DNA from: Methanosphaera sp. BMS
GTDB lineage: Archaea; Methanobacteriota; Methanobacteria; Methanobacteriales; Methanobacteriaceae
Direction of reading: 5' to 3'
DNA length: 64,000 bases
NCBI RefSeq assembly: GCF_003268005.1
Contig: NZ_CP014213.1
Span: 1,674,001-1,738,000, forward strand
The translations under genes were made by a program, and so were the position numbers. Under the pieces are notes generated by a model, which worked only from the letters and a program-made list of their open reading frames with translations, was not told where the DNA came from and did no database searches. Below, in pieces: positions 1 to 64,000 of this stretch; positions within the stretch are counted from its first letter, which is position 1; each line of letters opens with the position of its first letter.

Positions 1-35
1 AGCAATCGTTGAATAATTCAACTTTTCATAAAAAC

Positions 36-79
36 AAAAAATCTAAAAAAAATCTAAAAAAAATCTAAAAAAAATCAAT
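36..79. repeat. phased A-tract tandem repeat upstream of thiC
   Basis: Four A-runs are separated by ATC(T) at exact 11-bp intervals (ATC at 41, 52, 63 and 74). A-tracts in phase with the helix are known to bend DNA. The repeat ends just before the ribosome binding site of thiC. No thiamine-pyrophosphate riboswitch is visible in the 94 bases before the gene. Confidence 0.6.
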
Positions 80-94
80 AGTGGAGTAATTATC

Positions 95-1399
95 ATGACA
101 CAGATGCAAGAAGCAAAAAAAGGTAATATTACAGAGGCCATGAAAAATGTGGCCGAAAATGAAAAATTAGATGTTGAATACATAAGAAAAATGGTTGCAA
201 AAGGATACATTGCCATTCCTGACAACAATCAGAGAGAAAGCGTTGCAGTTGGCATAGGCCAAAACCTACGTACCAAGGTAAATGCGACAATCGGTACATC
301 CACCGACATCATCGATGTGGATATGGAACTGGAAAAGGCAAAGATAGCCGAAGAAGCTGGTGCCGATACACTGATGGAATTAAGTATCGGAGGAGACCTG
401 GATGCCATAAGAAGACGCGTACTTAAAAATACCGAAAAACCTGTTGGAAGCGTACCCATATATCAAACAGCGGTTGAATCAATACAAAACAATGGATCTG
501 CAATATACATGGATTCAGATGATATGATAAAGAATATTGAAAAACAGGCCAAAGATGGAATAGACTTTATGGCAATACACTGCTCCGTTAACAGGGAGAC
601 ATTGAAAAGATTAAAACATGAAGACAGAAAAGGCGGACTGGTAAGCAGGGGAGGATCATTCATATCCTCATGGATGGTTGAAAATGATGCCGAAAACCCG
701 TTATATGAAAACTATGACCAGATATTGGACATCACAGAGGAGTATGATGTATGTTTAAGTATGGCAAATGCCATGAGAGCAGGGGCCTTGACCGATTCTA
801 CCGACAGGGCACAAATCCAAGAACTAATAGTTCTCGGAGAACTTGTGGACAGAGCCAGGCAAAGAGGAGTTCAAACAATAGTTGAAGGACCGGGACATAT
901 ACCTATAAATGAGATTGAAACGAACATCAACATTCAAAAGAAAATGTGTAAAAATGCTCCATTTTACATGTTAGGTCCAATAGTAACAGATATTGCACCT
1001 GCATATGACCATATTGTATCGGCTATTGGAGCTGCCCAATGTGCAAGATATGGTGCAGACTTCATCTGTTATGTAACACCGGCAGAACACTTGGCATTAC
1101 CTGGACGTCAGGACGTGAAAGATGGAGTAATAGCTACCAGAATTGGAGCTCACGCAGGGGACATAGCAGTCGATATGGACAGATTTGGAGAAGATGACAT
1201 CAGGATGGCGGATGCCAGAAAATCATTAAACTGGAACAAGCAATACTCATGTGCCTTGTGGCCGGAAGATGCTAAGGCAATAAGGGACAAAAGACCACCT
1301 GAAGAGGCAGATACATGTACAATGTGTGGAAATTACTGTGCGATAAAAATAGTTAACAAGTGGTTGGATAAAGCCAGTACCGATACATTTGATGATTAA
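95..1399 (+). CDS. thiC: phosphomethylpyrimidine synthase ThiC (copy 1)
   Basis: This radical-SAM enzyme converts aminoimidazole ribotide to hydroxymethylpyrimidine phosphate, the pyrimidine half of thiamine. The 434-residue protein covers the whole family length, including the conserved VEGPGH and YVTPAEHL segments. The C-terminal iron-sulfur motif reads CTMCGNYC, i.e. CX2CX3C, one residue shorter than the bacterial CX2CX4C; the second copy in this window shares that spacing. The ATG at 95 is preceded by GTGGAG at 81-86. A paralog of 425 residues lies at 18965. The gene is convergent with trkA and a hairpin separates them. Function is confident; why two copies are kept is not known. Confidence 0.93.
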
Positions 1400-1449
1400 A
1401 TCGCTACGGCCTTTAGTGAAATATCCTGACGGATAATGAAAAAAAATTT

Positions 1450-1470
1450 AATAGGAAGAATATTCCTATT
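1450..1470. terminator. bidirectional hairpin between thiC and trkA
   Basis: A perfect 8-bp stem (AATAGGAA / TTCCTATT) with a 5-base loop lies between two convergent genes and is flanked by A- and T-rich runs on either side. It could end transcription in both directions. Its GGAA-N5-TTCC core resembles an NrpR site but the spacing is one base short. Confidence 0.5.
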
Positions 1471-1505
1471 ATCACTCCTTTTAAAAAATAGATTAACGTA
1501 ATTTA

Positions 1506-2159
1506 TTATGGTGCAAAGAACTTTGTAACCTCTTTAACATAGTCTGCCTTTGACAGTACCGATATCTTCTGATTCTTATGGAATACTGTATCTTTTTGTG
1601 GTATAATCAAATCGTCATCATCATAAACAGCACATACAACATAATTCTCAGTTGGACTATAATCAAGCACACGTTTTCCATATAGCTGACTGTTTTCTAT
1701 CCTTAAATCCAAAAGTTCCGTGGAACCTCTACCGAGCACTATCAAATCGGCTACTTTCGGCCTTGTAATAACCCTTTCTAAATATGCTGCCACGGTTGAT
1801 TCAGGGCTTACTGTAATATCCACGCCTACCTTCTTAAATGCATCCACGTGGGCCAAATCGTTTACACGTGCAATAACCTTTTTTACGTTCTCGTAATCCT
1901 GACATAACACTGACGCCAATAGATTTATACTGTCCTTTCCAGTTGCGGCTACAAATACATCCGCATCTGCTATATCCGCATCTTCCAATACCTGAATGGA
2001 CGTTGCATCACCATGAATTACCATTGCATCTGTCTGTTCGGCTATCTCTTCTGATTTGGAATATTCACTCTCAATTATAGTTACATTTAAACCTTCTTTA
2101 ATTAATGATTGGGAAAGATTTAATCCAACCCTTCCACCACCAACTATAATCACATACAT
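1506..2159 (-). CDS. trkA: TrkA-type potassium uptake regulatory protein
   Basis: This is a cytoplasmic RCK protein of 217 residues that gates a Trk/Ktr-type potassium channel in response to nucleotide binding. The N-terminal Rossmann fold starts with GGGRVG (residues 7-12), followed by a conserved HGDAT segment and an acidic second strand. Residues from about 135 form the RCK C-terminal ligand domain. A GGTGATT ribosome binding site precedes the ATG. No membrane TrkH partner is in the window. An AT-rich TATA-like element lies about 50-60 bases upstream (around 2207-2217). Confidence 0.88.
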   Translation of the reverse strand: MYVIIVGGGRVGLNLSQSLIKEGLNVTIIESEYSKSEEIAEQTDAMVIHGDATSIQVLEDADIADADVFVAATGKDSINLLASVLCQDYENVKKVIARVNDLAHVDAFKKVGVDITVSPESTVAAYLERVITRPKVADLIVLGRGSTELLDLRIENSQLYGKRVLDYSPTENYVVCAVYDDDDLIIPQKDTVFHKNQKISVLSKADYVKEVTKFFAP

Positions 2160-2261
2160 GAAATAATCACCATAATATAATTCAATATTAATTATTTTAT
2201 CATAGCTAATATAAAAATAATTACACCATCAAACAATAAAAATATTAAACATCAAAAACAG

Positions 2262-2321
2262 ATATTTATATAATATAGTTTAATGAAAAAAGCTCAGAGA
2301 GTAAACTCGAGTTTATAAACT
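2262..2321. promoter_or_regulatory. trkA/lysS divergent region with TATA element and overlapping palindromes
   Basis: The region between divergent trkA and lysS carries a strong TATA-like stretch (TTTATATAA near 2264-2272) in lysS orientation. Downstream of it is a perfect 14-bp palindrome (TAAACTCGAGTTTA, 2302-2315), which overlaps a second perfect 12-bp palindrome (AGTTTATAAACT, 2310-2321). The position just after the TATA element would suit a repressor. Which regulator binds is unknown. A second TATA-like stretch near 2402 may also drive lysS. Confidence 0.4.
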
Positions 2322-2446
2322 TTAAAATTAATATTTCAAAATAAACATAAATTATTTAATGAAAAACTAATTTTAAGATAACAATAATCAATAATAAAGT
2401 TTTATACTTATCTATTTACCTTACAAAAAAATATTTTAGTGATAAA

Positions 2447-4036
2447 ATGAGTAAACATTGGACAGAAAGAATTGCAGAAGAATTAAGTAAAGAAGATAGA
2501 GACGAATATGTAGTCGGTAGTGGAACATCAATTTCCGGTTCAATACATATCGGAAACAGTTGTGATGTATTCATTGCAAACGCGGTGAGTAAAGAATTAA
2601 GAAAACTGGGTAAAAATGCCAGGACATTATGGATTGCAGATGATTATGATCCATTAAGAAAAGTTCCATATCCATTACCTGAATCATACACACAATATCT
2701 GGGACAGCCTTACTATGAAATACCATGTCCTGAAGGTTGTTGTGAAAACTTCGTTGAACACTTCCAAAAACCGTTTACAGATGCACTTGAATCATTTGAT
2801 ATCCAGGATTTGGAAATAAAAAGCGGAGCATACATGTACAAAAATGGCCAATATACCGAAGCTACCAGACTGGCCTTGGAAAATGCCGATAGAATCAGGG
2901 AAATATTCAACGAATACAGAGAACATCCCCTTAAAGATACATGGCTACCATATAACCCCATCTGTAGTGAATGTGGAAGGGTAAATACAACAGAGGCATA
3001 TGACTATGAGGACACCACCGTCAAATACAGATGTGAATGTGGTCATGAAGGTGAAATGGATTATACGACGGGTAAAGGAAAGCTAACCTGGAGAGTAGAA
3101 TGGGCTGCCAGATGGAAAATATTAAACATTACCTGTGAACCATTCGGTAAAGACCATGCCGCCAGTGGTGGTTCATATGATGTAAGTAAAATAATATCCG
3201 AGGAAATATTTGATTATCCTGCACCATATCCTGTTCCATATGAATGGATTACATTAGATGGAGATGCCATGAGTAAATCCAAAGGTGTATTCTTCAGCCC
3301 TGAAGCATGGATTAAAATAGGAAAACCGGAAACGTTAAATTACTTTATATTCAGGAACAAACCATTAAAACCTAAGGATTTCTCCCCTAAAATGGGATTC
3401 TTAGACTTGATGGACCAATATGATAGAGTAGAACGTATTGCATATGACATTGAAGAGGCAAGCAATGAGAAGGAAAAACAGAAACTGACAAAAATCTATG
3501 AAATAGCCCAAATTAATGAAATGACTGATGAAATGCCTTTCCAACCATCATACAGATTCCTGACTGTCAGTTACCAGATAGCTAATGGGGATGCCGCAAA
3601 GATTTATGAAATATTAAAAAACAATCACCAGCTTCCTGCAAGATTGGAAGATGTTTCCTATGAGGACTTATCAGACTGGGACAGACAGACCTATCTTCAA
3701 AGGCTTGAATATGTACATAACTGGTTAGATACATATGCCCCTAAATTTGTTAAATTCCAGGTAATGAAGAAGATGCCTAGAATTGAAATTACTCCTGAAC
3801 AGACAGAGTTTTTAAATCAAATAGCAGACGTACTTGAAAACGAGAGCTTTGAAAATGATGTGGCATTCCATGACAGGATGTATGAAGTTCTTGAATCACT
3901 TGAGATGAAACCTCAAAAGGCGTTCCAGGCAATATATAAAACAATTCTTGGTAAAAAACAGGGCCCTAAAGCGGCTTCATTTGTATTATCATTGGATAAG
4001 GACTTTGTTATAAAAAGATTTAGATTAGAAGAATAG
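2447..4036 (+). CDS. lysS: class I lysyl-tRNA synthetase
   Basis: This enzyme charges tRNA-Lys with lysine using the class I fold that is typical of many archaea instead of the class II LysRS. The HIGH-type signature is HIGN at residues 34-37 and the KMSKS-type signature is AMSKS near residue 274. Zinc-binding cysteine clusters are seen as CPEGCC (about 94-99), CSECGR (about 173) and CECGHE (about 197). The length of 529 residues fits the family. The ATG at 2447 follows a GTGAT ribosome binding site. The gene stands alone between divergent trkA and a convergent regulator gene. Confidence 0.95.
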
Positions 4037-4120
4037 ATTATTCTTTTAATAATACTTCTTTTTAAAAACCTTTTTTAACTTTTATTCGACATTTTTTATT
4101 TGACTTTTTTTAGTATGAAA

Positions 4121-4993
4121 TTATATGTGTTCAAAGCCATATTTTTCTGTTAATTTTTGTGCACGATGTGATGCATAATTAAGAAATTTATCAATTGAAG
4201 TATCATTTTTAACATTCAATGCACTGATTATATGTTGTGTCTGTTTAGAAATTACATCATAAGTGTATTGACATCTATATGACATGCTTTTATTTACAAA
4301 TGTATACAGTGAATCCTCCTGTTCAACCAGTTTGATAGCTTCATGAAATGAATTGACCACATTAACTATGTCAAAATCCAAATCATAATCTACAAGAGTA
4401 TTCCATGCAAGCCTATGGGCAGATCCGTCAACTTCAACAAAATTAAGTCCATCAAGATCATGAATATCATTAAATTTCTCCTTTTTATCAGACAATAACA
4501 ATAAATTATCCCTTGCAAGTGGTACCGGCTCCAAATTCATCATATAAGCACGTACCGGATCGTCAAAACTCAAAATATCAACCATTCCCTGATTCGTAAG
4601 TTTGATAGCCGATTGCATATCAGTCTGCAGTATACGGACGTCAATATGATATGCCATGGCCAACTGTCTTAGAAATTCACAGGATACAAATCCACCCGAT
4701 ATCGTGACAACATCATCATCCTTTAAACGCTCTTCGTACAACTCGTAATCGGACAAGATGTCCAATGCATAATCAGTCAAAACAGAACCCTTATTTGAAA
4801 CCAGGACCAGTTTCTTATCCAACAATTCTTCAGCCTGTAAAATTCTACGATTCAAGACTGTGTGAGCTATATTCAATGAATTTGCAGCCTTTCTCTGAGA
4901 TTTATGAATATTTATTGCCTTTAACGTGTCAAATAACTTATAATCAAACAGGATGTCATTGACTTCATAATTTAATTTTTTATCTTCAACCAT
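4121..4993 (-). CDS. LysR-like DNA-binding regulator with substrate-binding domain
   Basis: The protein has about 290 residues. Residues 15-70 form a winged helix-turn-helix of the LysR/ModE type (repeated Ala-Ala-x-Leu and Leu-Asn-Arg-Arg pattern). The rest resembles the periplasmic-binding-protein-like ligand domain used by LysR regulators. An in-frame GTG exists at 5002, but the ATG at 4993 has GAAGTG six bases upstream and is preferred. It diverges from hxlB across about 130 bases, so hxlB is a plausible target. The effector is not evident. An alternative reading is a ModE-like oxyanion sensor. Confidence 0.65.
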   Translation of the reverse strand: MVEDKKLNYEVNDILFDYKLFDTLKAINIHKSQRKAANSLNIAHTVLNRRILQAEELLDKKLVLVSNKGSVLTDYALDILSDYELYEERLKDDDVVTISGGFVSCEFLRQLAMAYHIDVRILQTDMQSAIKLTNQGMVDILSFDDPVRAYMMNLEPVPLARDNLLLLSDKKEKFNDIHDLDGLNFVEVDGSAHRLAWNTLVDYDLDFDIVNVVNSFHEAIKLVEQEDSLYTFVNKSMSYRCQYTYDVISKQTQHIISALNVKNDTSIDKFLNYASHRAQKLTEKYGFEHI

Positions 4994-5057
4994 GATAGAC
5001 ACTTCAATTAAAATATTTAATAAAAAGTAAATATATATTTTAATATATAATTAAATA

Positions 5058-5074
5058 GGAAATGTTAATTTTCC
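5058..5074. promoter_or_regulatory. inverted repeat in the regulator/hxlB divergent region
   Basis: GGAAA and TTTCC are separated by 7 bases (GGAA-N9-TTCC) in the AT-rich space between the LysR-like gene and hxlB. It may be an operator for the adjacent regulator. The spacing does not fit the NrpR consensus. Confidence 0.3.
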
Positions 5075-5125
5075 ATTAGCAATAATTTTTAAATTATAAT
5101 CGATAAATAAGAGGGTATTATAAAA

Positions 5126-5710
5126 ATGGTATATTATGATGCTGTTAATGAAATAATAAGTAACGTAAAAAAATCAACACAAGAAGTAAATCAAGACGAC
5201 CTTAAAGAAATGATAAACACTATAAAAGAAGCAGATAGCATATTTGTAATGGGATTAGGTCGTTCAGGTTTAGTTGCAAAGGCATTTGCAATGCGTCTAA
5301 TGCACTTAGGATTAAACGTGTATGTTGTAGGTGAAACAATAACTCCTGCAATTACTGAAAAAGACTGTTTAATTGCAATATCCGGTTCCGGTGAAACAAG
5401 CTATATTCTTAGTACCACCGATACTGCAATAGACATAGGCTCCAAGATAATAGCTATTACATCCTATCCTGAAAGTAGTTTAGGTAAAAAATCAGATGTT
5501 GTTGTTGAAGTAAAAGGAAGAACAAAAAATGAAAATGAGCCTAGTTATATAAAAAGACAAATAAGCGGACAACACCAAACACTATCCCCTCTTGGTACAT
5601 TATTCGAGATAAGTGCATTAGTATTCCTGGATTCAACTATTGCACAATTAATGTATGAATATGGCCTGACAGAAAAAGATTTAAAAGCAAGACATACCGT
5701 GTTAGAATAA
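5126..5710 (+). CDS. hxlB: 6-phospho-3-hexuloisomerase (SIS domain)
   Basis: This enzyme interconverts D-arabino-3-hexulose 6-phosphate and fructose 6-phosphate, the isomerase step of the ribulose monophosphate pathway that archaea use to make ribose phosphate. The 194-residue protein is a single SIS domain with the sugar-phosphate loop GLGRSGLVAKAF near residue 43 and ISGSGET near residue 90. Length matches the family. The ATG follows GAGGGT. The partner hexulose-phosphate synthase is not in this window. A LysR-like regulator is divergent. T-rich runs after the stop serve as terminator. Confidence 0.92.
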   Translation: MVYYDAVNEIISNVKKSTQEVNQDDLKEMINTIKEADSIFVMGLGRSGLVAKAFAMRLMHLGLNVYVVGETITPAITEKDCLIAISGSGETSYILSTTDTAIDIGSKIIAITSYPESSLGKKSDVVVEVKGRTKNENEPSYIKRQISGQHQTLSPLGTLFEISALVFLDSTIAQLMYEYGLTEKDLKARHTVLE

Positions 5711-5802
5711 AGAATCCTAACACACTTTTTTTATTTGAAAAATCACTTTTTTATATCTTTAATCACATTTTTTAGACTCCATCCATGCCATTAAAAAGTT
5801 GG

Positions 5803-6075
5803 CTATATTACCACCAAATTTATCTGTTCATCCACATCGCTATATCTTATCTCCACTACCTCACTTTTTATTTCATCAATGTTAATATCCACCGTTTGAT
5901 GAAGCAATTGTCCCTGCAGACGCAGCGTCAGTATCAGTTCATCATCATCATTTATATTCAATAATATTCCGGGAATGAAAACCCTGTTAAATGATATTTC
6001 AACAAGCGAGTTTTCAGTGAAGTTATCTATGATAAAATCATTCAGGTTATCTTCCTTAATAGTTATAGTTTCCAT
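5803..6075 (-). CDS. small uncharacterised protein closing the fwd operon
   Basis: This 90-residue acidic, beta-rich protein begins 4 bases after the fwdC stop and is evidently co-transcribed with the formylmethanofuran dehydrogenase genes. The central part (VEISFNRVFIPGILLNI, then LQGQLLHQTVDINIDE) looks like a small beta-barrel and resembles, from memory, DUF2097-type proteins of Methanobacteriales; that assignment is uncertain. It has no cysteines, no signal peptide and no membrane segment. A role in assembly or stability of the dehydrogenase is possible from position alone. Confidence 0.6.
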   Translation of the reverse strand: METITIKEDNLNDFIIDNFTENSLVEISFNRVFIPGILLNINDDDELILTLRLQGQLLHQTVDINIDEIKSEVVEIRYSDVDEQINLVVI

Positions 6076-6079
6076 AATA

Positions 6080-6871
6080 TTACCTGACTTTTACCCATAG
6101 CTGGCCCTTACCGTTTGCTCCGATATCACCAATATATAAATCATAGCTGCCGAAGAAATATTTGTTGTTTATAAGGGGATTACATACTCTTTCCTTACGT
6201 TTGAATCCTTGAAGCATATCCTTTATGTGGCCATTTACAACTATGACTCCCTTTTTCATCTGTCCACCGGGCCAGCTTTCAACATCACCGTCTATCTGTA
6301 TAAATCCTCCGGCCATATGAACTCCGGGCAGTATGTCACAGTTTCCCTTGATGTGTATATAACCGTTCAGCATACAGTCTGCCAGTTGTTTTCCCGCATT
6401 TTTTTCAATTATGATTGTTCCACCATTCATTCCACGCCATTCACCCACATATGATGAACCGCAGAATTCACGTACGCTCCCGTTTACCTCTATCAATCCA
6501 CCGGTCATTTCCCGTCCAAGGTAGCTTTCGGCGTTACCGTTTATTATCAGATGTCCACCTGACATCATTGCCCCCGCATGCAAATCAACATCACCGTTGG
6601 CTATGATTATGCCACAGGACATTTCATTTCCAATGTATTTTATCCTGCCAAGCTCTCCATTGATTATTACTTTGCAGTCGCGTGGCTTATCAGCACTGCC
6701 CTCTACTTCCACGTCAAAGAATTCATTCAGTTTCTTCTTTCTGTTTCCCTGATAGACTATGACTTCATTTAGTTTATCCATGCTTTTGTCATACAATAGT
6801 TCAGGCAGAACATTGTCAAATTCCAGCGGAATTTTTACCTGCCTTTTCAATGACAACCTGATTGTCCTCAT
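6080..6871 (-). CDS. fwdC: formylmethanofuran dehydrogenase subunit C
   Basis: FwdC is the structural beta-helix subunit that bridges the FwdA hydrolase and FwdB redox subunits in the first step of CO2-dependent methanogenesis. The 263-residue protein shows the expected repeated glycine pattern of the GltS C-terminal-like right-handed helix (for example MSGGHLIINGNA, MTGGLIEVNGSV, MAGGFIQIDGDV). A GGAGGTG ribosome binding site lies inside the end of fwdA, and the start is one base past the fwdA stop, so translation is probably coupled. Confidence 0.94.
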   Translation of the reverse strand: MRTIRLSLKRQVKIPLEFDNVLPELLYDKSMDKLNEVIVYQGNRKKKLNEFFDVEVEGSADKPRDCKVIINGELGRIKYIGNEMSCGIIIANGDVDLHAGAMMSGGHLIINGNAESYLGREMTGGLIEVNGSVREFCGSSYVGEWRGMNGGTIIIEKNAGKQLADCMLNGYIHIKGNCDILPGVHMAGGFIQIDGDVESWPGGQMKKGVIVVNGHIKDMLQGFKRKERVCNPLINNKYFFGSYDLYIGDIGANGKGQLWVKVR

Positions 6872-6872
6872 A

Positions 6873-8597
6873 TTAATCCACCTCCGAATAGTTTATATCA
6901 AACCGCGTGTCCGGTTTAATGTAATGATTGTTTACCCCATAGTTTTCATACTTTATGGTGTAGTACTTGTTAAATAGGGGCCGTATTGATTTGATTAATT
7001 CCTTTTCCTTATCCTCCATTCCACATACATTACACCATAGATGATTACTTTTTACCAGTTTAACTATTTGTCCATCCTTTACGAGTATATTTCCATCTTT
7101 AATTGTGTATAAACTGTTTAACAGTTTATTCTCCAGTATTTTGGAGTTGGACTTTAATGTAGCGTCAAAGTCATCAACGTCAATATCATATACGCTCACG
7201 TCGGCCTTGGCATTTAAGCCCAAATGTCCCCTGTCATTTAATCCAAGTATCTTTGCCGGACTTGCACGGGTTATTACTGCAATGTCGTTCCAGGAGTATT
7301 CCCTATCATATGATGCTATTGCAGTACGTCGTGTTGCCCAATTATGCACATGATTATCAAGCATGTCATTTAATTTTTCATTACTCATAAGCCAGCTTAT
7401 CACCCTTGGATATCTGATGAATGGCCCACCATTCGGTGAATCTGTAGTCAATGCAATTTTCCATGGATTCTTTACTCCCAGGAAGAATTCCAATCCAACT
7501 GCCCATTGCAGTACACTTACGGGTGCCCTTTTGGAGTATATTGATGGTATTAATCCTGATGCCGTTTCCACTTCTATGTCCTTGTTAGCCCATTTTAATC
7601 CCGTCAGCCTGAATAAATCATACTCCATCGGTGCATCTGCAGTCATTGTTGTAGTTTCATCAAATGTTATCTGGCCGATATCACATGTCAGGTGATCGTT
7701 TTTGTTGATGTAGTCTATCAGTTCTGTAGCACCGGATGTTACATCCCTCCAGCTTGTTCCCTTGTATGCATGGAACTGTACGTGTGTACAGTGGAGTATC
7801 TGGTCACGTTCCACATTCTTATTCTTCTTCAATCCCTTGACGCAGTCAAATGTTTCAAGTGTTGTCTCATAGTTTCCAGGATGACCTAGGTCGTTTGTAT
7901 GAACATGTACGGAATGGGGCAGTCCAAGTCTCTCATTAACCTTTGTCAGTGATGTTATGACCTGTCTTCCTGTTACGTTCCAGTGAGGCTCCGGATCATC
8001 CAATCCATCCACGTTCTTTCCCCAACCCCATGCTTCACTTCCGCATGGATTTACAATCTTAATACCGTACCCTTTTGCCAATTTCAGCCATTTGGAGATG
8101 AATACTGTTAAATCATCCATGTTGTTGTCTCTTACATACTTCAGCATGAACCAGTTGTTTCCGAATAGGGTTAATGTGGGAATATCCAAGTTTGGAATGC
8201 TTTCTATTTCTTCATGTGCATGTTTTGCCTCTAGTGGCGGTACTGCTGCTTCTGTGACTGTAGTGTAACCCATCTTGGTATATCGGTATCCTATTGTCGG
8301 ACATGACGGTATTGAAAAGCCCGTTTCAAATCCCTGTACAGAGTTTGGTGCCTTCTTAATTCCACGTCTTGTATCCTCCGGTCGGTATAGTCTTCCTACG
8401 GCCAACTTTGGACCTGCTATGTGTGAATGCAGATCCACTCCGCCGGGCATTACCAGCTTACCTGATACGTCCAGCACTTTAGCATCTTTTGACACGGCAT
8501 CCGTGATGAATCCATCCCTGATTAGAATGTCCTTTGTTTCACCATTAATGTTATTTTTGGGATCAAATACGACCCCTCCTTTCAATATATATTCCAT
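6873..8597 (-). CDS. fwdA: formylmethanofuran dehydrogenase subunit A (amidohydrolase)
   Basis: FwdA condenses formate, made by FwdB, with methanofuran. The 574-residue protein is a complete binuclear-zinc amidohydrolase. It has the H57-x-H59 pair in DLHSH, K180 in the position of the carboxylated lysine, His residues at about 231-239 and 269-272, and D386 in LTTDSPNGG. All metal ligands are therefore kept. The start codon overlaps the fwdB stop by one base (TAATG), which indicates translational coupling. Nothing suggests decay, although methanol-reducing Methanosphaera species are not known to run this reaction for energy. Confidence 0.96.
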
Positions 8598-9940
8598 TAT
8601 AATGCCCCATCCTTTTGTTTTAAGGAGTTAACCCTTTGCTTTAACTGATTTAATATCCACCAGTCGGAATGACAATTTTCCGGTTTTTCAACTACCTTTT
8701 TCATAAATAGTGGAATTGAATCCATCCTGTATCCGGTACCCTCCGTTTCAACACCTATTCGTGTACTTGGGAGAACTATATCAGATAATTCCGTGTACGG
8801 TCCCCAGTGGGTATCTATCTGTACAACCGGTATGTCAACCAAGTGTCTGATTGAATAACCCGGAAATTGAACTCCTGGATCTGCGGCCACCGCTAAAAAG
8901 AAGTCCGGTTCTCTCCTGTTTAGTAAATCAATTGTGGTTGTTTCTCCAACCATGTATCGTGGATATCCTCTTGAGAAGTCAACTCCATACGGATAACCTG
9001 TCTGTGTTGTCATGGCTATGTTGAAACCGTTTACGTTGAAAAATCCCCTCATAGGCAGCATAGCCCACTTTGTATACCTGTTTAAGTCTTCAATCAATTG
9101 AATCAATATGTCCACATTTCTTTGTTTGGCCAATGTCTGTGACAGTCCCAGTCCGAAGAACAATGAACCGCATTCGGCATTTTTCATGATATCTATCAGT
9201 TCATATATTTTTTCTTTTTTAACTCCTGCCACTTCGTCAACATCCAACTTATTGCCCTTCAAGACCATTCTCATTGCATTAAAGAGTTCATAGTCCTCAT
9301 TCATATTGAATTGTATCCACTCGTCAGATACCTTGGCGGTGTTTGTGTATTTGGGATCCAGCGTTATTACTGTTCTGTCATCACGTCCGTTTGGTCTGAA
9401 ATAGCCCTGCGCAAATGTGGTGTATCGGGATAAGTGTCTTGGATGGTCATCCATTGGATTTGTTCCTATGTATATTATTACATCGGCACGATTTTTTACT
9501 TCTCCCAGCGTCATTACAGGATGACCCACATTCTGAAATGCCTGTATGGAAGTTCCGTGACAGATTGTTGACTGGTTATCTATTACAGAACCAGTACTTT
9601 CTGCCAGTGATATTCCCTCCTTTATTGCCTCTACTGATGTTTCTCCCCATCCATATAATACCGGCCGTTGACTGTTATACAGCAAAGTAGCCACCTTATC
9701 AAGTGCAATATCCCATGTTGTTTCTTCAAGTATTCCATCCGTGTTGCGTATCATTGGATTTAGCAATCTTTGATCCTGGTCGTTTATTATTTTACTTGCA
9801 CCCAATCTACAGGCATGTCGTACTCCCACGATTTTTTTATCCTTCAGGAGATATGTTATGTCGTCACAGTTGTTTCCACAATAGGAACAGCAGCAGTGTC
9901 TTACCTCTTCATCATAATCTGTTATAGGTTTATGTTCCAT
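8597..9940 (-). CDS. fwdB: formylmethanofuran dehydrogenase subunit B (molybdopterin/tungstopterin)
   Basis: FwdB is the redox subunit that reduces CO2 to formate at a Mo- or W-bis-pterin site. The N-terminal 4Fe-4S ligands are visible as CSYCGNNC with a further Cys at about residue 44. The metal ligand is an ordinary cysteine (C127 in STICHGTS), not selenocysteine. The 447-residue length is normal for the family. The gene sits 3 bases after fwdD and overlaps fwdA by one base. Whether Mo or W is used cannot be told from the sequence alone. Confidence 0.95.
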
Positions 9941-9943
9941 AAT

Positions 9944-10396
9944 TTAACCTCTTTTTATATAAATTGGTAATTGACCCAATGACTGGTCATTATTTGAGGG
10001 ATATTTGTTATATGTTTTTCTCATAAGATCAGCTACCAGTAGTACTTGCCTGTCTGATTTTCTGATTTTACCTTTTATTCCCTTATATGTCGGTATGTTA
10101 CAGCAGTACGTCTCAGGACTGACTATGATGTTTGACCATGGCCCCTTTGGAATAAAAATCATTCCCCTATGTGGTGCGTCATGTGATATATCAACAAATA
10201 AGGTAACTTCACCCCATTTCGTGATAACATCTATCTTATCCCTGGGATTTAAGGATAATAATTCCATATCCTCCTGGTCCATAAATGCGACTGCCGTTGC
10301 TTGTCGGTATTCATCCTTTAATGTTGAACCTTTCTTTTCATAAAAAGCCTGGATGACGCTTGAACCGGTATTGATTATTATATCTAATTCATCCAT
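9944..10396 (-). CDS. fwdD: formylmethanofuran dehydrogenase subunit D
   Basis: FwdD supplies the molybdopterin-dinucleotide-binding domain that packs on FwdB. The 150-residue protein carries the double-psi beta-barrel pattern (ATAVAFMDQEDM, then LNPRDKIDV) and the conserved HDAPHRGMIFIPKGPWSN segment that contacts the pterin cofactor. It lies one base after fwdG and three before fwdB, in the same operon. No unusual features are seen. Confidence 0.93.
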   Translation of the reverse strand: MDELDIIINTGSSVIQAFYEKKGSTLKDEYRQATAVAFMDQEDMELLSLNPRDKIDVITKWGEVTLFVDISHDAPHRGMIFIPKGPWSNIIVSPETYCCNIPTYKGIKGKIRKSDRQVLLVADLMRKTYNKYPSNNDQSLGQLPIYIKRG

Positions 10397-10397
10397 T

Positions 10398-10631
10398 TTA
10401 ATTCTCCTTATGATAAATAGCCTTTGTTGGACATGTTTGATTACATTTCATACATTTTTGACATTTTTCCGGATGGAATAACGTTACAACACCATTTTCA
10501 ACTAGCATTATTACTTCCGTTGTATTCGGACCACTTCCACCACTGATTTCCGGACATATACTTTGATTAACCGGACACACTATTACACATGCCCCACATC
10601 CTAAACAATACTTTTGATTAACTTTTAACAT
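10398..10631 (-). CDS. fwdG: formylmethanofuran dehydrogenase ferredoxin subunit G
   Basis: This small electron carrier has two 4Fe-4S clusters and feeds electrons into FwdB. The motifs are CLGCGACVIVCP and CQKCMKCNQTCP. A longer reading frame from 10679 exists, but the ATG at 10631 has a strong AGGGAG six bases upstream and gives a 77-residue protein starting at the usual place before the first cluster. It is the first gene of the fwd operon. The polyferredoxin FwdF and the small FwdH seen in tungsten operons of relatives are absent here. Confidence 0.85.
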   Translation of the reverse strand: MLKVNQKYCLGCGACVIVCPVNQSICPEISGGSGPNTTEVIMLVENGVVTLFHPEKCQKCMKCNQTCPTKAIYHKEN

Positions 10632-10842
10632 GAAATACTCCCTAAAAAAATCATAAAATATCCGATGATTAAAATTCATGAAATAATTCTTACTCTGAAA
10701 AAAAATCTTTATAATTATAATCCATTGAAGAATTATACCATGAATTCTTTGAATAAAATTATATTGTTTTTAGTTAATAAAATTTATAGGAATATAACAC
10801 TCCTAGAAAATAAGCTTTTTTAATCTTAAATCCACATATCAC

Positions 10843-10869
10843 TCAGTTATCTTCAAGTTTCAAGTTCAT
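10843..10869 (-). other. short leader reading frame in the fwd upstream region
   Basis: An ATG with a good ribosome binding site (GGTGATT five bases before) opens a frame of only 8 codons ending in TGA, downstream of the putative fwd promoter and well before fwdG. It may be a leader peptide or the start of a decayed gene. Past the stop the same frame reads on for about 20 codons without recognisable similarity. Confidence 0.3.
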
Positions 10870-10909
10870 ATAATCACCACTTTGAAATAATAGAGAGGAG
10901 AGTTTAAAA

Positions 10910-10978
10910 TTACTCGACAAGATGAGTAAAACATGACACTTTTTACTCTACAGGATGAGTAAACATATTAATATAAAA
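10910..10978 (-). promoter_or_regulatory. candidate fwd promoter with two matching inverted-repeat operators
   Basis: Two inverted repeats share the form TTTACTC-N8-GAGTAAA: 10910-10929 (6-bp arms) and 10942-10963 (7-bp arms), with centres 33 bp apart, about three helical turns. A TATA-like element on the minus strand (TTTTATAT, 10971-10978) would place the start of transcription near 10948, inside the second repeat. That layout suits a repressor of the fwd operon, whose first gene starts about 280 bases downstream. The cognate regulator is not identified. The rest of the gap up to purP (10980-11345) is AT-rich with no gene seen. Confidence 0.5.
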
Positions 10979-11345
10979 ATGAGTATATAAAAATTACGAA
11001 AAAATAGAAAGATAGTTTTTATTGACTGATTAGGATAATTTTTTGAATATAAATTGATAGAGCAAGAGTCTCTTGTTTCTTGGATGTTAATTCCCGTTAT
11101 ATTTTAACTTCAAAAATTATAGAAAGAAACAATAATGGGACAATGTTGAAATAAAGCATTTAGATAATCTAAAAGAAATATCTGATATCAAAAAGTTTAT
11201 TTCCATATAGGATATTATAACTATTTATGAAAATTTGATTTTGTAATTAATTAAAATTCAATTTGAAAATATTGATAATAAATAAAAGTGATAAATTACA
11301 AAGATATTATTATAAAAAAATTTTAAAATTACGGATGTAATATAT

Positions 11346-12437
11346 ATGGGAAAAGTAAAAAAAGAAGACATATTATCAATCGTGGACAGCTATGACAAAA
11401 GTGACATTACCATCGCTACATTAGGTAGCCACACAGCTCTTCATATCCTAAGAGGAGCTAAACAAGAAGGTTTTAAAACAGCAGTCGTATGTGAAAAAGG
11501 AAAAGAAGTACCATACGAACGATTTGGCGTAGCCGATGAATTCATATTTGTAGATGAATATAAAGATATTGTTAATGAAGAAGTTCAGGAACAATTAAAA
11601 GCTATGAATGCTATCGTAGTTCCTCATGGTTCTTTTGTTGCATATGCAGGATTAAGCAATGTTGAAGATAAATTCAACGTACCAATGTTTGGAAACAGAG
11701 ATGTTCTAAGATGGGAAGCTGAACGTGACAAGGAAAGAAAAATGATTACTGAATCCGGTATCAGAATGCCTATGAAATATGAAAACCCAGAAGACATAGA
11801 CGGTGCAGTAATGGTTAAATTCCCAGGAGCCAGAGGTGGACAAGGATATTTCATATGTTCCAGTTACGAGGAATTCCAAGAAAAAATCAATGAGATGAAA
11901 GGAAGAAACTGGATTACTGATGATGATGTAAAAGAAGCACATATTGAAGAATATGTATGTGGAACAAACTTCTGTATCCATTACTTCTACTCAGCACTTA
12001 AAGATGAAGTCGAAGTGTTAGGTATGGACAGCAGATATGAAACCAACATCGACGGTATCGTAAGAATTCCTGCACAGGAACAAATCGAAGCCAACTTAAG
12101 TCCTTCATATGTTGTAAGTGGTAACCACCCAGTTGTTATCAGAGAATCCTTACTTCCACAGGTATTCAAAAACGGTGATCAATTAGTGGAAACTGCTAAA
12201 GAATTAGTTAAACCTGGTATGAACGGTCCATTCTGTTTACAATGTATGGTTAACGATGACAGAGAAATTGTTATCTTTGAAATGAGTGCCCGTATCGATG
12301 GTGGAACAAACACATTCATGAACGGTTCAGCATACTCATACATCCAATTTGGAGAACCTATGAGTATGGGTCGTAGAATCTCAAGAGAAATTAAAAATGC
12401 AATAGAAGAAGATAGATTAGATGTTATTTTAACATAA
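11346..12437 (+). CDS. purP: FAICAR synthetase PurP (formate-dependent IMP pathway)
   Basis: PurP ligates formate to AICAR using ATP to give FAICAR, the archaeal replacement for the folate-dependent PurH step of purine synthesis. The 363-residue protein is an ATP-grasp enzyme. It has the N-terminal ATLGSHTALHILRGA segment that binds the nucleotide substrate, the glycine loop KFPGARGGQGYF, and the C-terminal metal/ATP segment FEMSARIDGGTN, followed by a family-typical tail. The length is normal. The gene stands alone behind an AT-rich leader and is followed by T-runs. Confidence 0.94.
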   Translation: MGKVKKEDILSIVDSYDKSDITIATLGSHTALHILRGAKQEGFKTAVVCEKGKEVPYERFGVADEFIFVDEYKDIVNEEVQEQLKAMNAIVVPHGSFVAYAGLSNVEDKFNVPMFGNRDVLRWEAERDKERKMITESGIRMPMKYENPEDIDGAVMVKFPGARGGQGYFICSSYEEFQEKINEMKGRNWITDDDVKEAHIEEYVCGTNFCIHYFYSALKDEVEVLGMDSRYETNIDGIVRIPAQEQIEANLSPSYVVSGNHPVVIRESLLPQVFKNGDQLVETAKELVKPGMNGPFCLQCMVNDDREIVIFEMSARIDGGTNTFMNGSAYSYIQFGEPMSMGRRISREIKNAIEEDRLDVILT

Positions 12438-12650
12438 ATCTACCAATTCTTTTTTTTAATGTTCTAAACCCCTTACTCTTGTTTTAAAATTATTACAATT
12501 ATCCTGATTACTTAAAAATAGACCCATTATGATAAATCGAGTATAAATTTTTTAATTCTTTAACTACACGAAAAAAAGCAAAAAATGTTCGTTTTTAAAA
12601 AGAACCAATACAAAAAAAAGTTATCTAAAAAAATATAGAAAAAAAGAGTA

Positions 12651-12839
12651 TTATTTGGATAATGCTCCATTAGGACAGTTCAGAACACATAATCCACAAT
12701 CAAAACAATTTTCATCATCTATTAGAGGCATATTCTCGCTATCAGATATGGCGTTTAATGCACATATTTTTATGCATACGCCACTTTCTGGACATTGATC
12801 TATCCCATTGCATTTATCAGCAAAAACTGATATAGTCAT
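12651..12839 (-). CDS. small 2[4Fe-4S] ferredoxin with atypical first cluster (copy 2)
   Basis: This 62-residue electron carrier is a paralog of the gene 9 bases upstream and probably in the same transcript; GGGTGA lies 6 bases before its ATG. The second cluster is regular (CFDCGLCVLNCPNGA). The first reads C-x5-CP-x4-C-x3-C instead of CX2CX2CX3CP, and the last cysteine is followed by Ala instead of Pro. Both copies share this pattern, so it is a family trait and not damage. The partner enzyme is unknown. Confidence 0.85.
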   Translation of the reverse strand: MTISVFADKCNGIDQCPESGVCIKICALNAISDSENMPLIDDENCFDCGLCVLNCPNGALSK

Positions 12840-12848
12840 ATCTTCACC

Positions 12849-13046
12849 CTAATCTCCAGATTTAGAGATAGCCTCGTTAGGACAATTCATGACGCATAAT
12901 CCACATTCAGGACATGCTTCCTCATTTACTTTTGGTTTGCCATTCACATTTTCCATGGCATTCAGAGCACATATCTCTATACATAATCCACCCGCAGGAC
13001 AAGCGTCCACTCCATTACATTTGGTTGTATCTATAATCACTGCCAT
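12849..13046 (-). CDS. small 2[4Fe-4S] ferredoxin with atypical first cluster (copy 1)
   Basis: This 65-residue protein is the upstream member of a tandem pair. Cysteines follow CNGVDACPAGGLC-x3-C for the first cluster and CPECGLCVMNCP for the second. The pair arose by duplication: the spacing, the CALNA segment and the second cluster are alike. A GTGAT ribosome binding site precedes the ATG. Such small ferredoxins deliver low-potential electrons in methanogens; which reaction this pair serves cannot be read from the neighbours, purP and nrpR. Confidence 0.87.
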   Translation of the reverse strand: MAVIIDTTKCNGVDACPAGGLCIEICALNAMENVNGKPKVNEEACPECGLCVMNCPNEAISKSGD

Positions 13047-13359
13047 AATTAATCACTTATTTAAAACTTTTAAAAAAATATATAACTTAGACTCCCCTTA
13101 GTTATACACTTAAATATTAAATCACCTATTATACCCTATTACATATTGGAAATAAATGTTATATAACGCAATAATAATAATGTATAATTTTAGTATATAA
13201 TCAAGAGTATTTATAAAAATTGATTTTTAGGAATGCTTAAAAAAATTTACTCAAAAAACAATTAATAAAGAAAATCTAATTTAAAATAAAAAAATAATTA
13301 AAAAAAAGAACATTAAAGTGAGTTCAACAAAGGACAAATGTAAAAAAAATAAATAAATG

Positions 13360-15015
13360 TCAGAAGGTTTCAAAATACTTGAAGTCCATGATTTTTTCAA
13401 TGGATTTGACATCAACACTTACATCTGACTCTTTTACCTTTTCAATAGGATTCAATCCACCCGCAGTCGCATATCCAAAATGATACATGTCAATCTTTGA
13501 ATTGTATATATATTGATTTGGTTTACCTATATCCAAGAAGTTAAAACCTATATCACTTATTGAGTCAAAGATATCCAACGCATCATCCCTTGCTATATAC
13601 GGTACCGAGTGGACACTTGCCAATATCTTATCGGAATTTCCGTCAACGGTAGCTATATTACACATGTCCTTATTGATGAATATTTCATGAGGATCCACCG
13701 ATGAACCTGTATATGATATCAGCTCTATGAATCGAGGCTGTCTTTTGTCAATATCCAATAGTCCACTATAGATTGGTATGGACACTATTCCATTATTTGT
13801 CAAAATACCATCAACCGTCAGACCACATATTGTTGCAATACCCACTTTTCCCTCTTTATCATCCAACAATGCATATTTGTCTCCCATAAAGTAATGAGGG
13901 TAATCCTTGTACAGGTTATTGATTATCTCCAATGATTCATCCAGATTTTCCTTGTTGACATATGAGATATTTGTTATTATGTCCCCTTCATATGTATTGT
14001 AATCAAAGGTTACCTGTGACATCAGATTAAATATTTTTTCAAGTACAAATGAAACGTTGCTTGCTTTTTTAGTGGCATTGGATAATATCGGCCGTGTATT
14101 ATACTTAACGGATGTCATTGATTCATAACTTACAAATTCATCGGCCAGTTTAACATTCAAGTCGTATCCATCTTCTTGAGCTGCACATACAGGTGTTATG
14201 CCCCCTATGATTGACACACCAATCATGCCTTCGGGTACGTTTATACCCAGTACAGACTCACCCGGTTTTCCCATCTTGATTAAGCCACCAATGCCTATGT
14301 CATTAAGTTGAGACAAAAGTTGTTTTGCCTGTTTTTGTTTTGTCATTGGTATTGTCCGGAAGTTTGCCGGAATTACTCCGTCACCCGATGATATCACGTC
14401 AAGGATGGATGTGTTTCCTTTTCCGGAAAATGCTTCAAGCGGCGTTATCGATGTTTTTTCATAGGCTATCTGTTCTACGAATTCCAGGGGAGTGTTGTCC
14501 TCCACCTTTACTAATCCCCCATAGGATGGTCTGGATATGATTCCATTTTTTTGGAAAACTCCATCGATTGTTGTCCCACAGACCGTCTTTATATACTCGG
14601 TATCATCCGATTTGGTGTACATTATGTTTTTACTTACTGCCAATCCATATTCAAATACTGATTCAATAGTATCTTTTGCATCTAATTGATTTACTGAGGA
14701 AATATTTGCAATAACCAATCCAGTAGCAGATGACAAGTCAAGTGAGATATTATATATTCTTTCCTGGAATCTGGAATATGCAAAGTCAACTTGGTCGAAT
14801 ATCAACCCGTTGTTGAGTTCATTTTTTCCTTCCTGAGTGATTATTCTTCCCTTGTGCCCAATTTTCTCTGTAAATCCTTTTTCATCCAAGATTCTCATAT
14901 GATATCTTACTGCCCTTTCACCTAAGGAATATCCTCTTTTTCTTAATTCATTGGATATGTGCTTTGCACCTAGAACTTTATCTTCTGAATTTAAAATTCT
15001 TAGTATTTCCATCAT
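13360..15015 (-). CDS. nrpR: NrpR global nitrogen repressor
   Basis: NrpR represses nitrogen-assimilation genes of methanogens and is released by 2-oxoglutarate. The 551-residue protein has an N-terminal winged helix (residues 1-75, GERAVRYHMRILDEKG) followed by two tandem NrpR effector domains (about 85-310 and 325-545). The best ribosome binding site, GGAGG, is about 40 bases before the annotated ATG. The frame is open upstream to codons ATC-ATC just after that site, so translation may start at a non-AUG codon and add about 11 residues. It lies downstream of glnA on the same strand with a 103-base gap. Confidence 0.92.
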   Translation of the reverse strand: MMEILRILNSEDKVLGAKHISNELRKRGYSLGERAVRYHMRILDEKGFTEKIGHKGRIITQEGKNELNNGLIFDQVDFAYSRFQERIYNISLDLSSATGLVIANISSVNQLDAKDTIESVFEYGLAVSKNIMYTKSDDTEYIKTVCGTTIDGVFQKNGIISRPSYGGLVKVEDNTPLEFVEQIAYEKTSITPLEAFSGKGNTSILDVISSGDGVIPANFRTIPMTKQKQAKQLLSQLNDIGIGGLIKMGKPGESVLGINVPEGMIGVSIIGGITPVCAAQEDGYDLNVKLADEFVSYESMTSVKYNTRPILSNATKKASNVSFVLEKIFNLMSQVTFDYNTYEGDIITNISYVNKENLDESLEIINNLYKDYPHYFMGDKYALLDDKEGKVGIATICGLTVDGILTNNGIVSIPIYSGLLDIDKRQPRFIELISYTGSSVDPHEIFINKDMCNIATVDGNSDKILASVHSVPYIARDDALDIFDSISDIGFNFLDIGKPNQYIYNSKIDMYHFGYATAGGLNPIEKVKESDVSVDVKSIEKIMDFKYFETF

Positions 15016-15118
15016 TTTTAAATCTGTTTCTTGTTTAATAGTGATGATTTAACCTCCATATTCTTTGAAATTGTTTGAAAAAAGAAAATTGAAAAAAAAA
15101 CTTGGTGAAGAACGTATA

Positions 15119-16462
15119 TTATATGTTTAAGAACTTTTCTCTTTCATAGTCAAATACTTGTATTCTATAATCATCCCATTCGGCACGTTTGATGTTGTAG
15201 AATTGATTATATACATGTTCACCCAAAGCATTCTGAACCACTTCGTCTTTTTCAAGTGAATGATATGCTTCCCATAAACTTGTAGGCAATGTATCGACAC
15301 CTTTTTGGGCCAGTTCCTCAGGAGTATATTCAAATGCATTGAATTCTGTTGGTTCTCCAGGATCTATTTTTTTATCCATTCCTTCAAGACCTGCTTCAAG
15401 CAATACAGCAAATGCCAGATACGGGTTACATGATGGATCAGGTGATCTGCATTCTATTCTTGTTCCTAATCCACGAGATGCCGGAATTCTTAGATATGTT
15501 GACCTGTTTTTAAGTCCGTAGGCGATGTAACATGGTGCCTCATATCCCGGAACAAGTCTTTTATATGAATTTACTGTTGGGGATAATATTGCGGATAATG
15601 CTTTTGCATGTTTTAATAATCCTCCTATGAAGTATAATGCTTCCTGGGACAATTGTGTTTCTGTATCCGGATCATAGAATATGTTTTTACCGTCTTTAAA
15701 TAGACTTTGGTTACAGTGCATTCCACTACCGTTTACTCCGAAGAATGGTTTTGGCATGAAGGTTACCTTATGACCCAAGTTAGCCACAAACGCCTTGATT
15801 GCCTGTTTGAATGTTACTACTGCATCGGCTGTTTTCATTGCATCGGCGAATCTGAAGTCTATTTCATGTTGTCCTGGTGCAGCTTCGTGATGGCTTACTT
15901 CTATGTTGAAGTCCAGTTGTTCCAATCCCAGTACTATTTCTCTTCTTAAATCTGTTCCGGAATCCAATGGTTCCACGTCAAAATAATCTGCTTCATCCGC
16001 TGGAATCAGATTTCCATATTCATCTTCGTCAACTATGAAGAATTCAGGTTCAGGCCCCATATTGTATTGGTAACCTCTTTCTTCTGCTAGTTTTAATGAT
16101 TTTTTAAGGACTCCCCTAGGGTCACCTTCAAATGGTGTTCCATCGGTATGGTATACATCACAGATAAATCTGCATGAACCCTTTTCTTCAGGCCTCCATG
16201 GTAATGTAGAGAAGGTGGATATGTCCGGTTTTAACAGCAGGTCACTATCGTTTATATCTACAAATCCTGCTACTGATGATCCATCAAATAATAGACCATT
16301 GTTTATTACATCTTCAGCATCTTCCGGCTTATTCATGGATATTGCCATGTTCTTTGGCGTACCGTGAATATCACAAAATTGAAATCTTAAAAATTTAGAC
16401 CCGTATTCATCTATTTTCTTGATTACTTGGTCTATCTGTTCATCTCTTTTTGACATTTGCAT
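15119..16462 (-). CDS. glnA: glutamine synthetase type I
   Basis: GlnA makes glutamine from glutamate and ammonia with ATP, the main ammonia-assimilation reaction here. The 447-residue protein has the N-terminal beta-grasp domain and the catalytic domain with the [18 protein letters not shown] metal/ATP segment, [10 protein letters not shown], and the Glu/Arg-rich [19 protein letters not shown] segment. Two in-frame ATGs (first, and codon 3) follow AGGAG; the first is 4 bases away, the second 10, so the start may be at codon 3. An NrpR operator sits at the predicted transcription start. nrpR follows on the same strand. Confidence 0.96.
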
Positions 16463-16550
16463 AAGTCTCCTAATTATAATTGTAATAAGAACTTGAAATA
16501 CTTAAATATTTATAGTTAGATTATAATCTACTTTATTATACGCTTTAATC

Positions 16551-16583
16551 GGAAAGATAATTCCTATAATATTAGTTTATATG
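16551..16583 (-). promoter_or_regulatory. glnA promoter with NrpR operator GGAA-N6-TTCC
   Basis: Positions 16551-16564 read GGAAAGATAATTCC, an exact match to the methanogen NrpR consensus GGAA-N6-TTCC. A minus-strand TATA-like element (CATATAAAC, 16575-16583) lies 15-28 bases upstream of it, so the operator covers the expected transcription start, the classic repressor arrangement. The leader to the glnA ATG would be about 90 bases. Confidence 0.75.
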
Positions 16584-16744
16584 ATATATGATATAAACAT
16601 ATTGAAAAATAGAATATGCAATTGTAAATTAATTCAAATGTAGAAGAAATAATCATGAAAATTAAACTGATACTAAAAACAATAAAAAAAGATATAAGTG
16701 TACAAAAGTACAATTATTTTTTTAACTTATCCCTAATAAAGATA

Positions 16745-16855
<111 letters not shown>

Positions 16856-17236
16856 GTGGCTACTATTACAATTTATATTAAACATGATATATATAGTTTA
16901 TGATATTAATGATGTCTGTCAAAACAGAAGTTAGATTTTATTTGAATTGTGTTATAATAATCATTACTCATTTTAATATTCTCCAATCATTAAATGCCGA
17001 TAAATAATAAACAGAATCCGAAGCTCATTACACATCAATAATTAATACCGGTTGTAGAAAATAACCGTGAAAATCATAAAAAATATACATCATCCCTTAT
17101 TCCACTTGATTAATCCATTAAACATAAATACCAAGTATTTTAATATAATAAAATATATTGAAAATAGATTAGAATATTTGAATACTATGTTCAAAATATG
17201 TCCAATTATTATAAAAAGGATTAACATGGACAATCC
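16856..17236. other. intergenic region without a gene
   Basis: About 380 AT-rich bases separate the tRNA from the transporter gene. TATA-like elements for the tRNA lie in its first 50 bases. Just before the transporter start is a four-codon frame (ATG at 17226, MDNP, stop) with the better-placed AAAGGA ribosome binding site. Nothing else is recognised. Confidence 0.5.
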
Positions 17237-18793
17237 ATGACTACATATCACTATTTAAGAGTGCTTCTGTGTATCGTTGCAAGTTATTTATCAAATCCGT
17301 TATTGGACAAAACTTTAGGTTGTGTTATTATCACTGCAAAAAATGAGTATCAATGGAAGAATTCATTTTCATTTTTAATGGCATTAATTGGAGCCGTAAT
17401 TGGTTTAGGCAACATCTGGCGTTTCAGTTACGTGTTATACTCCAATGGGGGTGGAGCATTTTTCATACCATACATAATTTCAATACTTATTATGGGAGTG
17501 CCATTTTTAATATTGGAATATGGATTGGGAGCAAAGTTCAAGGATTCGCTTTCCAACATTTTAAAGACCATTAACCCACGATTTGAAATAATCGGATGGA
17601 TAATCTCATTTATCATATTCTTGGTACTTACATATTACATAGTGCTTGTTGGATGGGATTTAATATATTTTGTATTGAGTTTCTTTAAAGGATGGACGAG
17701 CAATCCCAATAATTACTTTGTCAATAATATAATAATAGGAACAAATGATTTGAGCGGTATGGGTACTTTTGTATTGCCTACACTTATCTCAACAACCTTC
17801 ATCTGGATATTGACTTGGCTTATCTCACATAAATCATTGGATGAAGGAGTTTCAAAAGTAGTAAACCTCCTGATGCCCCTTTTGTTTATCATGATGGCTA
17901 TAATAGTCATATATTCCTTTACACTTGATGGTATGGACATCGGTATCAGAGAACTGTTGAATCCGGACTGGAGTTATCTTGGAAACATCAACATGTGGCT
18001 GGCGGCATTAGGTCAGACCGTATTTTCATTATCCATAGGTCAAGCAATAATTGTAACTTATGCTAGTTATCTTCCCGAAAAGACAAAACTGATTGATAAT
18101 GTACTGTTGGTTGTTGTAGCAAATTCCATATTTGAGATTTTCACTGCATTGGGTGTGTTTAGTATACTGGGATTCATGGTTAATGAAAGCGGAATATCAT
18201 TAAATGAAATAGCTACAAGCGGTACAGGTCTTCTATTTGTCGTATTTCCTAAAATTTTCAATATAATTGGGGACACGGCATATGTAATTGGACCGTTATT
18301 CTTCTTGGCAGTTTTCTTTGCCGGATTAACTTCATTACTAGCGTTTTTGGAACCTTTGAGTTTGGGTATTTCCAAGAAATTTTTAATCCCACGTAAAAAG
18401 GCCATGACAATTTTATGCATATTCGGATTCCTGTTATCCCTGATGTACATGACATATTCTGGAAATTACGTTCTTGGAGTTGTAGATGGCTTCCTTAATG
18501 ATTTTGTAATAATACTAACCGTTATCATTCAAACAGTAATATTTGCATGGCTATTTGATCTTGAAAAATTATTGCCTACATTAAACAAATATTCAAAAAT
18601 TAAAGTAGGAAGAACTTGGGTTAACTGCATAAAGTATGTTTTACCCATATTTTTATCAATATTATGGGTTTTCGGCATTATTCATTTGATTAATACAGCA
18701 CATTCATCGGAAATAATTATTGAGGTACTGTTTTTATTGTTGATTATCATAGTACCATTGATTTTAACTATTCTCCCCTCCAAAAAAGTATAA
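17237..18793 (+). CDS. sodium-dependent transporter, NSS (SNF) family
   Basis: This inner-membrane symporter couples sodium entry to uptake of an amino acid or related amine. It has about 12 membrane segments. The family signature in segment 1, GAVIGLGNIWRFSYV, includes the sodium- and substrate-binding unwound region and is followed by NGGGAFFIPY. The first ~35 residues before the ITAKNEYQWKN segment have no counterpart in typical family members, which begin close to that point, so the true start is uncertain. The ATG at 17237 overlaps the stop of a tiny upstream frame that holds the better ribosome binding site. Substrate is unknown. Confidence 0.88.
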   Translation: MTTYHYLRVLLCIVASYLSNPLLDKTLGCVIITAKNEYQWKNSFSFLMALIGAVIGLGNIWRFSYVLYSNGGGAFFIPYIISILIMGVPFLILEYGLGAKFKDSLSNILKTINPRFEIIGWIISFIIFLVLTYYIVLVGWDLIYFVLSFFKGWTSNPNNYFVNNIIIGTNDLSGMGTFVLPTLISTTFIWILTWLISHKSLDEGVSKVVNLLMPLLFIMMAIIVIYSFTLDGMDIGIRELLNPDWSYLGNINMWLAALGQTVFSLSIGQAIIVTYASYLPEKTKLIDNVLLVVVANSIFEIFTALGVFSILGFMVNESGISLNEIATSGTGLLFVVFPKIFNIIGDTAYVIGPLFFLAVFFAGLTSLLAFLEPLSLGISKKFLIPRKKAMTILCIFGFLLSLMYMTYSGNYVLGVVDGFLNDFVIILTVIIQTVIFAWLFDLEKLLPTLNKYSKIKVGRTWVNCIKYVLPIFLSILWVFGIIHLINTAHSSEIIIEVLFLLLIIIVPLILTILPSKKV

Positions 18794-18964
18794 TCACCCA
18801 TTTATACTTTTATAATTATTCTTTTTAAAAATAATTCATTTTAAGCAAATAAAATAATATCTTTTGTAAAATTACAAAAATAAATGAAAAAAATAAGGTA
18901 AAATAATAAATAATTTTATCTATAAAAATTATTAATAATAACCAAACAATAGGAGAGTATTCTT

Positions 18965-20242
18965 TTGACACAAATTGAAGATGCAAAAAAGGGAATTATA
19001 ACCCCTGAAATGAAATATGTAGCAGAAAAAGAAAATATATCTCAAGAAAAGTTATGTAGATATATAGCAGAAGGAAAAGTAGTAATTCCTAAAAATAAAA
19101 ATAGAGATACACTCCCTACAGGAATTGGAAAAGATTTACATACAAAAATTAATGCCAATATAGGTTCCTCCACGGAAAAGGAAGACATAAATATAGAACT
19201 GGAGAAAGTAGACGTACTTGTAGAGTACGGAGCAGATGCCGTGATGGATTTAAGTACCGGGCCAAAACTTGAAGAAATAAGACAGAAAATACTTGAAAAA
19301 ACCAACATTCCACTGGGAACCGTGCCGATATACGAAGCAGGTGCTCAAACGTTAAAGGAAAATAAAAACATTGTGGACATGGATGATGATGCAATATTCA
19401 AAACCATAGCAAAACAGGCAAAGGAAGGTGTTGACTTCATAACAGTTCACTGCGGAATAAACAGGGAAAATGTGAAGGCCGTTAAAAATTCAGGCAGATT
19501 GATGGGAATTGTCAGTAGAGGAGGAGCATTGACTGCTGCTTGGATACTGCACAACGATAAGGAAAATCCGTTATACAAGGAATTTGATTACCTATTGGAG
19601 ATATGTCATGAAGATGATGTGACATTATCACTCGGAGATGGATTAAGACCGGGCTGTATCCATGATGCAACCGACATAAGCCAGATAAGGGAATTAACGA
19701 CACTTGGACAACTGGTAAAAAGATCCCGAGAAGCAAACGTACAGGTAATGGTTGAAGGACCGGGACATGTACCCATAACACAAGTAAAAGCCAATATGCA
19801 AATACAAAAAACAATATGTGATCATGCTCCATTCTACGTATTGGGACCATTGGTAACGGATGTTGCTCCAGGATATGACCATATTAATGCGGCTATCGGT
19901 GCAAGTATAGCCGGTTCAAGCGGAGCCGATTTCCTATGTTATGTTACACCTGCAGAACATCTGTCCATACCAACCGTTGAACATGTTAAAGAGGGCGTGA
20001 TAGCTTCCAAAATAGCTGCGGAAGTATCGGACATTGCAAAGGAAATTCCATCAACACTCCAACGTGAATATGACATGGCTGTGGCAAGAGAAAACTTTGA
20101 CTGGGAAAAACAATTTGAGTTGGCAATAGATGGTAAAACCGCCCGTCAAATATATGAAAATGGCGGAGCATCAGATGATGAGATGTGCAGTATGTGTGGA
20201 GAATTCTGTGCTATTAAAATGGTTAAAAGGTATGAAAAATAG
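18965..20242 (+). CDS. thiC: phosphomethylpyrimidine synthase ThiC family (copy 2)
   Basis: This second ThiC paralog has 425 residues and starts at a TTG with AGGAG nine bases upstream. It keeps the substrate and cluster regions ([17 protein letters not shown], and CSMCGEFC near the C-terminus). It is clearly related to, but well diverged from, the copy at 95 (differences throughout, one-for-one alignment), so duplication is not recent. Either both make hydroxymethylpyrimidine phosphate or one has a modified role. It is a single-gene unit ahead of the Sec61-beta gene. Confidence 0.9.
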   Translation: MTQIEDAKKGIITPEMKYVAEKENISQEKLCRYIAEGKVVIPKNKNRDTLPTGIGKDLHTKINANIGSSTEKEDINIELEKVDVLVEYGADAVMDLSTGPKLEEIRQKILEKTNIPLGTVPIYEAGAQTLKENKNIVDMDDDAIFKTIAKQAKEGVDFITVHCGINRENVKAVKNSGRLMGIVSRGGALTAAWILHNDKENPLYKEFDYLLEICHEDDVTLSLGDGLRPGCIHDATDISQIRELTTLGQLVKRSREANVQVMVEGPGHVPITQVKANMQIQKTICDHAPFYVLGPLVTDVAPGYDHINAAIGASIAGSSGADFLCYVTPAEHLSIPTVEHVKEGVIASKIAAEVSDIAKEIPSTLQREYDMAVARENFDWEKQFELAIDGKTARQIYENGGASDDEMCSMCGEFCAIKMVKRYEK

Positions 20243-20354
20243 GGTTATTGAAAAATGACAATATTTAATATAAATAAAGAACATAATACAATATTATTAA
20301 ATATTATATAATATTATCACATTACAGTACAACAATTTCAGTGGAGGTAAAACA

Positions 20355-20525
20355 GTGGCACGAAAGGATAAAAAAACATTACCAGCTAGTGGTGCAGGTA
20401 TAGTAAGATTCTTTGATGATGAAACTTCAGGAATGAAAATAACACCAAACCAAGTGGTAATAGCAACAGTTATAATTGCATTAATTTGTATAGCATTAAG
20501 ATTCACAGTAAATGTGGGTTATTAA
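20355..20525 (+). CDS. secG: preprotein translocase Sec61-beta (SecG homolog)
   Basis: This small subunit of the SecYE-beta channel has 56 residues and starts at GTG. A perfect GGAGGT lies six bases upstream. The N-terminal half carries the conserved archaeal pattern LPASGAGIVRFFDDE, followed by a single C-terminal membrane helix (residues about 33-54). It is typical in length for archaeal Sec61-beta. It follows thiC copy 2 after 112 bases with its own AT-rich promoter region. Confidence 0.93.
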   Translation: MARKDKKTLPASGAGIVRFFDDETSGMKITPNQVVIATVIIALICIALRFTVNVGY

Positions 20526-20927
20526 ATTTATACATCCCTTCTTTTTACTTATTTTATTAACTAATTTATACTTATTTTATATTTGATTACTCATTACTAT
20601 CAAACTATTTTATTTAATCATTTTGTTTACTAACATGAAATTAAAATTCCAAAGCAAATGGAGTACTTTAACGCTCTGCATGAAATCAAATCCGACAATA
20701 TCTTTGAAAAATAAGAGCAAATATAATCACATCCCAATAAATAAGCAAATGTAGCATAAGTGATTTTTAAATATCATTTAACATTAATTTTAATTCAAGT
20801 TTATACTATTTTATGACTGATAATAATCTATCGATTATGAAGGATTAAAAAAATACATTTTAATACTTTTTAAAACATATCAATAATTATTGATAAAGAT
20901 AAAAATAATTATAATAGGAGGAAGAGT
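20526..20927. other. intergenic region without a gene
   Basis: About 400 AT-rich bases with T-runs near the Sec61-beta end that could terminate transcription. No coding frame, repeat or RNA fold is recognised. Confidence 0.4.
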
Positions 20928-21845
20928 ATGATAAATACCCGAATAGCATACATTGAACCTAACTCAATGGCCAAGATATCTACCGCGATGACTTTGATTG
21001 GAAGCATAATTGCGTTAGTTATTTCAATAATTGCAATGATTTTATTAGTTAGTTCTGTACCACAATTAAAGTCATATGCTTCAAATAATGTTTCATTGTT
21101 TGTTATTCTCGGAATCATCATAGGCCTTTTAATAACGTTAATAATGAACTATATTCTGACATACCTAAATGCGTTATTATACAATTACCTGTTAAAATAT
21201 TTTACAGGAATACAAGTTGAATTAACGCCTCATAATGAAATCAAAGAAATAGATATCATTCCAACGTTAAGTATAAACATAATCATCTCGGCGATTTGGT
21301 TTATAATTATAGGAATAATATTATTTTTAACATTTTCAGTAGTATTGTCAGCGTTAAGTCACGTGACAAGTGTATTTGGTAACTTAAACCTTGCCACAAT
21401 TACTACCAGTTCATTAGTGGTCGTTACATTAGTCGTGTTAATAGCGTTGATCTTTTTGGGAATTATATTGGTTATCACAATGTTCATATTTAATTTCTAT
21501 GCTAGACGAAATCCGTTGAAATTGGATATAACGGAAAACAATGGACTTGAATTGAAATCCATAGATGTTATGAGTTACGTGATGAGTATTGGGCTAACCA
21601 CATTAACTATACAGTTAATAAGAACACTGATAAATATTATGGTTGGTGGAAGTATGGAAGTTGCTTTACTTAGTATAGTAAACACAATAGCAATTTGTTT
21701 GATATTTGCAGCCGCTGTACCCTACATCTATAATTTTATTGCTTCAAAATTTGGTGGTTTGAAGTTTGATATTGAACCTAGCAGCAATATGATTCAGGAA
21801 TATCCGGTTACTGATAATTTAACAGAATCCGATATTCAACAATAA
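20928..21845 (+). CDS. multipass membrane protein of unknown function
   Basis: The 305-residue protein has six or seven hydrophobic segments (about residues 20-45, 52-78, 110-140, 155-185, 213-232, 240-262). The cytoplasmic loops contain two similar stretches, YFTGIQVELTPHNEIKEIDI and ASKFGGLKFDIEP near the end, plus RNPLKLDITENNGLELKSIDV, suggesting an internally repeated architecture of membrane hairpin plus a short beta segment. AGGAGG precedes the ATG, so expression is likely strong. I do not recognise the family. A hairpin terminator follows. Confidence 0.75.
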   Translation: MINTRIAYIEPNSMAKISTAMTLIGSIIALVISIIAMILLVSSVPQLKSYASNNVSLFVILGIIIGLLITLIMNYILTYLNALLYNYLLKYFTGIQVELTPHNEIKEIDIIPTLSINIIISAIWFIIIGIILFLTFSVVLSALSHVTSVFGNLNLATITTSSLVVVTLVVLIALIFLGIILVITMFIFNFYARRNPLKLDITENNGLELKSIDVMSYVMSIGLTTLTIQLIRTLINIMVGGSMEVALLSIVNTIAICLIFAAAVPYIYNFIASKFGGLKFDIEPSSNMIQEYPVTDNLTESDIQQ

Positions 21846-21871
21846 ATGATAAATTGAAAAAAAATAGTGAT

Positions 21872-21888
21872 GTGGAACATGCTTCCAC
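21872..21888 (+). terminator. hairpin terminator after the membrane protein gene
   Basis: GTGGAA and TTCCAC form a 6-bp stem with a 5-base loop about 27 bases after the stop codon. A run of seven T residues follows about 20 bases later. Confidence 0.45.
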
Positions 21889-22132
21889 TTCTCTTCACCA
21901 AAACTTTTTTTGTAAAAAAATTATAAATATTCGTAAAAAACATGATAATTTTAATTATAAATTATGATAAATATATAATATAAGAAAAATATCGGTTAAT
22001 GATGATATTTTTTGTTAAAAAAATTCAAAAATACTTTAATGATGGTATGTTAATCGAATTTGATTATTTGCTGAAACATCATCTAATTAAAAATGATTAT
22101 GAAATAACTTTAAAATAAGGGATGGGATAAAA

Positions 22133-23323
22133 ATGAGTAATGAAAAAATTGTAGATAATAATCCAGAAAACTGTAAACCAAAACATATTAAAGGAGCAAA
22201 TCCTAAATCTGTTCGTAATTTACACAAGAATACGATTAAACCAAAAAGTGCATCAGAAGATGTGAATATTGACAAAAATCCTTCTTCAGAAGACACAGAA
22301 TACCAAAACGCTGCCAGTTATATTAAATCAAAACTAGACATTAAATTAACTAAAAGAAACAAACCAGGATTATCAGAGATAATTCTCAGAAAAAATGAAG
22401 AGAGAAAACAGAAAGAACAAGAATTAAAAGCAAAAGCCGAAGCTGAAAAAGCAAAACTTGAAGCCAAAAAACAAGAAAAAGAACAAGAATTAAAAGCAAA
22501 AGCCGAAGCTGAAAAAGCAAAAGCTGAAGCTAAAAAACAAGAAAAAGAACAAGAATTAAAAGCAAAAACTGATGCTGAAAAAGCAAAAGCTGAAACAATA
22601 ATAGAAAAAGCAAAAGAAGAAACCAAAACAATGAAAGATGTTGTCAAAGAAGAAATCAAAGGAGCTACAACAAAAGTCAAAGAAAACATTGGAGAAGCCA
22701 AAACAAAAGTTGAAGAAGAAGCAACCAAAGTCAAAGAAGAAGCCAAAGTAATCAAAGATGTTGTCAAAGAGGAACTTAAACCAAAACCTAAAGAAGAAGC
22801 AAAAGCTGAAGCAGAACCAGCACCAACAGGGCCTTCATTCACACAACAACTAAGACAACAAAACAAAATACAAACAGGAACACTAGAACAAACAGAAACA
22901 CCAGAAAAAGAAACAAAAACAGAAACACCAAAACCAGAAACAAAAGAAGCACCAAAAGCAGAAGCAGAACCAGCACCAGCAGGACTTTCATTCACACAAC
23001 AACTAAGACAACAAAACAAAATACAAACAGGAACACTAGAACAAACAGAAACACCAGAAAAAGAAACAAAAACAGAAACACCAAAAGAAGAAACTAAAGA
23101 AGCACCAAAAGCAGAAGCAGAACCAGCACCAGCAGGACTTTCATTCACACAACAACTAAGACAACAAAACAAAATACAAACAGGAACACTAGAACAAACA
23201 GAAACACCAAAAGAAGAAACTAAAGAAGAAGCTAAAGAAGCACCAAAAGAAGAAGCTCCAGCTGAAAGTACCGGTGAAGTAAAAACATTTATTGATTTGA
23301 TAAGATCTGAAAAATTACTTTAA
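22133..23323 (+). CDS. coiled-coil and tandem-repeat protein, possible multivalent scaffold
   Basis: This 396-residue hydrophilic protein has no signal peptide or membrane segment and so is probably cytoplasmic. Residues 1-85 are Asn/Lys-rich. Residues about 94-160 are a Lys/Glu/Ala coiled coil made of 22-residue units. Residues about 160-225 are further charged helix. Residues 225-370 are three 51-residue repeats, each with an SFTQQLRQQNKI box in a Pro/Glu/Thr-rich linker. The C-terminus ends in a related box, TFIDLIRSEKLL. The repeats are nearly identical in DNA, so duplication is recent. A gene for phosphomevalonate dehydratase small subunit starts 21 bases later. Function is unknown. Confidence 0.8.
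   Translation: MSNEKIVDNNPENCKPKHIKGANPKSVRNLHKNTIKPKSASEDVNIDKNPSSEDTEYQNAASYIKSKLDIKLTKRNKPGLSEIILRKNEERKQKEQELKAKAEAEKAKLEAKKQEKEQELKAKAEAEKAKAEAKKQEKEQELKAKTDAEKAKAETIIEKAKEETKTMKDVVKEEIKGATTKVKENIGEAKTKVEEEATKVKEEAKVIKDVVKEELKPKPKEEAKAEAEPAPTGPSFTQQLRQQNKIQTGTLEQTETPEKETKTETPKPETKEAPKAEAEPAPAGLSFTQQLRQQNKIQTGTLEQTETPEKETKTETPKEETKEAPKAEAEPAPAGLSFTQQLRQQNKIQTGTLEQTETPKEETKEEAKEAPKEEAPAESTGEVKTFIDLIRSEKLL
22412..22606 (+). repeat. 66-bp tandem repeat encoding the coiled coil
   Basis: Three consecutive 66-bp units each encode 22 residues beginning KEQELKAK. The first two are almost identical; the third is diverged and incomplete. The 22-residue period is three heptads plus one residue. Confidence 0.8.
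22808..23230 (+). repeat. 153-bp tandem repeat (three copies)
   Basis: Equivalent points at 22835, 22988 and 23141 are exactly 153 bp apart (51 codons). The copies differ at few positions, while the last is shortened at its 3' end. The same synonymous codons recur, which indicates recent expansion or ongoing homogenisation. Confidence 0.9.
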
Positions 23324-23344
23324 ACGTAAAGGAGAACTTTATTC

Positions 23345-23749
23345 ATGTCTAATGAGATTAAATGTAGAGTAATATCAAAAGGAATTGAAGAAGGAGAAGC
23401 TATTGTAACTAAAGATTCCATAAGCTTTTTAGGTGGAGTTGACCCTGATACAGGTATTGTTATTGATAAAAAACATGAACTGTATGACCAATGTATAACC
23501 GATAAGATATTAATCATTCCTTCAGGAAAAGGTTCAACGGTAGGTTCATATGTTATTTATCAAATGATCAAAAACAACACCGCTCCAAAGGCAATAATTT
23601 GCCAAAATGCTGAGCCCATCATTGCAATTGGTGCTATAATATCCAAAATTCCTATGGTCGATCAACCTGATGTTGATATTATCAACCTCATTAAATCAGA
23701 TGATTTGGTTAAAGTAAACGCTGACGAAGGATATATTCAAATCCAATAA
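23345..23749 (+). CDS. phosphomevalonate dehydratase small subunit (DUF126, aconitase X swivel domain)
   Basis: The 134-residue swivelling domain protein pairs with a large aconitase-X subunit to dehydrate mevalonate 5-phosphate in the archaeal mevalonate route to isoprenoid lipids. Recognisable features are [18 protein letters not shown], the [16 protein letters not shown] loop that binds phosphate, and the conserved [19 protein letters not shown] precedes the ATG by ten bases. The large subunit is not in this window. The gene follows the repeat protein by 21 bases and is likely in the same transcript, although no functional link is evident. Confidence 0.87.
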
Positions 23750-23917
23750 ACATAATCCCCCAATTTTTCTTTTTTAAAAAGATTACCCTTATTCATACTA
23801 ATTAAAATATATATTAAAAAATAATAATAATCATACCCATATATCTAAAAGTATAAATTAAGGTTATACTAAAAATTATATTAACCAGTAATTATTGAAC
23901 ATAAAGGAGTGAAAATT

Positions 23918-24139
23918 ATGAGCGAAGAAGTATTCATTGTAGAAGATATGATGTGCAGTGCCTGTGAAAACACCATTACAAAAACATTATCCAATAATGA
24001 AAACATATCCAATGTCAATGTAGACTTAGAAACAAAAGAAGTAACTGTTGAATATGACGAAAGCAAGTTAGACGTTGAAGAGATACTAAGTTCACTAGAC
24101 AACGTTGGATTCCCTGCAACCATTAAAAAAAAACCATAA
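23918..24139 (+). CDS. copZ: copper-binding HMA domain protein; likely also the N-terminal domain of CopA
   Basis: This is a single heavy-metal-associated domain of 73 residues, with ligands in MMCSAC. An in-frame GTG at 23909 lies inside the ribosome binding site AAAGGAG, so the ATG at 23918 is preferred. Taken alone it would be a copper chaperone. However, its last codons run through nine A residues (24125-24133) and stop at 24137-24139. A -1 slip on that run continues straight into the second HMA domain of the ATPase, giving about 810 residues, the usual size of a two-HMA CopA. E. coli copA makes a chaperone and pump from one gene by such slippage. Confidence 0.85.
   Translation: MSEEVFIVEDMMCSACENTITKTLSNNENISNVNVDLETKEVTVEYDESKLDVEEILSSLDNVGFPATIKKKP
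24125..24133 (+). other. A9 run, candidate -1 frameshift (slippery) site
   Basis: In frame 0 the run is read AAA AAA AAA and followed by CCA TAA. It contains the ideal heptamer A AAA AAA for -1 slippage. The -1 frame continues ACC ATA AAT ATC GCT GGC ATG, restoring the TINIAGMTCVMC start of the next HMA domain. RNA-polymerase slippage on the same run would have the same effect. Confidence 0.65.
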
Positions 24140-24150
24140 ATATCGCTGGC

Positions 24151-26349
24151 ATGACTTGTGTAATGTGTACACGCTCAGTCACGACAGCATTATCAAGAAC
24201 CCCCGGAGTATATTCAGTTAATGTAAATCTGGTTAGTGAAACGGCAGATGTCCTATATAACCCTAAAAAAATATCAATAGAAAAGATAGGAGAAAAGATT
24301 AACGCAATAGGCTTCGAATATATGGGGTTACATGATGATAATTCCACCAATAATGAACTACTCGAAAAAAAACATAAGGATAGTTTAAACAAAAAGTTAT
24401 ATAGAATTATCATCGGATTCTTTTTTTCAGCATTATTAATGTATTTAATGTTCTCCGATATAGATTTAGGTCCACACATGTCCTACATCTTATTGGCCAT
24501 TACAATCATACCCCTCATCTATGTAACATATCCAATTTTTAAATCAGGATTCAATGCCCTTAAATTACATAATTTAAACATGGATGTGATGTATTCTCTG
24601 GGTATTGGGGTAAGCTTTATAGTAAGTGTACTTAGTACATTTCATCTGTTGGGCACATCCCATTTTATGCTATATGATACCAGCATAATGTTGGGATCAT
24701 TTTTAATGCTGGGCAAATACCTTGAAGATAGGGCAAAAAGCAAGACATCCGATGCCATAAACAGTTTGGTAAAGTTGAAGTCCACAACCGCGATTGTTGA
24801 AAAGATAGTTGACGGAAAACTAGTTCAACAGGAACAAAACATCAATGATGTATTGAAAGGAAATGTTGTAGTGGTAAAGCCTGGAGAAAAGATACCTCTG
24901 GATGGAGTACTTATTGAAGGAAAAAGTTATGTGGATGAATCCCTGGTAACAGGTGAATCCAAGCCAGTACTCAAACAAAAGGATTCACAGGTTATTGGCG
25001 GTTCAATAAACAAGGATGGAACATTTAAGTTTAAGGTGACAAATACCGGAGATAAGACAGTCCTATCTCAGATTATAAACATGGTCCAGGAGGCTCAAAA
25101 CTCAAATCCGCCTATCCAAAAATTAGCGGACAAAGTAATCACATATTTCATCCCGACAATATTGGTAATAGCAATCATTGCATTCCTGATATGGTACTTT
25201 GTACTGGGCAGCCCATTTTTATTTAGCCTAAGCATATTCATATCAATAGTTGTCGTTGCATGCCCATGCTCACTTGGACTTGCCATACCAACAGCATTAA
25301 CTGTAGGTGTGGGTCAAGCGGCAAAATATGGAATATTGATTAAGGACGGACAGACAATAGAAGTATCAGATAAGATAAATAGTGTACTGTTGGATAAGAC
25401 AGGAACCATTACCGAAGGAAAACCTACACTAAGCAACATGATTAACTATTCATCCAAGACTGATGAGGAAATTATCAGGATATTGCGTTCTATTGAACAA
25501 TATTCACAACATCCATTGTCATCCGCATTGTTTAATAATGAAGATAAAAGCAACTTCGAGTTATATGATGTTGAAGACTTTGAAAACATATCAGGTATGG
25601 GTGTTGTCGGAAAAATCAATGATATTGAATATTTCATAGGAAACAGGAAGCTTTTAAATGAATATGATATCACGATAGATGGACATGTTATCAGTGACTT
25701 GGAAAATCAGGAAAGTGACATGAAAACAAGCATTATGTTAGCATCCAATGAAAAAGTGCTGGCTCTTGTTTCTGTTGAAGATGCCATTAAAGAAAATAGT
25801 ATTAAAGCCATTGACCAATTGCATAAGATGAATATCGAAACAAGCATGATTAGCGGTGACAACAAAAACACTTCCGAGATTGTTGCAAGAAAGGTTGGTA
25901 TTGCAAATGTGATATCCGAAGCGTTACCTCAGGAAAAACTGGATTACGTTAAAAAACTTCAAAAAGAGAACAGAATTGTTGCATTTATTGGTGATGGCAT
26001 AAATGATGCACCATCACTTACAAAGGCGGATGTCGGTATTGCCATAGGTACGGGTACAGATGTTGCCATAGAATCCGGAGACATGATTCTTATCAACGGT
26101 GACTTGACAAGTGCCGTTGCCGGACTGCAATTGAGCAAAAAGGTCATGGGCAGGGTTAAGCTCAATTTGTTCTGGGCATTTATCTACAATATCATATTGA
26201 TACCGATAGCAGGAGGAGTGCTGATTCCATGGAATATAATATTTAGACCAGAGTATAGTGCTTTTGCCATGGCATTAAGCTCAGTAACGGTAATAACATT
26301 ATCATTACTGCTTAAAAGATACACTCCCGAAATACTGAAAGAAAAATGA
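24151..26349 (+). CDS. copA: copper-exporting P1B-type ATPase, probably translated by frameshift from the upstream frame
   Basis: This membrane pump exports Cu(I). Counting from the ATG at 24151, it has an HMA domain (MTCVMC), TGES near 267, the ion-path CPC at about 370-372, the phosphorylated D414 in DKTGT, HP near 452 and GDGINDAP near 613. The YN and MALSS patterns in the last helices fit the Cu(I) subtype. The ATG at 24151 has no ribosome binding site, and starting there removes the first strand of the HMA domain (INIAG), which is encoded just upstream in the same frame but not reachable from any start codon. The natural product is therefore probably the -1 fusion with the frame beginning at 23918. 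Confidence 0.9.
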   Translation: MTCVMCTRSVTTALSRTPGVYSVNVNLVSETADVLYNPKKISIEKIGEKINAIGFEYMGLHDDNSTNNELLEKKHKDSLNKKLYRIIIGFFFSALLMYLMFSDIDLGPHMSYILLAITIIPLIYVTYPIFKSGFNALKLHNLNMDVMYSLGIGVSFIVSVLSTFHLLGTSHFMLYDTSIMLGSFLMLGKYLEDRAKSKTSDAINSLVKLKSTTAIVEKIVDGKLVQQEQNINDVLKGNVVVVKPGEKIPLDGVLIEGKSYVDESLVTGESKPVLKQKDSQVIGGSINKDGTFKFKVTNTGDKTVLSQIINMVQEAQNSNPPIQKLADKVITYFIPTILVIAIIAFLIWYFVLGSPFLFSLSIFISIVVVACPCSLGLAIPTALTVGVGQAAKYGILIKDGQTIEVSDKINSVLLDKTGTITEGKPTLSNMINYSSKTDEEIIRILRSIEQYSQHPLSSALFNNEDKSNFELYDVEDFENISGMGVVGKINDIEYFIGNRKLLNEYDITIDGHVISDLENQESDMKTSIMLASNEKVLALVSVEDAIKENSIKAIDQLHKMNIETSMISGDNKNTSEIVARKVGIANVISEALPQEKLDYVKKLQKENRIVAFIGDGINDAPSLTKADVGIAIGTGTDVAIESGDMILINGDLTSAVAGLQLSKKVMGRVKLNLFWAFIYNIILIPIAGGVLIPWNIIFRPEYSAFAMALSSVTVITLSLLLKRYTPEILKEK

Positions 26350-26680
26350 AATATTTTTTCTTCCTTATTTTTTTAGGACACAAGAGTATGCGACAATATG
26401 AAATTATCCTATCTTTTTATTCGACAGTACATCATATCGAATGACTAGTCCTATTTTTCAATTAAGAATAATTAATATCCCCTATTTACTTGTTCTTTTA
26501 GTTTTTAGGACAGGTATCCTAAACATATTCTATAATGATATGAGTTGTACATATCAAGAATGACTTTCCATTGTAACTATTATCCCATCAGGAGTATCTA
26601 AATGAATCTTTGACACATATACAATTATGTACTGGTTTAACTGGGACACATTTTAAAAATATGTACACACAATTAGCATT

Positions 26681-26897
26681 GTTCCCACAAAAACATATAC
26701 AATCTCCCCATTTGACCCACAAAATCAAAACGTTCCCACAAAACCAGTATCAATTTAAATTTTGTACCCACAACACTACAATTGTACCCACAATAGTCCA
26801 ATCCAATTATTAATCTCCAAGTCCACCCCCATTAAGTTACCCATCACCTGATTAACACATAATACATAGGTACACAAAACCAAAATGTTCCCACAAC
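26681..26897. repeat. six dispersed copies of a GTWCCCACAA-like motif
   Basis: Near-identical 10-bp words occur at about 26681 (GTTCCCACAA), 26714 (GACCCACAA), 26732 (GTTCCCACAA), 26764 (GTACCCACAA), 26784 (GTACCCACAA) and 26888 (GTTCCCACAA), all in the same orientation. Spacing is irregular, so this is not a CRISPR array. In an AT-rich genome such C-rich words clustered within 220 bases are unexpected. Confidence 0.6.
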
Positions 26898-27326
26898 CAA
26901 TGCCAACACATAACTTAACATACCAAATGTAGATTATCCATCTAAAAATATTAAACTAGAAACAAGCATTTAATTTAATTATCAGTTGCCATGATAATTT
27001 GATATTTTATTCAAATCCCCCCATTAATTATAGTTAGTAATTTTAATATAATGATAAAATGAAAAGAAGATTTATTGTATCATTTTCCTAAGAAAAGAAT
27101 AATTATACAACAAATCCTACAAATATAAAATAAAGCCAAAAATCATTTAACCATTAGTTTTCATAGAATAATAATGTATTGTAGATGAAAAGAGCCTTTA
27201 TTGAAAAGTATTGATAAATAAGAGCATGGAACAATTTCATTTTCAGAATCTATCAACATATAATATTAACAGATAAATAAAAAGAATACAAGATGTAAAC
27301 ATTAATGTTACGATATTGTTCGTATT

Positions 27327-27568
27327 AATGTGATAATACTCCCATGTTAGTATTAGTAATCCTATGACACATGATAATGATCTGTCGGATGTGGATTATG
27401 GAATACTATGTTGGACTCAGGGCCGGATATGCTTTTTCTGATGACTTTTATATTTTATTTTGCTATACCTATATATAACGAAGTAAAAATCAAACAATCA
27501 CCCCCAACTAGAAGCACCAACATAGCAAAAAACGCCGAAAACACCAAAAAATAACCACCACATATACT
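27327..27568. repeat. long direct repeat, copy 1
   Basis: This 242-base element matches the element at 27731-27984 over its full length with scattered substitutions and a few small insertions. Landmarks in both are the TTTATATTTTATTTTGCTAT core, ATAACGAAGTAAAAATCAA and AAATAACCACCACATATAC. It has no clear open reading frame. It may be a duplicated promoter/leader or a non-coding RNA locus. Confidence 0.75.
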
Positions 27569-27730
27569 AAAAGAAAATGAAAATCAAATAGAAATATAAA
27601 ATATAAACTAATTATACTAATTTAATAAAAGACACCAACTCAGCTTGGAGTATAACTAGAACATACTCTCTAATCACAATTGTTACACAATCTCTTATAA
27701 AATATTAAAATTTATTAAGATCCATACTAT

Positions 27731-27984
27731 AATGTGATAATATTCACCTGTTAGTCATTAGTAATCATATGAAACATGACAATAATCTCTTGGATACGGA
27801 TTATGAAATATTATGTTGGGCTTCAGGCTCAGATATGCTTTTTTTGATGAGTTTTATATTTTATTTTGCTATACTCCGATATAACGAAGTAAAAATCAAC
27901 CAATCACCCCAACTAAAAACACCAACATAGCAAAAAAACAAGAAAAACATCCGAAAACACCAAAAAATAACCACCACATATACA
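27731..27984. repeat. long direct repeat, copy 2
   Basis: This 254-base element is the second copy, about 404 bases after the first at its left end. The offset grows to about 416 at the right end through small insertions. The copies lie about 0.7-1.4 kb upstream of the adhesin gene. Confidence 0.75.
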
Positions 27985-28277
27985 TGTCACAAAACAAAAC
28001 ATGAAAACTAAACCCCCTAAAAGAAAAATAAAAATACAAAAAAATGCTAAGACCACCCCATAACACAAACAATACACAAACACACAAAAAATATACACTA
28101 ACTTAGATACCGAAATATGCAAATAAATACCCACACCTTCACAGCACCCCCTCTACATTAAACCAAAATGAAACAAACAATAAAAAATAATAGAAAAAAT
28201 ATTAAAAAATTAATAACACTAAGTAAAAATACAAACAAACCGGCGAAAGAACTTTAAATAATGAAACATCCAATCTT

Positions 28278-28288
28278 CCCCCCCCCCC
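28278..28288. repeat. C11 homopolymer tract
   Basis: Eleven consecutive C residues lie about 410 bases upstream of the adhesin-like gene. Long G/C homopolymers are very unlikely by chance at this base composition and are known in bacteria as slippage-prone phase-variation tracts. No reading frame through the tract extends into the adhesin gene at any length tested (10, 11 or 12 C). Confidence 0.85.
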
Positions 28289-28696
28289 TTTAGTCTAAAT
28301 ATATGAATAATCCGTTAAACCCCCAACAAACGAAAAAAATTCAGATAAATAAAACAAAAACTATGAATAATTATCTTATAAAATAAAAAGCTAAAACACA
28401 CTTTCTAAATAAGTAATAAAAAGATTATATTTATTAATTCGTAATTCTAAAAGATATAATTGATAATAAAATAGGATGAGATTATGTTGAATACTACCAA
28501 CCTACAAATGAAAAATACATCAAAAACAATAAATTATCATAATTTATTAAAAATATCCAACAACACATACTTACTCCCACAACTCCATAATCCCATGATA
28601 AAACCTTTTTATTATCAAATATAAACATTTAAAAGAAGATGAATAAGAATGTAAAAAAATATATTCTTTAAATCTTATAGGAGGAACTATAATAAC

Positions 28697-31600
28697 ATGA
28701 AACTTAGCAAAAACAAATTGTTGTTACTTGCAATCACACTTGCAACCGTGCTAATACTAGTTACAAGCGTAAACGCAACAAACACAACCGACCACAACAC
28801 TGACAATACCATCAGTGAAAAAACCAGCACACCAGCAAACAGTGAAATCAAAGAAACAACAACAACCAAAGAAAAAATAACTACCAAAAACAATAAAATA
28901 GAAGAAAAAACAATAAACAAAAACAATAAAACAGAAAAACAAACCAAAAAAGATTCCATAACAATAAATGGAATAGAATATACAAATATTATTGAAAATC
29001 AGGAAATTAATGAACCAGTTGAATATTTTAGTGAAAATACATACATTAACAATTCAACATTCAATACAGAGGAATTTCCTGGAGTAACATTTGACGATAG
29101 TAGAAGAAAAGTATTTATAAACAATTCTGATATAAATGCATTTTTATATACTGCGGATGGAGAAGTTAAAATACACAATTCCGTTTTAAATAACGGTTTT
29201 TTAAATTGGGGTGCAAGTGTTTACATATATGATACTGTTACATTAACTGATAATTTTTATTTATTAAACGATGAACAAGAAGACTTACCCTTTAATGGAG
29301 GAAATCTTGGTAAAATATATACAAACAATCCATTATTAATTCAAAAATTACAGGAAATAGGAATAGGATATGAACCACTAGATGATCCCTACGATGGAAA
29401 CAATGAAATAACAAACGAAAACATCACAAGAGACATAACCATCCCAGTAACAGGAAACATCACTTTTACTAACTGTAATATCTCTGCAAAAATCACCAAC
29501 CAGGGAAACATCACCCTAATCAACTGCTCACTCTCCAATAATAACATGACAACAACAGGAAGTAAAACTGATGGATTCCTACTAGAAAACAAAGGTAATG
29601 CTACCCTGCTTGATTGTCGTGTAGAAAATAACACGTTCAATACTACAGCTGATTCCATTTATTATTATATGTATCCTATTGGTGGTGCTATAAGTAATTT
29701 TGCTTTGATGAATGTTGTCAATTGTACTTTTACTAACAATAAAGTAGGACAAATTAACTCAACTGCTGATAAAAAAATTGGTGTAGGATCATGTTTATAT
29801 AACAATGCTACACTTAATATCGCAAATAGTTCTTTTGACAACAATTGGGCTGGTTTAGAAGGTGGTGCAATTTATAGTAGTTCAAATGCAATACTGAATA
29901 TTGACAAATCCCAATTCAATAATAACTCTGCTACTTTTTACGGAGGAGCAATCTATATTGATTTTAGACAAGGAACTTCCTGGACTCTAAATAACACACT
30001 TGGATACAATATAACAAACACTTTCTTCACAAACAATAGTATTGACAATCAAGTAGATGGATCACATATTGGTGGAGGTTATCTATCAGGTGGTGGAGCA
30101 TTATGGATAGGATTTGAAAATGGTGTCATCGATAACTGCGAATTCATAAACAATAATGTAGGAACTAAAGATGGAAAAATAAACTTCAATACATTCTATG
30201 GTGGAGCAATAATACTATCCTCAGGTTCACACAACATAACCAACACAAAATTCATAAACAACACAGCAGAAGCAGGAGCAACAATATACATCTCCGAATA
30301 TATGTCAGATTTTAAAACAACTATAAACAACTGTACTCTTGAAGAAAACTATATAGAACGCAACGAAGATTTATTAAGTAGTATCATAGCTAATAAAGGA
30401 ACTATAAACATTTTAAATTCCGAATTTAAAAATAATTATAATGCCACCAATTTAATAGCAAGCACTGCAGGATATTCATATGCACCAGATGAAAACAATC
30501 ACCCAAAAATCATATCAAACAATAAGTTTATCAATAACAGTATGACTTCAAATACACTATTTTCACAATACCAAAACAACTGGACAATATCAAACAATAT
30601 ATACATGAATACAACAATAGACGACACCCTCAACCTAGACATACCAAGTAAAGTCTACACAGATGAACCAATAACAATTACAGGAACATACCATATCAAC
30701 AACCCACAAGACTATGACACAGACATATTAGATCAAACTAAGTTCAATATATTCCTTAACGGTGAATTTTACCAAACAGTTGACACCCTTGAATTTACTA
30801 TCACACCTACTGCAGGAAACATGATAATAACAGTACAACCTACCATTTCACAGACCAGAAAATCAGCCAGCATAAAACCAACCACATTAACCAACATAAT
30901 AATAACACCAGAAAACTACAGCGAATACATCTATGAAGGAAAACTACTAGTTGCAACCAAAGACACTAAAATACTATTCCAGGGAACATTCACAGATAAA
31001 GAAGACATAGCAATTAACACAGAGGACATTATCTTAGATGGAAGTGGTGCAACCTTTACCAACACGATTTTCAAACTAGAAGCAAGTGGCATAACACTCC
31101 AAAACATGTTTATCAACAATACACAAACCGAATATCCAATCGTAAACTCAAAAGACAACAACATTATTACCAATAACACAATCATATTAGTAAATACTGA
31201 TGGAAAAACGGCAGCAATATACAACAAGGCCAACAACACTATCATATCCAAGAATAAAATATTTGTCGATGGACCAGCATACACCATTAACTATTCTGAA
31301 GGCTATGGAGTAGCCAACACCCAGGCAATACTACTGCTTGGCGGAGACCAGAACATAGTAGAATACAATGACATTGAAGTAACAAGTAGTGGAACTAGTG
31401 GAGTATATGGTACTGTAGAAGGAATAACCAACCACAAACAGGCAACTAACACACAGATTAGATACAACGACATTACAGTCGGCGGAAACGGCAAATTCAA
31501 CTACGCAATAAACACTCTAGCAAACGTTGAAAACATCAGCATCACAGGTAACAACATCATAGTGACCGGTGAACGTTATGCTGCAGGTATACAAGCTGGA

Positions 31601-33091
31601 AACAGCGCACAAAACATAGTCATAAACGATAACAACATCAAATGTATCTGTCAAAACACTACACCAGTTGATGAGGAAGCTATTACCTATGGTATTATCA
31701 CAACCAACATGGGAAGCGGAGTATCAAGTAACATCAACATCACCGACAACAAGATAGATCTTACTGGAACTGTTAACTATGGTATAGAAGTATACCAAAC
31801 AACCAATACCCTAATAACAGACAACATAATCAATGTAAATGGCTTACAAAGCATGGGAATAGGATACTCACACAGCCCAAACAGCACAATAACCGGAAAC
31901 ACCATCTTAACAAATGGAGACAGCACCATACCATTAGGAACCGTTACAGAAGAAATACAACCAGCAAACATCGGAATACAAATACAACAAGACTCAGACA
32001 ACATTCTAATAGAAAACAACACCATAACAACAAATGACAAAGCAAACAGAGATAATACAATAAACACAGATTCACTGAACACAACAATCAAAAACAACCA
32101 ACTAACAAGCAGCACAGGATATGGAGCAGACACCATCAAAACAAGCCAAACAGATACCATGATAGAAAACAACATAATAGAAACAACAACAACACTATCT
32201 GATATCTCAGCATTAATAAACACACCAACCACACTAACAGCAACAGTAACCACAGAAAATGGTGACAACATAAACGGCGGAACAGTAACATTCACAGATG
32301 CTAATGGTAACACCATAGCAACAACAGCCGTAACAGACGGAACAGCAACAGCAACAGCAACATTCACACAAACAGGTGAAAGCACAATCACCGCTACATA
32401 CACGCCAACAAGCACAGGACTAACAGACAGCTCAACCGAAGCAACACTCACAGTCAAGGACAAATTCCAAACCAGTATCACAATCGATGAAATAACAGCA
32501 ACAGCAGGAGAAACAATCACAATCAAAGCAAATGTACTAGATGAAAATGGTGACGCCGTAACCGGTGGAAAAGTAACATTCAAAGTAAACGGTAAAACCA
32601 TCAAAGACGCAAGTGGTAAAGTAATCTATGCCAAAGTAGTTGACGGTGTAGCAACCGCCCAATACACTGTACCGGAAAACCTTGGCGGACAAGACATCAC
32701 ACTTACAGCAGTATACAGTGGAACAAGCAAATACAACAAAGAAACAACAACAATCACAACAACCGTCACAGCATCTGAAGCAACACTCACCATAACACCA
32801 ATAACAAGTGACGTACAAACAGGCAGTACAGTAACACTTAAAGCTAAAGTAGCAGTTGGTGACAAAGCAATCACCGCCGGTAAAATAGTCTTCAAGATAA
32901 ACGGTAAAACTGTTAAAGACGCTAATGGTAAAGTTATCTATGCTAAGGTTGATGCTAATGGTGAAGTAAGTGTAGACTACACCATACCTGAATCATTCAA
33001 AGCAGGAACTTACAACATTGAAGCTGTATTTACCGCATCCGGTTATGAAAAATTAACAGATAATACTACGATGACTGTTGTAAAATCATAA
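28697..33091 (+). CDS. secreted adhesin-like protein with beta-helix and Ig-like repeats
   Basis: This 1464-residue surface protein has a signal peptide (residues 1-27, ending VNA), a charged Thr/Lys/Asn linker to about residue 95, a parallel beta-helix region rich in NNxF/NNT turns (about 95-600), a short beta domain, a second beta-helix region (about 760-1170), and three Ig-like repeats at the C-terminus (about 1170-1464) with the GGKVTFKVNGKTIKD pattern. Many Asn-x-Ser/Thr sites suggest glycosylation. No C-terminal membrane anchor or sorting motif is seen. Such proteins in gut Methanobacteriales are thought to mediate attachment. AGGAGG lies 12 bases before the ATG. Confidence 0.9.
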   Translation: MKLSKNKLLLLAITLATVLILVTSVNATNTTDHNTDNTISEKTSTPANSEIKETTTTKEKITTKNNKIEEKTINKNNKTEKQTKKDSITINGIEYTNIIENQEINEPVEYFSENTYINNSTFNTEEFPGVTFDDSRRKVFINNSDINAFLYTADGEVKIHNSVLNNGFLNWGASVYIYDTVTLTDNFYLLNDEQEDLPFNGGNLGKIYTNNPLLIQKLQEIGIGYEPLDDPYDGNNEITNENITRDITIPVTGNITFTNCNISAKITNQGNITLINCSLSNNNMTTTGSKTDGFLLENKGNATLLDCRVENNTFNTTADSIYYYMYPIGGAISNFALMNVVNCTFTNNKVGQINSTADKKIGVGSCLYNNATLNIANSSFDNNWAGLEGGAIYSSSNAILNIDKSQFNNNSATFYGGAIYIDFRQGTSWTLNNTLGYNITNTFFTNNSIDNQVDGSHIGGGYLSGGGALWIGFENGVIDNCEFINNNVGTKDGKINFNTFYGGAIILSSGSHNITNTKFINNTAEAGATIYISEYMSDFKTTINNCTLEENYIERNEDLLSSIIANKGTINILNSEFKNNYNATNLIASTAGYSYAPDENNHPKIISNNKFINNSMTSNTLFSQYQNNWTISNNIYMNTTIDDTLNLDIPSKVYTDEPITITGTYHINNPQDYDTDILDQTKFNIFLNGEFYQTVDTLEFTITPTAGNMIITVQPTISQTRKSASIKPTTLTNIIITPENYSEYIYEGKLLVATKDTKILFQGTFTDKEDIAINTEDIILDGSGATFTNTIFKLEASGITLQNMFINNTQTEYPIVNSKDNNIITNNTIILVNTDGKTAAIYNKANNTIISKNKIFVDGPAYTINYSEGYGVANTQAILLLGGDQNIVEYNDIEVTSSGTSGVYGTVEGITNHKQATNTQIRYNDITVGGNGKFNYAINTLANVENISITGNNIIVTGERYAAGIQAGNSAQNIVINDNNIKCICQNTTPVDEEAITYGIITTNMGSGVSSNINITDNKIDLTGTVNYGIEVYQTTNTLITDNIINVNGLQSMGIGYSHSPNSTITGNTILTNGDSTIPLGTVTEEIQPANIGIQIQQDSDNILIENNTITTNDKANRDNTINTDSLNTTIKNNQLTSSTGYGADTIKTSQTDTMIENNIIETTTTLSDISALINTPTTLTATVTTENGDNINGGTVTFTDANGNTIATTAVTDGTATATATFTQTGESTITATYTPTSTGLTDSSTEATLTVKDKFQTSITIDEITATAGETITIKANVLDENGDAVTGGKVTFKVNGKTIKDASGKVIYAKVVDGVATAQYTVPENLGGQDITLTAVYSGTSKYNKETTTITTTVTASEATLTITPITSDVQTGSTVTLKAKVAVGDKAITAGKIVFKINGKTVKDANGKVIYAKVDANGEVSVDYTIPESFKAGTYNIEAVFTASGYEKLTDNTTMTVVKS

Positions 33092-33181
33092 AAAAATATA
33101 CTCATACAAGCAATTTACAACATATCATCCGTTAATTATATTGGATATAACTTAATAATAGACTATGAATAATAAGACTGA

Positions 33182-33220
33182 TGTGGAGATAACACTTCTC
33201 CACAACACTTTTTATTTTTG
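33182..33220 (+). terminator. hairpin terminator of the adhesin gene
   Basis: A perfect 8-bp stem (TGTGGAGA / TCTCCACA) with a 7-base loop lies about 90 bases after the stop and is followed by a T-rich run. Confidence 0.7.
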
Positions 33221-33878
33221 AAATTATTATATTGTTTTTAATTTTTTAAATCTATCAACAACGTCTTTTTCTTTTTAATTAGTGTACACTTGTGTTGTCG
33301 TGATGTTTTCATTACTCAACGATGTTAGAATCCATTACGATCTTTACTATGGTATTTTTAAAAATCTAATTTTTACATAGCTTACTTCATAATTACATAA
33401 TTTATATACTATTTTTTTACTTTATTATCTTGTATCATATTCAATTTTTCCAGTATTATCTGTTCGCATATTATACAAATATACGACAAAACAACACAAA
33501 ACACACCCCACAAAATAAACAAAACAACAATAATATCAATCATTCGATAAACAAAATAACTATAAAATACAACAAATACTAAAAAATAAAAAAATCAACT
33601 TTTCCCAACACAAAATAAACAAATCACCAAAAAAATACCTCACAATACAAAAACATAGAAAAAAAATACATGACCTACAACTATAAAGAACAAACAAAAA
33701 ATAAGATATTAATAGATTTAACTTAATAAATATAACAAGCACATCATATACGCCATATATTGTATACTCTTTAAATAATTAATTATAAATCAAATCAATT
33801 ATTTTAGAAAAAAGATTAAATAAAAAAGTAGTATCAAAGAACAAGTATGATGTATCATCATAATTGTTGACACGTTCA
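33221..33878. other. intergenic region without a gene
   Basis: About 650 bases between the adhesin terminator and the convergent truD gene. From 33480 to 33680 the plus strand is markedly A/C-rich, like the region upstream of the adhesin gene, which could reflect decayed adhesin-type sequence. A 60-codon minus-strand frame there is low-complexity and judged spurious. Confidence 0.4.
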
Positions 33879-35129
33879 TTAAACGTTCTTTTTCATTATT
33901 TCCCTTAGGACTGATGTTGCAAAGCATCCTTTTGGTATGAAAAATTCGACTTCTATTGCATCGTCCATTTTTTTTACATTTGTTTGGTCGACCTTGAATC
34001 GGACTGATCTTCTTATTCCATGACTTCCAAGTTTTGGTGTTTTTGGACATGCAAATGCTTCCTTGGATACCTGTTCTTCTTCTATGATTTTCTTTTCTAT
34101 TTCACCTTGAATTCCCTCTGCAAATGGAACTTTTGAACCTATTAGTGGTGCGGTTGGATTTAGTGTGAACTTATTTATATCCTCTTCAATGGTATCTTCA
34201 TCTATTTCATGTACCCATCGTTCTTCTTTGTCTATGATTATATCTCCTGGATAATATTTGTTTATTCCTATTTTTGAACGTTCGTTGATGATTTTATTGA
34301 ATAGGTATGACTCATATGCGTTTACGAACATTCTTTTTAATGGTTTTGGTAATGCCTCTATTGATTTTATATAATCCTTTTCTTCCAGTTGCCCCTTTTT
34401 GTTTGAATGTATTAATTCTTGAAGCATGTATTTTTCATATCTCATGCTTTTAGGCATAAGATCATATGATTCTTGTAACTTTCCTTCATCGTATAATTGT
34501 CTTGCTTGATAGGCCTGTTCATATTCACCATCAGCAGGATTTCCTATATATGTGTCGACTGCTTTTTTAACATTTCCTTCAACTAGTGCTTTTCCAACAA
34601 GATGGGTATTGGACCTTAGCTCCCCGAAACGCTGATAACCATAATAATTTGGAACACCGGTTAATTCAAGCGAATCCAATACACTTCTGGCATTATCACA
34701 TGCCTCATCGGGATTTTCAATATCCCTGATTACTATTTTGAACTTGTTTCCTTCAAGCTGACCTATTCTTAGTTTTTTCTGATTGGATTTTATATCCAGT
34801 ATCTTCACGTTATAAAGAACATCCTCCAAATCATCGGGCAATTCCTCCGGAGTTATGTTACTTACACATATCCATTGACGGGTTATGGCTGATTTATCTT
34901 TCATACCTGCAAAGCCCATTCTTTTTCTGCTTAGATGTAAATGTCTTGCCACATCCAATACGATGTCCAAAGTTGTTTTTCCATTCTTTTGTATTTCAAT
35001 CCACGTATTTGGTCCTTCACCTGTAGGTAAGGCCAATGGAACTTCTTCAACATAGAAATCCTCGTTACTACATCTTATCATTCCACCGGTTCCCTTAAAA
35101 TCTGTTATAAAATTCTCTGCATTTAACAA
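33879..35129 (-). CDS. truD: tRNA pseudouridine(13) synthase TruD
   Basis: TruD isomerises uridine 13 of tRNA. The catalytic aspartate is D78 in GFAGMKDKSAITRQ, followed by the family core (NYYGYQRFGELRSNTHLVGK). The frame extends up to 35255, but that would overlap the upstream gene and add 42 residues of hydrophobic low-complexity sequence. A TTG at 35129 has GGAGG eight bases upstream and gives 416 residues starting LNAENFITDFKGTGG, which suits the family. The C-terminal GIRRSVRF segment is intact. It follows the 156-residue membrane-anchored gene by 67 bases. Confidence 0.93.
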   Translation of the reverse strand: MLNAENFITDFKGTGGMIRCSNEDFYVEEVPLALPTGEGPNTWIEIQKNGKTTLDIVLDVARHLHLSRKRMGFAGMKDKSAITRQWICVSNITPEELPDDLEDVLYNVKILDIKSNQKKLRIGQLEGNKFKIVIRDIENPDEACDNARSVLDSLELTGVPNYYGYQRFGELRSNTHLVGKALVEGNVKKAVDTYIGNPADGEYEQAYQARQLYDEGKLQESYDLMPKSMRYEKYMLQELIHSNKKGQLEEKDYIKSIEALPKPLKRMFVNAYESYLFNKIINERSKIGINKYYPGDIIIDKEERWVHEIDEDTIEEDINKFTLNPTAPLIGSKVPFAEGIQGEIEKKIIEEEQVSKEAFACPKTPKLGSHGIRRSVRFKVDQTNVKKMDDAIEVEFFIPKGCFATSVLREIMKKNV

Positions 35130-35196
35130 TATTAAATCCTCCGTAAAATTAGTAAAAATGATATTTAAAAAGAAAAAATAAAAAAATATTGGATTA

Positions 35197-35667
35197 TTAT
35201 CCTTCGGATTCTGGCGTATTAACTGGTTCCAGATTATCAGAAGTATCCGAATCACTTCCAGGATTATCTGCAGGAACAGGATTATCTGCAGGAACAGGAT
35301 TTACTGGTTCTTCAGTGCCGCTATCAGCCTGATTCGAATTACCTTCATCTGTCGTGGCAGTTCCAGTATCAGTACCGGTAGAGCTAGAAACTTGATTTGA
35401 TCCACGATTCGTTGTATTTTGAGAAGATACCACATCTGATTCAATGTCATTAGAGTCATTATTGGAATCCTCCTGGACCAATAATGATAAAGTGTCATTT
35501 GTAGATTTTTCTATTAATGATATGATATTGTCTTCAATACCTGTTTCATGAAGTGATGGTACGAATGCGTAAGCTAAAACTAAGGACAATATCAAAATGA
35601 CCGGTATCATGACCAGTAAAAACTTTTTATCCTTATTGAGTATCTCTTCAAGTTTTTTATTTTCCAT
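35197..35667 (-). CDS. membrane-anchored Ser/Thr/Asp-rich surface protein
   Basis: The 156-residue protein has a short cytoplasmic N-terminus with LEEILNKDKK, one membrane helix (about residues 16-37) and an exposed tail that becomes low-complexity Ser/Thr/Asn/Asp after residue 70. A direct repeat NPVPADNPVPADNP lies near residue 125. It looks like an extracellular stalk held by an N-terminal anchor. GAGGAG precedes the ATG. truD lies downstream on the same strand. The family is not recognised; the N-terminal segment, but not the tail, is likely conserved. Confidence 0.75.
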   Translation of the reverse strand: MENKKLEEILNKDKKFLLVMIPVILILSLVLAYAFVPSLHETGIEDNIISLIEKSTNDTLSLLVQEDSNNDSNDIESDVVSSQNTTNRGSNQVSSSTGTDTGTATTDEGNSNQADSGTEEPVNPVPADNPVPADNPGSDSDTSDNLEPVNTPESEG

Positions 35668-35964
35668 ATGAATCTCCTCATCTCTATATTTATATTACTT
35701 TTTCATAACATAATAAAGTATTGAAAAATATAAAATAATATTTTTTAAAAAAAATAGTTCAAACATGAAAAAATAGCAAGATAATATAAAAGAAATTAGG
35801 AAGATGATGAATAGGTTAATAATAAAAACCAGACAAATACTTTGAAAAAAAAAATTTAAGAAAAAAATAATAGAAAAGGATTTAATATTTAAAAACCAAA
35901 TATTATAATAAGTTTAAATATTTACGTTGGAGGGATAAATATCATAGAAAAAGTATCAAAAACT

Positions 35965-37197
35965 ATGATTGCTCTGATAATAATAAGCGTTATTTCCCTG
36001 TTATATGCTTTAATTGGACCTATGAAAAATTTATTCATATTTTTAGCAATATTTACTGTGGAATTTATTATTATTGGCCTGTCAAGTGCTAATATTCTAT
36101 ATCCAAAGGAAGATATAAAGTATATGGCTAAAAAGCCAATACAAGTGATTACTCTAGCGATATTTTTATCATTAGTCGGTATGATAATAACCAAATCTCT
36201 TATTGGTGCTTCAACAAGAAATTTCATAATAGTATTGTCAATAATCAGCATCATAGTCACTTTACTAACTAACTTTGAACATTCAAAGAATTTCGATTAC
36301 AGTGACAATAAGATAGTCAAAAAATACTTTAGTAAAGGTACTCATGAATCAATATATGCTATTGCAGTTTATTGTTTGGTTAGTTTCTTTGGAATTAATG
36401 TACCGCCATTTAGTGTTATACCATTATGGTTTGGATTATGTGTGCCATTCCTATTGTTTATTCCAGGATATCTAATTACAAACACGGTAATACCTAAAAA
36501 GGATGAAATTGAATTACCTGAAAGACTGGGAATCTCAGTATTTTTAAGTCTAATCACCATGTCAATCATAGGATTTGCTTATGCACAGTTAAAACATGGA
36601 TTGAACATGAGAATAGTGACTTTAATATTGGTATTTATGACATTGTTCATATTAATCCCATTATATCTTATTAGAAGTAGAAATATACCATTAAAAGTTA
36701 GGTTTAACCATCCGTTAATTGAAAGACTATTGGTATTAATGGCAATAATCAGTTTAATCTTAGTCATACTCTCAGGAATATACGTTAACACGTTAAGTTT
36801 AACTGCAAATCCTGGAAATACAACATTCACGATTGAAGGAATCACGGCATCAAATAGTTCGGATGGATATTATTCATTTGATGAGGGACAAGAAGTAGAA
36901 CTGAACATAAGTTTAACAAATCAGGAAAATGAAGACGTTAATTATAAGGTGGTTATAGAGAGTAAGAATGAATCCGGAAACACTACTGTAGATGAGCTTA
37001 CAAAAAGCCTGAAAGTTAACGAGTCGGCCAAAATACCTGTGAACATTACTATGACACCGGGTAAAAAGGATATTACGTTTACATTATATAAAAATGATAA
37101 GGTATACAAGATACGTCATTTATATGTAAATGTAGGAGGAGAATCTTCTGAAACTGAAGGAGAATCTTCAACATCGGGCGGAGAATCTTCAGAATAA
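35965..37197 (+). CDS. DUF1616 membrane protein
   Basis: This integral membrane protein of at least 410 residues has about eight helices in the first 280 residues, including the DUF1616 signature LFIPGYLITN...ELPERLGIS. An exposed beta-sandwich-like domain follows (about 285-395) and a Gly/Ser/Glu tail (GGESSETEGESS) ends it. The best ribosome binding site (GGAGGG at 35929-35934) is 31 bases before the ATG, immediately ahead of in-frame ATC-ATA-GAA codons. Translation may start there at a non-AUG codon, adding 7-8 residues. Function is unknown; archaeal relatives often sit in glycan or surface clusters, as here beside a UDP-glucose dehydrogenase gene. Confidence 0.8.
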   Translation: MIALIIISVISLLYALIGPMKNLFIFLAIFTVEFIIIGLSSANILYPKEDIKYMAKKPIQVITLAIFLSLVGMIITKSLIGASTRNFIIVLSIISIIVTLLTNFEHSKNFDYSDNKIVKKYFSKGTHESIYAIAVYCLVSFFGINVPPFSVIPLWFGLCVPFLLFIPGYLITNTVIPKKDEIELPERLGISVFLSLITMSIIGFAYAQLKHGLNMRIVTLILVFMTLFILIPLYLIRSRNIPLKVRFNHPLIERLLVLMAIISLILVILSGIYVNTLSLTANPGNTTFTIEGITASNSSDGYYSFDEGQEVELNISLTNQENEDVNYKVVIESKNESGNTTVDELTKSLKVNESAKIPVNITMTPGKKDITFTLYKNDKVYKIRHLYVNVGGESSETEGESSTSGGESSE

Positions 37198-37226
37198 AAA
37201 AAAAAATAAGTATTATGCTGGAAATA

Positions 37227-38546
37227 TTATTTTCCAACAGCATAATATTTAAAACCTAATTTTTTCATATAACTATTTTTAAATTGATTTCTACCATCAA
37301 AGATTATATCATTATTTAAAAGGTCTTTCATTCTATTAAAGTCTGGACTTCTAAATTCTTTCCACTCGGTTAGAAGCACCAGTGCATCAGCATCTTTTAA
37401 TAATGAATATTTATCATCATAATAATTTATATCCAAATCCTTGAAATAATACTCTTTTGCTACATCCATGGCCTTCGGGTCATATACATTGATTTTCGCA
37501 CCCATCTTAAGCAGTTGTCTGATGACAATTATGGATGGTGCTTCCCTCATATCATCGGTTTCAGGTTTGAATGCCAGTCCCCATATGGCAAAGGTTAATC
37601 CCTCCAAATTATCGCCCAGCACATCAATGATTTTATTTATAAGATAATATTTCTGAGAATTATTGACCTTTTCAACACTTTCCAGCAGTACAGGGGTGTA
37701 ATCATGATCCTTTGCCGTTTTAATAAGTGCCGTTACATCTTTTGGAAAACAACTTCCACCATATCCGCATCCGGCATATAGGAAGTTACTTCCTATCCTG
37801 GAATCACTACCCATTCCTTTACGTACATAGTCAATGTTCGCACCGACCTTGTCACATATATTGGCCATTTCATTCATGAATGAAATTCTGTTGGCCAACA
37901 TGGAATTTGAAGCGTACTTGGTCATTTCAGCACTGCTTACATCCATTACAATCATCCTTTCATGATTCTTTGTGAACGGTTCATAAAGTGTTTTCATCAT
38001 TTCCTCTGAATCCTCATCATCACATCCAACCACAATCCTGTCTGGCCTCATGAAATCATTGACCGCATTACCCTCTTTTAGAAATTCCGGATTTGAAACA
38101 ACAGATACATTGAAATCCTTTCCCCTTTTGTCCAGCTGTTGTTGAATGATTTTTTTAACTTCATATGCCGTGCCTACAGGTACTGTTGATTTGTCCACAA
38201 CTATAATATCATGAGTAACTATCTGCCCGATTTCCTTTGCCACTTGATGTACATACTGCAAATCAGCACTTCCATCTTCACCCATTGGGGTTCCCACAGC
38301 TATAAAACATAAATCGGCATTTTCCAATCCTTGTGATAAATCTGTTGTAAAGTGTAAGTTTCCTCGTTCATAATTTTTTTTAATCAATTCCTCTAATCCA
38401 GGTTCATATATTGGCACTATTCCTTTTTTCAATGATTCTATCTTTTCTTCGATTACGTCAACACAGTAGACCTCATTTCCCATCTCTGAAAAACAAGTCC
38501 CTGTTACCAATCCCACATAACCCGTTCCTATAATAGTTATATTCAT
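37227..38546 (-). CDS. ugd: UDP-glucose/UDP-sugar 6-dehydrogenase
   Basis: This cytoplasmic enzyme oxidises a UDP-hexose to the uronic acid, using two NAD per turn, to supply polysaccharide synthesis. The 439-residue protein has the N-terminal Rossmann motif GTGYVG (7-12), NPEFLKEG, and the catalytic-cysteine segment GYGGSCFPKD near residue 260, followed by the C-terminal UDP-binding domain (FKPETDDMREAPS). UDP-glucose is the likely substrate, though UDP-N-acetyl sugars are possible. GAGGT precedes the ATG. It is the last gene of the glycan cluster read on this strand. Confidence 0.93.
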   Translation of the reverse strand: MNITIIGTGYVGLVTGTCFSEMGNEVYCVDVIEEKIESLKKGIVPIYEPGLEELIKKNYERGNLHFTTDLSQGLENADLCFIAVGTPMGEDGSADLQYVHQVAKEIGQIVTHDIIVVDKSTVPVGTAYEVKKIIQQQLDKRGKDFNVSVVSNPEFLKEGNAVNDFMRPDRIVVGCDDEDSEEMMKTLYEPFTKNHERMIVMDVSSAEMTKYASNSMLANRISFMNEMANICDKVGANIDYVRKGMGSDSRIGSNFLYAGCGYGGSCFPKDVTALIKTAKDHDYTPVLLESVEKVNNSQKYYLINKIIDVLGDNLEGLTFAIWGLAFKPETDDMREAPSIIVIRQLLKMGAKINVYDPKAMDVAKEYYFKDLDINYYDDKYSLLKDADALVLLTEWKEFRSPDFNRMKDLLNNDIIFDGRNQFKNSYMKKLGFKYYAVGK

Positions 38547-38695
38547 TAGATAACCTCAAATGTTTATACTTTAAAAAAAATAATTCGAACATATTACTAT
38601 TATTTATTTATCAAATAAATCTAATTTAAAATTTTCTAAAAAATAGTTATCCTCCTATCCTTGTATTAGATAGGATTCAAAAAAAGATAAGGTAA

Positions 38696-40267
38696 TTATT
38701 GTACTTGACAAACAATAAACCTATTGTTTTCAAATACCTTTGTACCCACTTGTATTTGATTGAAGTTGTAGTCATCAATCTCTTTTGTAAAGTAGTATAC
38801 CGGATAATAGTCCCCTTCTACATATACCACGTCCAAATCGGAGTAATCGGTGGAGTTGTTCATTACCAGTGACTTATCATATACAATATATGATATGTTC
38901 TCATCGGCCAGTGCATAACTAGATGATTTACGTGATGATGGACTGGTATACACATCGAAGCTGTAATGCATTGGTATTACATCACTACTTGACAATATCA
39001 TTCCAAAGAAGAGATTGTTTGTTATCATTGATTCATTGATTGATGTATTTTGTGTCTTAAACCAGTCAATTACCTCTGTCTCTTCAGCTGAAGGTGGTGC
39101 TATGTGAAACTTTGATTGGGACGTGCTTACACTGGAGTATTGGAATGATTCATCAGATAATGAAAATCCCAAACTGATTAGTGAGAGCAATAAAAGCACG
39201 ACTATCGACATGTAAATAAACTTGTTATTATCCTTTTTATAGTTTTCCAATAGTTGGCTAAAGGCATATCCACCCAGAAGAACTGTTGGAATTACAAAGT
39301 ATATCAGCATTCTGTAAGTATAAACCGGCACTCCAATCCAGTGTAAATTACTGATAATAAATGCCAGTAATGCCCATATAGCTATAAATACATGTTTTCT
39401 ATTTTTTATTGAGTAGACAAATCCTATTATGCCTAATATCAATGGCAATATGCTTACACATTTAATGTATCTTTCAAGTCCCATCGCCTTTTGGCCCATG
39501 AACAGTGACATAGGATCGTTTATTATTGAAAAGGTCCCGTTCAATAGCTCCAATGCCTTTTCAGGACTTAACATGTTTATCATCATATACCCTATAGCCA
39601 AGACCACCAGCAGTGGTATGAGAAACATGAGATAGGATGAGATTACACGTAGTTTTCTGGATAATATCAGATATATCAGGGATAATGCGGATATTATGGC
39701 CACATAATATACGAATGTTGAAAAATGAACCGCAAGTATTAATAATCCCATCAGTACACTTATAAATACATACCATATGTTTTCATTATCAATGGCCATG
39801 TAATAGAAGTACACTCCCCACAAGAAGAATATTACCGCTATTGTCTCCGGAATAGGAAGTAACAAACGCGTAAACATAAAACTTGCCAACAACAGCATAC
39901 CTGATACGCATCCTGCAACTGATCCATACAGTTTATGTGAAATATATACTACACTTATCACAGCTACCGTTACAAAGACAACCTGAAATACTTGAGCAGA
40001 TTGTATTAGGCTTAAACCTGATATTGATGATGTGAGAATCAACAATATGTGAAACAGTGGTGCATATCCGATGGTTTTACCTATAGGAGCATTCAACAAT
40101 GGGTCGGTAGTTGTCAATCCATTAATCAGGTATGCTAATGAATAGTTTATATGCGTATATATGTCCCAGCTCAATGGCCCATTAGTAGTTAATGTCACAT
40201 ATAATGCTATCAGAAACGTAAGTATTATAGGGACAATCAATAATTTTTTGTTTTCATATTTAATCAT
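38696..40267 (-). CDS. multipass membrane protein, GT-C-like glycosyltransferase candidate
   Basis: The 523-residue protein has about twelve hydrophobic segments up to residue 375, then an exposed C-terminal domain. The first outer loop contains WDIYTHINYS, in the place where GT-C enzymes carry their acidic active-site motif, and a conserved-looking APLFH follows. This layout resembles oligosaccharyltransferase- or ArnT-like lipid-dependent sugar transferases. It lies 33 bases upstream-to-downstream of the WcaJ-type gene in the glycan cluster. The assignment rests on topology and context and is not certain. Confidence 0.6.
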   Translation of the reverse strand: MIKYENKKLLIVPIILTFLIALYVTLTTNGPLSWDIYTHINYSLAYLINGLTTTDPLLNAPIGKTIGYAPLFHILLILTSSISGLSLIQSAQVFQVVFVTVAVISVVYISHKLYGSVAGCVSGMLLLASFMFTRLLLPIPETIAVIFFLWGVYFYYMAIDNENIWYVFISVLMGLLILAVHFSTFVYYVAIISALSLIYLILSRKLRVISSYLMFLIPLLVVLAIGYMMINMLSPEKALELLNGTFSIINDPMSLFMGQKAMGLERYIKCVSILPLILGIIGFVYSIKNRKHVFIAIWALLAFIISNLHWIGVPVYTYRMLIYFVIPTVLLGGYAFSQLLENYKKDNNKFIYMSIVVLLLLSLISLGFSLSDESFQYSSVSTSQSKFHIAPPSAEETEVIDWFKTQNTSINESMITNNLFFGMILSSSDVIPMHYSFDVYTSPSSRKSSSYALADENISYIVYDKSLVMNNSTDYSDLDVVYVEGDYYPVYYFTKEIDDYNFNQIQVGTKVFENNRFIVCQVQ

Positions 40268-40299
40268 TTTATCACTAATTTTTTTTAATTGAAGAAAAT

Positions 40300-41691
40300 C
40301 TAGTAGGCATTTTGATCAAATAGCAACATTGGAATTGTTCTTAAAAATATTTTTATATCCAACCATATAGACCAATTTTCCACGTAGAAAATGTCATATT
40401 TAATACGTTCAACTATGGATGTATTTCCACGATATCCATTTATCTGAGCCCATCCTGCCATTCCCGGACGTACATGATGTTTAATCATGTATTTTGGTAC
40501 TGATTCCCTGAATTTCCTAACAAAATATGGGCGTTCTGGTCGTGGTCCAATAAGACTCATATCTCCCTTAAGTATATTGTAGAATTGCGGCAATTCGTCA
40601 ATACTTGTTCTTCTTATGAACTTACCGAAGTTGGTGACTCGGGGATCGTTTTTTTGAGTCCACTTTTGATCATCAACATATTCATTTTCAATAGTCATAC
40701 TTCTAAACTTATATATCATGAAAACCCTACCGTTTTCACCTACCCTTTCCTGTTTATATATTACCGGACCGGGAGAGGTTAATTTAACCCCCATGGCCAC
40801 TAGAATTAATAACGGTGAGATTATTATAGATACCACAATTACAAAAACCACGTCGAATATTCTTTTTATGTATCGGTTAAATGTAATATCCAACGGTAAG
40901 TTTCTGACACTAATCAGTGGAATATCATCAATCAACTCTACATTAAAGTTACTTGATACATACTGATAGTAATCAGGGACGATATCAGCACGTACTCCCA
41001 TCTTTTCACAACTTTCTATAATCTGTCCTAATACATTGTAATGTCTTGGAGAGATACTTACGATAACCCTGTCAACAAGGTTACGGGCCAGTATTTTTTC
41101 GATGTCCGTTATTTTACCGATTACCTTAACATTGTTAATTTCACCAGTCACGTTATCATCCAAAAATCCCATGATTTTATATCCGAGATATGAATTAACA
41201 CTTATTGTATCGGCTAATCTAGCACCTACTTCTCCTGCGCCAATTATCAAAACGTATTTGATGTTAAAACCTTCCTGACGGAATTTTCTTAGAGTTAACC
41301 TTAACAATGACCTTTCTACAGCGGCAAGTACGAATGTTACCAGGAGTATTGAAACTATGTAATATGCATCAACTCGAATCACGTTCAATAATAGCAATAC
41401 TGACATGAATATAAATTCCACTACAATAACTCTTAAAATCTTGGATGATTCTGAAAAAATACTTCTGTTGGTCCTTTGAGGAGTATATAAACCAAATATA
41501 TAGTAAAAAAGTATATAACTTGGTATTAAAAAGATATATAAAACCAACTGTGACAAATAATCATGATTAAAGAATAAATGAGTGTATTTTGTAAATATTG
41601 ATGAATTAACTATCGATACGGCAAATAGTACAATTAATGCATCAATTACAACATTCATCATATTAAATAATCGTTGGTTTTCTCGAATCAT
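40300..41691 (-). CDS. polyprenyl glycosylphosphotransferase (WcaJ/CpsE type)
   Basis: This enzyme starts glycan synthesis by moving a sugar-1-phosphate from a UDP-sugar to a polyprenyl phosphate on the inner membrane face. The 463-residue protein has four N-terminal membrane helices, a CoA-binding-like domain (about 145-250), a further helix and the catalytic domain (about 270-463). That domain has the family segments YKFRSM, RRTSIDELPQFYNILKGDMS, GPRPERP and RPGMAGWAQINGYRG. All key blocks are present. It is a bacterial-style initiator; in an archaeon it may have been gained by transfer. Confidence 0.92.
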   Translation of the reverse strand: MIRENQRLFNMMNVVIDALIVLFAVSIVNSSIFTKYTHLFFNHDYLSQLVLYIFLIPSYILFYYIFGLYTPQRTNRSIFSESSKILRVIVVEFIFMSVLLLLNVIRVDAYYIVSILLVTFVLAAVERSLLRLTLRKFRQEGFNIKYVLIIGAGEVGARLADTISVNSYLGYKIMGFLDDNVTGEINNVKVIGKITDIEKILARNLVDRVIVSISPRHYNVLGQIIESCEKMGVRADIVPDYYQYVSSNFNVELIDDIPLISVRNLPLDITFNRYIKRIFDVVFVIVVSIIISPLLILVAMGVKLTSPGPVIYKQERVGENGRVFMIYKFRSMTIENEYVDDQKWTQKNDPRVTNFGKFIRRTSIDELPQFYNILKGDMSLIGPRPERPYFVRKFRESVPKYMIKHHVRPGMAGWAQINGYRGNTSIVERIKYDIFYVENWSIWLDIKIFLRTIPMLLFDQNAY

Positions 41692-41809
41692 AATACCACT
41701 CTATTACTATTATTTATAGTGATTTTAAATATAATATTTTTCTATTAAAAAAAAAGTTGAAAAAAAATATAATGGGAAAAGAAAACCAAATAAAATTTGA
41801 GAATCTGGA

Positions 41810-42661
41810 TTACAAGAATAAAAGCTTGATGTAATACAAGGACCATATTCCAACATGGGTAATGACATTTATTAAAATATTATCAGAGGCTTTATAATGT
41901 TTATCGTAAAATATTTGCATTGAATTGTGAAATTCATACAATAACTTTTTGGATTTGCCACTGGCCCCCTTATAATGTGTTATTTCTGCCTTTCCATAAT
42001 ACACGACATCATAACCCAATTGCTTGATGTTGTAGCATAGCTCAATATCCTCACCATACATGAAATATGATTCATCCAAACAGCCACACTTTAGCATTAC
42101 ATCTCTTGGAATTAACATGAACGCCCCCACAACACAATCGACCGGATAAACCTCATTTTCATCAAGATATGATAGATTATATCTGTTGAATCTCCTGCTT
42201 TTTGGAAATATCTTTGATAAACCCGTTAATCTATAGAATGATACTTCGAATGTGGGAAAAGATCTTCTGCATGCTTTATCCAAATTTCCATCGGGTAAAA
42301 CCACCTTACATCCCAGACATCCGATGTTTGTATTTTCCTTTATATGGTACAAGCATTGATTTATCGTGTTTTCCTTTACTATGACATCACTATTTAACAG
42401 CAGTACATATTCACCTGTAGATTCTCTTATTCCAATATTGTTGGCCGTTGCAAAGCCGTCATTGTTATCGTTTTGTATAAGTGTGACATTCTCATAATCA
42501 GAAAAATCATTGCATAACATGTTAAAACTATCATCGGGTGAATCGTTGTCAACTATTACTATTTCATATCCTATATCATTTACTGTGGCAAGTATTGACA
42601 TTACGGTATCCTTTGTTAATTGATAAGTTGCATAATTGACGATTATTATAGACAAATCCAT
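41810..42661 (-). CDS. GT2 family glycosyltransferase (rhamnosyltransferase-like)
   Basis: The 283-residue cytoplasmic GT-A enzyme adds a sugar to the growing lipid-linked glycan. Recognisable are the N-terminal SIIIVNYATYQLT strand, IVIVDNDSPDDS, the nucleotide/metal motif LLLNSDVIV (NSD in place of DxD), and the acceptor segment FMYGEDIELCYNIKQLGYD. No membrane segments except a hydrophobic C-terminal end. A strong GGGAGGAG precedes the ATG, 11 bases after the upstream GT2 gene. Donor and acceptor are unknown. Confidence 0.9.
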   Translation of the reverse strand: MDLSIIIVNYATYQLTKDTVMSILATVNDIGYEIVIVDNDSPDDSFNMLCNDFSDYENVTLIQNDNNDGFATANNIGIRESTGEYVLLLNSDVIVKENTINQCLYHIKENTNIGCLGCKVVLPDGNLDKACRRSFPTFEVSFYRLTGLSKIFPKSRRFNRYNLSYLDENEVYPVDCVVGAFMLIPRDVMLKCGCLDESYFMYGEDIELCYNIKQLGYDVVYYGKAEITHYKGASGKSKKLLYEFHNSMQIFYDKHYKASDNILINVITHVGIWSLYYIKLLFL

Positions 42662-42672
42662 ATAACTCCTCC

Positions 42673-43620
42673 CTATAATATGTATCCCAATGTATTTTTA
42701 ATCATCAGCCATTCAATCTTCAAGAGATTTTTATGTGATGTTATTTCAGTCTTTTTGAGTTTGTTTCTTGTGGACAATCCTTCATTTATTCCTTCAATGT
42801 ATTCATCAGCATATCCTTTTTTATAGAAGAAAAGAATTTTAATCAATATTCCAATCATGAAAAAGATTGCATTAACGATTAACATCCAATTTGGCATGTT
42901 TTTATAGATTAAGTATATGTTGTTTCTTGCAGATATTTTTACCTTGAATGGATTGTATCTTGATCCGGTCGTTGCACTTCCATGGTGGTATACTATTGCA
43001 TCTGCACAATAATATGAGATATAACCATGGATTCTGGCTCTGAAGGATAAATCCATATCTTCAACATAACTTTCAAAGTTTTCATCAAATAATCCTATTT
43101 CATCGAAGTACTCCCTACGATATAAAGCCGCACCTGCACATGCACTGAATACTTCACAGCTGGTTGTATATTTGGATATGTCCCTGTTGTTTCCTCTTTT
43201 TTTACTCCAGGAGAGTATTGTGTATTCGTCACCTGCATCATCAATTAACTGCGGGTTGTCATATTGAATCATTTTTGAGGATACTGAAAATATTTTTGAG
43301 TCAATCGCTATTGTTTTTAATAGCTCTTCAATCGTATCATCGCATACAACCGTATCATTATTTAATAAAAACAAGTAAGGAGTTTTGGCTACCTTGATTG
43401 CCTGATTAACAGCTTTTGCAAATCCTTCGTTTTGTTTATTGACTATTAATTTTATTTGAGGATAGTTTTCCTTGATAAATAATACGCTGTCATCCTGTGA
43501 GTTATTATCAACGATGATTATATCAAAAGGTGTTTTTATTTTATCTAATGAAGAAAGCAGCTCTTTTAATAAAGAAACATTGTTATAATTTGGTATTATT
43601 ACACTTACTTGAGCATTCAT
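42673..43620 (-). CDS. GT2 family glycosyltransferase
   Basis: The 315-residue GT-A enzyme has VSVIIPNYNNVSLLKELL, IIIVDNNSQDDSV, FLLNNDTVV and the acceptor-side YVEDMDLSFRARIHGY. A hydrophobic segment at about residues 238-263 with a basic tail suggests attachment to the membrane face. It is upstream of the previous GT2 gene by 11 bases and downstream of the ABC exporter ATPase by 47 bases, in one transcription unit. Its sugar is unknown. Confidence 0.9.
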   Translation of the reverse strand: MNAQVSVIIPNYNNVSLLKELLSSLDKIKTPFDIIIVDNNSQDDSVLFIKENYPQIKLIVNKQNEGFAKAVNQAIKVAKTPYLFLLNNDTVVCDDTIEELLKTIAIDSKIFSVSSKMIQYDNPQLIDDAGDEYTILSWSKKRGNNRDISKYTTSCEVFSACAGAALYRREYFDEIGLFDENFESYVEDMDLSFRARIHGYISYYCADAIVYHHGSATTGSRYNPFKVKISARNNIYLIYKNMPNWMLIVNAIFFMIGILIKILFFYKKGYADEYIEGINEGLSTRNKLKKTEITSHKNLLKIEWLMIKNTLGYIL

Positions 43621-43667
43621 AGATACACCTCAATAAAAATTTTTGAAAAAAAAGTAGGAGAAACGGG

Positions 43668-44423
43668 TTATAAAAGTTTGTTTTTCTGCACATAGTCAAT
43701 AAACTCATTACAGACAGTGTTTACTTCCCCTTTAGACATTAATTGTCCTTGATTTAACCATACTGCCTTGTCACATAAATCCCTTACCTGTGCAATGGAG
43801 TGTGATACAAACAGCAGTGTTACATCATCCTGCATCATATTGGACATTCTTTTCTTACATTTTTTCTGGAAGGAAATGTCCCCTACTGACAACACTTCAT
43901 CCAATATCAATATTTCAGGATTTACTGATGATGCTATTGAGAAGGCTAGACGGGATTTCATACCTGATGAATAGTTCTTTACAGGTACATCTATAAAATC
44001 ACCTATCTCAGAAAATTCAACTATTTCATCGAATTTATCTTCCATGAATGCTTTACTATGACCCAATATTGCACCATTTAGGAATATGTTTTCTCTACCG
44101 GTGTAATTTGGATCAAAACCAGCACCTAATGCCAACAAAGGAGCTATTTTTCCGTTTATCTCCATACTTCCCCGAGTAGGTTTCATAACTCCTGAAATAA
44201 TTTTTAGAAGGGTACTTTTTCCAGCACCATTTAACCCTATGAATCCTATCTTATCTCCCCTGTTTATCTCAAAGGAGATATCCTGTAAGGCCCAAAATGA
44301 TTGAAATCTTAGTTCTCTTTTTATTACTTTGATAAAGTACTCTTTTAAGTTATCTGTCTTTTCCTGACTTAAATTGAATTCCATGCTTATATTATTAGCC
44401 CTAATTATCACATCATCATCCAT
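43668..44423 (-). CDS. tagH: polysaccharide ABC exporter ATPase (TagH/RfbE-like)
   Basis: The 251-residue ATPase drives export of a lipid-linked polysaccharide with the adjacent permease. Walker A is GLNGAGKS (63-70), the signature NYSSGMKSRLAFS and Walker B ILILDEVLSVGD. The order QEKTDNLKEYF before the core domain matches teichoic-acid and O-antigen exporters. It lacks the C-terminal carbohydrate-binding extension found in Wzt, so chain length is probably not sensed by this protein. It starts 12 bases after the permease stop. Confidence 0.9.
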   Translation of the reverse strand: MDDDVIIRANNISMEFNLSQEKTDNLKEYFIKVIKRELRFQSFWALQDISFEINRGDKIGFIGLNGAGKSTLLKIISGVMKPTRGSMEINGKIAPLLALGAGFDPNYTGRENIFLNGAILGHSKAFMEDKFDEIVEFSEIGDFIDVPVKNYSSGMKSRLAFSIASSVNPEILILDEVLSVGDISFQKKCKKRMSNMMQDDVTLLFVSHSIAQVRDLCDKAVWLNQGQLMSKGEVNTVCNEFIDYVQKNKLL

Positions 44424-44435
44424 AATTTCCCCTCA

Positions 44436-45224
44436 CTATACATATAATATAAATTTATCCTGATATTTGTAAAATAACAACAAACCAATTATTAACAGCA
44501 CCACTGCAAATATTGCGGGATAGTAAATCATAAATGGATCATATAATTTCCCATACAAGAAACAATCCCTTAATGCCTCGATTATCTGTAATATTGGATT
44601 ATATGTCTGAAATACTCTGAAACGTGCAGGCACTATATCTGCCGGGTAAAATATAGGCATAGCGTACATCAGCATTGTACAAAATACCGCATACAAGTGT
44701 TGCATATCCCTAAAGAATACATTTATCGTAGCCATTATCAGACCGGCAGCTATCGTAATGATAACCAATATCAGTATAGGCAGGCTTGCAAACAATATGA
44801 AAACTGTGAATTTCACATTCAGTACGAACATTATCCCAAATAATACCGATAATGAAAGAATATATGTTATAAAGTTTGATATAACTGCAGATACTACATA
44901 GATATACTTCGGAACATACATAACCTTCCAAATACCCGATGACGAGATAATACTTCTCATAGCCTGAGTAGAACCGCTTCTAAATAAACTGAAAGCAGTC
45001 ATCCCGGTCAAATAATAAATTGGATAATTTTCTACACGTTTAAATAATGTGGAAAAGATTATTGTTAATAATATCATGGAAAGTAATGGGTCAAGTAAAC
45101 TCCATAGAATACCCAATACAGACCTACGATATTTGATTTTTATATCACGTCTTACTAATTCAGCCAATAACGGTTTATATTTATTGAAATTAGTAAAAAT
45201 TCTGTCAAATCCAGCGTTATTCAT
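44436..45224 (-). CDS. tagG: polysaccharide ABC exporter permease (TagG/Wzm-like)
   Basis: The 262-residue ABC-2 permease has six membrane helices and the family's N-terminal amphipathic stretch with RRDIKIKYRRSVLGILWSLLDP. It forms the membrane channel with the following ATPase. GGGGATT precedes the ATG. It is the first gene of the run exporter-GT2-GT2, and a 160-base gap with no gene separates it from the giant glycosyltransferase gene upstream. Confidence 0.9.
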   Translation of the reverse strand: MNNAGFDRIFTNFNKYKPLLAELVRRDIKIKYRRSVLGILWSLLDPLLSMILLTIIFSTLFKRVENYPIYYLTGMTAFSLFRSGSTQAMRSIISSSGIWKVMYVPKYIYVVSAVISNFITYILSLSVLFGIMFVLNVKFTVFILFASLPILILVIITIAAGLIMATINVFFRDMQHLYAVFCTMLMYAMPIFYPADIVPARFRVFQTYNPILQIIEALRDCFLYGKLYDPFMIYYPAIFAVVLLIIGLLLFYKYQDKFILYV

Positions 45225-45386
45225 AATTAATCCCCATTTATGATAGAATTTAAATTTTTCATATAATATCGATTATTGATATACAAAAAATGACATATGA
45301 AAAATATATTCAACCATAAATTAACTATTATAATATTATGTAATCCAAACATATTAAATATTTTTATACAAAAAGAGGTAAGGAAA

Positions 45387-48242
45387 TTATTTAAATAATT
45401 TTATAAATTGATTGACCCTCTCACTGTAGGTGTGTTGGGAGATGATGCTGACATCATACTCTCTACTATGACCCAAGTTCTCATCAATCAATTCCTTTAA
45501 TTGCTCAGGAGAGGTGTATGTTAAGACCCTATTCTCAAACAATTCATCCAATCCATCAATGTCATCAGATATCACGCATGCACCACATGCCAATGCATCG
45601 AAAATTCTATTTGATATGAATCCTTTCTCACGCATATCATCCCAATGATCATTTAAGAGAATATCACAGGACGAATAAGCATATCTTAACTGTTTATTGT
45701 CTATATGATCTGCCTGGATATATTTCTTGTTAATTAATTTATTCCAGTCTGAACCATACACTGCCAAGTCATGCTCTGTTGGAAGCAGATCCTTAATTAT
45801 TTTCCTATAGACCTTTCTTGAGTTTCCCACAAACAACAGTTCATGCTTATAATCCTCATTATAATCAGGATAGAATCTGTTTGTATCTGTACATTGCCAC
45901 ATACACTCTACAGGAGTGTCTATTTTTGAGGATATTTTTTCAGCCCACTTCTTTGATGCTATGAATACATAATCATATGAGCAATATTCATTCAGTCCCA
46001 CCAAATCCGGATGAGATATGTTCCACATTATGTTTAAATGTGCAAGTTTTGTCTTATATCTGGATAAACCCCTCAATACTATTACAGCATCACATATTGA
46101 ATCAGTATCATCCCCCCATTGTGGCAATACCTGTAATTTTACGGCATATCCTCTTTTGATAAATTCCTTCATCAGTCCCTCTGCCAAATAGAAGTCACCC
46201 CATTTATGTGCTTCATTCCATGAAGGGGCAGGTATCTTTATTGCTATCTTATATTTATCATAATATTCTGTTAGTATTTGCTTGAATCTGTTTGCCCTGT
46301 GGGAATAGGTATGATTGTTTAATACTATTTCCTGCAACTGTTGTACCTTTTGGTCATATTCATTTTTATTTTCAAGGTAATGAGTCAGTTGTTCTTGTAA
46401 TTCCTGTTGTGAATGATATTCAGGTAGTTTTCCATCGAACACTTCCATATTTCCTTTAGATCCATTGGTAAATACCAATCTGCCACAACTGATGGCGTCA
46501 AATACACGGCTGTTGACGGATCCAAAACCACGAGTCACATGATTGGCATCATCCAATACGACACGACATGATGCGTAAACACCCGGCAAATCACCATAAC
46601 TGACAAAACCACTGGAATACTTACTCAATGAGGAAACCTTCTCCCAATTGGCACCATACAACTTAAATGTATACTCATCATCATCGGGATTTAAACAGTC
46701 AACAATCTCACGGTCAGCATTCCAATAACTGCCGGTAAAACAGTAATCACATGTAAAATCATCAACTACTGAAACATCACCGTTAAACATGGAAGTATCA
46801 GTAGCCAATGGAAACAGGAATGCTTCCATACCTGTGTGTTGGCTGACAAAGTCACAGGCTAAGCTGCTGCTACATAAGACTATATCATACATCATAAAAT
46901 ATGGCATGGATACCCAACGTTCAAACCAGTTTCTAAGCCATGCAACCTTAACGAGCATGGAATTGGCACAACGTACCTTACTTAGGTCATAGCGATCCAA
47001 CAAGCTAATAATAACATCCACATCATCATCAACATAATACCAGCTGCGTCTTCCACGCTGTGGTAAAAACTTGACTGTCCAACCGAATTGTTCGAATCTT
47101 CCAGCCAATCCAAGTGCAGTGAAATAATCACCTGCCGTGGCATCTTCACCATCTTCAGTTACAACAAATGCGACTGTTAAAGGACTGTCACTGAAAATTC
47201 GCTTTCCATTTAATTTGTCATCGAACAATTTCTTACGAAGCCAAGAGTTCCAGCGCTCCACAAAGACACGCCTATTGTTCAATCGACGATTGCGAACCTC
47301 ACGATTACTGTCCGTTTGTTGTGTGCCGAATTCATAATGATACAGACGGGCACGTCCATCACAGAGAATATCCAAACCGTTACGCACAAGTTTCAAACAA
47401 AAGTCCACATCCTCATATCCATATACATATGACTCATCAAATCCACCGACCGATTCAAAATCATCACGACTTACCAATAGACAGGCAGCCGTAACTCCTG
47501 CAACGGAAAAAACATCACCTGTGGAATCATATACTTCCACACCATTTTCACGATTGAATGGACGTATAAAACCCTCTGATTCCTTAAAAATTATTCCATT
47601 GTGTTGGACGGAGAATGATTTTTCATGATTTATTCTGTTACTGGAACAGTCCGGGTAAAATAAACGAGCTCCAACTGCACCAACATTTTCATCGGATAAC
47701 ATTGAATCCATCATGAAATTTAAAAAACCGCTGAGTGGTTCGACGTCATTGTTTAAAAATAAAAGGTATTCTCCACCCGCAACTTCCAACGCCTGATTGT
47801 TGGCATGTGAAAAGGATTCGTTTACGTCATTTTGTATACATGTAATGTTTAAATTGTTTAAACTGTTAATGAAGTCCACAGAATCATCACTGGATGCATT
47901 ATCAACAATTATAACCTCAAAATTAGGATAATAATCAATTATAGCATCTATTGCATTGAATAAACGTTTCAAGTGACCTAGACCATCACGATTAACAATC
48001 ACGATAGAAACCAAAGGGGCATTTTCATCAAAAACAGGAATGCTATTTAAATCAATATCTTCAATAACATTAGCCAATTCTATCATCTCTTCTGAAGATA
48101 AAACACGCTTAGGTCTTCTTATTTCCTTAATTTTATTTGATAATTTATCCTTTAATAAGTTTTTGGAGTCGATGACATTATTGCGTATGAGACGTAACTT
48201 ATCAAACTCCTGAGATTCCCTGATTTGTTGTGGTATTTTCAT
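45387..48242 (-). CDS. three-domain glycosyltransferase (GT2 plus two GT-B-like domains)
   Basis: The 951-residue cytoplasmic protein has a GT2 domain (about 75-300: VSIVIVNRDGLGHL, FLNNDVEPL, YGYEDVDFCLKLVRNG) and two GT-B-type domains (about 350-655 and 665-951), the last with DIDGLDELF near its end. It should add more than one sugar, or polymerise, during glycan synthesis. Its whole length is paralogous to the C-terminal two thirds of the protein at 49168, and the middle is almost identical in DNA. AGGGGA precedes the ATG. The N-terminal 70 residues are basic helix. Confidence 0.88.
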   Translation of the reverse strand: MKIPQQIRESQEFDKLRLIRNNVIDSKNLLKDKLSNKIKEIRRPKRVLSSEEMIELANVIEDIDLNSIPVFDENAPLVSIVIVNRDGLGHLKRLFNAIDAIIDYYPNFEVIIVDNASSDDSVDFINSLNNLNITCIQNDVNESFSHANNQALEVAGGEYLLFLNNDVEPLSGFLNFMMDSMLSDENVGAVGARLFYPDCSSNRINHEKSFSVQHNGIIFKESEGFIRPFNRENGVEVYDSTGDVFSVAGVTAACLLVSRDDFESVGGFDESYVYGYEDVDFCLKLVRNGLDILCDGRARLYHYEFGTQQTDSNREVRNRRLNNRRVFVERWNSWLRKKLFDDKLNGKRIFSDSPLTVAFVVTEDGEDATAGDYFTALGLAGRFEQFGWTVKFLPQRGRRSWYYVDDDVDVIISLLDRYDLSKVRCANSMLVKVAWLRNWFERWVSMPYFMMYDIVLCSSSLACDFVSQHTGMEAFLFPLATDTSMFNGDVSVVDDFTCDYCFTGSYWNADREIVDCLNPDDDEYTFKLYGANWEKVSSLSKYSSGFVSYGDLPGVYASCRVVLDDANHVTRGFGSVNSRVFDAISCGRLVFTNGSKGNMEVFDGKLPEYHSQQELQEQLTHYLENKNEYDQKVQQLQEIVLNNHTYSHRANRFKQILTEYYDKYKIAIKIPAPSWNEAHKWGDFYLAEGLMKEFIKRGYAVKLQVLPQWGDDTDSICDAVIVLRGLSRYKTKLAHLNIMWNISHPDLVGLNEYCSYDYVFIASKKWAEKISSKIDTPVECMWQCTDTNRFYPDYNEDYKHELLFVGNSRKVYRKIIKDLLPTEHDLAVYGSDWNKLINKKYIQADHIDNKQLRYAYSSCDILLNDHWDDMREKGFISNRIFDALACGACVISDDIDGLDELFENRVLTYTSPEQLKELIDENLGHSREYDVSIISQHTYSERVNQFIKLFK

Positions 48243-48379
48243 AAGACATTCCCCTTTGGTAATATATACTTATCTTTTTATTTCATAGATTAAAAATGTT
48301 CTTAATTAATAATAAGATTAATTAATAAAATAGAATATAATAATATATTAATAAGAAAAATTATTAGAATAGGGATTAT

Positions 48380-49087
48380 ATGTTAAGTAAAAAGAAAATG
48401 ATTTTAATTGGATTGATTATAATCCTCGTAGCAATAGGAGGTTATTTCTTATTCAATTATGCAGAGGGGCAAAAAGCATTTGCCGGTGAACATAATGTCT
48501 TAATTCTGTGTGCCGACCCTTCCGAGCCTAGACCGGGTGTTGGAGCAGTAGACATGGCATTTGTAATACAACTGAATAATGGTAAGGTAGGAGAAATTAC
48601 GAAGGTTTATCCTGGAGGTTTAACACACCCTACTAAAGAACCTAGTGCAAGTATGAGAGCAGAGGGTTTATCCGTGGTTTACCTGCATGACTCTTTGTGG
48701 AGTGAAAATCTAACAGAAGGTACTACTACCGCCCAGGAAATCGTGGAATACCATACCGGATTAAAAACAGACATGGTTCTTGTGATGACACCTGAAGCTA
48801 TTGATGCCTTGGTAAAATCAGTAGGTCCTGTATATTCCAATGGAAAAGAAGTTACCAATGATTCAATTAATTTCTTAAGAGATGATCAGGATCAAGGTGC
48901 TACAAGAGGAGATGCAGTCGAGAATTTAGCAGACGGAATTAGGGATGCTGCTTCAAAAAACAATAAAAAACCTGCATTAATACAGGCTGCCATGGATCAA
49001 TATTCAAAAGGCAATATAAAAGTAGTTCCTGAGGATAAATTTGGACCATTTATATCATATGGTGGTATAAGCAATGTCCTTGGATAA
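48380..49087 (+). CDS. DUF4012 (LytR-CpsA-Psr-like) membrane-anchored protein
   Basis: The 235-residue protein has one N-terminal membrane helix (about 7-26) and an extracellular domain beginning HNVLILCADPSEPRPGVGAVDMAFVIQL, continuing with KVYPGG and TDMVLVMTPEAIDALVKSVGPV. That order matches LCP-like DUF4012 domains; bacterial LCP enzymes join lipid-linked polymers to peptidoglycan. Lying between two giant glycosyltransferase genes on the opposite strand, it may attach the exported glycan to pseudomurein or another acceptor. That role is inference. AGGGATT precedes the ATG and a strong terminator follows. Confidence 0.75.
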   Translation: MLSKKKMILIGLIIILVAIGGYFLFNYAEGQKAFAGEHNVLILCADPSEPRPGVGAVDMAFVIQLNNGKVGEITKVYPGGLTHPTKEPSASMRAEGLSVVYLHDSLWSENLTEGTTTAQEIVEYHTGLKTDMVLVMTPEAIDALVKSVGPVYSNGKEVTNDSINFLRDDQDQGATRGDAVENLADGIRDAASKNNKKPALIQAAMDQYSKGNIKVVPEDKFGPFISYGGISNVLG

Positions 49088-49106
49088 GAAAAAAATAGTG
49101 AATCAT

Positions 49107-49138
49107 AATCAGTTTTTAACTGATTAATCTTTTTTTTA
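49107..49138. terminator. hairpin terminator between DUF4012 and giant glycosyltransferase genes
   Basis: A perfect 8-bp stem (AATCAGTT / AACTGATT) with a TTT loop is followed by eight T residues, an intrinsic-type terminator for the plus-strand gene; the convergent gene may use it too. Confidence 0.8.
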
Positions 49139-49167
49139 GTTGTTATTTTGATAAATTTACTCATTTT

Positions 49168-52100
49168 TTAGTAATCATCTGACTTCAATACAGCCATTAT
49201 TTGATTTACCCTTCTTTCATAGGTATGTTTTTTAATTATTTCCTGATTGAATACCGTTTTTTCTTTTAAACAATCGTTTACTAATTCTTTTAATTCCTCT
49301 TTGTTTTTATAGGAATGTACCTCATCGGAAAATAGTTCTTCCAATCCATCAATATCATCGGTTATTACGCAACTGCCACACGCTACTGCATCAAAGATTC
49401 TGTTTGATACAAATCCTTTCTCACGCATGTCCTCCCAGTGATCATTCAATAGAACATCACATGACGAATACAGCTTTCTTAAGTCCTTGTTGGATACGAA
49501 GTCTCCCTTTATATATTTTTCATCGATTAAGTCTTCCCAGTCTGAACCGTATACTGCCAGTTCATGTTCTGTTGGAAGTAAATCATTTAGTATTTTTCGA
49601 TATACCTTACGTGAATTTCCTACAAATAGTAATTCATGTTTATAATCTTCATTGTAATCAGGATAGAACCTGTTTGTATCTGTACACTGCCACATGCACT
49701 CTACCGGAACATCAACCTTTTTGGATAGTTCATCCGTCCACTTCTTAGAGGCTATGAATACATGGTCATATTTAGAGTATTCTTCAAGACTTACCAAGTC
49801 CGGATGGGATATGTTCCACATTATATTTTGATGATGCATTTTAGGTTTATATTCGGATAATCCCCTTAAGACCAATACGATATCAGAATTCGAATCTGTG
49901 TATCCATCCCATTCTGGAAGTACTTGTAGTTGTACTCCCATGTCCTTTTTAACAAATTCCTTCATCAGTCCCTCTGCCAAATAGAAGTCACCCCATTTAT
50001 GTACTTCATCCCATGATGGGGCGGGTATCTTTATGGTTATTTTCTTTTTGTTAACATATTCCATTAGTATTTCCTTTAGTCTGTCGGCCCTGTGGGTGTA
50101 GGTATGGTTGTTTAATACTATTTCCTGTAATTCCTGTACTTTCTTATCATATGCATCCTCGTTTTCCAGGTAATATCCCAGTAACTTAATTAGTTGATCC
50201 TGTGATTGGTATTCAGGTAGCTTTCCATCAAATACCTCATCATTTCCCTTGGATCCGTTGGTAAATACCAATCTGCCACAACTGATAGCGTCAAATACAC
50301 GACTATTGACGGATCCAAAACCACGAGTAACATGATTGGCATCATCCAACACAATACGACATGATGCGTAAACACCCGGCAAATCACCATAACTGACAAA
50401 ACCACTGGAATACTTACTCAATGAGGAAACCTTCTCCCAATTGGCACCATACAGCTTAAATGTATAATCACCGACATCTGGATTTAAACAGTCAACAATC
50501 TCACGGTCAGCATCCCAATAACTGCCTGTAAAACAGTAATCACATGCAAAATCATCTACAACCGTAACATCACCCTTAAACATGGAAGTATCAGTAGCCA
50601 ATGGGAACAAGTATGAATTTTTTCCTGTATACTCACTGACAAAGTCACAGGCCAACCTGCTGCTACATAAGACTATATCATACATCATAAAATACGGCAT
50701 GGATACCCAACGTTCAAACCAGTTTCTAAGCCATGCAACCGTAATCAGTGATGAATTTGCACAGCGGACCTTTCGGAGGTCGTAGCGATCCAACAAGGAA
50801 ATCAGAACATCCACATCATCATCAACATAATACCAGCTGCGTTGACTTCCACGCTGTGGTAAAAACTTAACAGTCCAACCGAATTGCTCGAATTTACCGG
50901 CTAACCCTAATGCGGTGAAATAATCACCTGCCGTGGCCCCTTCACCACATTCTGTAACTACCAGTGCAACGCATAATTTTTGATTTGAATACATGGTGTT
51001 TCCATTTAGTTTATCAAGGAATAACTGACGACGAAGCCATGTGTTCCAACGATCTACAAAGACACGCCTATTGTTCAATCGACGATCACGAACTTCACGG
51101 CCGCTATCCAACTGTTGTGTACCAAACTCATAGTGATACAGACGGGCACGTCCATCACAGAGAATATCCCGACCATTTCGGACTAGCTTCAAACAAAAGT
51201 CCACATCCTCATATCCATAGACGAATGCCTCATCAAATCCACCGACCGATTCAAAATCATCACGACTAACCAATAGACAGGCAGCCGTAACTCCTGCGAC
51301 AGAAAAAACATCACCGGTAGAGTCATATACTTCCACACCATTTTCACGATTGAATGGACGTATAAAACCCTCTGATTCCTTAAAAATTATTCCATTGTGT
51401 TGGACGGAGAATGACTTATCTGCATTTATCGTTGATGAAGAACAGTCAGGGTAAAATAATCTGGCACCCACTGCACCTACATTATCATTAGAAAGAAGTG
51501 ACTCCATCATGAAATTTAAGAAACCGCTTAGAGGTTCGATGTCATTGTTTAAAAATAACAAGTATTTTCCATTCGCAACTTCCAATGCCTGATTGTTGGC
51601 ATGTGAAAATGACTCGTTGACATTATTTTCAACACATGTAACCTTGAATTCATTCCAACTTTTTACAAACTCGACCGAATCATCCGTGGAAGCGTTATCA
51701 ACAACAATAACTTCAAAGTTAGGATAATAATTGCTGACAGCATCCATTGCATTAAATAAACGTTTTAAGTGATTTAAACCGTCACGATTTACTACAATAA
51801 TAGAAACCAGAGGAGCATCTTCACCAAATGAGGGGATACTGTCCAAATCAATATCTTCAATGATTGAGGATAGTTCCTTCATTTGTTCTTTTGAAACTGT
51901 GCGTTTAACATGTACGTCAGTTGAGGTTATATTGTAGAATGATTTTACGAATGAGTCTATTATTATCTTATTTGAATCCAATAATTTGACGAAATGTCTT
52001 TTTCCGTCAAGGAAGTTTTCGGGAATTACAAATTCAAAGCGATAGAATGAATCGGAATCATTTTCCGTATTGGATTTTTCATCTATGGATATTGAATCTT

Positions 52101-53217
52101 CTATAGAGAATTCCTGACGATCGATGACAAGTTTTCCATTGACTTCTTTGTTTGTGTTTGTTGAAAACCAACCTGTTATCAGGTCATCTTCCAATTGGAT
52201 ATTTCCTTTGCTGCCCGTGGTGGGCCTGTTATCTTTTTGACCTTCCTGAATATAGTGAATTAACGGATTTATGGTGTACATGTTAAAATCATCATACTCA
52301 TTCACATAGAAGTCCGTGTTAAATGAGGTTGATGGATTTCTTTTTTCCTTATATCCAAAGCGAACATAATGTTCAATAGGATGTAGGTTTGAATTTAAAA
52401 CATCCTCATATTTATCCAGATAAAATGCCTCGTTAAATAAACCTGACTCATGTATCAGTTCCACATCATCCTTGATACTTTCCGGGATGGAGTCCATATC
52501 CAAATCGAAGTTTAAGTTTCTTTTTTCGCTTCTACCATATAATGCATAGTGAACAAGTGGATTATAGTTTTCCTTTTTTACATCGGGATTTAAGGATAAG
52601 TATCTATTTCCGTCAAAGTTCTTATGTGGTTTATATCCTAACTTTTCTCCTTCGTAGATGTAATGAAGAAGCAAGTCAGTACCATCCTTCAGTATGGCGG
52701 GATTGTTATTAATATAATAACCTACATCAAATAGGGATTCTTTCTTGATGATATGACATGCCTTAATGGTTTTTAATGTATTTTTAAATGTACCGAATTT
52801 TTTTCTATGTAATAACAAACTAATAGGATAGAATATCGATTCCAACCTTTGTTTGAATGATCTGTAGACGTTGTTTTTATAGTCCATTTCGTATTGTTTT
52901 AAAAGTTTGTATTCGTTTGGGTCATGTTCAAGGTAATGAAACATGAATTGTTTTTTGTCCAATAGTTGATTTGTTGCATCATCATATAATTCTACATTAT
53001 GCAGTACACCATCTTCATATTTTATTGGTACATAAAACTTAAATGATTGTTTATTTCTTTCATATTCAGTATCCAGGGTAGTGTTAACTAGGAAAGACTG
53101 GTTATCAATGACTATCTTCAATAAATGTGTTTCATAGTCCGTTGTAGTTATATAACCGACTATTGAATCATTTATCGTGTTGTCCATACTACCTGTTATT
53201 AGTTTATTGGAATTCAT
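49168..53217 (-). CDS. giant multidomain glycosyltransferase with N-terminal repeats
   Basis: The 1349-residue protein has an N-terminal beta domain (about 1-90), four repeats of about 50 residues with the pattern Y..N.D....NPL.HY...G..E.R (about 155-345), a second beta domain like the first (about 345-435), then GT2 (about 465-690) and two GT-B-like domains (about 745-1345) that parallel the 951-residue protein. Such repeats accompany large bacterial glycan-synthesis proteins. It probably elongates the surface glycan; the repeats may hold acceptor or partner. DNA identity with the paralog is patchy and highest around the GT2 end and first GT-B domain. Confidence 0.87.
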   Translation of the reverse strand: MNSNKLITGSMDNTINDSIVGYITTTDYETHLLKIVIDNQSFLVNTTLDTEYERNKQSFKFYVPIKYEDGVLHNVELYDDATNQLLDKKQFMFHYLEHDPNEYKLLKQYEMDYKNNVYRSFKQRLESIFYPISLLLHRKKFGTFKNTLKTIKACHIIKKESLFDVGYYINNNPAILKDGTDLLLHYIYEGEKLGYKPHKNFDGNRYLSLNPDVKKENYNPLVHYALYGRSEKRNLNFDLDMDSIPESIKDDVELIHESGLFNEAFYLDKYEDVLNSNLHPIEHYVRFGYKEKRNPSTSFNTDFYVNEYDDFNMYTINPLIHYIQEGQKDNRPTTGSKGNIQLEDDLITGWFSTNTNKEVNGKLVIDRQEFSIEDSISIDEKSNTENDSDSFYRFEFVIPENFLDGKRHFVKLLDSNKIIIDSFVKSFYNITSTDVHVKRTVSKEQMKELSSIIEDIDLDSIPSFGEDAPLVSIIVVNRDGLNHLKRLFNAMDAVSNYYPNFEVIVVDNASTDDSVEFVKSWNEFKVTCVENNVNESFSHANNQALEVANGKYLLFLNNDIEPLSGFLNFMMESLLSNDNVGAVGARLFYPDCSSSTINADKSFSVQHNGIIFKESEGFIRPFNRENGVEVYDSTGDVFSVAGVTAACLLVSRDDFESVGGFDEAFVYGYEDVDFCLKLVRNGRDILCDGRARLYHYEFGTQQLDSGREVRDRRLNNRRVFVDRWNTWLRRQLFLDKLNGNTMYSNQKLCVALVVTECGEGATAGDYFTALGLAGKFEQFGWTVKFLPQRGSQRSWYYVDDDVDVLISLLDRYDLRKVRCANSSLITVAWLRNWFERWVSMPYFMMYDIVLCSSRLACDFVSEYTGKNSYLFPLATDTSMFKGDVTVVDDFACDYCFTGSYWDADREIVDCLNPDVGDYTFKLYGANWEKVSSLSKYSSGFVSYGDLPGVYASCRIVLDDANHVTRGFGSVNSRVFDAISCGRLVFTNGSKGNDEVFDGKLPEYQSQDQLIKLLGYYLENEDAYDKKVQELQEIVLNNHTYTHRADRLKEILMEYVNKKKITIKIPAPSWDEVHKWGDFYLAEGLMKEFVKKDMGVQLQVLPEWDGYTDSNSDIVLVLRGLSEYKPKMHHQNIMWNISHPDLVSLEEYSKYDHVFIASKKWTDELSKKVDVPVECMWQCTDTNRFYPDYNEDYKHELLFVGNSRKVYRKILNDLLPTEHELAVYGSDWEDLIDEKYIKGDFVSNKDLRKLYSSCDVLLNDHWEDMREKGFVSNRIFDAVACGSCVITDDIDGLEELFSDEVHSYKNKEELKELVNDCLKEKTVFNQEIIKKHTYERRVNQIMAVLKSDDY

Positions 53218-53283
53218 ATAATCACTTTTATTATCGGTACAATATGTTCTAATTATTATTTGATGTGCCTGTTCAGTTAACAG

Positions 53284-54561
53284 CTATAATTGAGTATATA
53301 TTTCTTTGATATCTTCCATTATTTCCGATTCGTTTATTTTTGTCAATTCTTTGTTTTCAAGGATTATTTCTCCATCACAGATAACTGTATCCACATCATT
53401 TCCTAATGCAGAGTAGACTACATTGGATAATGGATTTCTAAGTGGCAACATGTGAGGAACGTTTACATTCAGTAAGACTATGTCCGCCAATTTGTCTTTT
53501 TGTAATTTTCCTGTGTTGAGATTCAACGCTTTTGCACCGTTTTCGGTAGCCATTTTGATTGTTTCGTTTGTAGGTATGACTTTTGGATTTAAGGTATCGA
53601 CTTTCTGAAGCAGAGGGGTTAATTTCATTTCACTAAACATGTCCAGGTTATTGTTTGAGGATACTCCATCAGTTCCTATTGAAACGTTGATATCATTATC
53701 CAGATATTTCTGTATTGGTGCTATTCCTGATGCTAGTTTCATGTTACTGGAAGGGTTATGTGCTATCGATACATTTTTTTCATTTAATATTTTCATTTCT
53801 TCATCTGTTGTCCATACTCCATGAGCCGCTATGGTTTTATCATTTAGAAAATCTATGTCATTCAGATATTCGAATGGCGTTTGATTTCTCTGATTTTTTA
53901 AGTCGTTAACCTCTTTTTTTGTTTCTGATACATGGATGTGTAGGTTCAAATCATTTTTATTAGCCATTTGTGCGGACTGGCGTAACAACTCTTCGGAACA
54001 TGTGTATGGTGAATGTGGTGCTACTGCTACTGTTATTCGTTCGTTGGCTGTATTGTGACAATTTTTGATGAGTTTTTTTGTTACGTTTAGTTCGCTTTTT
54101 CTTTTTTCATCATCAAATAGGTCAATCATACCATAACCTAGGACTGCTCTTAAACCGGATTCCTCTACTGCTTTGGCTGTTTGTTCCATGAAGAAGTACA
54201 TGTCGTTAAATGTGGTGGTTCCTGTCTTTATCATCTCGGCCATTGCCAGTCTTGAGGCAGAATACACAAGTTCATCCGTAAGTTTAGCCTCTTTAGGCCA
54301 TATATACTCATTTAGCCATGTCTGTAACTCTTGATCATCACCTACACCACGAAGTAATGTCATTGCAACATGAGTATGGGTGTTTACAAGACCGGGCATT
54401 GCAATCTTATCTTCTGCATCAATAACTATCTCTGCATCATTGTCGGATAGTTTTGTGCTGATTTCTTCAATTTTATTATCTACTAGTAATATTGATTCTT
54501 TTTTTATAGAATCTGATAGGATATATGGATTTTTAATTAGAATAGTATTTGTTTGGCTCAT
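53284..54561 (-). CDS. dadD: 5'-deoxyadenosine / SAH / MTA deaminase (DadD/MtaD family)
   Basis: This amidohydrolase deaminates adenosine-type by-products of SAM chemistry (5'-deoxyadenosine, S-adenosylhomocysteine, methylthioadenosine) so they can be recycled. The 425-residue protein keeps the metal ligands: HTHVAM near residue 62, HIHVSE, AHGVWTTDEE and GTDGVSSNNNLDM. The LLRGVGDD and LNEYIWPKE segments are typical of the family. In methanogens the DadD role is favoured. GTGATATC precedes the ATG. The gene is divergent from the isopropylmalate synthase-like gene. Confidence 0.9.
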   Translation of the reverse strand: MSQTNTILIKNPYILSDSIKKESILLVDNKIEEISTKLSDNDAEIVIDAEDKIAMPGLVNTHTHVAMTLLRGVGDDQELQTWLNEYIWPKEAKLTDELVYSASRLAMAEMIKTGTTTFNDMYFFMEQTAKAVEESGLRAVLGYGMIDLFDDEKRKSELNVTKKLIKNCHNTANERITVAVAPHSPYTCSEELLRQSAQMANKNDLNLHIHVSETKKEVNDLKNQRNQTPFEYLNDIDFLNDKTIAAHGVWTTDEEMKILNEKNVSIAHNPSSNMKLASGIAPIQKYLDNDINVSIGTDGVSSNNNLDMFSEMKLTPLLQKVDTLNPKVIPTNETIKMATENGAKALNLNTGKLQKDKLADIVLLNVNVPHMLPLRNPLSNVVYSALGNDVDTVICDGEIILENKELTKINESEIMEDIKEIYTQL

Positions 54562-54995
54562 GATATCACAAATATTTTTTATTATCTATATATATTTTTA
54601 TTATTTCTTTTTAAAAATCCTAATGGTTTACACTTGAGAAAAAATGTGTGAAAATATAAAAATTGAGAAAAATCACATAATCAAGAAAAATCAATGAAAA
54701 AAATTTAACTGATTATTTCTATTTATGAACTTATAATTAACACGCATCATTATCATAGAACATGGGATTCATAATAAAAAAAAAACAATAGTAAACTATA
54801 ATCTAGAAGATTTAATGTAATTAAAAAATAGATAGTCCTTTATAGCCTGTTACAATAATTAAATATTGTTTAGCATTAATAATTTCCATAATCTATTTAT
54901 TAATCTTTTTTTAAAGAAATTTAAGTATTTGTTAGATAAGAATATATAGAATGACGAAAAATATAATATTATAATAAATTAGGAGTGAAAATGAG
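54562..54995. other. divergent intergenic region, dadD / leuA-like
   Basis: About 430 very AT-rich bases. The right end carries AGGAGTG, and just before the real start (54996) lies an ATG-AGA-TGA that overlaps it. No leader peptide rich in leucine and no RNA fold is recognised. Confidence 0.4.
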
Positions 54996-56495
54996 ATGAC
55001 ATACAACCCACCATCAGATGTTATGATTTATGATACCACCCTAAGAGACGGTGAACAAACACCTGGTGTAACTATAACAACTGATGAAAAAATAATAGTA
55101 GCAGAAAAATTAGATAAACTCGGTGTTGATGTTATAGAATTGGGTTTCCCTGCAGCATCACCCGGTGAACAACAGACATTTAAAGAGGTCGCCAAATTAG
55201 GATTAGATGCTCAGATAAGTGGACTTGCAAGATCTTTAACTCAGGACATCGACAAAGCTATAGATTCTGATGCAGATTACATCCACACATTCATAGGAAC
55301 ATCCCCACTCCATAGGGATTATAAACTAAAAATGAGTAAAGAGGAAATTCTTGAAAAGGCTGTAAGCGGTGTGGAATATGTTAAAGACCATGGAATTACT
55401 GCAGAATTTTCTTGTGAAGATGCAACCAGAACAGAACTCGACTACTTAAAAGAGGTATTTGGTGCCGTTCAGGATGCAAAAGTTGATAAAATCAACGTAC
55501 CCGATACGGTTGGAGTAACAATACCAATTAAAATGAACGAATTAATAGCAAACCTTAAGGAAGTTATCCATGTACCTATAAGTGTACATTGTCATAATGA
55601 TTTTGGTTTAGCCGTTGCAAACACATTAGCGGGTATTGAAGCAGGTGCTAAACAAGCACAATGTACCATTAACGGTCTGGGAGAAAGAGCAGGAAACGCT
55701 TCCCTTGAGGAAATTGTAATGGCACTGCACAAGGCATACAACATCAATACAAACATCAATACTAAACTGTTATACAGCACGTCCGAGACTGTTTCAAGAA
55801 TATCCGGTGTAAAAATGCCTCCAAACAAAGCAATCATTGGAGAAAATGCATTTGCTCACGAAGCGGGTATCCACGTTCAGGGAGTGCTTGAAAAGAGTGA
55901 AACATATGAAGCATTTAAACCTGAAGAGGTCGGCCATACCAGAAGAATTGTTTTAGGTAAATTAACTGGTGCCAATGCCATCAAGTCAAAACTGGAAGAG
56001 TATGACATTAACCTAGAAGATGAACAATTTGACCAATTATTCCAAAAAGTCAAAGCATTAGGTGATTCGGGTAAGACCATTACTGATGTTGACTTTAGAT
56101 CACTTGCAGAATCCATCCAAGGAAAACCTACAGAAGAAAAAGTAAAACTGCTTGGAATTAGTGTAATGACCGGAGACCATGTATTACCAACGGCTTCCGT
56201 AAAACTTGACTTAGATGGAGAAATTAAATCATGTGCCCATATTGGTGTTGGACCAGTGGATGCGGCACTTAGTGCAATTCAATCATTAATCAAGGAACTA
56301 GTAGACATTACCCTGGAAGAGTACCACATTGAAGCAATAACCGGAGGTACAAATGCTTTAGGTGAAGTTATTGTAAAAACAGGGGATGAACAGGGCAATA
56401 AGGTTACCGGTAGATCCACCGATGAGGATATTGTAAAAGCTAGTGTAGAAGCAATAATAAGTTCAGTTAACAAATTACTAATGTTACGAAAATAA
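54996..56495 (+). CDS. leuA: 2-isopropylmalate synthase family enzyme (LeuA or CimA)
   Basis: This enzyme condenses acetyl-CoA with a 2-oxo acid, the first step of leucine synthesis (LeuA) or of the citramalate route to isoleucine (CimA). The TIM-barrel has [13 protein letters not shown], the metal ligands HCHND near residue 198 and NGLGERAGN near 226. The C-terminal part (about 390-499) is the regulatory domain, which homocitrate synthases lack. [11 protein letters not shown] in the substrate region resembles LeuA more than CimA, but this is a judgement by eye. AGGAG lies ten bases before the ATG. Confidence 0.85.
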
Positions 56496-56652
56496 ACATC
56501 AAATAATCAATTACAAGTATAATTGAGTAATTTTTATGTAATATTGAATAAAATAATAGTTATTATAATTAATAGATAATATTAAATAGGATAATAGACA
56601 TAAATTTTAATAACTATTTAATTATAGTTTAGATGAAACGGAGGATACAAAA

Positions 56653-56925
56653 ATGCCAGAAGAAAATATAGTATACATAGGAAATAAACCAGTAATGAAC
56701 TACGTATTAGCCGTAGTTACACAAATGAACAGCGGAGTTTCAGAAGTTGTATTAAAAGCAAGAGGTCGTGCAATTAGCAGAGCCGTAGATGTTGCTGAAA
56801 TTGTAAGAAACAGATTCATATCTGATGTTGATGTAAGTAACATTGAAATCAGTACCGAAGAAATTGTTGGAAACGAAGGAACATCATCCAACGTATCCGC
56901 AATTGAAATAAAACTCAGCAAATAA
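56653..56925 (+). CDS. albA: DNA/RNA-binding chromatin protein Alba
   Basis: Alba is an abundant dimeric nucleic-acid-binding protein of archaea. The 90-residue sequence has the family opening [17 protein letters not shown], the basic loop [21 protein letters not shown], which includes the region of the acetylatable lysine, and a C-terminal [10 protein letters not shown] strand. GGAGG lies eight bases before the ATG, consistent with strong expression. It is a single gene with its own terminator. Confidence 0.95.
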
Positions 56926-56939
56926 AACTATAATATCGG

Positions 56940-56965
56940 TTAGAAAATATTTTGATATTTTCTAA
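56940..56965 (+). terminator. hairpin terminator after albA
   Basis: An 11-bp perfect stem (TTAGAAAATAT / ATATTTTCTAA) with a 4-base loop, followed by T7 and later T8 runs. The gap to 57214 contains nothing else recognisable. Confidence 0.8.
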
Positions 56966-57213
56966 AACCTTATTTTTTTAAAATCTTTTTTTTAAGCCCC
57001 TATTATTTTTCATTAAATTAATCAAAGTCCATACTTAAACTTTTATCATTCCAATCTATGCAATAAACTATTTCATCGAGAATTATCTCCAAAAAAATTA
57101 TTCAATTTATGTGCTAAAAAAGGCTTATTTTAAAAATAGACTACAATATAATCATTGTTTCTAAAAAATAAAAATTTATATTGATAAAATAAAAAAAAGT
57201 GGTAAAAAAAGTT

Positions 57214-58455
57214 TCATCTTTTTCTACGATTGTACAAAATCTTTGCAGCTACTGCAACAGCACCCAATGCTATTATACCAGCAAGTATATAATAGGTGTA
57301 AACGCTTGTCGGTCCAACCTTTTGATCTGTATTCAAGGAATACACATTCCCATCTTCAGATACGAAAAATAGTGAACCTCCACTACTTATTAATGAAGAT
57401 GATATCGGACTGGCCATTTCCCCAACATATCCAGGATTATAGGACCATACCTCATTTCCCGTGAATTTATTTAACATTACAACCTGACCAGATGATGTTC
57501 CGACGGCAATGTTATTACCGAATAACGTTGGAGTGGAGGTTATCTTGTTTGCAATACCTTTATCCCATTTTTTAAGTCCATCCCTCAAATCCAATGCAAA
57601 TAATTTACCTTTCTGTGTAGCTACATATAATGTGGATTGTCTGTGATCTATTACAATGGATGATGATACCTTTGATTCTGCATTAAAGGTCCATGACTCC
57701 GAACCGTCCTCAATATTTAATGCATAAACCTGATTGTCATCAGAGCCAACATAAACCTTATCATCATAGACTGCCGGTGAAGAACGGATGTTATCTCCAG
57801 CCGTAAAGCTCCACTTTAAAGAACCGTCATTAACGTCTATAGCATATAACTTATCATCATCAGAGCCCACATACAACACGTCATCGACCACTACAGGTGA
57901 TGATTTTACACTGTCATCAGTCTTAAACTGCCAGGTTTCATTTCCAGAATCCCTATCGATAGCATATATGATTCCATCATCTGAGCCCACATAAACGTTA
58001 TTTTCATCAACTGCAGGGGAGGATTTAATGGCGGAACCTGTTTTATACTTCCAATTGTTTGAACCGTCATGAATATTGTTGGAATAGATATATCCATCAT
58101 TTGATGCTATGAATATATCATCACCAGCTATTGCAGGTGTTGATTCTATAGCACTTTTAATATCATAATCCCAGGATTTATCCCCATCTTGAGCATCCAA
58201 TGCCTTGATTTGACCATCCATTGTTGATACGATTACTTTATCATTGTATAATATTGGTGAAGCAAGTACCTGACTGTCCACGTTTGTTGTCCAGGTTTGT
58301 GTTGAAAAGGACGTATCCTGTATTACATAACCCGTATGTCTTGGATTGTTTTGATACATAATCCAGTCTGATGCGGACAGACAGTTAAATGAGCTTATTA
58401 ATATACAGAACAATACAAGAAGTATTGTCAGTTTCTTCATATTACTTTTCATCAT
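57214..58455 (-). CDS. secreted PQQ-repeat beta-propeller protein
   Basis: The 413-residue protein has a signal peptide (about 1-28, ending CLSA), eight beta-propeller blades with the PQQ-like pattern SSPAVxDDxVYVGSDDxxxYAL, and a C-terminal membrane helix (about 389-408) followed by NRRKR. It is therefore an extracellular propeller anchored at its C-terminus. Like most such archaeal proteins it probably does not bind PQQ but acts as a scaffold. It starts 8 bases after the ABC permease stop, with AGGAGG, so it belongs to the transporter operon. Confidence 0.87.
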   Translation of the reverse strand: MMKSNMKKLTILLVLFCILISSFNCLSASDWIMYQNNPRHTGYVIQDTSFSTQTWTTNVDSQVLASPILYNDKVIVSTMDGQIKALDAQDGDKSWDYDIKSAIESTPAIAGDDIFIASNDGYIYSNNIHDGSNNWKYKTGSAIKSSPAVDENNVYVGSDDGIIYAIDRDSGNETWQFKTDDSVKSSPVVVDDVLYVGSDDDKLYAIDVNDGSLKWSFTAGDNIRSSPAVYDDKVYVGSDDNQVYALNIEDGSESWTFNAESKVSSSIVIDHRQSTLYVATQKGKLFALDLRDGLKKWDKGIANKITSTPTLFGNNIAVGTSSGQVVMLNKFTGNEVWSYNPGYVGEMASPISSSLISSGGSLFFVSEDGNVYSLNTDQKVGPTSVYTYYILAGIIALGAVAVAAKILYNRRKR

Positions 58456-58463
58456 TAAACCTC

Positions 58464-59591
58464 CTAAATATCCCTATTGAATCTCATAACACCTACTGCA
58501 AAAAACAGCAGTGTGAATAACAGCAGTATTAACAAGTCATATGCCACTATATCGAAGCTTGCTCCCTGTAGCATTACCGCCCGTAATGCATCATTCGCGT
58601 ATGTTAATGGCATGAAGTATGCAATCTTCTGAAGAATCCATGGCATTGTTTCTGTTGGGAAGAATACTCCACATATAAACATCATAGGCATTACTACCGG
58701 CAGTATTATTTGAATATAATCTTCCTGTGTTTTGGCTGTTGCTGAAAACATCATTCCAAATCCTACAAAACATAATGTGGAAATCAACAATACTAAAAAC
58801 AATAGCAGTATGTTTCCATTTATTACAACATTAAATAATAATACCGCCACGACAATCAGTAGGATTGTTCTTATCATTTCACGCAATAGCTGTGAAATAA
58901 TTTTTCCACCTATTACTGTGGATACACTTGTTGGTGTCATGAACAGTCTTGCCAATTCCCCCCGTTCACGTTCTCCGGCTATTGAATTTCCCATTGTCAT
59001 CATTGCAGACATGGATATTGTCATTGCAAGAACACCGGGCAGTAAGAAGTCTATGTATTTAATGTCACCATAGATTTTGTTTACCTGTAATTTAATTGCC
59101 TGTGCAGTCCGAGTCAATGCATTCATATTTTGATAGGATGATGCCATCTCTTCCATCCTTACCTGTTCTGATAGAGAAGCAAATACCTTCTGGGTTGTTG
59201 GAACAAGTGTTTGTGTTGTTAATTGATCTGAGGAATCTATATAAAGAACCGCACTTCTTGAATCGCTATCCTCAAAATTGCTCGACAATATTATTGCCGC
59301 TTTTACCTCACCTTTATCGACCTTTTGTTTAGCCTTATCGGCATCATCGATAATGTCCTTAACATCATATGTCGTATCAGATTTTATAGTATTTATCGCT
59401 TCATCGGTTATGTGTCCGGAGGTCTGTTTGACTATTATAACGGGGGTATTTTCTACCGTTCCACCCATTCCCCATCCACACAATGCTACCATCACTACCG
59501 GAAACAGTATTAAGGAGACGAATTGAACTTTATGTCTCCATAATGTTAAGAGATCTTTTTTAATCATCCATTTGAATTTATTGAATTCCAT
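58464..59591 (-). CDS. ABC-2 type transporter permease
   Basis: The 375-residue permease has an N-terminal membrane helix (about 22-42), a large external domain (about 45-180) and five C-terminal helices, the organisation of DrrB/YhfN-like exporters. GNSIAGERERGELARLF is the conserved cytoplasmic loop. Its start codon shares a base with the ATPase stop (TAATG). Together the two proteins form an exporter of unknown substrate. A PadR repressor upstream and a propeller protein downstream suggest response to a drug, lipid or peptide at the surface. Confidence 0.88.
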   Translation of the reverse strand: MEFNKFKWMIKKDLLTLWRHKVQFVSLILFPVVMVALCGWGMGGTVENTPVIIVKQTSGHITDEAINTIKSDTTYDVKDIIDDADKAKQKVDKGEVKAAIILSSNFEDSDSRSAVLYIDSSDQLTTQTLVPTTQKVFASLSEQVRMEEMASSYQNMNALTRTAQAIKLQVNKIYGDIKYIDFLLPGVLAMTISMSAMMTMGNSIAGERERGELARLFMTPTSVSTVIGGKIISQLLREMIRTILLIVVAVLLFNVVINGNILLLFLVLLISTLCFVGFGMMFSATAKTQEDYIQIILPVVMPMMFICGVFFPTETMPWILQKIAYFMPLTYANDALRAVMLQGASFDIVAYDLLILLLFTLLFFAVGVMRFNRDI

Positions 59592-60655
59592 TATTTAATC
59601 CCCTTTCTTTTTTTAGCCGTTATTGCTACAAAAACATCTTCCAATGTTGGATCGTTAGTCTTTATGGAAGCTATGTTACCATCATTTTTTAGAATTGCCG
59701 TGACCACATCGTTGACTGACGTTTCAGAACGTTTTAGGTTGATGTTTAATCTTCCCTCTCCAATGTGTGAGACATCCCTTACAACATCCAAGTTTTCCAG
59801 TGCATTGATCATGTCAACATTGATATGGGATACCATCACGGTAATGAGTTCATCTTCACTTGTCAATGATGATTTAAGCTGGTTTATCTCTTCCAGGTTT
59901 TCATCATTGCCCTCCTGTTCCAATTCCAATATCATCTGTCTTATGTGGTTGTTGTTTTCTTCCTTGTTTTTAAGCAGCTGATCTTTCAGTCCCTGTGGAG
60001 TATTATTTGCCACAACCTTTCCTGAATCTATGATATTTATGGTATCACAGATTTTATCCACCTCATACATGTCATGTGAACAGAGTATGATTGAACGTCC
60101 TTCCTGGTTTAGTTCCACCATCAAATCCCATAATACCCTTTTTGTAGTTGGATCTAGTCCTACTGTCGGCTCATCCAGAAACAAAACATCAGGACTATGT
60201 ACCAAACTTGCCACTACCGATGTTTTTTGTTGCATTCCACCTGATAACTGTTTTACATATTTATCTTCGGCATATTTTATATCAACCAATTCCAGCAGGT
60301 CATCTATCTTTTTATCTTTGATTTTTTGATCTACATTATAGAAATCAGCACATAACTCTACATTTTCACGTACTGTCAAATCCTGATATAAACTCACCAA
60401 TTGCGGAACCATACCTATATGGTTTCTTACCTCATTGGCCTGAGTAGTCACGTCAAATCCTGCAACTGTTGCTTGCCCACTAGTTTTTGGTATGAGGCAG
60501 GTCAACATTTTTATTGTGGTCGTTTTTCCGGCACCATTCGGTCCCAATATCCCACCGATTGTTTTATCTTCAATAAACAAGTCCAAATTATCCACTGCCT
60601 TAAAACCGTTGTCATATACCTTTACCAGGTCATGAGTTTCTATAGCGTACTTCAT
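59591..60655 (-). CDS. ABC transporter ATPase (DrrA-like)
   Basis: The 354-residue ATPase has Walker A NGAGKTTTIKML near residue 40, signature LSGGMQQKT, Walker B VLFLDEPTVGLDP and the switch His in CSHDM. A C-terminal extension (about 235-350) has an acidic coiled segment KNKEENNNHIRQMILELEQE and an ACT-like end. The DrrA-type exporters carry such extensions. Its ATG overlaps the padR stop (ATGA), and the GGAGGTGATG ribosome binding site lies within the padR coding end, so translation is coupled. Confidence 0.9.
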   Translation of the reverse strand: MKYAIETHDLVKVYDNGFKAVDNLDLFIEDKTIGGILGPNGAGKTTTIKMLTCLIPKTSGQATVAGFDVTTQANEVRNHIGMVPQLVSLYQDLTVRENVELCADFYNVDQKIKDKKIDDLLELVDIKYAEDKYVKQLSGGMQQKTSVVASLVHSPDVLFLDEPTVGLDPTTKRVLWDLMVELNQEGRSIILCSHDMYEVDKICDTINIIDSGKVVANNTPQGLKDQLLKNKEENNNHIRQMILELEQEGNDENLEEINQLKSSLTSEDELITVMVSHINVDMINALENLDVVRDVSHIGEGRLNINLKRSETSVNDVVTAILKNDGNIASIKTNDPTLEDVFVAITAKKRKGIK

Positions 60656-61086
60656 CCAACATCACCTCCTTTTAAATTAAATGTTTTTTCATTAAACATC
60701 ATGTCATCCATAAAGGATATCAGATAATCATTATGAGGTTTTGATTTGATGCACTGCTTTAATGAGTTTAACATCATTATGCCCTCATCGGTTATCTCAT
60801 ACATCTTTACTTCATTTTTTCCATTTAATTCCATTGAGCTTTTTATAAGTCCCTCCTTTTCTAATGAATGTAATATGGGATATACTGTACTTCCATGTAT
60901 TACTTTCTTATTAGATAATGAGGAGATTGACTCGTTTAGTTTGGATATTATACCATAACCGTGAATCTTTTTTTGACTTATAATCCACAACAGGAATACA
61001 TTTCGCACACCTTTCAATAGTGCTTTTTCAAAGTTAGAATTATCCTGATAGTTTAAACCAGATTTATTATCATCATCCTCTTCCAA
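60652..61086 (-). CDS. PadR family transcriptional repressor
   Basis: The 144-residue regulator has an acidic N-terminal leader (about 1-25), then the PadR winged helix with HGYGIISKLNES, STVYPILHSLEKEGLI and the YEITDEG wing, and a helical dimer region. The start is a TTG at 61086 with GGGGG about 11 bases upstream. It is the first gene of the ABC exporter operon and probably represses it until an inducer binds. Direct repeats and a palindrome just upstream are candidate binding sites. Confidence 0.87.
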   Translation of the reverse strand: MEEDDDNKSGLNYQDNSNFEKALLKGVRNVFLLWIISQKKIHGYGIISKLNESISSLSNKKVIHGSTVYPILHSLEKEGLIKSSMELNGKNEVKMYEITDEGIMMLNSLKQCIKSKPHNDYLISFMDDMMFNEKTFNLKGGDVG

Positions 61087-61119
61087 AAAAATAATCCCCC
61101 TTTATAATGTTATGATAAT

Positions 61120-61184
61120 TACATATGTATAAAATATTATATGTATAAAATAATATATATAAAAAATTATATATATAATTTTTT
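61120..61184 (-). promoter_or_regulatory. candidate operator/promoter of the padR-ABC operon
   Basis: ATATGTATAAAATA occurs at 61123-61136 and again at 61139-61152, 16 bp apart, with a weaker third copy from about 61155. TACATATGTA (61120-61129) is a perfect palindrome of the ATGT/ACAT class often bound by PadR proteins. A 24-bp perfect A/T palindrome spans 61161-61184. These lie 35-100 bases upstream of the padR start and include TATA-like sequence. Confidence 0.45.
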
Positions 61185-61349
61185 AATAGGCCACCTTTGT
61201 CAAAAAATCCTTGAAAAAAAGTGGACATTTGCCATTAAAATTCATAATGGATATCCAAATATGTTTTAAAGAAAAAATATTAATCATACATCTATCAAAT
61301 ATATTCAACAGTAATATGAGAAAGACCTTAAAAAAGGATGTTGTGTTCT

Positions 61350-62459
61350 ATGACAAGTAAAGTTTTCTTTATGAGAATAACAGATGATGATGAAGATAAA
61401 GATAATGCGGCAAAATTAAATAAATTGTTTGACAAATCAGATTTCATAAACAATCTTGAGGAAGATGATAAGATAGCCATTAAGACTCATTTTGGTGAAA
61501 GAGGAAACAACACTTATCTAAATCCCGCGTTTTCACGGAAGATAGTGGATATATTGGAGCCGGCAAACGTGAAGGCATTTTTGACGGATACCAACACATT
61601 ATACCATCATTATAGAACAAATAGTGTGGATCATTTGGAAACTGCAAACAGGCATGGATACACCTATTCTGTGTTGAACGCACCTGTAATTATAGCCGAT
61701 GGGTTAAATGGAAATAATGAGGTTGAAGTTGAAATCGACCAGGATCTATTCAAAAAGGTAAAAATTGCGGGAGACATTTATGAAAGTGACGGGTTGATTG
61801 TATTAAGTCATTTTAAAGGCCACTGCATGTGCGGATTCGGTGGTGCTATTAAAAACTTGGCCATGGGATGTGCTTCAAGAAACGGTAAGAAAGATCAGCA
61901 CAAATTAGTAAAACCAATAATTTCAAAAGTCAGATGTCTTGCATGTAAAGTATGTGAACAGATGTGTCCTGAAGAGGCAATTACCGTTACATCACATGCC
62001 ATAATTGATAGCACAAAATGTATCGGATGTAATGATTGCATTGATGTTTGTCCTGCACATATCATTAAATTAAATAGATTAAACAGTGATGAATTTTGCA
62101 AAGCCCTAGCCGAATATGCCCTTGGCAGCATCATAAATAAAAAATTTAATAAAGTAGTTTATATAAACTTTTTAACAAACATCACTCCTGATTGTGATTG
62201 TAATAACTTCGAACAAAATAAAATGATTGACGATATAGGAATCTTGCTTAGCTATGATCCTGTTGCCATTGACAAAGCATCATATGATTTGGTTAACAGA
62301 CAGGAACATGGCTTGGATTCACTATTCGACTCAGATTATGTTTCGGGTGAGGATAAATTTAAGAGATTGTATAGAAATATTGACTCCACAATTCAACTTA
62401 AAGAAGCAGAAAAGTTAAGACTCGGAACACAAGATTATGAATTAATAGAAGTAATGTGA
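61350..62459 (+). CDS. DUF362 protein with two 4Fe-4S clusters
   Basis: The protein has an N-terminal DUF362 domain (about 1-185, with [13 protein letters not shown] and [18 protein letters not shown]), a ferredoxin insert with [12 protein letters not shown] and [12 protein letters not shown] (about 195-245), and a C-terminal DUF362 part ending near [12 protein letters not shown]. An ATG at 61338 lies in the ribosome binding region AAGGATG, so the ATG at 61350 (369 residues) is preferred. DUF362 proteins are redox proteins of unclear substrate. A MoxR ATPase gene begins 4 bases after its stop, so the pair is probably one operon. Confidence 0.85.
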
Positions 62460-62463
62460 TAAT

Positions 62464-63309
62464 ATGAAAGAAATTGAAGAAATAAATGAGAAATTAGAAC
62501 AACATAATTACATATCTAATGATCAAATCAATACAACACTATTCTTAGCATTCGCCCTGAAAAAACCCATATTGATTGAAGGTCCACCTGGTACCGGTAA
62601 GACCGAACTTGCAAAGACAATTGCAGAATGTTTTGATAGAGATTTCTTCAGAATCCAATGTTATGAAGGAATTACTTTTGAACAGGTTGTTGGAGAATGG
62701 AATTATCAGAAACAACTGTTATATCTGGAGTTGGCCAGAGAAAATAAAGAGGACATGACAATATTTTCAAATGAATTCTTTATACAAAGACCGTTGTTAA
62801 CGGCTTTCAGTAACCCGAAAGATTCCGTTTTACTTATTGATGAAATAGACAAGGCAGATGAAGAATTGGAAAGTTTTTTATTACAGGCTTTGGGGGAAAA
62901 AGAGATAACCGTTAATGATTTGGATACTTTTGAATTGAAAAATGATTTGATTGTAGTGTTAACATCAAATGCACAAAGATCTTTACTTGATGAAACCAAG
63001 GACAGGTGTTTGTATTTATACATTGATTATCCTGAATATGACAGGGAAATAAATATTGTTAACAAGAGAGTTCCCCTTGCACAGGAAAATTTGGTAACTG
63101 AAATTGTTGAAAAAACTCAGAAAATCAGAAAACTGGATTTGAGTAAGAAACCTTCAATAAGGGCTACCGTTGATTGGGTCGAATCACTTATAGCATTAAA
63201 TCAGATACCTCCAACCAGGGAAGCTCTTGAAAATACATTAAACGTTATTGCAAAAAATGAGGATGATAAGGAAAAAATCATCAAGGAAGTTTTAAATAGA
63301 ATAATGTAA
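62464..63309 (+). CDS. MoxR-type AAA+ ATPase
   Basis: The 281-residue ATPase has Walker [10 protein letters not shown] (40-48), Walker [13 protein letters not shown] near 125, sensor 1 LTSNAQRSL and the arginine finger region [15 protein letters not shown]. MoxR proteins remodel or activate metalloenzymes, normally with a von Willebrand A partner; none is seen next to it, where the next gene is convergent. The ribosome binding site GTGAT spans the DUF362 stop, which couples the two genes. It may help mature a target of the DUF362 redox protein. Confidence 0.87.
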
Positions 63310-63337
63310 TAGATTCTCATTATTTTATTAATTTTTC

Positions 63338-64000
63338 CTAACTTTCTTTTTTTACGACGTCAATCACCATATCTATAGATGAAATTACATAATCTGCCTG
63401 TGATACCAATCGTTTTGGCAGCAACTCTTTTTGTTGTAATGTTAAAATTCCAGTATCCGCTTTTTTTATAGCCAATATATCGTTTGTATGATTTCCCACC
63501 ATATATACATAGTATCCTTCTTTCTGTAACTTTTCAACAACTGACTCCTTGCAGTTGACATTACAAGTACTGTAAATATTGTTTTTAGCTATCTTTAAAA
63601 TGGATGCTATTTGGTTAAGTGAATGTTTATTGTCACCTGAAGCTATGTATATTTCAAAACCTTCGTCTTTCAAATAATTTATCACGTCTGATGTATATTT
63701 GAATAACAAACCACCGGCAGTATAGACATAAGTAATGATTCCGCTTTGACTATCTACGATTAATGCTGCACCACTTATTACTCGGACATCCCTAGTAAGC
63801 AAAACCTCATATGTCTCGAGGATATCTCTTATTTTTGCATCATCCTGTAATACGTCCAGTAACTCTTCATTGCTGACTTTTATCTGAGAGTAAGCTATTT
63901 CAAATGAAGAGTTAAATTTAAGCATATACTCTTTTATGGACATATCAGCATAGTCATATAATTCATCAACGGGTGTTTGAAATACAACTATAATATTTTT
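63338..64000 (-). CDS. HAD-like protein with degenerate active site (cut by window edge)
   Basis: The frame is open from the window edge; 201 residues follow the first internal ATG at 63943, and at least 19 more codons lie upstream (KNIIVVFQTPVDELYDYAD), so the true start is outside. The fold follows P-type-ATPase-like HAD phosphatases: first strand, IASGD (motif II), a Lys near VEKLQK and a VGNHTNDILAIKKADTGI end. The nucleophile position after IIVVF is Gln instead of Asp, and the motif IV GD is GN, so it is probably not a phosphatase. It may be a binding or regulatory relative. Confidence 0.65.
   Translation of the reverse strand, partial: KNIIVVFQTPVDELYDYADMSIKEYMLKFNSSFEIAYSQIKVSNEELLDVLQDDAKIRDILETYEVLLTRDVRVISGAALIVDSQSGIITYVYTAGGLLFKYTSDVINYLKDEGFEIYIASGDNKHSLNQIASILKIAKNNIYSTCNVNCKESVVEKLQKEGYYVYMVGNHTNDILAIKKADTGILTLQQKELLPKRLVSQADYVISSIDMVIDVVKKES

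Follow-up and report, generated by a model that had tools for sequence, protein, structure and literature searches.

A short peptide repeated in a scaffold-like protein and shared with unrelated proteins suggests a membrane-linked assembly in Methanosphaera

Introduction

Proteins that carry many copies of one short peptide on flexible linkers are candidates for bringing other proteins together. The window analysed here, a stretch of 64,000 nucleotides (bases 1674001-1738000 of the 2.87-Mb genome of Methanosphaera sp. BMS), encodes such a protein directly upstream of an aconitase X gene, which raises the question of what its repeated peptide is for and whether the peptide belongs to this protein alone. 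Among the matches listed from non-subscription sources, nothing was found on such a tag or scaffold in Methanosphaera, and a term search of the main text of a gene-transfer paper on M. stadtmanae (PMC3445992) found no mention of Lon, protease, NADH oxidase or Alba. The analysis suggests an undescribed system that gathers the scaffold and several tagged proteins into one assembly, probably at the membrane.

Results

Architecture of the scaffold-like protein

The features of the locus are collected in Table 1. The protein matches no family in Pfam at E ≤ 0.1 or in NCBIfam at E ≤ 0.001, in line with an earlier note on this DNA, which had recognised none. The architecture described in that note, namely a 22-residue coiled-coil repeat, three 51-residue repeats each with one motif, and a related motif as the last residues, was recovered by repeat search and motif positions. 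The 66-nt repeat (22412-22594/22621) comprises 2.8-3.2 copies with 94/88% matches, and the 153-nt repeat has 94% matches over 2.9 copies; SFTQQLRQQNKI starts at residues 235, 286 and 337 with spacings of 51 and 51, and the chain ends with TFIDLIRSEKLL at 385-396. The similar GLSEIILRKNEE before the coiled coil (residue 79) scored too low and was ruled out as a motif copy; in the orthologs it forms a separate conserved element, PGxSxIIxRKN.

Table 1. Coordinates, in window positions, of the scaffold-like gene, its elements and two reference genes.
Feature	Position	Strand	Basis and remarks
Scaffold-like protein, 396 aa	22133..23323, stop included	+	ORF list and orthologs
Conserved N-terminal segment, residues 1-95	22133..22417	+	Ortholog alignment; ends with PGLSEIILRKNEE and a few residues
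PGLSEIILRKNEE element, conserved across orthologs, no motif copy	22364..22405	+	Ortholog alignments and motif score
Long helix (predicted), residues 80-211, holding the 22-residue repeats (22412-22621)	22370..22765	+	Repeat search and AlphaFold
153-nt (51-residue) tandem repeat, 2.9 copies	22778..23224	+	Repeat search
Putative docking motif 1, SFTQQLRQQNKI, residues 235-246, predicted helix 236-242	22835..22870	+	
Putative docking motif 2, residues 286-297, predicted helix 287-293	22988..23023	+	
Putative docking motif 3, residues 337-348, predicted helix 338-344	23141..23176	+	
C-terminal motif TFIDLIRSEKLL, residues 385-396, predicted helix 386-392	23285..23320	+	
Aconitase X small subunit (DUF126), no motif match	23345..23749	+	21 nt downstream of the scaffold; conserved neighbour
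Canonical untagged Alba, 90 aa	56653..56925	+	Contrast to the tagged second Alba, G000:C1:49925-50641

The residues E, K, R and D make up 41% of the protein, and a scan of its sequence detected no hydrophobic stretch long enough to span a membrane. The three in-protein motif copies are near-identical in DNA, indicating recent duplication, so the copies alone prove little; they were rejected as a sign of selection, and cross-species conservation alone counts. An antisense ORF of 284 aa (minus strand, 22318-23172) overlies the repeats; it probably arises from the repetitiveness of the coding strand, and nothing marks it as a gene.

An AlphaFold2 model built on an alignment of six orthologs contains one long helix (residues 80-211, block-of-ten pLDDT 74-95 with a last block of 66), a further helix at 57-75 and linkers of pLDDT 33-42. 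Each of the four motifs is modelled as a short helix (block pLDDT 58-77). The mean pLDDT is 62 and the pTM 0.23, and no packing is therefore claimed. The motif helix is predicted to begin after S/T and to end before G/N, which would resemble an N-capped helix with a C-cap.

Orthologs and conservation of the motif

Relatives in named records are titled Methanosphaera (6 of 8) or uncultured Methanobacteriaceae (2 of 8). The comparison covered 20 Methanosphaera genomes, including that of the window (G000), 118 other genomes of the family and a phylum set of 151. Whole-protein matches at E ≤ 0.001 were obtained in 17 of the 20 genus genomes, and an 818-aa ORF at the same locus in G001 is the eighteenth, so motif-bearing orthologs were found in 18 of 20. 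As to the other two, Ns occupy the scaffold locus in G006, and the G013 locus holds ThiC, a TM305-like gene and aconitase X with no scaffold ORF and no Ns in between. The ORF lacks the N-terminal segment in G018 and is interrupted by Ns in G005. In the 13 other genomes measured, with both genes on one contig, the ortholog is co-directional with the aconitase X small-subunit gene and precedes it by 13-83 nt. The identity of this neighbour in the window is secured by PF01989 (128.5 against a cut-off of 27 bits) and NF003046 (197.1 against 163 bits).

The N-terminal segment was matched at E ≤ 0.1 in 17/20 genus genomes. Outside the genus, 3/118 family genomes gave weak matches, none stronger than E 0.02-0.08; the best of these three lies inside a 474-aa peptidase-like frame, whose HEFGH we read as a peptidase signature, and was taken as chance. 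Viral origin of the scaffold was rejected, as phage records held no whole-scaffold relative and viral contigs none of the N-terminal segment. Two observations concern the surroundings of the gene. A 305-aa hydrophobic, membrane-protein-like ORF without Pfam or NCBIfam match lies between ThiC and the scaffold in G000 and G005, and in G013 a relative is flanked by ThiC and aconitase X (window 20928-21845 and L062:4932-5876). In G011, the aconitase X small-subunit gene is accompanied by a partial second copy (L060:1804-2091), the two lying about 1 kb apart.

In a pattern-free alignment of nine orthologs, S, F, T, Q, L, R, Q and I are invariant in two motif copies, and the linkers, unlike the motifs, change in length and sequence. 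A pattern-based tally of 69 instances in the 18 ORFs gave Q/D/E at the fourth motif position in 69/69, G/N at the tenth in 68/69 and I/L at the twelfth in 66/69; the invariance of its S/T, F, L/I and R/K columns is imposed by the search pattern and was not counted as evidence, and neither was the choice of rows in profiles A3 and A4, likewise picked by search pattern. The evidence counted for conservation is the pattern-free alignment together with the genome-wide profile matches described below. The motif core codons vary synonymously, including both TCN and AGT serines, and pN/pS is 0.11 for six core codons of the first motif in each of 16 genomes; by this codon record the motif is under purifying selection. 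The coiled-coil stretch varies among orthologs and thus looks like a spacer.

Contig ends truncate four of the 18 ORFs (G002, G014, G015, G017). The 14 that are complete at the C-end carry 3-6 motifs each, and 12 of them end exactly on a motif, the remainder having 9 (G003) and 6 (G011) residues after the last one. Conservation among orthologs, on which the earlier note had staked its reading, is thus borne out, with motif residues kept and linkers drifting, and the multivalent design that it proposed agrees with the motif number of the complete orthologs, the low-confidence linkers and the short helix predicted for each motif.

The tag on other proteins

A profile search for the motif, also proposed in the earlier note, recovered it across the genus and additionally on four unrelated protein classes. 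The 12-residue consensus is roughly [S/T/N]F-x-[Q/D/E]-x-[L/I]R-x-x-[G/N]-x-[I/L], and in each of these classes a single tag sits at or near an extreme end, away from the folded domain: at the N-terminus of Lon, of a second Alba and of a small protein, and at the C-terminus of a flavoprotein resembling CoA-disulfide reductase. Three profiles were used, one of 45 scaffold motif instances only, one mixed (27 rows) and one of C-terminal copies (21 rows). The scaffold-only profile by itself matched Lon, Alba, small charged proteins and a pyridine nucleotide-disulphide oxidoreductase in the same genomes; its weak matches at E ≤ 1 in 35/118 other family genomes (best 0.0405) are chance, as expected of a short profile.

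With the mixed profile at E ≤ 10 in seven genomes, all matches below E 0.01 fell within five classes (scaffold, Lon, flavoprotein, second Alba, small protein), and the next were a scaffold copy at 0.08 and four unassigned matches at 0.27-1.6. At E ≤ 0.05 across the 151 phylum genomes, the same profile matched 19/20 genomes of the genus versus 0/131 others, with one match outside the five classes, in G001. The C-terminal-copy profile returned the same five classes for all matches under E 0.2 in 11 genomes and recovered the flavoprotein tag of the window's own genome. The tag set is confined to Methanosphaera among the genomes searched. The G001 match is an internal DNLSFTQKIRQEQQIQT (E 0.0012) in a glycosyltransferase-like frame, so named by reading its sequence (L306, G001:C31:137185-137235), and is either a lone sixth carrier or chance.

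The one genus genome outside these counts is G013, which gave no mixed-profile match at E ≤ 10 and only 0.635 with the scaffold-only and 1.1 with the C-terminal-copy profile. The N-end of its Lon and the C-end of its flavoprotein are off the contigs, so G013 is not a full negative; its use as a clean negative was withdrawn in part, the scaffold being absent at the gap-free ThiC-TM305-AcnX locus and two client ends lying off contigs. Together, these searches alter the earlier interpretation in substance: its outline of a scaffold stands, but the motif is not private to that scaffold and defines a genus-wide tag set.

Properties of the tagged proteins

Lon was found at E ≤ 1e-60 in 20/20 genus genomes versus 9/118 other family genomes. 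The Methanosphaera enzyme is a bacterial-type LonA, and that of the window's genome scores 852.8 bits with TIGR00763 against a cut-off of 608.05. Its tag is clear in 18/20 genomes, at residue 7-15 (in G005 at 30, counted from the first listed start); in G006 it is diverged and no usual start codon lies in frame, and in G013 the N-end is missing as noted. Among Lons of other genera the tag occurs in 0/8 with a readable start, the ninth (G023, two fragments) being excluded. A midpoint-rooted Lon tree groups the 19 motif-bearing genomes in a single clade (96/95); G013 falls outside it on a long branch flagged as unsure by the program. The tree fits a single origin of the tag as a compatible picture rather than proof.

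The flavoprotein gene is present at E ≤ 1e-80 in 19/20 genus genomes, and in 17 of these 19, including the window's genome, its tag starts 10-13 residues before the C-terminus; the exceptions are G006, where it is masked, and G013, where a contig end cuts it. Two of the tags carry N instead of S/T (G014, G017). Pfam classifies the protein as a pyridine nucleotide-disulphide oxidoreductase, and the G003 copy reaches 373.4 bits with TIGR03385, below the cut-off of 578.8, so it is named CoADR-like only. More distant second homologs exist in G009, G010 and G017. The gene adjoins a nitrogenase-like gene in 14/14 loci compared (L136:3877-4938 and 13 others); this neighbour, which we take to resemble cfbD of F430 synthesis, hints at a redox role of the flavoprotein.

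A tagged second Alba occurs in 9/20 genomes, eight of which also encode an untagged Alba, G006 being the one that does not. The assignment to Alba rests on TIGR00285 (111.5 bits for L133 and 112.7 for L149 against a cut-off of 88.25). In G005, Ns separate the tag from the Alba domain, and G008 has an Alba-2-like fragment with its N-end off the contig. The tagged small protein was found in 16/20 genomes and not in G006, G009, G013 or G015. Its C-end is a strongly hydrophobic stretch (membrane helix) 0-5 residues from the end in 13 of the 16 and an amphipathic helix in the other three (G008, G012, G019); either form would be compatible with a membrane-attached protein whose tag faces the cytoplasm. 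None of the three small proteins scanned against Pfam (E ≤ 0.001) reached a curated cut-off, and neither did the G012 copy.

A candidate partner family

An orphan family of about 116 aa (e.g. L133:1355-1711 and L131:2909-3256; alignment A8) is encoded directly upstream of the tagged Alba in 9/9 loci. In 7/16 genomes (G000, G005, G007, G008, G010, G014, G019) the tagged small-protein gene has a paralog of this family in its vicinity. In seven others (G001, G002, G003, G004, G012, G016 and G018), stretches of 17-20 kb reaching 7-12 kb to either side of the small-protein gene contained no member, nor did the surroundings of the Lon, flavoprotein and scaffold genes in G003 and G016. G011 was viewed over 2.4 kb only, and G017 is represented by its Alba-side copy only. 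An E 0.03 match in a 396-aa frame of L322 was taken as chance. Searches of the family against Pfam and NCBIfam gave chance-level matches only, as did solved-structure profiles (best E 0.14), and viral contigs held no relative. With no member seen near the small-protein gene in seven genomes, the neighbourhood searches do not support the family as a universal receptor; judged by gene order, it is a possible partner of the tag or of Alba-2.

Discussion

A peptide that is strongly selected, fixed in sequence, free in position and attached to otherwise unrelated proteins is most readily understood as a docking address. The 12-residue peptide is likely to be a shared docking tag, and multivalent co-assembly of the tagged proteins is probable, with less assurance; whether the assembly is membrane-linked is an even call. 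If the peptide is a docking tag, its receptor is more probably than otherwise separate from the tagged proteins. Several copies in the scaffold would make it the cross-linker, the membrane part of the small protein would make it the tether, and Lon, the flavoprotein and Alba-2, with one copy each, would be clients.

In the proposed mechanism, the tag would fold on binding as a short N-capped helix held in one common putative receptor groove. The scaffold, with its long helix as spacer and its 3-6 tags, would cross-link receptors, the small protein would tether the complex to the cytoplasmic face of the membrane, and Lon, the flavoprotein and Alba-2 would be recruited as clients. The outcome would be a membrane-linked proteolysis, redox and nucleic-acid hub, clustered or condensed. 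The whole explanation of docking tag, cross-linking scaffold, membrane tether and recruited clients, built on comparative sequence evidence, is given a probability of about 0.62. Points that weigh against it are the patchy presence of the tagged Alba-2 (9/20 genomes) and of the small protein (16/20), the limited linkage of the one candidate receptor family to tagged genes, and the modest pLDDT of the motif blocks in a model built on six aligned sequences.

The alternative that survives best, unlikely as it is, is homotypic assembly, in which the motif would bind itself in small helix bundles, with the scaffold nucleating, the single-tag proteins joining and no separate receptor. It agrees with the fact that no receptor was found, and F, L and I can share one face of the predicted helix on an inferred wheel; the single-chain model, with its pTM of 0.23, speaks neither for nor against it. 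The conserved polar residues S, T, Q and R and the helix-stop G/N, however, look like the imprint of a specific pocket and not of plain amphipathic packing.

A second alternative centres on Lon, the single-tag client seen tagged in the largest number of genomes (clear in 18/20). Protease signals often take the form of terminal tags on flexible linkers, and the motif might be a degron or a Lon-regulating peptide, with the other four classes as substrates or adaptors and Lon's own copy as a tethered self-inhibitor. Yet Lon bears the tag itself, a degron would be unusual in 3-6 copies on a single scaffold and on a membrane-anchored protein, and the eight untagged Lons of other genera mean that the Lon site for the tag would need to be new. 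This explanation is regarded as improbable.

Less credit still is given to a modification site, in which the conserved S/T would be read by a modifying enzyme such as a kinase and have no assembly role. In the pattern-free alignment, the S of two motif copies never varies and the T of the C-terminal motif is S or T in 9/9 rows, but conservation extends to the hydrophobic F, L and I and to the G/N stop, N replaces S/T in the flavoprotein tags of G014 and G017, and repetition in one protein together with a membrane form fits docking better. Least probable of all is a private scaffold of the adjacent aconitase X, which we take to be mevalonate phosphate dehydratase and whose subunit the earlier note had put forward as partner: the argument for it is co-directional adjacency (same strand, 21 nt apart in the window and 13-83 nt in 13 other genomes), but the enzyme contains no motif match, 110/118 out-of-genus family genomes have its gene and no motif match below E 0.04, and the tag sits on unlinked, unrelated proteins.

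The preferred reading of a docking tag has counterparts in known systems. The encapsulation and cargo-loading peptides of bacterial microcompartments and encapsulins are short terminal peptides linked to unrelated enzymes, much like the client tags via their linkers; here, a multi-copy scaffold and a membrane-anchored form bear the same tag too. The bacterial degradosome is likewise organised by a long disordered scaffold, RNase E, which attaches to the membrane and bears short docking elements, yet it provides a separate docking site for each client, whereas scaffold and clients bear the same element here. In the alpha-carboxysome, the disordered scaffold CsoS2 and a disordered N-terminal peptide of CsoSCA are described, in the part of the source available, as binding overlapping Rubisco sites (PMC10614612). 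Scaffold and terminal client peptide thus appear to target one hub, as proposed here, although the two motifs differ in that system and a protein shell is present, in contrast to the one common motif of Methanosphaera.

The closest likeness in design is to the pyrenoid. According to the accessible portion of one source, EPYC1, RBMP1/2 and SAGA1/2 of Chlamydomonas have a common Rubisco-binding motif found in Volvocales only, and the motif-bearing membrane proteins RBMP1/2 are proposed as tethers (PMC10473226). As far as that account goes, three traits recur in Methanosphaera as design and not as sequence: one short motif in several copies on a disordered linker protein, the same motif on unrelated proteins including membrane ones, and restriction to one lineage. 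The receptor, in contrast, is Rubisco there and putative only here; the system lies in another domain of life with Lon, flavoprotein and Alba as clients, and no homology is known, so the likeness is by design alone. A bolder version of the preferred reading, held tentatively and somewhat short of even odds, is an archaeal membrane-linked, motif-addressed compartment, in which a genus-specific address peptide would send LonA, the flavin oxidoreductase and the second Alba to a scaffold-cross-linked, membrane-pinned condensate or cluster, the pyrenoid design having been reached independently with different parts.

If true, this reading would describe an archaeal protein assembly addressed by a motif, its parts named to residue level, and would provide an independent test of the pyrenoid rule that one docking peptide can build a compartment from linker, tethers and clients. 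It offers a ready test set of at most five genes per genome, one motif, species with or without given clients, and mutations expected to abolish assembly. It would also point to the working site of Lon and a redox enzyme in a common genus of gut methanogens.
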